Assembly (NCBI GenBank): GCA_030453055.1
Contig: JAKDLC010000043.1
Coordinates: 1 to 10,911, forward strand
Origin: Nitrosospira sp.
GTDB lineage: Bacteria; Pseudomonadota; Gammaproteobacteria; Burkholderiales; Nitrosomonadaceae
Direction of reading: 5' to 3'
DNA length: 10,911 bases
Part shown: piece after piece, positions 1 to 10,911 of the stretch
How positions within the stretch are numbered: position 1 is the first letter of the stretch
Layout of the letters: each line of letters starts with the position of its first letter
Translations under genes and position numbers: made by a program
Notes under the pieces: generated by a model
What the model was told of the DNA's origin: nothing
Databases searched by the model: none
The model's input: only the letters and a program-made list of their open reading frames with translations

Positions 1-17
1 TTGGGAAAACGGGATTC

Positions 18-33
18 TATGAAACATTGGGGG
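18..33 (+). repeat. possible degenerate copy of the repeat end found upstream of thrS
   Basis: Bases 18-28 read TATGAAACATT and are followed by a run of G. The right arm of the palindromic element at 6925-6943 contains the same eleven bases followed by CGGG, so about 14 of 15 positions agree. This may be the end of a second, diverged copy whose remainder lies outside the window. No partner arm is visible here, so chance similarity is not excluded. No confident gene is seen in bases 1-157; a 25-codon open stretch ending at base 80 matches nothing I recognise. Confidence 0.3.
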
Positions 34-93
34 TAAATCGTCCGCGGGCAGGTTTTTTACCGGGACGGGCGGCGGCATGATCCACGCTATTAT

Positions 94-126
94 TAAACTC
101 GAAATGAGTTTAGAATGAACCATTCA
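94..126 (+). promoter_or_regulatory. candidate heat-shock-type promoter and palindrome upstream of ftsH
   Basis: Bases 98-104 (CTCGAAA) resemble the sigma-32 -35 element CTTGAAA. After 15 bases, CCATTC at 120-125 partly resembles the -10 element CCCATNT. A start about seven bases later would leave a short leader before the AAGGAG ribosome-binding site at 147-152. The -35 candidate lies within a perfect 7-bp inverted repeat, TAAACTC (94-100) and GAGTTTA (106-112) with a 5-base loop, which could be an operator. ftsH is known to be heat-inducible in E. coli; its control here is inference from a modest match. Confidence 0.27.
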
Positions 127-157
127 AGGATTTGACGGCGCAAGCCAAGGAGCTATC

Positions 158-2053
158 TTGAACAATCTCATTAAAAACATGGCCATCTGGCTAGTGATTG
201 CGCTGGTGCTGATGACGGTGTTCAACCAATTCAGTACGCGGCAGACGGCACAGGCGCCGATGGAATATTCCCAGTTCATCGATGAGGTGAAACAGGGCAG
301 AATAGCCAAGGTAACCATCGAGGGCCGTACGCTGAAAGGCACCAAATCCGATGGCAGGCGCTTTACCACCTATACGCCGTCGGATCCCTGGATGGTCAGT
401 GACCTGCTTAAGGCAGGTGTCATTATCGAGGCCAAGCCGGAGGAAGAGCCGTCATTGCTGATGAATATTTTCGTTTCCTGGTTTCCGATGCTGTTATTGA
501 TCGGCGTATGGATTTTCTTTATGCGCCAGATGCAGGGCGGCGGCCGGGGCGGCGGCGCGTTTTCATTCGGAAAGAGCAAGGCGCGCATGCTTGACGAATC
601 CACCAATCAGGTGACCTTCGCCGATGTAGCGGGTTGCGAGGAAGCCAAAGAGGAGGTTTCCGAGCTGGTCGAGTTTCTGCGCGACCCCGGCAAATTCCAG
701 AAGTTGGGGGGGCGTATTCCCCGCGGCGTTTTAATGGTGGGAAATCCCGGTACCGGCAAAACGCTGCTGGCTCGCGCCATTGCGGGCGAGGCCAAGGTTC
801 CGTTTTTCAGTATTTCCGGCTCCGATTTCGTCGAAATGTTTGTGGGTGTGGGTGCGGCAAGGGTGCGAGACATGTTCGAGCAGGCCAAGAAACATGCGCC
901 TTGCATTATTTTCATCGATGAGATCGATGCGGTCGGTCGTCAACGCGGCGCCGGTCTGGGCGGCGGCAACGATGAGCGCGAACAAACGTTGAATCAGTTA
1001 CTGGTGGAAATGGACGGTTTTGAAGGAACCGCCGGGGTGATTGTCGTTGCGGCCACCAACCGCCCCGACGTACTCGACCCGGCGCTATTGCGCCCCGGTC
1101 GTTTCGACCGGCAGGTAACGGTGCCGCTGCCGGACATACGCGGGCGTGAGCAGATATTGCACGTTCATATGCGTAAGGTACCGATTGGTCCGGATGTGCA
1201 TGCGGAAATCATCGCACGTGGCACGCCCGGGATGTCGGGCGCCGATCTCGCCAACCTGGTGAACGAGGCGGCACTGTTTGCGGCGCGCAGCAATAAGCGG
1301 CTCGTGGATATGGACGACTTCGAGCGCGCCAAGGATAAGATATTCATGGGCGCGGAACGTCGCTCCGTGGTGATGCCAGAGCGCGAACGGCGCAACACGG
1401 CTTATCACGAATCCGGACACGCGGTGGTGGCGCAGCTGCTGCCTAAAACTGATCCAGTGCATAAAGTTTCCATAATTCCACGTGGACGTGCGCTGGGCGT
1501 GACCATGCAATTACCGACGGAAGATCGCTTCAGCATGGATCGCGAGGAGATTCTGCAAAATATCGCAGTACTGTTTGGAGGACGCATCGCCGAGGAAGTG
1601 TTTATGGGGCAGATGACGACGGGTGCATCGAACGACTTCGAGCGCGCCACCGAAATGGCCCGCCGAATGGTCACGCAGTGGGGTATGTCCGACTCCCTTG
1701 GTCCTATGGTATATGGCGAGAATGAGGGAGAAGTCTTTCTCGGCCGTTCCGTCACCACGCACAAGAACGTAAGCGAAGCCACCATGCAGAAAGTGGACAT
1801 AGAAATTCGTCGCATCATTGACGGACAGTATGTCTTGGCGCGCACGCTGATCGAGGAAAACCGCGACAAGATCGAAGTCATGGCTAAAGCCCTGCTGGAG
1901 TGGGAAACCATAGATTCTGATCAGATCGGTGACATTATGGAAGGTCGTGCACCGCGGGCTCCCAAGCCCAATAAGCCCGCACCCCCGCCGCCGAAAGACA
2001 CTACGCCGCCGGCAGCGCCGGCAACAACGGCGACTCCGGCTCAGGAAGTGTGA
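158..2053 (+). CDS. ftsH: ATP-dependent zinc metalloprotease FtsH
   Basis: Membrane-anchored AAA+ protease that extracts and degrades misfolded membrane proteins and short-lived cytoplasmic regulators; the family forms hexamers in the inner membrane. The 631-residue product shows the full architecture: transmembrane helix about 7-23, a periplasmic stretch, a second helix about 101-122, a Gly-rich linker, Walker A GNPGTGKT at 195-202, Walker B ending in Asp254-Glu255, and the second region of homology around TNRPD (300-304) with arginine fingers Arg312 and Arg315. The zinc site HESGH is at 417-421, with a third-ligand Asp near 493 in TGASND. The tail from about 597 is Pro/Ala-rich, as is common and variable in the family. 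The start is TTG at 158, chosen because AAGGAG lies five bases upstream and the N-terminus then fits FtsH. A hairpin terminator follows, so it is probably transcribed apart from folP. Confidence 0.98.
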
Positions 2054-2084
2054 GATACGGGCTGTTGGGGTAGGTCGTAGAAGC

Positions 2085-2116
2085 GAATAAGGCGGGCTTG
2101 TCCCGCCTTATTCTTA
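2085..2116 (+). terminator. rho-independent terminator after ftsH
   Basis: A perfect 12-bp stem, GAATAAGGCGGG (2085-2096) with CCCGCCTTATTC (2102-2113), closes a 5-base loop and begins 31 bases after the ftsH stop. A short T-rich stretch forms the 3' arm end. Because the stem base is A/T-rich on both sides it could act in either direction, but no gene on the opposite strand is seen. It separates ftsH from folP. Confidence 0.75.
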
Positions 2117-2176
2117 CAAGCGCCCAGCCTGCATCCATCCTTTCCACCTTCTCGTCAACAAAACCTTTCCGTTTCA

Positions 2177-2995
2177 TTGAAGCAATTTCAGAACCCCTTT
2201 CCATGTCGGCCTCTCGTCATGGGAATCGTCAATGTAACGCCAGATTCTTTTTCTGACGGTGGTCTTTGCGCTTCTACCGAGAGCGCTGTCCGGCATGCTG
2301 TACACTTGATCGAACAAGGCGCCGATTTGCTGGATATTGGTGGTGAATCCACCCGTCCCGGCAGTATCCTGGTAAGTATGGAAGAGGAATTGCGCCGTAC
2401 TATTCCGGTAGTGCAGGCCTTGGTCGGCATGAATACGCCGGTTTCGGTAGATACATCCAAACCGGAAGTTATGCGCGCGGCGATCAAGGCCGGTGCGGCC
2501 ATGATTAACGATGTCAATGCGTTGCGAGCGCCTGGCGCGCTTGAGGCGGTTGCGGAAGGCGGCGTCGCGGCATGTCTCATGCACATGCAGGGCGATCCGC
2601 GCAGCATGCAGGCCAATCCACAGTACCGTGATGTGGTGGCTGAAGTGAAGGATTTTTTGCGGCAGCGCCTGAACGCGGCGCAAGCCGCAGGGATCCCATG
2701 CGAAAAGTTGATGATAGACCCGGGCTTTGGATTCGGTAAGACACTGGAGCACAATATCGAACTGCTGCGCCACCTCGACCGCTTCACGGAGTTGGGTGTT
2801 CCGGTGATGGTGGGATTGTCGCGTAAATCCATGTTGGGGGAAATCACCGGCAACCCGGTGAATGACCGGATTTACGCAAGTGTGGCAGCCGCTGTACTGG
2901 CGAGGGCCGGGGGAGCTGGAATTCTGCGGGTACATGACGTAAAAGCCACCAGGGATGCGCTGGCGGTTTATAATGCGGTGCACGGCCAAGCCTGA
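2177..2995 (+). CDS. folP: dihydropteroate synthase FolP
   Basis: Cytoplasmic folate-pathway enzyme that condenses 7,8-dihydropterin pyrophosphate with p-aminobenzoate to give dihydropteroate; it is the sulfonamide target. The 272-residue TIM barrel carries all the family signatures: NVTPDSFSDGG (19-29), the loop GESTRPG (56-62), Asp92 in VDTSKP, Asn111 in INDVNA, DPGFGFGK (181-188), SRK (215-217) and RVHDV (251-255). No key residue is missing. The start is uncertain: TTG at 2177 gives the usual number of residues ahead of the MGIVNVTP strand, but no Shine-Dalgarno sequence is evident, and the next in-frame ATG (2219) would trim the first beta strand. The upstream terminator implies its own promoter, or read-through. 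The usual downstream partner glmM is displaced by a desaturase gene. Confidence 0.96.
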   Translation: MKQFQNPFPCRPLVMGIVNVTPDSFSDGGLCASTESAVRHAVHLIEQGADLLDIGGESTRPGSILVSMEEELRRTIPVVQALVGMNTPVSVDTSKPEVMRAAIKAGAAMINDVNALRAPGALEAVAEGGVAACLMHMQGDPRSMQANPQYRDVVAEVKDFLRQRLNAAQAAGIPCEKLMIDPGFGFGKTLEHNIELLRHLDRFTELGVPVMVGLSRKSMLGEITGNPVNDRIYASVAAAVLARAGGAGILRVHDVKATRDALAVYNAVHGQA

Positions 2996-3121
2996 ATTGG
3001 ACGGTTGACCGCTCATTTCTCACTTATTTTTGAGCTTTGCGCTATGATCCACAAACACTTAAGTGGGACGCGCATCATGGTCGAAAAATCTTGCGCCGAT
3101 CACCACAGAGGCTTTCCGCCC

Positions 3122-3156
3122 AGCATTACAAGCAATATTGGAATATTAAAAATGCT
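3122..3156 (+). repeat. nested AT-rich inverted repeats before the desaturase gene
   Basis: AGCATT (3123 region) and AATGCT (3151-3156) form an outer 6-bp inverted repeat around AATATT-GG-AATATT (3134-3147). Together they could form a cruciform or an operator-like palindrome about 20 bases ahead of the desaturase start. The 182-base gap between folP and the desaturase holds nothing else I can name; TATGAT at 3043-3048 resembles a -10 element but lacks a good -35 partner. Confidence 0.3.
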
Positions 3157-3177
3157 AAAAGTATTTCGATTTAAGTT

Positions 3178-4119
3178 ATGACAGGTCCCATTGATTCCGC
3201 TGAGCTAAAGAAACTCTATCAACATCAGTGGCGACCCAATCTTAAAATTCCTGTGTTTTACGGATTTTGGATTGGATTAGGAGCGCTCGCCTGGAACTCT
3301 TCCCACTGGACCCTCACGTGGCTCTGTTACTTTGCCATGGGCTACATGCAGATGGGCATTATGACTTTTATGCATGATTGCACCCACAGCGTCCTATTTA
3401 AGACAAAATGGAAAAATTGGGCGTTTGGCTCTTTTGCCATAGTTCCTATGCTGATCTCATTTATTTGCTTCAAGGAAGATCATCTCATGCATCATCGCCA
3501 TAACCGCTCTTCGAAAGATCCGGATGCCTTCACCATGGGTAAACGGGGAATTGTCGACTATCTCCTTTTTTACGCGTATGCCTTGTTTGGCGTATTTCTC
3601 ACCGCGATCCAGTTTATCTTTATTTTCCCCATACAGAAATTCAAAGGTAGGAAAGCACTGATTCATTGGAGCGAAATTGCACTGCACATTGCAATCTTTG
3701 TAACTATCTTTAAATGGGCTTCCAGTCAAGGAATCGTATCGGAAGTTTTTGCGATCTGGTTCTGGCCGCTAATATTTTTCGGATTTTTCAATAGCGTTCG
3801 TTTTGTGGCAGAGCATTATGGAACACCATGGAATTCCGGACAACTTGCCGGCACTCGCACTGTTATTAGTAACCAGATAAATTCCTGGTTCTGGAACAAC
3901 ATTAATTACCACATTGGGCATCACATGTATCCCGGGGTGCCTTGGTATAACCTTCAAGAACTACATGCGCGGATGCTGCCCGAAATCCTGCGTCAGAATG
4001 CGATCGTTGATAAGAGCTATTTCATGGTCTTCTTGGATGCCATGGCAAGGGGACCAGAAAGCATCGAGCAAAATATAGAACTCAATGCTGGGCGAGGCGT
4101 TGGAACGAAAGCCAGTTAG
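3178..4119 (+). CDS. membrane fatty-acid desaturase family protein
   Basis: Predicted integral-membrane di-iron desaturase (FA_desaturase superfamily), which would introduce a double bond or hydroxyl into an acyl-lipid substrate using O2 and an electron donor. The 313-residue product shows the three histidine boxes: HDCTH at 66-70, HLMHHRH at 102-108 and HIGHH at 245-249, plus a supporting EH at 212-213. Hydrophobic stretches lie about 25-60, 80-98, 118-142, 160-180 and 190-207. Substrate and position specificity cannot be read from this; a related hydroxylase or ketolase is possible. The start is ATG at 3178, because an in-frame stop lies at 3172. No clear ribosome-binding site precedes it, but a nine-codon ORF (3152-3181) ends in an ATGA overlap with it. 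Base composition is much more AT-rich than the flanks: hand counts of three 60-base rows gave about 37-47% GC. It sits between folP and glmM, suggesting later insertion. Confidence 0.88.
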   Translation: MTGPIDSAELKKLYQHQWRPNLKIPVFYGFWIGLGALAWNSSHWTLTWLCYFAMGYMQMGIMTFMHDCTHSVLFKTKWKNWAFGSFAIVPMLISFICFKEDHLMHHRHNRSSKDPDAFTMGKRGIVDYLLFYAYALFGVFLTAIQFIFIFPIQKFKGRKALIHWSEIALHIAIFVTIFKWASSQGIVSEVFAIWFWPLIFFGFFNSVRFVAEHYGTPWNSGQLAGTRTVISNQINSWFWNNINYHIGHHMYPGVPWYNLQELHARMLPEILRQNAIVDKSYFMVFLDAMARGPESIEQNIELNAGRGVGTKAS

Positions 4120-4291
4120 ACCGAAGGTTGCCTGTGATCATACAAAAAGATGAGCGATAATCTTTGTGCCATTCCAACTGCACAGGCGCCAGAAATGCCG
4201 TAGCGGGATGTGGGCTCAATGAGAAAGTAAAAATGGCAAGGCGAATGTTGTTTGCGCCGCTTTTCAATTCTGACCATTTACGGATTCTTCA

Positions 4292-5653
4292 ATGACAAGA
4301 AAATATTTTGGCACTGACGGGATACGCGGGCGTGTAGGAGAAAAACCCATCACACCTGAATTCGTTATGCATCTCGGTTATTCTGCCGGGAAAGTTCTGG
4401 CTTCCTCCGACTGGCACTTGTCCAAGGGCGAGCGGCCTGCGGTACTGATCGGCAAGGACACGCGCATATCGGGATACATGCTGGAATCGGCCCTGCAAGC
4501 GGGACTATCCGCCTCCGGCGTGGACGTCCTGTTGTCGGGCCCGATGCCGACGCCGGCGGTAGCTTATCTCACCCGCGCATTGCGGTTGCAGGCGGGTATT
4601 GTCATTTCCGCGTCACATAATCCGTTTGAAGACAATGGCATCAAGTTCTTTTCCGCGCAGGGCAACAAGCTACCCGATGCGACTGAACATGAGATAGAGG
4701 CAGGATTGAAGGCGCCCATCAGGTCCATGCCTTCGGCAAAACTCGGAAAGGCGCGCCGTATCGACGACGCACGAGGACGTTACATAGAATTCTGCAAAAG
4801 TACCTTTCCGAATCATCTCGATCTGCGCGGCTTGCGTATCGTAGTCGATTGCGCTCACGGTGCAACATACCAAATTGCCGGTCATGTGCTGCATGAGTTG
4901 GGTGCAGATGTCGTTGCCATCGGAGTGCGGCCCGATGGCCTCAATATCAACTACGAATGCGGCGCTACTCATAGCGCCGCATTGCAGGAAGCTGTCAGAC
5001 GGCACCAGGCTGATATTGGCGTCGCCCTCGATGGCGACGGCGATCGCGTAGTCATGGCCGATAAAGAAAGTGTGCTATACGACGGCGACCGGCTGATCTA
5101 TATCATTGCCAAACACCGCCAGCAGAAGGGCCTGCTCAAGGGCGGTGTGGCAGGCACATTGATGACCAATCTTGCGATCGAAAACGGTCTCGGGAAATTG
5201 CATATTCCGTTTGCCCGCGCTAACGTTGGCGATCGTTACGTGCTGGAGTTACTACAAGAAAAAGGCTGGCAGCTGGGCGGCGAGGGGTCCGGCCATATTA
5301 TTTGCACCGACAAGCACACCACGGGTGATGGCATTATTTCGGCGCTGCAAGTATTGTATGCCGTGCGTGACTCCAGCAAGACCCTGGCCGAACTTGCGGG
5401 TGATGTAACGCTTTACCCCCAACGGCTGATCAATGTCGTGGTTCCCAAAGGATTCGATGCGCGCGTCAGCATCGCGATCAAAGCAGCTCAGGCAGAAGCA
5501 GAGCGCGACCTTGACGGTAGTGGCCGCGTACTGCTGCGCGCGTCAGGTACTGAGCCATTGATACGAGTGATGGTGGAGGGTGAATCTGAACAGAAAGTTG
5601 AACATTGGGCAGAGAAAATAGCTGATGTCGTGCGGAGTACAGCGGTAGCGTGA
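4292..5653 (+). CDS. glmM: phosphoglucosamine mutase GlmM
   Basis: Interconverts glucosamine-6-phosphate and glucosamine-1-phosphate, feeding UDP-GlcNAc synthesis for peptidoglycan and lipopolysaccharide; cytoplasmic. The 453-residue protein belongs to the alpha-D-phosphohexomutase family and has its four regions in order: N-terminal GTDGIRG (7-13), the phosphoserine loop ISASHNP with active-site Ser108, the Mg-binding loop DGDGDR (247-252), and the phosphate-binding loop RASGTEP (416-422) near the C-terminus. Length matches E. coli GlmM closely. The start is ATG at 4292, giving the typical [10 protein letters not shown] opening; the ribosome-binding site is weak (GGA at 4282-4284). The 172 bases upstream show no convincing promoter or small gene, only a weak hairpin at 4146-4165 without a T-tract. 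Confidence 0.98.
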
Positions 5654-5673
5654 ATCTGCCAACCGTAACGCCG

Positions 5674-5707
5674 CTGTCGCAAAACGGTAATACTCATGAC
5701 TTAGCAT
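5674..5707 (+). promoter_or_regulatory. candidate Pho box and -10 element for pstS
   Basis: CTGTCGC (5674-5680), four A residues and CGGTAAT (5685-5691) match the CTGTCAT-N4-CTGTCAT layout of a PhoB box at 10 of 14 positions with exact spacing. CCGTAAC at 5663-5669 could be a weaker third unit in the same 11-bp period. TAGCAT at 5702-5707 lies ten bases after the box, where the -10 of a PhoB-activated promoter belongs. The box directly precedes a phosphate-binding protein gene, which supports phosphate-starvation control. This is a by-eye match without a weight matrix. Confidence 0.45.
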
Positions 5708-5754
5708 AGCAACGCCGCCAGAGATGGTATCTGTTTCATTAAATGGAGAATGAA

Positions 5755-6759
5755 ATGTTGAAATTGCCGGATAGTAAGACAGTTGGAGTGTTGGCCGTGC
5801 TGAGTGTATGGTTCGGCGCCGTCAGTGTCGCAGGGGCTGACGCGATTGTAAAAATCGATGGTTCGAGCACTGTTTACCCCATTACCGAGGCAGTGGCGGA
5901 AGATTTTCAAATAGCCAATAAGGGTGCGGTTAAAGTAACGGTCGGAATTTCAGGTACCGGTGGCGGCTTCAAGAAATTTTGCCGTGGTGAAACGGATATC
6001 GTCAATGCCTCGCGACCTATTCTGAAAAAAGAGATGGAGGACTGCAAAGCAGCGGGTATTCAATACGTTGAAATGCCGGTGGCGTATGATGCGTTGACGG
6101 TAGTGGTGAATCCCAAAAATGATTGGAGCCGCGTTATCACTGTCGCGGAGTTAAAAAAAATCTGGGAGCCGGCCGCGCAGGGTACAATCACCAAATGGAA
6201 TCAGGTAAATCCGGCATGGCCGGATAACCCGATCAAGCTCTACGGAGCAGGCGCGGATTCGGGCACTTTTGATTACTTTACGGAAGCCATCGTCGGCAAG
6301 GCCAAATCGAGCCGCGGCGATTTCACCGCATCCGAGGATGACAATGTATTGGTACAGGGTGTGGCGAGCGACAAGAATGCGCTGGGTTTTTTTGGTTTCG
6401 CCTACTACGTCGAGAATCAGAAAAAGGTTAAGGCGGTCGCCGTTGATGGAGGCAAAGGCGGGGTTATACCTTCCGTCAAAACGGTGGAGGATGGAAGCTA
6501 CGAACCGTTGTCCCGTCCTATTTTCATTTACGTAAACATCAAGTCGGCAGAAAAACCTGAAGTCAAGCAGTTTGTTGAGTTCTATATGAAGAATGCGCCC
6601 ACGCTGGTGAAAGAAGTCAAATTCTTTCCGCTACCGGTTCAAGCCTATGCCACCAACCTGGAGCATCTCGATAAAAAGAAGGTGGGGACCGTATTCGGGG
6701 GCAAACCGGAAGTAGGTCTCAGGATCGAAGAACTGCTCAAACGCGAGGCCAAACTATAA
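5755..6759 (+). CDS. pstS: phosphate ABC transporter periplasmic binding protein PstS
   Basis: Periplasmic phosphate-binding protein of the PBP-like/PstS family, which delivers phosphate to the PstCAB permease. I prefer ATG at 5755 (334 residues) over ATG at 5743, because GGAG at 5746-5749 is then five bases upstream and a clean signal peptide results: hydrophobic core about 10-25 and an AxA-type site near residue 28 or 30. Ligand-binding motifs follow: IDGSSTV (34-40), SGTGGG (66-71), NASRP (84-88) and [10 protein letters not shown] (166-175). Cys76 and Cys97 could form a disulfide. No pstC, pstA, pstB or phoU follows; the next gene is thrS, so this is an orphan pstS within the window. A phosphate role is well supported by family resemblance; another oxyanion is less likely. 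Confidence 0.94.
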
Positions 6760-6780
6760 GCCGGAATTTGAGAATTTTCT

Positions 6781-6830
6781 ATCCCGAATGTTTCATAAAT
6801 TCGCGTGATGATCGCGCGGGATTTTGTTTT
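6781..6830 (+). terminator. possible rho-independent terminator after pstS
   Basis: ATCCCG (6781-6786) pairs with CGGGAT (6817-6822) around an inner CGCG/CGCG hairpin (6802-6805 with 6813-6816), and TTTTGTTTT follows at 6822-6830. The position, 21 bases after pstS, fits a terminator. It overlaps the left half of the palindromic element at 6783-6943, so the element itself may supply the termination signal, and the bases may pair differently in the long fold. Confidence 0.4.
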
Positions 6831-6943
6831 GGAGGGGGATTTTGTGAAAGAGTGGCGTAGTTATTCATACGCCCGACTGAACAAAATTTCCATACGAAAC
6901 AAAAGACCAGCGAGGGCGCGCGTCAATTTATGAAACATTCGGG
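6783..6943. repeat. 161-bp MITE-like palindromic element
   Basis: The ends are perfect 19-bp inverted repeats: 6783-6801 is the exact reverse complement of 6925-6943 (AATTTATGAAACATTCGGG). Internal blocks pair about the same centre near 6863: TTTTGTTT (6822-6829) with AAACAAAA (6897-6904), ATTTTGT (6839-6845) with ACAAAAT (6881-6887), and an apical GGCGTA (6854-6859) with TACGCC (6868-6873). CTAT occurs directly on both flanks (6779-6782 and 6944-6947), as a 4-bp target duplication would. No coding capacity is seen. This resembles a miniature inverted-repeat transposable element; a structured thrS leader RNA is the alternative reading. I do not recognise its parent family. Confidence 0.55.
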
Positions 6944-6979
6944 CTATAGCTGTGATCTGCCTTTATAAAAGGAAGAAGT

Positions 6980-8890
6980 GTGACTGTCATTCGTCTACCG
7001 GATGGTTCAGAGCGCAGGTATGAGCATCCGGTAACGGTGGGCGAAATTGCGGCGTCGATCGGTCCAGGATTGGCGCGCGCCGCGCTGGCGGGCAGAGTCA
7101 ACGGCAAGTTGATGGATACATCCAGCCGCATCGAGACCGACAGCGACCTGGCCATCATCACCGAAAAAGATGCGGAAGGGCTGGAAATCATTCGTCACTC
7201 CAGTGCGCATTTGCTGGCCCATGCCGTTAAAGAGTTGTTTCCGGAAGCGCAGGTCACCATTGGCCCGGTGATCGAGGACGGCTTCTATTACGATTTTTCC
7301 TACAAGCGTCCATTTACGCCGGAAGACCTCGCGGCGATAGAGAAGCGCATGGCCGAAATCAGCACGCGTAATCTGAAAATAGAGCGCAAGGTATGGGAGC
7401 GCTCCGAAGCCATCAATTTCTTCAAGAACCAGGGCGAGCATTACAAGGCGCAGATCATCGAAGCCATACCCGGCGACGAGGATGTTTCGCTTTATTCCCA
7501 GGGAAATTTTACCGATTTGTGCCGAGGGCCGCATGTGCCGGCCACCTCCAGGCTCAAGGTATTCAAGCTGATGAAGCTGGCGGGTGCTTATTGGCGCGGT
7601 GATTCGCACAATGAAATGTTACAGCGGATTTATGGCACCGCGTGGACCAGAAAAGAGGACCAGGACACCTATCTGCGCCGTCTCGAAGAAGCTGAAAAAC
7701 GCGATCATCGTAAGCTCGGCAAACAGCTGGATCTGTTCCATATTCAAGAAGAGGCGCCGGGTATGGTGTTCTGGCATCCCAATGGCTGGATTATCTGGCA
7801 ACAGGTGGAGCAGTACATGCGGGAAGTATTCCGTGACAATGGCTATCTCGAAATCCGCACGCCATCGGTGCTGGACAAAGGTCTTTGGGAGCGTTCCGGA
7901 CATTGGGAAAATTTTCGCGAGAACATGTTCGTTACGTATTCCGAAGAGCGCGAATTTGCGGTCAAGCCAATGAACTGCCCCGGTCACGTCCAGGTATTCA
8001 AGCAGGGATTGAAGAGTTATCGTGATTTGCCGTTGCGGCTGGCGGAATTTGGTTCGTGTCATCGGAATGAGCCATCCGGTGCGCTGCACGGTATCATGCG
8101 AGTACGTGCGTTCACCCAGGACGATGCGCATATTTTTTGAACCGAATCTCAAGTGCAGGATGAGGCGGTGCGATTCATTGACCTTCTGCAGAAGGTTTAC
8201 GCTGATTTTGGTTTTAACGAGATTCTGGTGAAACTTTCGACCCGCCCGAAAAAACGCGTCGGCTCGGAAGAACAATGGGATAAGACGGAAACCGCGCTGC
8301 AATCGGCATTGAATCACAAGAAACTCGGTTGGGATCTGCAACCCGGCGAAGGTGCTTTCTACGGACCCAAAATCGAGTTCTCCCTCAAGGACAGCATCGG
8401 TCGCGTATGGCAATGCGGTACCCTGCAAATGGATTTTTCCATGCCGGAGAGGCTGGAGGCCGAATTCGTGGCCGAGGACAATTCGCGCCGGACGCCGGTG
8501 ATGCTGCACCGTGCGATCCTCGGATCGTTGGAACGCTTCATCGGCATTATTATCGAAAACTATGCCGGGGCGCTTCCGCTATGGCTTTCACCGTATCAGG
8601 CGGTGGTGCTGAACATATCCGAAGGACAAGCGGACTACGCCCGGAAGGTGGCCGGTGAGCTCAAGCACAATGGCGTTCGCGCGCACGCGGACTTGAGAAA
8701 TGAGAAGATAACCTATAAAATACGGGAACATAGTTTACGAAAATTACCTTATCAAATCATAGTGGGCGACAAGGAAGTGGCGGCGCAAATGGTCGCCGTG
8801 CGAACCCGTACGGGTTCCGATCTCGGCCAGATGTCTTTACAGGCGTTGATTGAACGCCTTAAGGCGGAGATATCCCGGAGATATTCATAA
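6980..8890 (+). CDS. thrS: threonyl-tRNA synthetase ThrS, interrupted by an in-frame TGA
   Basis: Class II synthetase that charges tRNA-Thr. Read through codon 387 the product is 636 residues (E. coli 642): TGS domain about 1-62; editing domain with HSSAH (His73, His77) and Cys181/His185; catalytic core with motif 2 RNEPSG; anticodon-binding domain from about 530. Zinc ligands Cys333, His384 and His510 match E. coli Cys334, His385 and His511 one-for-one. The start is GTG at 6980, with AAGGA six bases upstream. The oddity is TGA at 8138-8140, where the family has the Cys of HIFC; the same frame continues with normal ThrRS sequence. Termination there would leave a 386-residue fragment without His510, motif 3 and the anticodon domain. 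GTG at 8153 could start a 245-residue second part but has no ribosome-binding site. As thrS is normally essential, a sequence error, suppression, or another thrS copy must be considered. Confidence 0.95.
8138..8140 (+). other. in-frame TGA replacing the conserved Cys codon in thrS
   Basis: The local codons read CAT ATT TTT TGA ACC GAA, where His-Ile-Phe-Cys-Thr-Glu is expected. One base change (TGC or TGT to TGA) explains it; no insertion or deletion is needed. TGA is the true stop of ftsH, folP, glmM and infC, so it is not a general sense codon here. A 5-bp inverted repeat (GAATC 8144-8148, GATTC 8172-8176) lies downstream but its 23-base loop is a poor match to a bacterial selenocysteine-insertion hairpin. 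Confidence 0.9.
8693..8721 (+). promoter_or_regulatory. candidate sigma-70 promoter for infC inside thrS
   Basis: TTGAGA (8693-8698) and TAAAAT (8716-8721) each match the consensus at five of six positions with an ideal 17-bp spacer. The site lies in an AT-rich patch near the 3' end of thrS and would give a leader of about 200 bases before infC. In E. coli, infC is also transcribed from promoters inside thrS, which supports the reading. No experimental evidence is available here. Confidence 0.5.
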
Positions 8891-8920
8891 GAACTGCGGC
8901 CTGACTCATTAACAGACTTT

Positions 8921-8935
8921 GGGGGAATTACTATA
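8921..8935 (+). promoter_or_regulatory. infC ribosome-binding site and AUA start codon
   Basis: GGGGGA at 8921-8926 is followed after six bases by ATA at 8933-8935, which opens the frame of IF3. The alternative ATT at 8927 abuts the GGGGGA and is too close to be used with it. The first in-frame NTG codon, TTG at 8990, would remove 19 residues that resemble the IF3 N-terminus. IF3 is known to discriminate against non-AUG starts, and E. coli infC starts at AUU for autoregulation, so a rare start fits. Confidence 0.7.
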
Positions 8936-9556
8936 GTTCAAGAAAAAGCAGCGCGCATCAATCAGGAGATTAATGCGCCGGAAGTACGCTTGATTGGTGT
9001 AGAGGGGGAGCAGATAGGCATAGTCACCCTGGCGGTCGCCAACGCTTTGGCGGAGGAGGCGGAGGTGGATTTGGTTGAGATTGCACCTACCGCTCGACCT
9101 CCGGTGTGTCGCTTGATGGATTACGGCAAGTTTCGTTATCAGGAGAGTAAGAGAAAGCACGAAGCCAAGCTCAAGCAAAAACAAATTCAGATAAAGGAAG
9201 TCAAGTTCCGGCCGAACACTGACGATGGCGACTACAACATCAAGCTGCGAAACTTGATTGGTTTCCTGGAAGAGGGTGACAAGGCCAAAATTACATTGCG
9301 CTTTCGCGGACGGGAAATGGCGCATCAGGAATTCGGCGTGCGCTTGTTGGAGAGAGTGAGAGACGATCTGGAGCCGTATGCGGTGGTGGAGCAGTTCCCC
9401 AGGATGGAAGGGCGGCAAATGGTGATGGTGCTGTCGCCTCGAAAGAAGGAAGTAAAAGCAGCGAAGCCGAGGGAAGCCAAGCTGAGGGTAGTCACCGAAA
9501 CCGGTAATAACGCAGCACCGTCCGCAGGCGTGGATTCGGCGCCAACACAGGGGTGA
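8933..9556 (+). CDS. infC: translation initiation factor IF-3
   Basis: IF3 binds the 30S subunit, prevents premature joining of 50S and checks start-codon and initiator-tRNA fidelity. Read from the ATA start the product has 207 residues: N-terminal domain about 8-80 with the family signature DYGKF (63-67), a Lys/Gln-rich linker helix, then the C-terminal domain with [11 protein letters not shown] (91-101) and RFRGREMAH (123-131). E. coli IF3 has 180 residues; the extra length here is a charged, Ala/Pro/Thr-rich tail after about 170 that looks disordered. It begins 42 bases after the thrS stop and belongs to the conserved thrS-infC-rpmI-rplT cluster. Expression is probably autoregulated through the AUA start and possibly driven also from the promoter inside thrS. 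Confidence 0.96.
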
Positions 9557-9727
9557 CGGCTGAGAAGCCGGGACGCGGCGCGTGCGTGAACCGGTATATG
9601 TGAAGTCGAACGAAGCCCGCGCGATGGATCAGATTGCTTATGCGGGCGGAAAAACAAGTGATTTCCGGGTCTTGAAAGTGTTCCAATCAGGAAACACCCG
9701 GCGTCATGTTAAAGCAGGGGTAGTGTC
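9557..9727 (+). promoter_or_regulatory. infC-rpmI intergenic leader, possible L20 autoregulatory region
   Basis: This 171-base gap is rich in potential RNA hairpins. CGGCT-GAGA-AGCCG (9557-9570) begins at the base after the infC stop and has a GNRA-type loop. GCCCGC (9615-9620) pairs with GCGGGC (9642-9647). CCGGGT (9665-9670) pairs with ACCCGG (9696-9701) around an inner GTGTTCC/GGAA stem. Ribosomal protein L20 represses its own operon by binding mRNA upstream of rpmI in E. coli, so these structures may serve that role. None is long and T-tailed enough to call a terminator. Confidence 0.35.
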
Positions 9728-9925
9728 ATGCCAAAGATGAAAACCAAGAGTGGTGCAGCAAAACGCTTCAAGGTGCGAGCTGGCGGCAGCGTCAAGCGTT
9801 CACAGGCATTCAAGCGTCATATCCTTACGAAGAAAACCACGAAAAGCAAGCGCCAATTGCGGGGAACCGTCGGCGTTCATTGCAGCGACGTTGCGTCTGT
9901 GCGCGCCATGATGCCCTACGCCTAA
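9728..9925 (+). CDS. rpmI: 50S ribosomal protein L35
   Basis: Small, very basic protein of the large ribosomal subunit. The 65-residue product has the standard length and the family opening [16 protein letters not shown], the central [11 protein letters not shown] segment and many Lys/Arg. ATG at 9728 follows AGGGG (9716-9720) by seven bases. Its TAA stop overlaps the ribosome-binding site of rplT, so the two are likely translated in a coupled way. Regulation by L20 through the upstream leader is plausible. Confidence 0.98.
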
Positions 9926-9937
9926 GGAGAGATCGCC

Positions 9938-10294
9938 ATGTCAAGAGTAAAACGGGGTGTAACGGCACACGCCCGGCACAAGAAAGTGCTGAATTTGGCG
10001 AAGGGCTATCGCGGACGTCGTAAAAATGTCTATCGAGTCGCCAAGGAAGCGGTGATGAAGGCGGGCCAATACGCATACCGCGATCGTCGTCAGAAGAAAC
10101 GTCAGTTTCGCGCTTTGTGGATAGCGCGTATCAATGCCGCTGCGCGTGAGTGTGGCTTATCCTACAGCGTGTTCATGAATGGTTTGAAGAAAGCCGCGAT
10201 TGAAGTGGATCGCAAGGTGCTGGCGGATATTGCCGTATTCGACAAGCCGGCTTTTGTGAAAATAGTTGAGCAGGCCAAAGCCAGTCTGGCCTAG
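9938..10294 (+). CDS. rplT: 50S ribosomal protein L20
   Basis: Binds 23S rRNA early in 50S assembly and, in E. coli, represses its own operon. The 118-residue product is standard length, opens [16 protein letters not shown], has the long basic N-terminal extension (to about 60) with GYRGRRKN and YRDRRQKKR, then the globular C-terminal domain with [16 protein letters not shown] at 9938 follows a strong AAGGAGA (9924-9930) by seven bases; only 12 bases separate it from rpmI. A clear terminator follows, closing this part of the operon before pheS. Confidence 0.98.
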
Positions 10295-10318
10295 CCGGTA
10301 GCAGCGAAAAAAGACGCG

Positions 10319-10356
10319 AGGAGGCTAAAGGCAGAAACGCCTTGCCTCCTTTTTTC
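10319..10356 (+). terminator. rho-independent terminator or attenuator between rplT and pheS
   Basis: AGGAGGC (10319-10325) pairs with GCCTCCT (10344-10350). After a small bulge, AAGGC (10328-10332) pairs with GCCTT (10339-10343) around a 6-base loop. A run of six T (10350-10355) follows. In E. coli an attenuator with a Phe-rich leader peptide (pheM) precedes pheS; I see no Phe-rich leader ORF ahead of this hairpin, so it may simply terminate the ribosomal-protein transcript with partial read-through. Confidence 0.85.
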
Positions 10357-10392
10357 TTGGTGACACGGCAGTCCTCCCTACTTTGCGTATTC

Positions 10393-10911
10393 ATGAATAA
10401 CTTGGACTCCCTCCTTAGTGAAGCCGTCAGTCTGTTCAATGGCATAGACGATGCCGTTGAATTGGAGCAGGCGAAAGCGCGCTATCTCGGCCGAAACGGC
10501 AGACTAACCGAGTTACTGAAGGGATTGGGCAAGCTCTCGCCTGATGAACGGCCTGCAATGGGCAGCCGCATCAACCAGGCAAAGGAAGCGTTGGAAGCGG
10601 CGCTTACCCTCCGTCGTGATGCGATCCGGGAAAAAAAACTGGAAGCACAATTGATCGGGGAGGCGCTGGACGTAACGCTGCCCGGGCGTGGTTCGGGAAC
10701 GGGCGGGTTGCATCCGATAACGCTTGCGCTGGAGCGTATCCAGTCGTTGTTTCGTTCGATTGGTTTTGCCGTGGCCTCCGGTCCCGAGATCGAAACCGAT
10801 TTCTACAATTTCACTGCGCTTAATATTCCGGAAAATCATCCGGCGCGGGCGATGCACGACACTTTCTACATCGACGAGGGGAGTGGTGGGAATGATGGGC
10901 ACGTGCTGCGC
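10393..10911 (+). CDS. pheS: phenylalanyl-tRNA synthetase alpha subunit (3' end outside window)
   Basis: Catalytic alpha subunit of the PheST heterotetramer that charges tRNA-Phe. The window contains the first 173 codons and stops in frame. Visible are the N-terminal helical (coiled-coil) tRNA-binding region about 1-90 with KARYLGRNG, then the start of the class II catalytic domain: HPIT (107-110), GPEIE (130-134), DFYNF (136-140) and [10 protein letters not shown] (149-158). ATG at 10393 fits the family length; a GTG at 10360 would add 11 residues without support. No good Shine-Dalgarno sequence is seen. The usual next gene would be pheT, beyond the edge. Confidence 0.95.

Follow-up and report, generated by a model that had tools for sequence, protein, structure and literature searches.

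The thrS gene of a Nitrosospira-like genome bin carries one in-frame TGA at a position where related genes encode cysteine. The question raised by this locus is whether the TGA belongs to the living organism and, if it does, how it is read. The window (the whole 10,911-nucleotide stretch analysed) is contig 256 of a bin of 2.50 Mb in 446 contigs, which is 80.34% complete and 2.77% contaminated. The initial annotation left three readings: a sequence error, a genuine nonsense mutation covered by suppression or by a second thrS, and recoding of UGA, for example to selenocysteine. It placed recoding last, and that ranking is right. The choice can now be narrowed. A sequence error is the favoured reading, since isolated premature stops also interrupt other conserved genes of the bin; one, a TAA, sits at the edge of its contig. 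Selenocysteine is effectively excluded by the results for SelA, SelB and tRNA-Sec. The interrupted gene has the following parts.

6980..8890, plus strand: thrS (threonyl-tRNA synthetase, ThrRS) frame, interrupted once (reading frame, Pfam, alignment to E. coli 1qf6)
6980..8137, plus strand: N-terminal piece of 386 codons with TGS, tRNA_SAD and the start of the class II core, profile positions 7-70 of 179 (Pfam)
8138..8140, plus strand: TGA in frame at residue 387, where 22 of 22 congeners have a Cys codon (sequence, congener comparison)
8141..8887, plus strand: C-terminal piece of 249 codons with the remaining class II core, profile positions 73-179, and the anticodon-binding domain (Pfam, constraint)

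The thrS frame contains 636 codons from a GTG start to a TAA stop. As first described, the TGA at 8138-8140 is its sole internal stop; the 249 codons 3' of it are all open. When the two pieces are searched with Pfam, the TGS, tRNA_SAD, class II core and HGTP anticodon domains appear in the order typical of ThrRS. Owing to the TGA at 8138, the gene lacks the single uninterrupted frame of a ThrRS. In the alignment with E. coli ThrRS (1qf6), residues Cys333, His384 and His510 of the window correspond to Cys334, His385 and His511, which coordinate a zinc ion according to a figure legend in PMC9880928. The window has the Cys, His, His zinc ligands of bacterial ThrRS. The offset is a constant 1 at all three ligands, so the change in thrS is a substitution with no indel at the site, as had been proposed from the numbering. 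Domain order, zinc ligands and the position of the HIFC motif are shared with the E. coli enzyme. The window differs from it in the TGA, which takes the place of a Cys of E. coli (residue 388 by the offset).

The comparison of close relatives at this codon, suggested earlier as a check, gives Cys in all 22 congeneric loci. Cys is also present in 80 of 80 loci kept from a GTDB scan and in 58 of 58 loci from a viral-contig collection; QDDAHIFC was one of six search patterns for these two sets, and both are biased towards Cys. Among proteins, 119 of 120 have Cys at this position (best 120 of 8000 matches) and the one exception has Ala. This exception fits P0108, which is frameshifted exactly there. 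P0007 and P0108 are public ThrRS entries with apparently frameshifted C-terminal ends; their source contigs measure 114 kb and 148 kb. The S. aureus ThrRS (1nyq) has Val at the TGA position, so the Cys is replaceable. It is a lineage-conserved residue that is neither a zinc ligand nor universal.

The coding constraint on thrS is similar in the window and in its relatives. The median dN/dS of the window against the congeners is 0.034 before the TGA and 0.049 after it. Between congeners, the medians are 0.030 before the TGA position and 0.050 after it (177 of 231 pairs; the other 54, too close or saturated, were left out). Only one otherwise invariant column is broken by the window alone in a set of 31 sequences. 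The 30 relatives each break between 0 and 11 such columns, and nine of them break more than one. By these measures thrS shows no sign of decay and the gene appears to be alive. The C-terminal piece has not drifted, which argues against an untranslated thrS with a stop of any age, since the C part would then drift.

A pseudogene, with thrS lost or replaced in the lineage, is extremely improbable. The stop does lie within the catalytic core, but constraint is full and not relaxed downstream of the TGA, and no replacement ThrRS was found in the bin. Given the unchanged constraint after the TGA, pseudogene decay was rejected. A two-piece ThrRS with an internal restart was also rejected. The cut falls inside the class II core, and no ribosome-binding site is apparent by eye before the GTG at 8153.

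Full constraint on the rest of thrS is also what would be expected of a very young mutation. A very recent, genuine nonsense allele of the sampled population would be tolerated through an intact thrS elsewhere, a suppressor tRNA or basal UGA readthrough. This explanation is unlikely. The second thrS that the initial annotation had offered as cover did not turn up in the 80%-complete bin. The single other thrS match there spans residues 255-388 only, at 30% identity, and is presumably ProRS. A second thrS or a suppressor could sit in the missing 20% of the bin, but each of the 22 congeners, whose genomes are 93-100% complete and whose ThrRS is 87-93% identical to that of the window, has one strong thrS match only. 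The break also falls within the class II core, and neither piece is a plausible enzyme.

The best public matches include no near-identical copy of either piece. The two pieces were searched against 5.8 billion proteins, with a length limit for the C part that admits fragments only. Among the best 120 of 8000 matches for each piece, no protein exceeds 96% identity to the N part or 89% identity to the C part. Over the first 386 residues, identity is 91-94% to the ThrRS entries named Nitrosospira and 96% to the nearest other entry. No truncated product near 100% identity is present among these best 120 matches with either piece, which counts against a nonsense allele. The same matches include no independent TGA-bearing record and no intact copy from the same species. 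In a class-wide draw, thrS is matched in 339 of 369 genomes. Among approximately 150 places listed of these matches, the thrS of the window is the only one with an internal stop.

Searches for SelA, SelB and tRNA-Sec did not find the selenocysteine machinery in the genus. SelA is found in 0 of 23 genus genomes (E 0.001). Neither SelB nor tRNA-Sec scores above its curated cut-off in any of the 23, and both have sub-threshold matches in all 23. By frame length, the weaker SelB matches are probably EF-Tu, IF2 or LepA. For tRNA-Sec, the bin itself has ten sub-threshold matches, and the six listed all fall on ordinary tRNA genes for Ser, Leu, Gly and Tyr. The search for sel genes had been advised at the outset, where no convincing insertion hairpin had been seen. 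The RNA directly 3' of the thrS TGA folds no better than shuffled sequences, with z-scores of 0.87 (50 nt) and -0.94 (80 nt), and Rfam at gathering scores gives no match in the window. Of the features that would mark a selenoprotein gene, both the set of selA, selB and tRNA-Sec and a SECIS hairpin after the UGA are missing.

Insertion of selenocysteine at residue 387 of thrS would have in its favour that a UGA takes the place of a Cys, which is also the pattern of known selenoproteins. To revive it, selABC would have to lie in the 20% of the bin that is missing, although none of the 22 congeners has such a set. With the machinery absent and no structure after the TGA, selenocysteine at this residue is effectively excluded for the genus.

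In the bin, UGA serves as an ordinary stop codon. It terminates 151 of 307 ORFs called in 436 kb of sampled bin sequence; the figure for the congener G003 (900 kb) is 282 of 662. Of the eight genes checked in the window, four end in UGA. RF2 is intact and is preceded by a CTT-TGA-C frameshift site with GGAGGT just upstream (L260 (G000:C437) 1281-1430). The autoregulatory frameshift site of prfB presupposes that UGA is a stop. A recoding of UGA to cysteine would be recognised by the loss of UGA as a terminator or by an altered RF2, and the bin displays neither.

The tRNA genes of the bin bear on both suppression and cysteine reading. None of the 25 tRNA genes recovered has a UCA anticodon, which counts against a suppressed nonsense allele. 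The genes for tRNA-Cys and tRNA-Trp are absent among these 25, and a DNA search for tRNA-Cys gives short fragments at most. Either could have a suppressor allele, so their absence leaves room for a nonsense allele, and the missing tRNA-Cys gene leaves room for UGA being read as cysteine. The bin has two tRNA-Phe genes, at L215 (G000:C350) 127-201 and L210 (G000:C246) 9022-9097. The tRNA-Phe gene on C350 has an imperfect 3' end and resembles a duplicated attachment site, and C246 also has an IS21 IstB-like gene. An element may have integrated at tRNA-Phe.

Other conserved genes of the bin are interrupted as well. ORFs of the congener G003 (a 1.3-Mb sample) were aligned to a bin sample of 537,279 bases in 81 pieces, which gave 154 alignments covering 53,611 codons on 32 contigs. 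Besides thrS, two premature stops in conserved genes are present in these aligned codons.

L204 (G000:C60) 5891-5893, minus strand: TGA at a conserved Cys, residue 167 of an rpoE-like sigma factor (G003 alignment, congeners)
L204 (G000:C60) 12-14, minus strand: TAA at the conserved Tyr136 of a lepB-like signal peptidase, at the contig edge (alignment, residues matching on both sides)

The position of the rpoE TGA is Cys in 22 of 22 congeners. Pfam sigma-70 regions are matched in this gene of contig 60, which we therefore take to be rpoE. The lepB gene is presumed to be such from its recognisable signal peptidase sequence. No stop is present in thrS or rpoE in any of the 22 congeners.

A total of 15 stops were met in the G003-bin alignments, five of which lie 25 or more residues inside both ends of the alignment, and ten nearer to an end. 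Of the five inner stops, thrS and rpoE account for one each, and two over-extended G003 ORFs for the other three. For one of these ORFs an upstream part read in another frame is indicated; the second was judged by eye to be over-extended. Among the ten near-end stops, only the lepB TAA was counted, because the sequences agree on either side of it. In the reverse control 22 stops were met, eight of them at least 25 residues inside; all eight fall in three G000 ORFs (63-74% identity) that are taken for spurious ORFs.

Scans made without a reference yielded 15 and 35 candidate stops, with overlapping sets. The 35 comprise 12 TGA and 23 TAA or TAG candidates, and a Pfam check covered nine of the 12 TGA candidates, with rpoE as the positive case. 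The rpoE stop alone lies within a Pfam match. None of the nine further TGA candidates does: five have matches that end before or flank the stop, and four have no match.

The thrS TGA is most probably a wrong consensus base in a fragmentary, metagenome-type bin. Such a base could arise from thin read coverage, or the assembler may have retained a minority read. The living organism would then probably have an ordinary Cys codon and a normal, full-length ThrRS. The genes thrS and lepB are generally essential. A cell in which thrS, rpoE and lepB are all cut does not seem credible, and the interruption of rpoE and lepB also counts against a nonsense allele in thrS. Three conserved genes each broken by a substitution-type stop are better explained by scattered base errors than by biology. 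The third stop is a TAA and is not explicable by UGA recoding. We infer both the miscalled base and the low coverage of the assembly.

The number of errors that this explanation calls for can be calculated. When all substitutions are equally frequent, approximately 3.4% of them are nonsense. At this rate, two to three nonsense calls would imply some 60-90 wrong bases in 161 kb, or one per 1.8-2.7 kb, which is compatible with one or two in thrS.

Several observations count against an error. A simple test reveals no frameshifts in the 154 alignments, and the assembly is not grossly poor. No stop occurs in 28 ABC-ATPase and 11 cytochrome c matches from the whole bin, although this sample is small. 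The lepB stop lies at its contig edge and could be an unrelated effect of that edge. Of the three premature stops, two are TGA at a Cys codon. The share of Cys among nonsense-creating changes is 3.2% at equal rates, 4.0% for transversions, 6.0% for C>A/G>T and none for transitions. Only the second Cys case gives a fair chance figure, because the first was chosen for being a TGA at Cys. That second case is a 1-in-17 to 1-in-32 event (approximately 3-6%), which is mildly odd.

The same pair of stops bears on another explanation, in which UGA still serves as a stop and is in addition decoded as cysteine at a low level in a few places, by a UCA-anticodon tRNA-Cys or by near-cognate reading of a normal tRNA-Cys, without selenocysteine machinery. 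ThrRS and the RpoE-type sigma factor, two central proteins, would then depend on cysteine inserted at UGA for their full length. Both TGAs that break conserved coding in the aligned sample lie at a conserved Cys (thrS 387, rpoE 167), and none stands opposite a Trp of G003, where 609 TGG codons are seen. The second TGA at a conserved Cys leaves a small chance for this explanation. Against it, there are only two TGA in the aligned set compared to 520 TGC or TGT codons, and the 22 congeners have no stop in either gene. The termination of sampled ORFs and window genes by UGA, RF2 with its CTT-TGA-C site, the stop-free ABC-ATPase and cytochrome c matches and the nine TGA candidates outside Pfam matches all argue in the same direction. 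The lepB TAA would be left unexplained. The TGA-at-Cys pair is a hint that must outweigh a very low prior, normal UGA termination, an intact RF2 and 22 stop-free congeners. Reading of UGA as cysteine in thrS and rpoE is very improbable.

A possible precedent is the tRNA-Cys genes with a UCA anticodon (selC*) described in some anaerobic bacteria (PMC7609411), together with a possible reading of UGA as cysteine there. Such a tRNA would turn a UGA at a Cys site into Cys. Unlike those anaerobes, the genus has no tRNA-Sec-like RNA or SelB above the cut-off in any of its 23 genomes.

With a wrong consensus base as the preferred explanation, the locus resembles the isolated nonsense and frameshift calls in genes of draft metagenomes. 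It shares with them a single lesion, a constrained, essential gene and a fragmented bin that has further lesions of this kind. It differs from them in that the lesion is a TGA at a conserved Cys, the classic signature of a selenoprotein. If the TGA is an error, a TGA at Cys in a draft genome is no evidence of a selenoprotein. If it is true in both thrS and rpoE, it would represent natural UGA-to-cysteine decoding in a bacterium without selenocysteine machinery and would carry great weight for the evolution of the genetic code.
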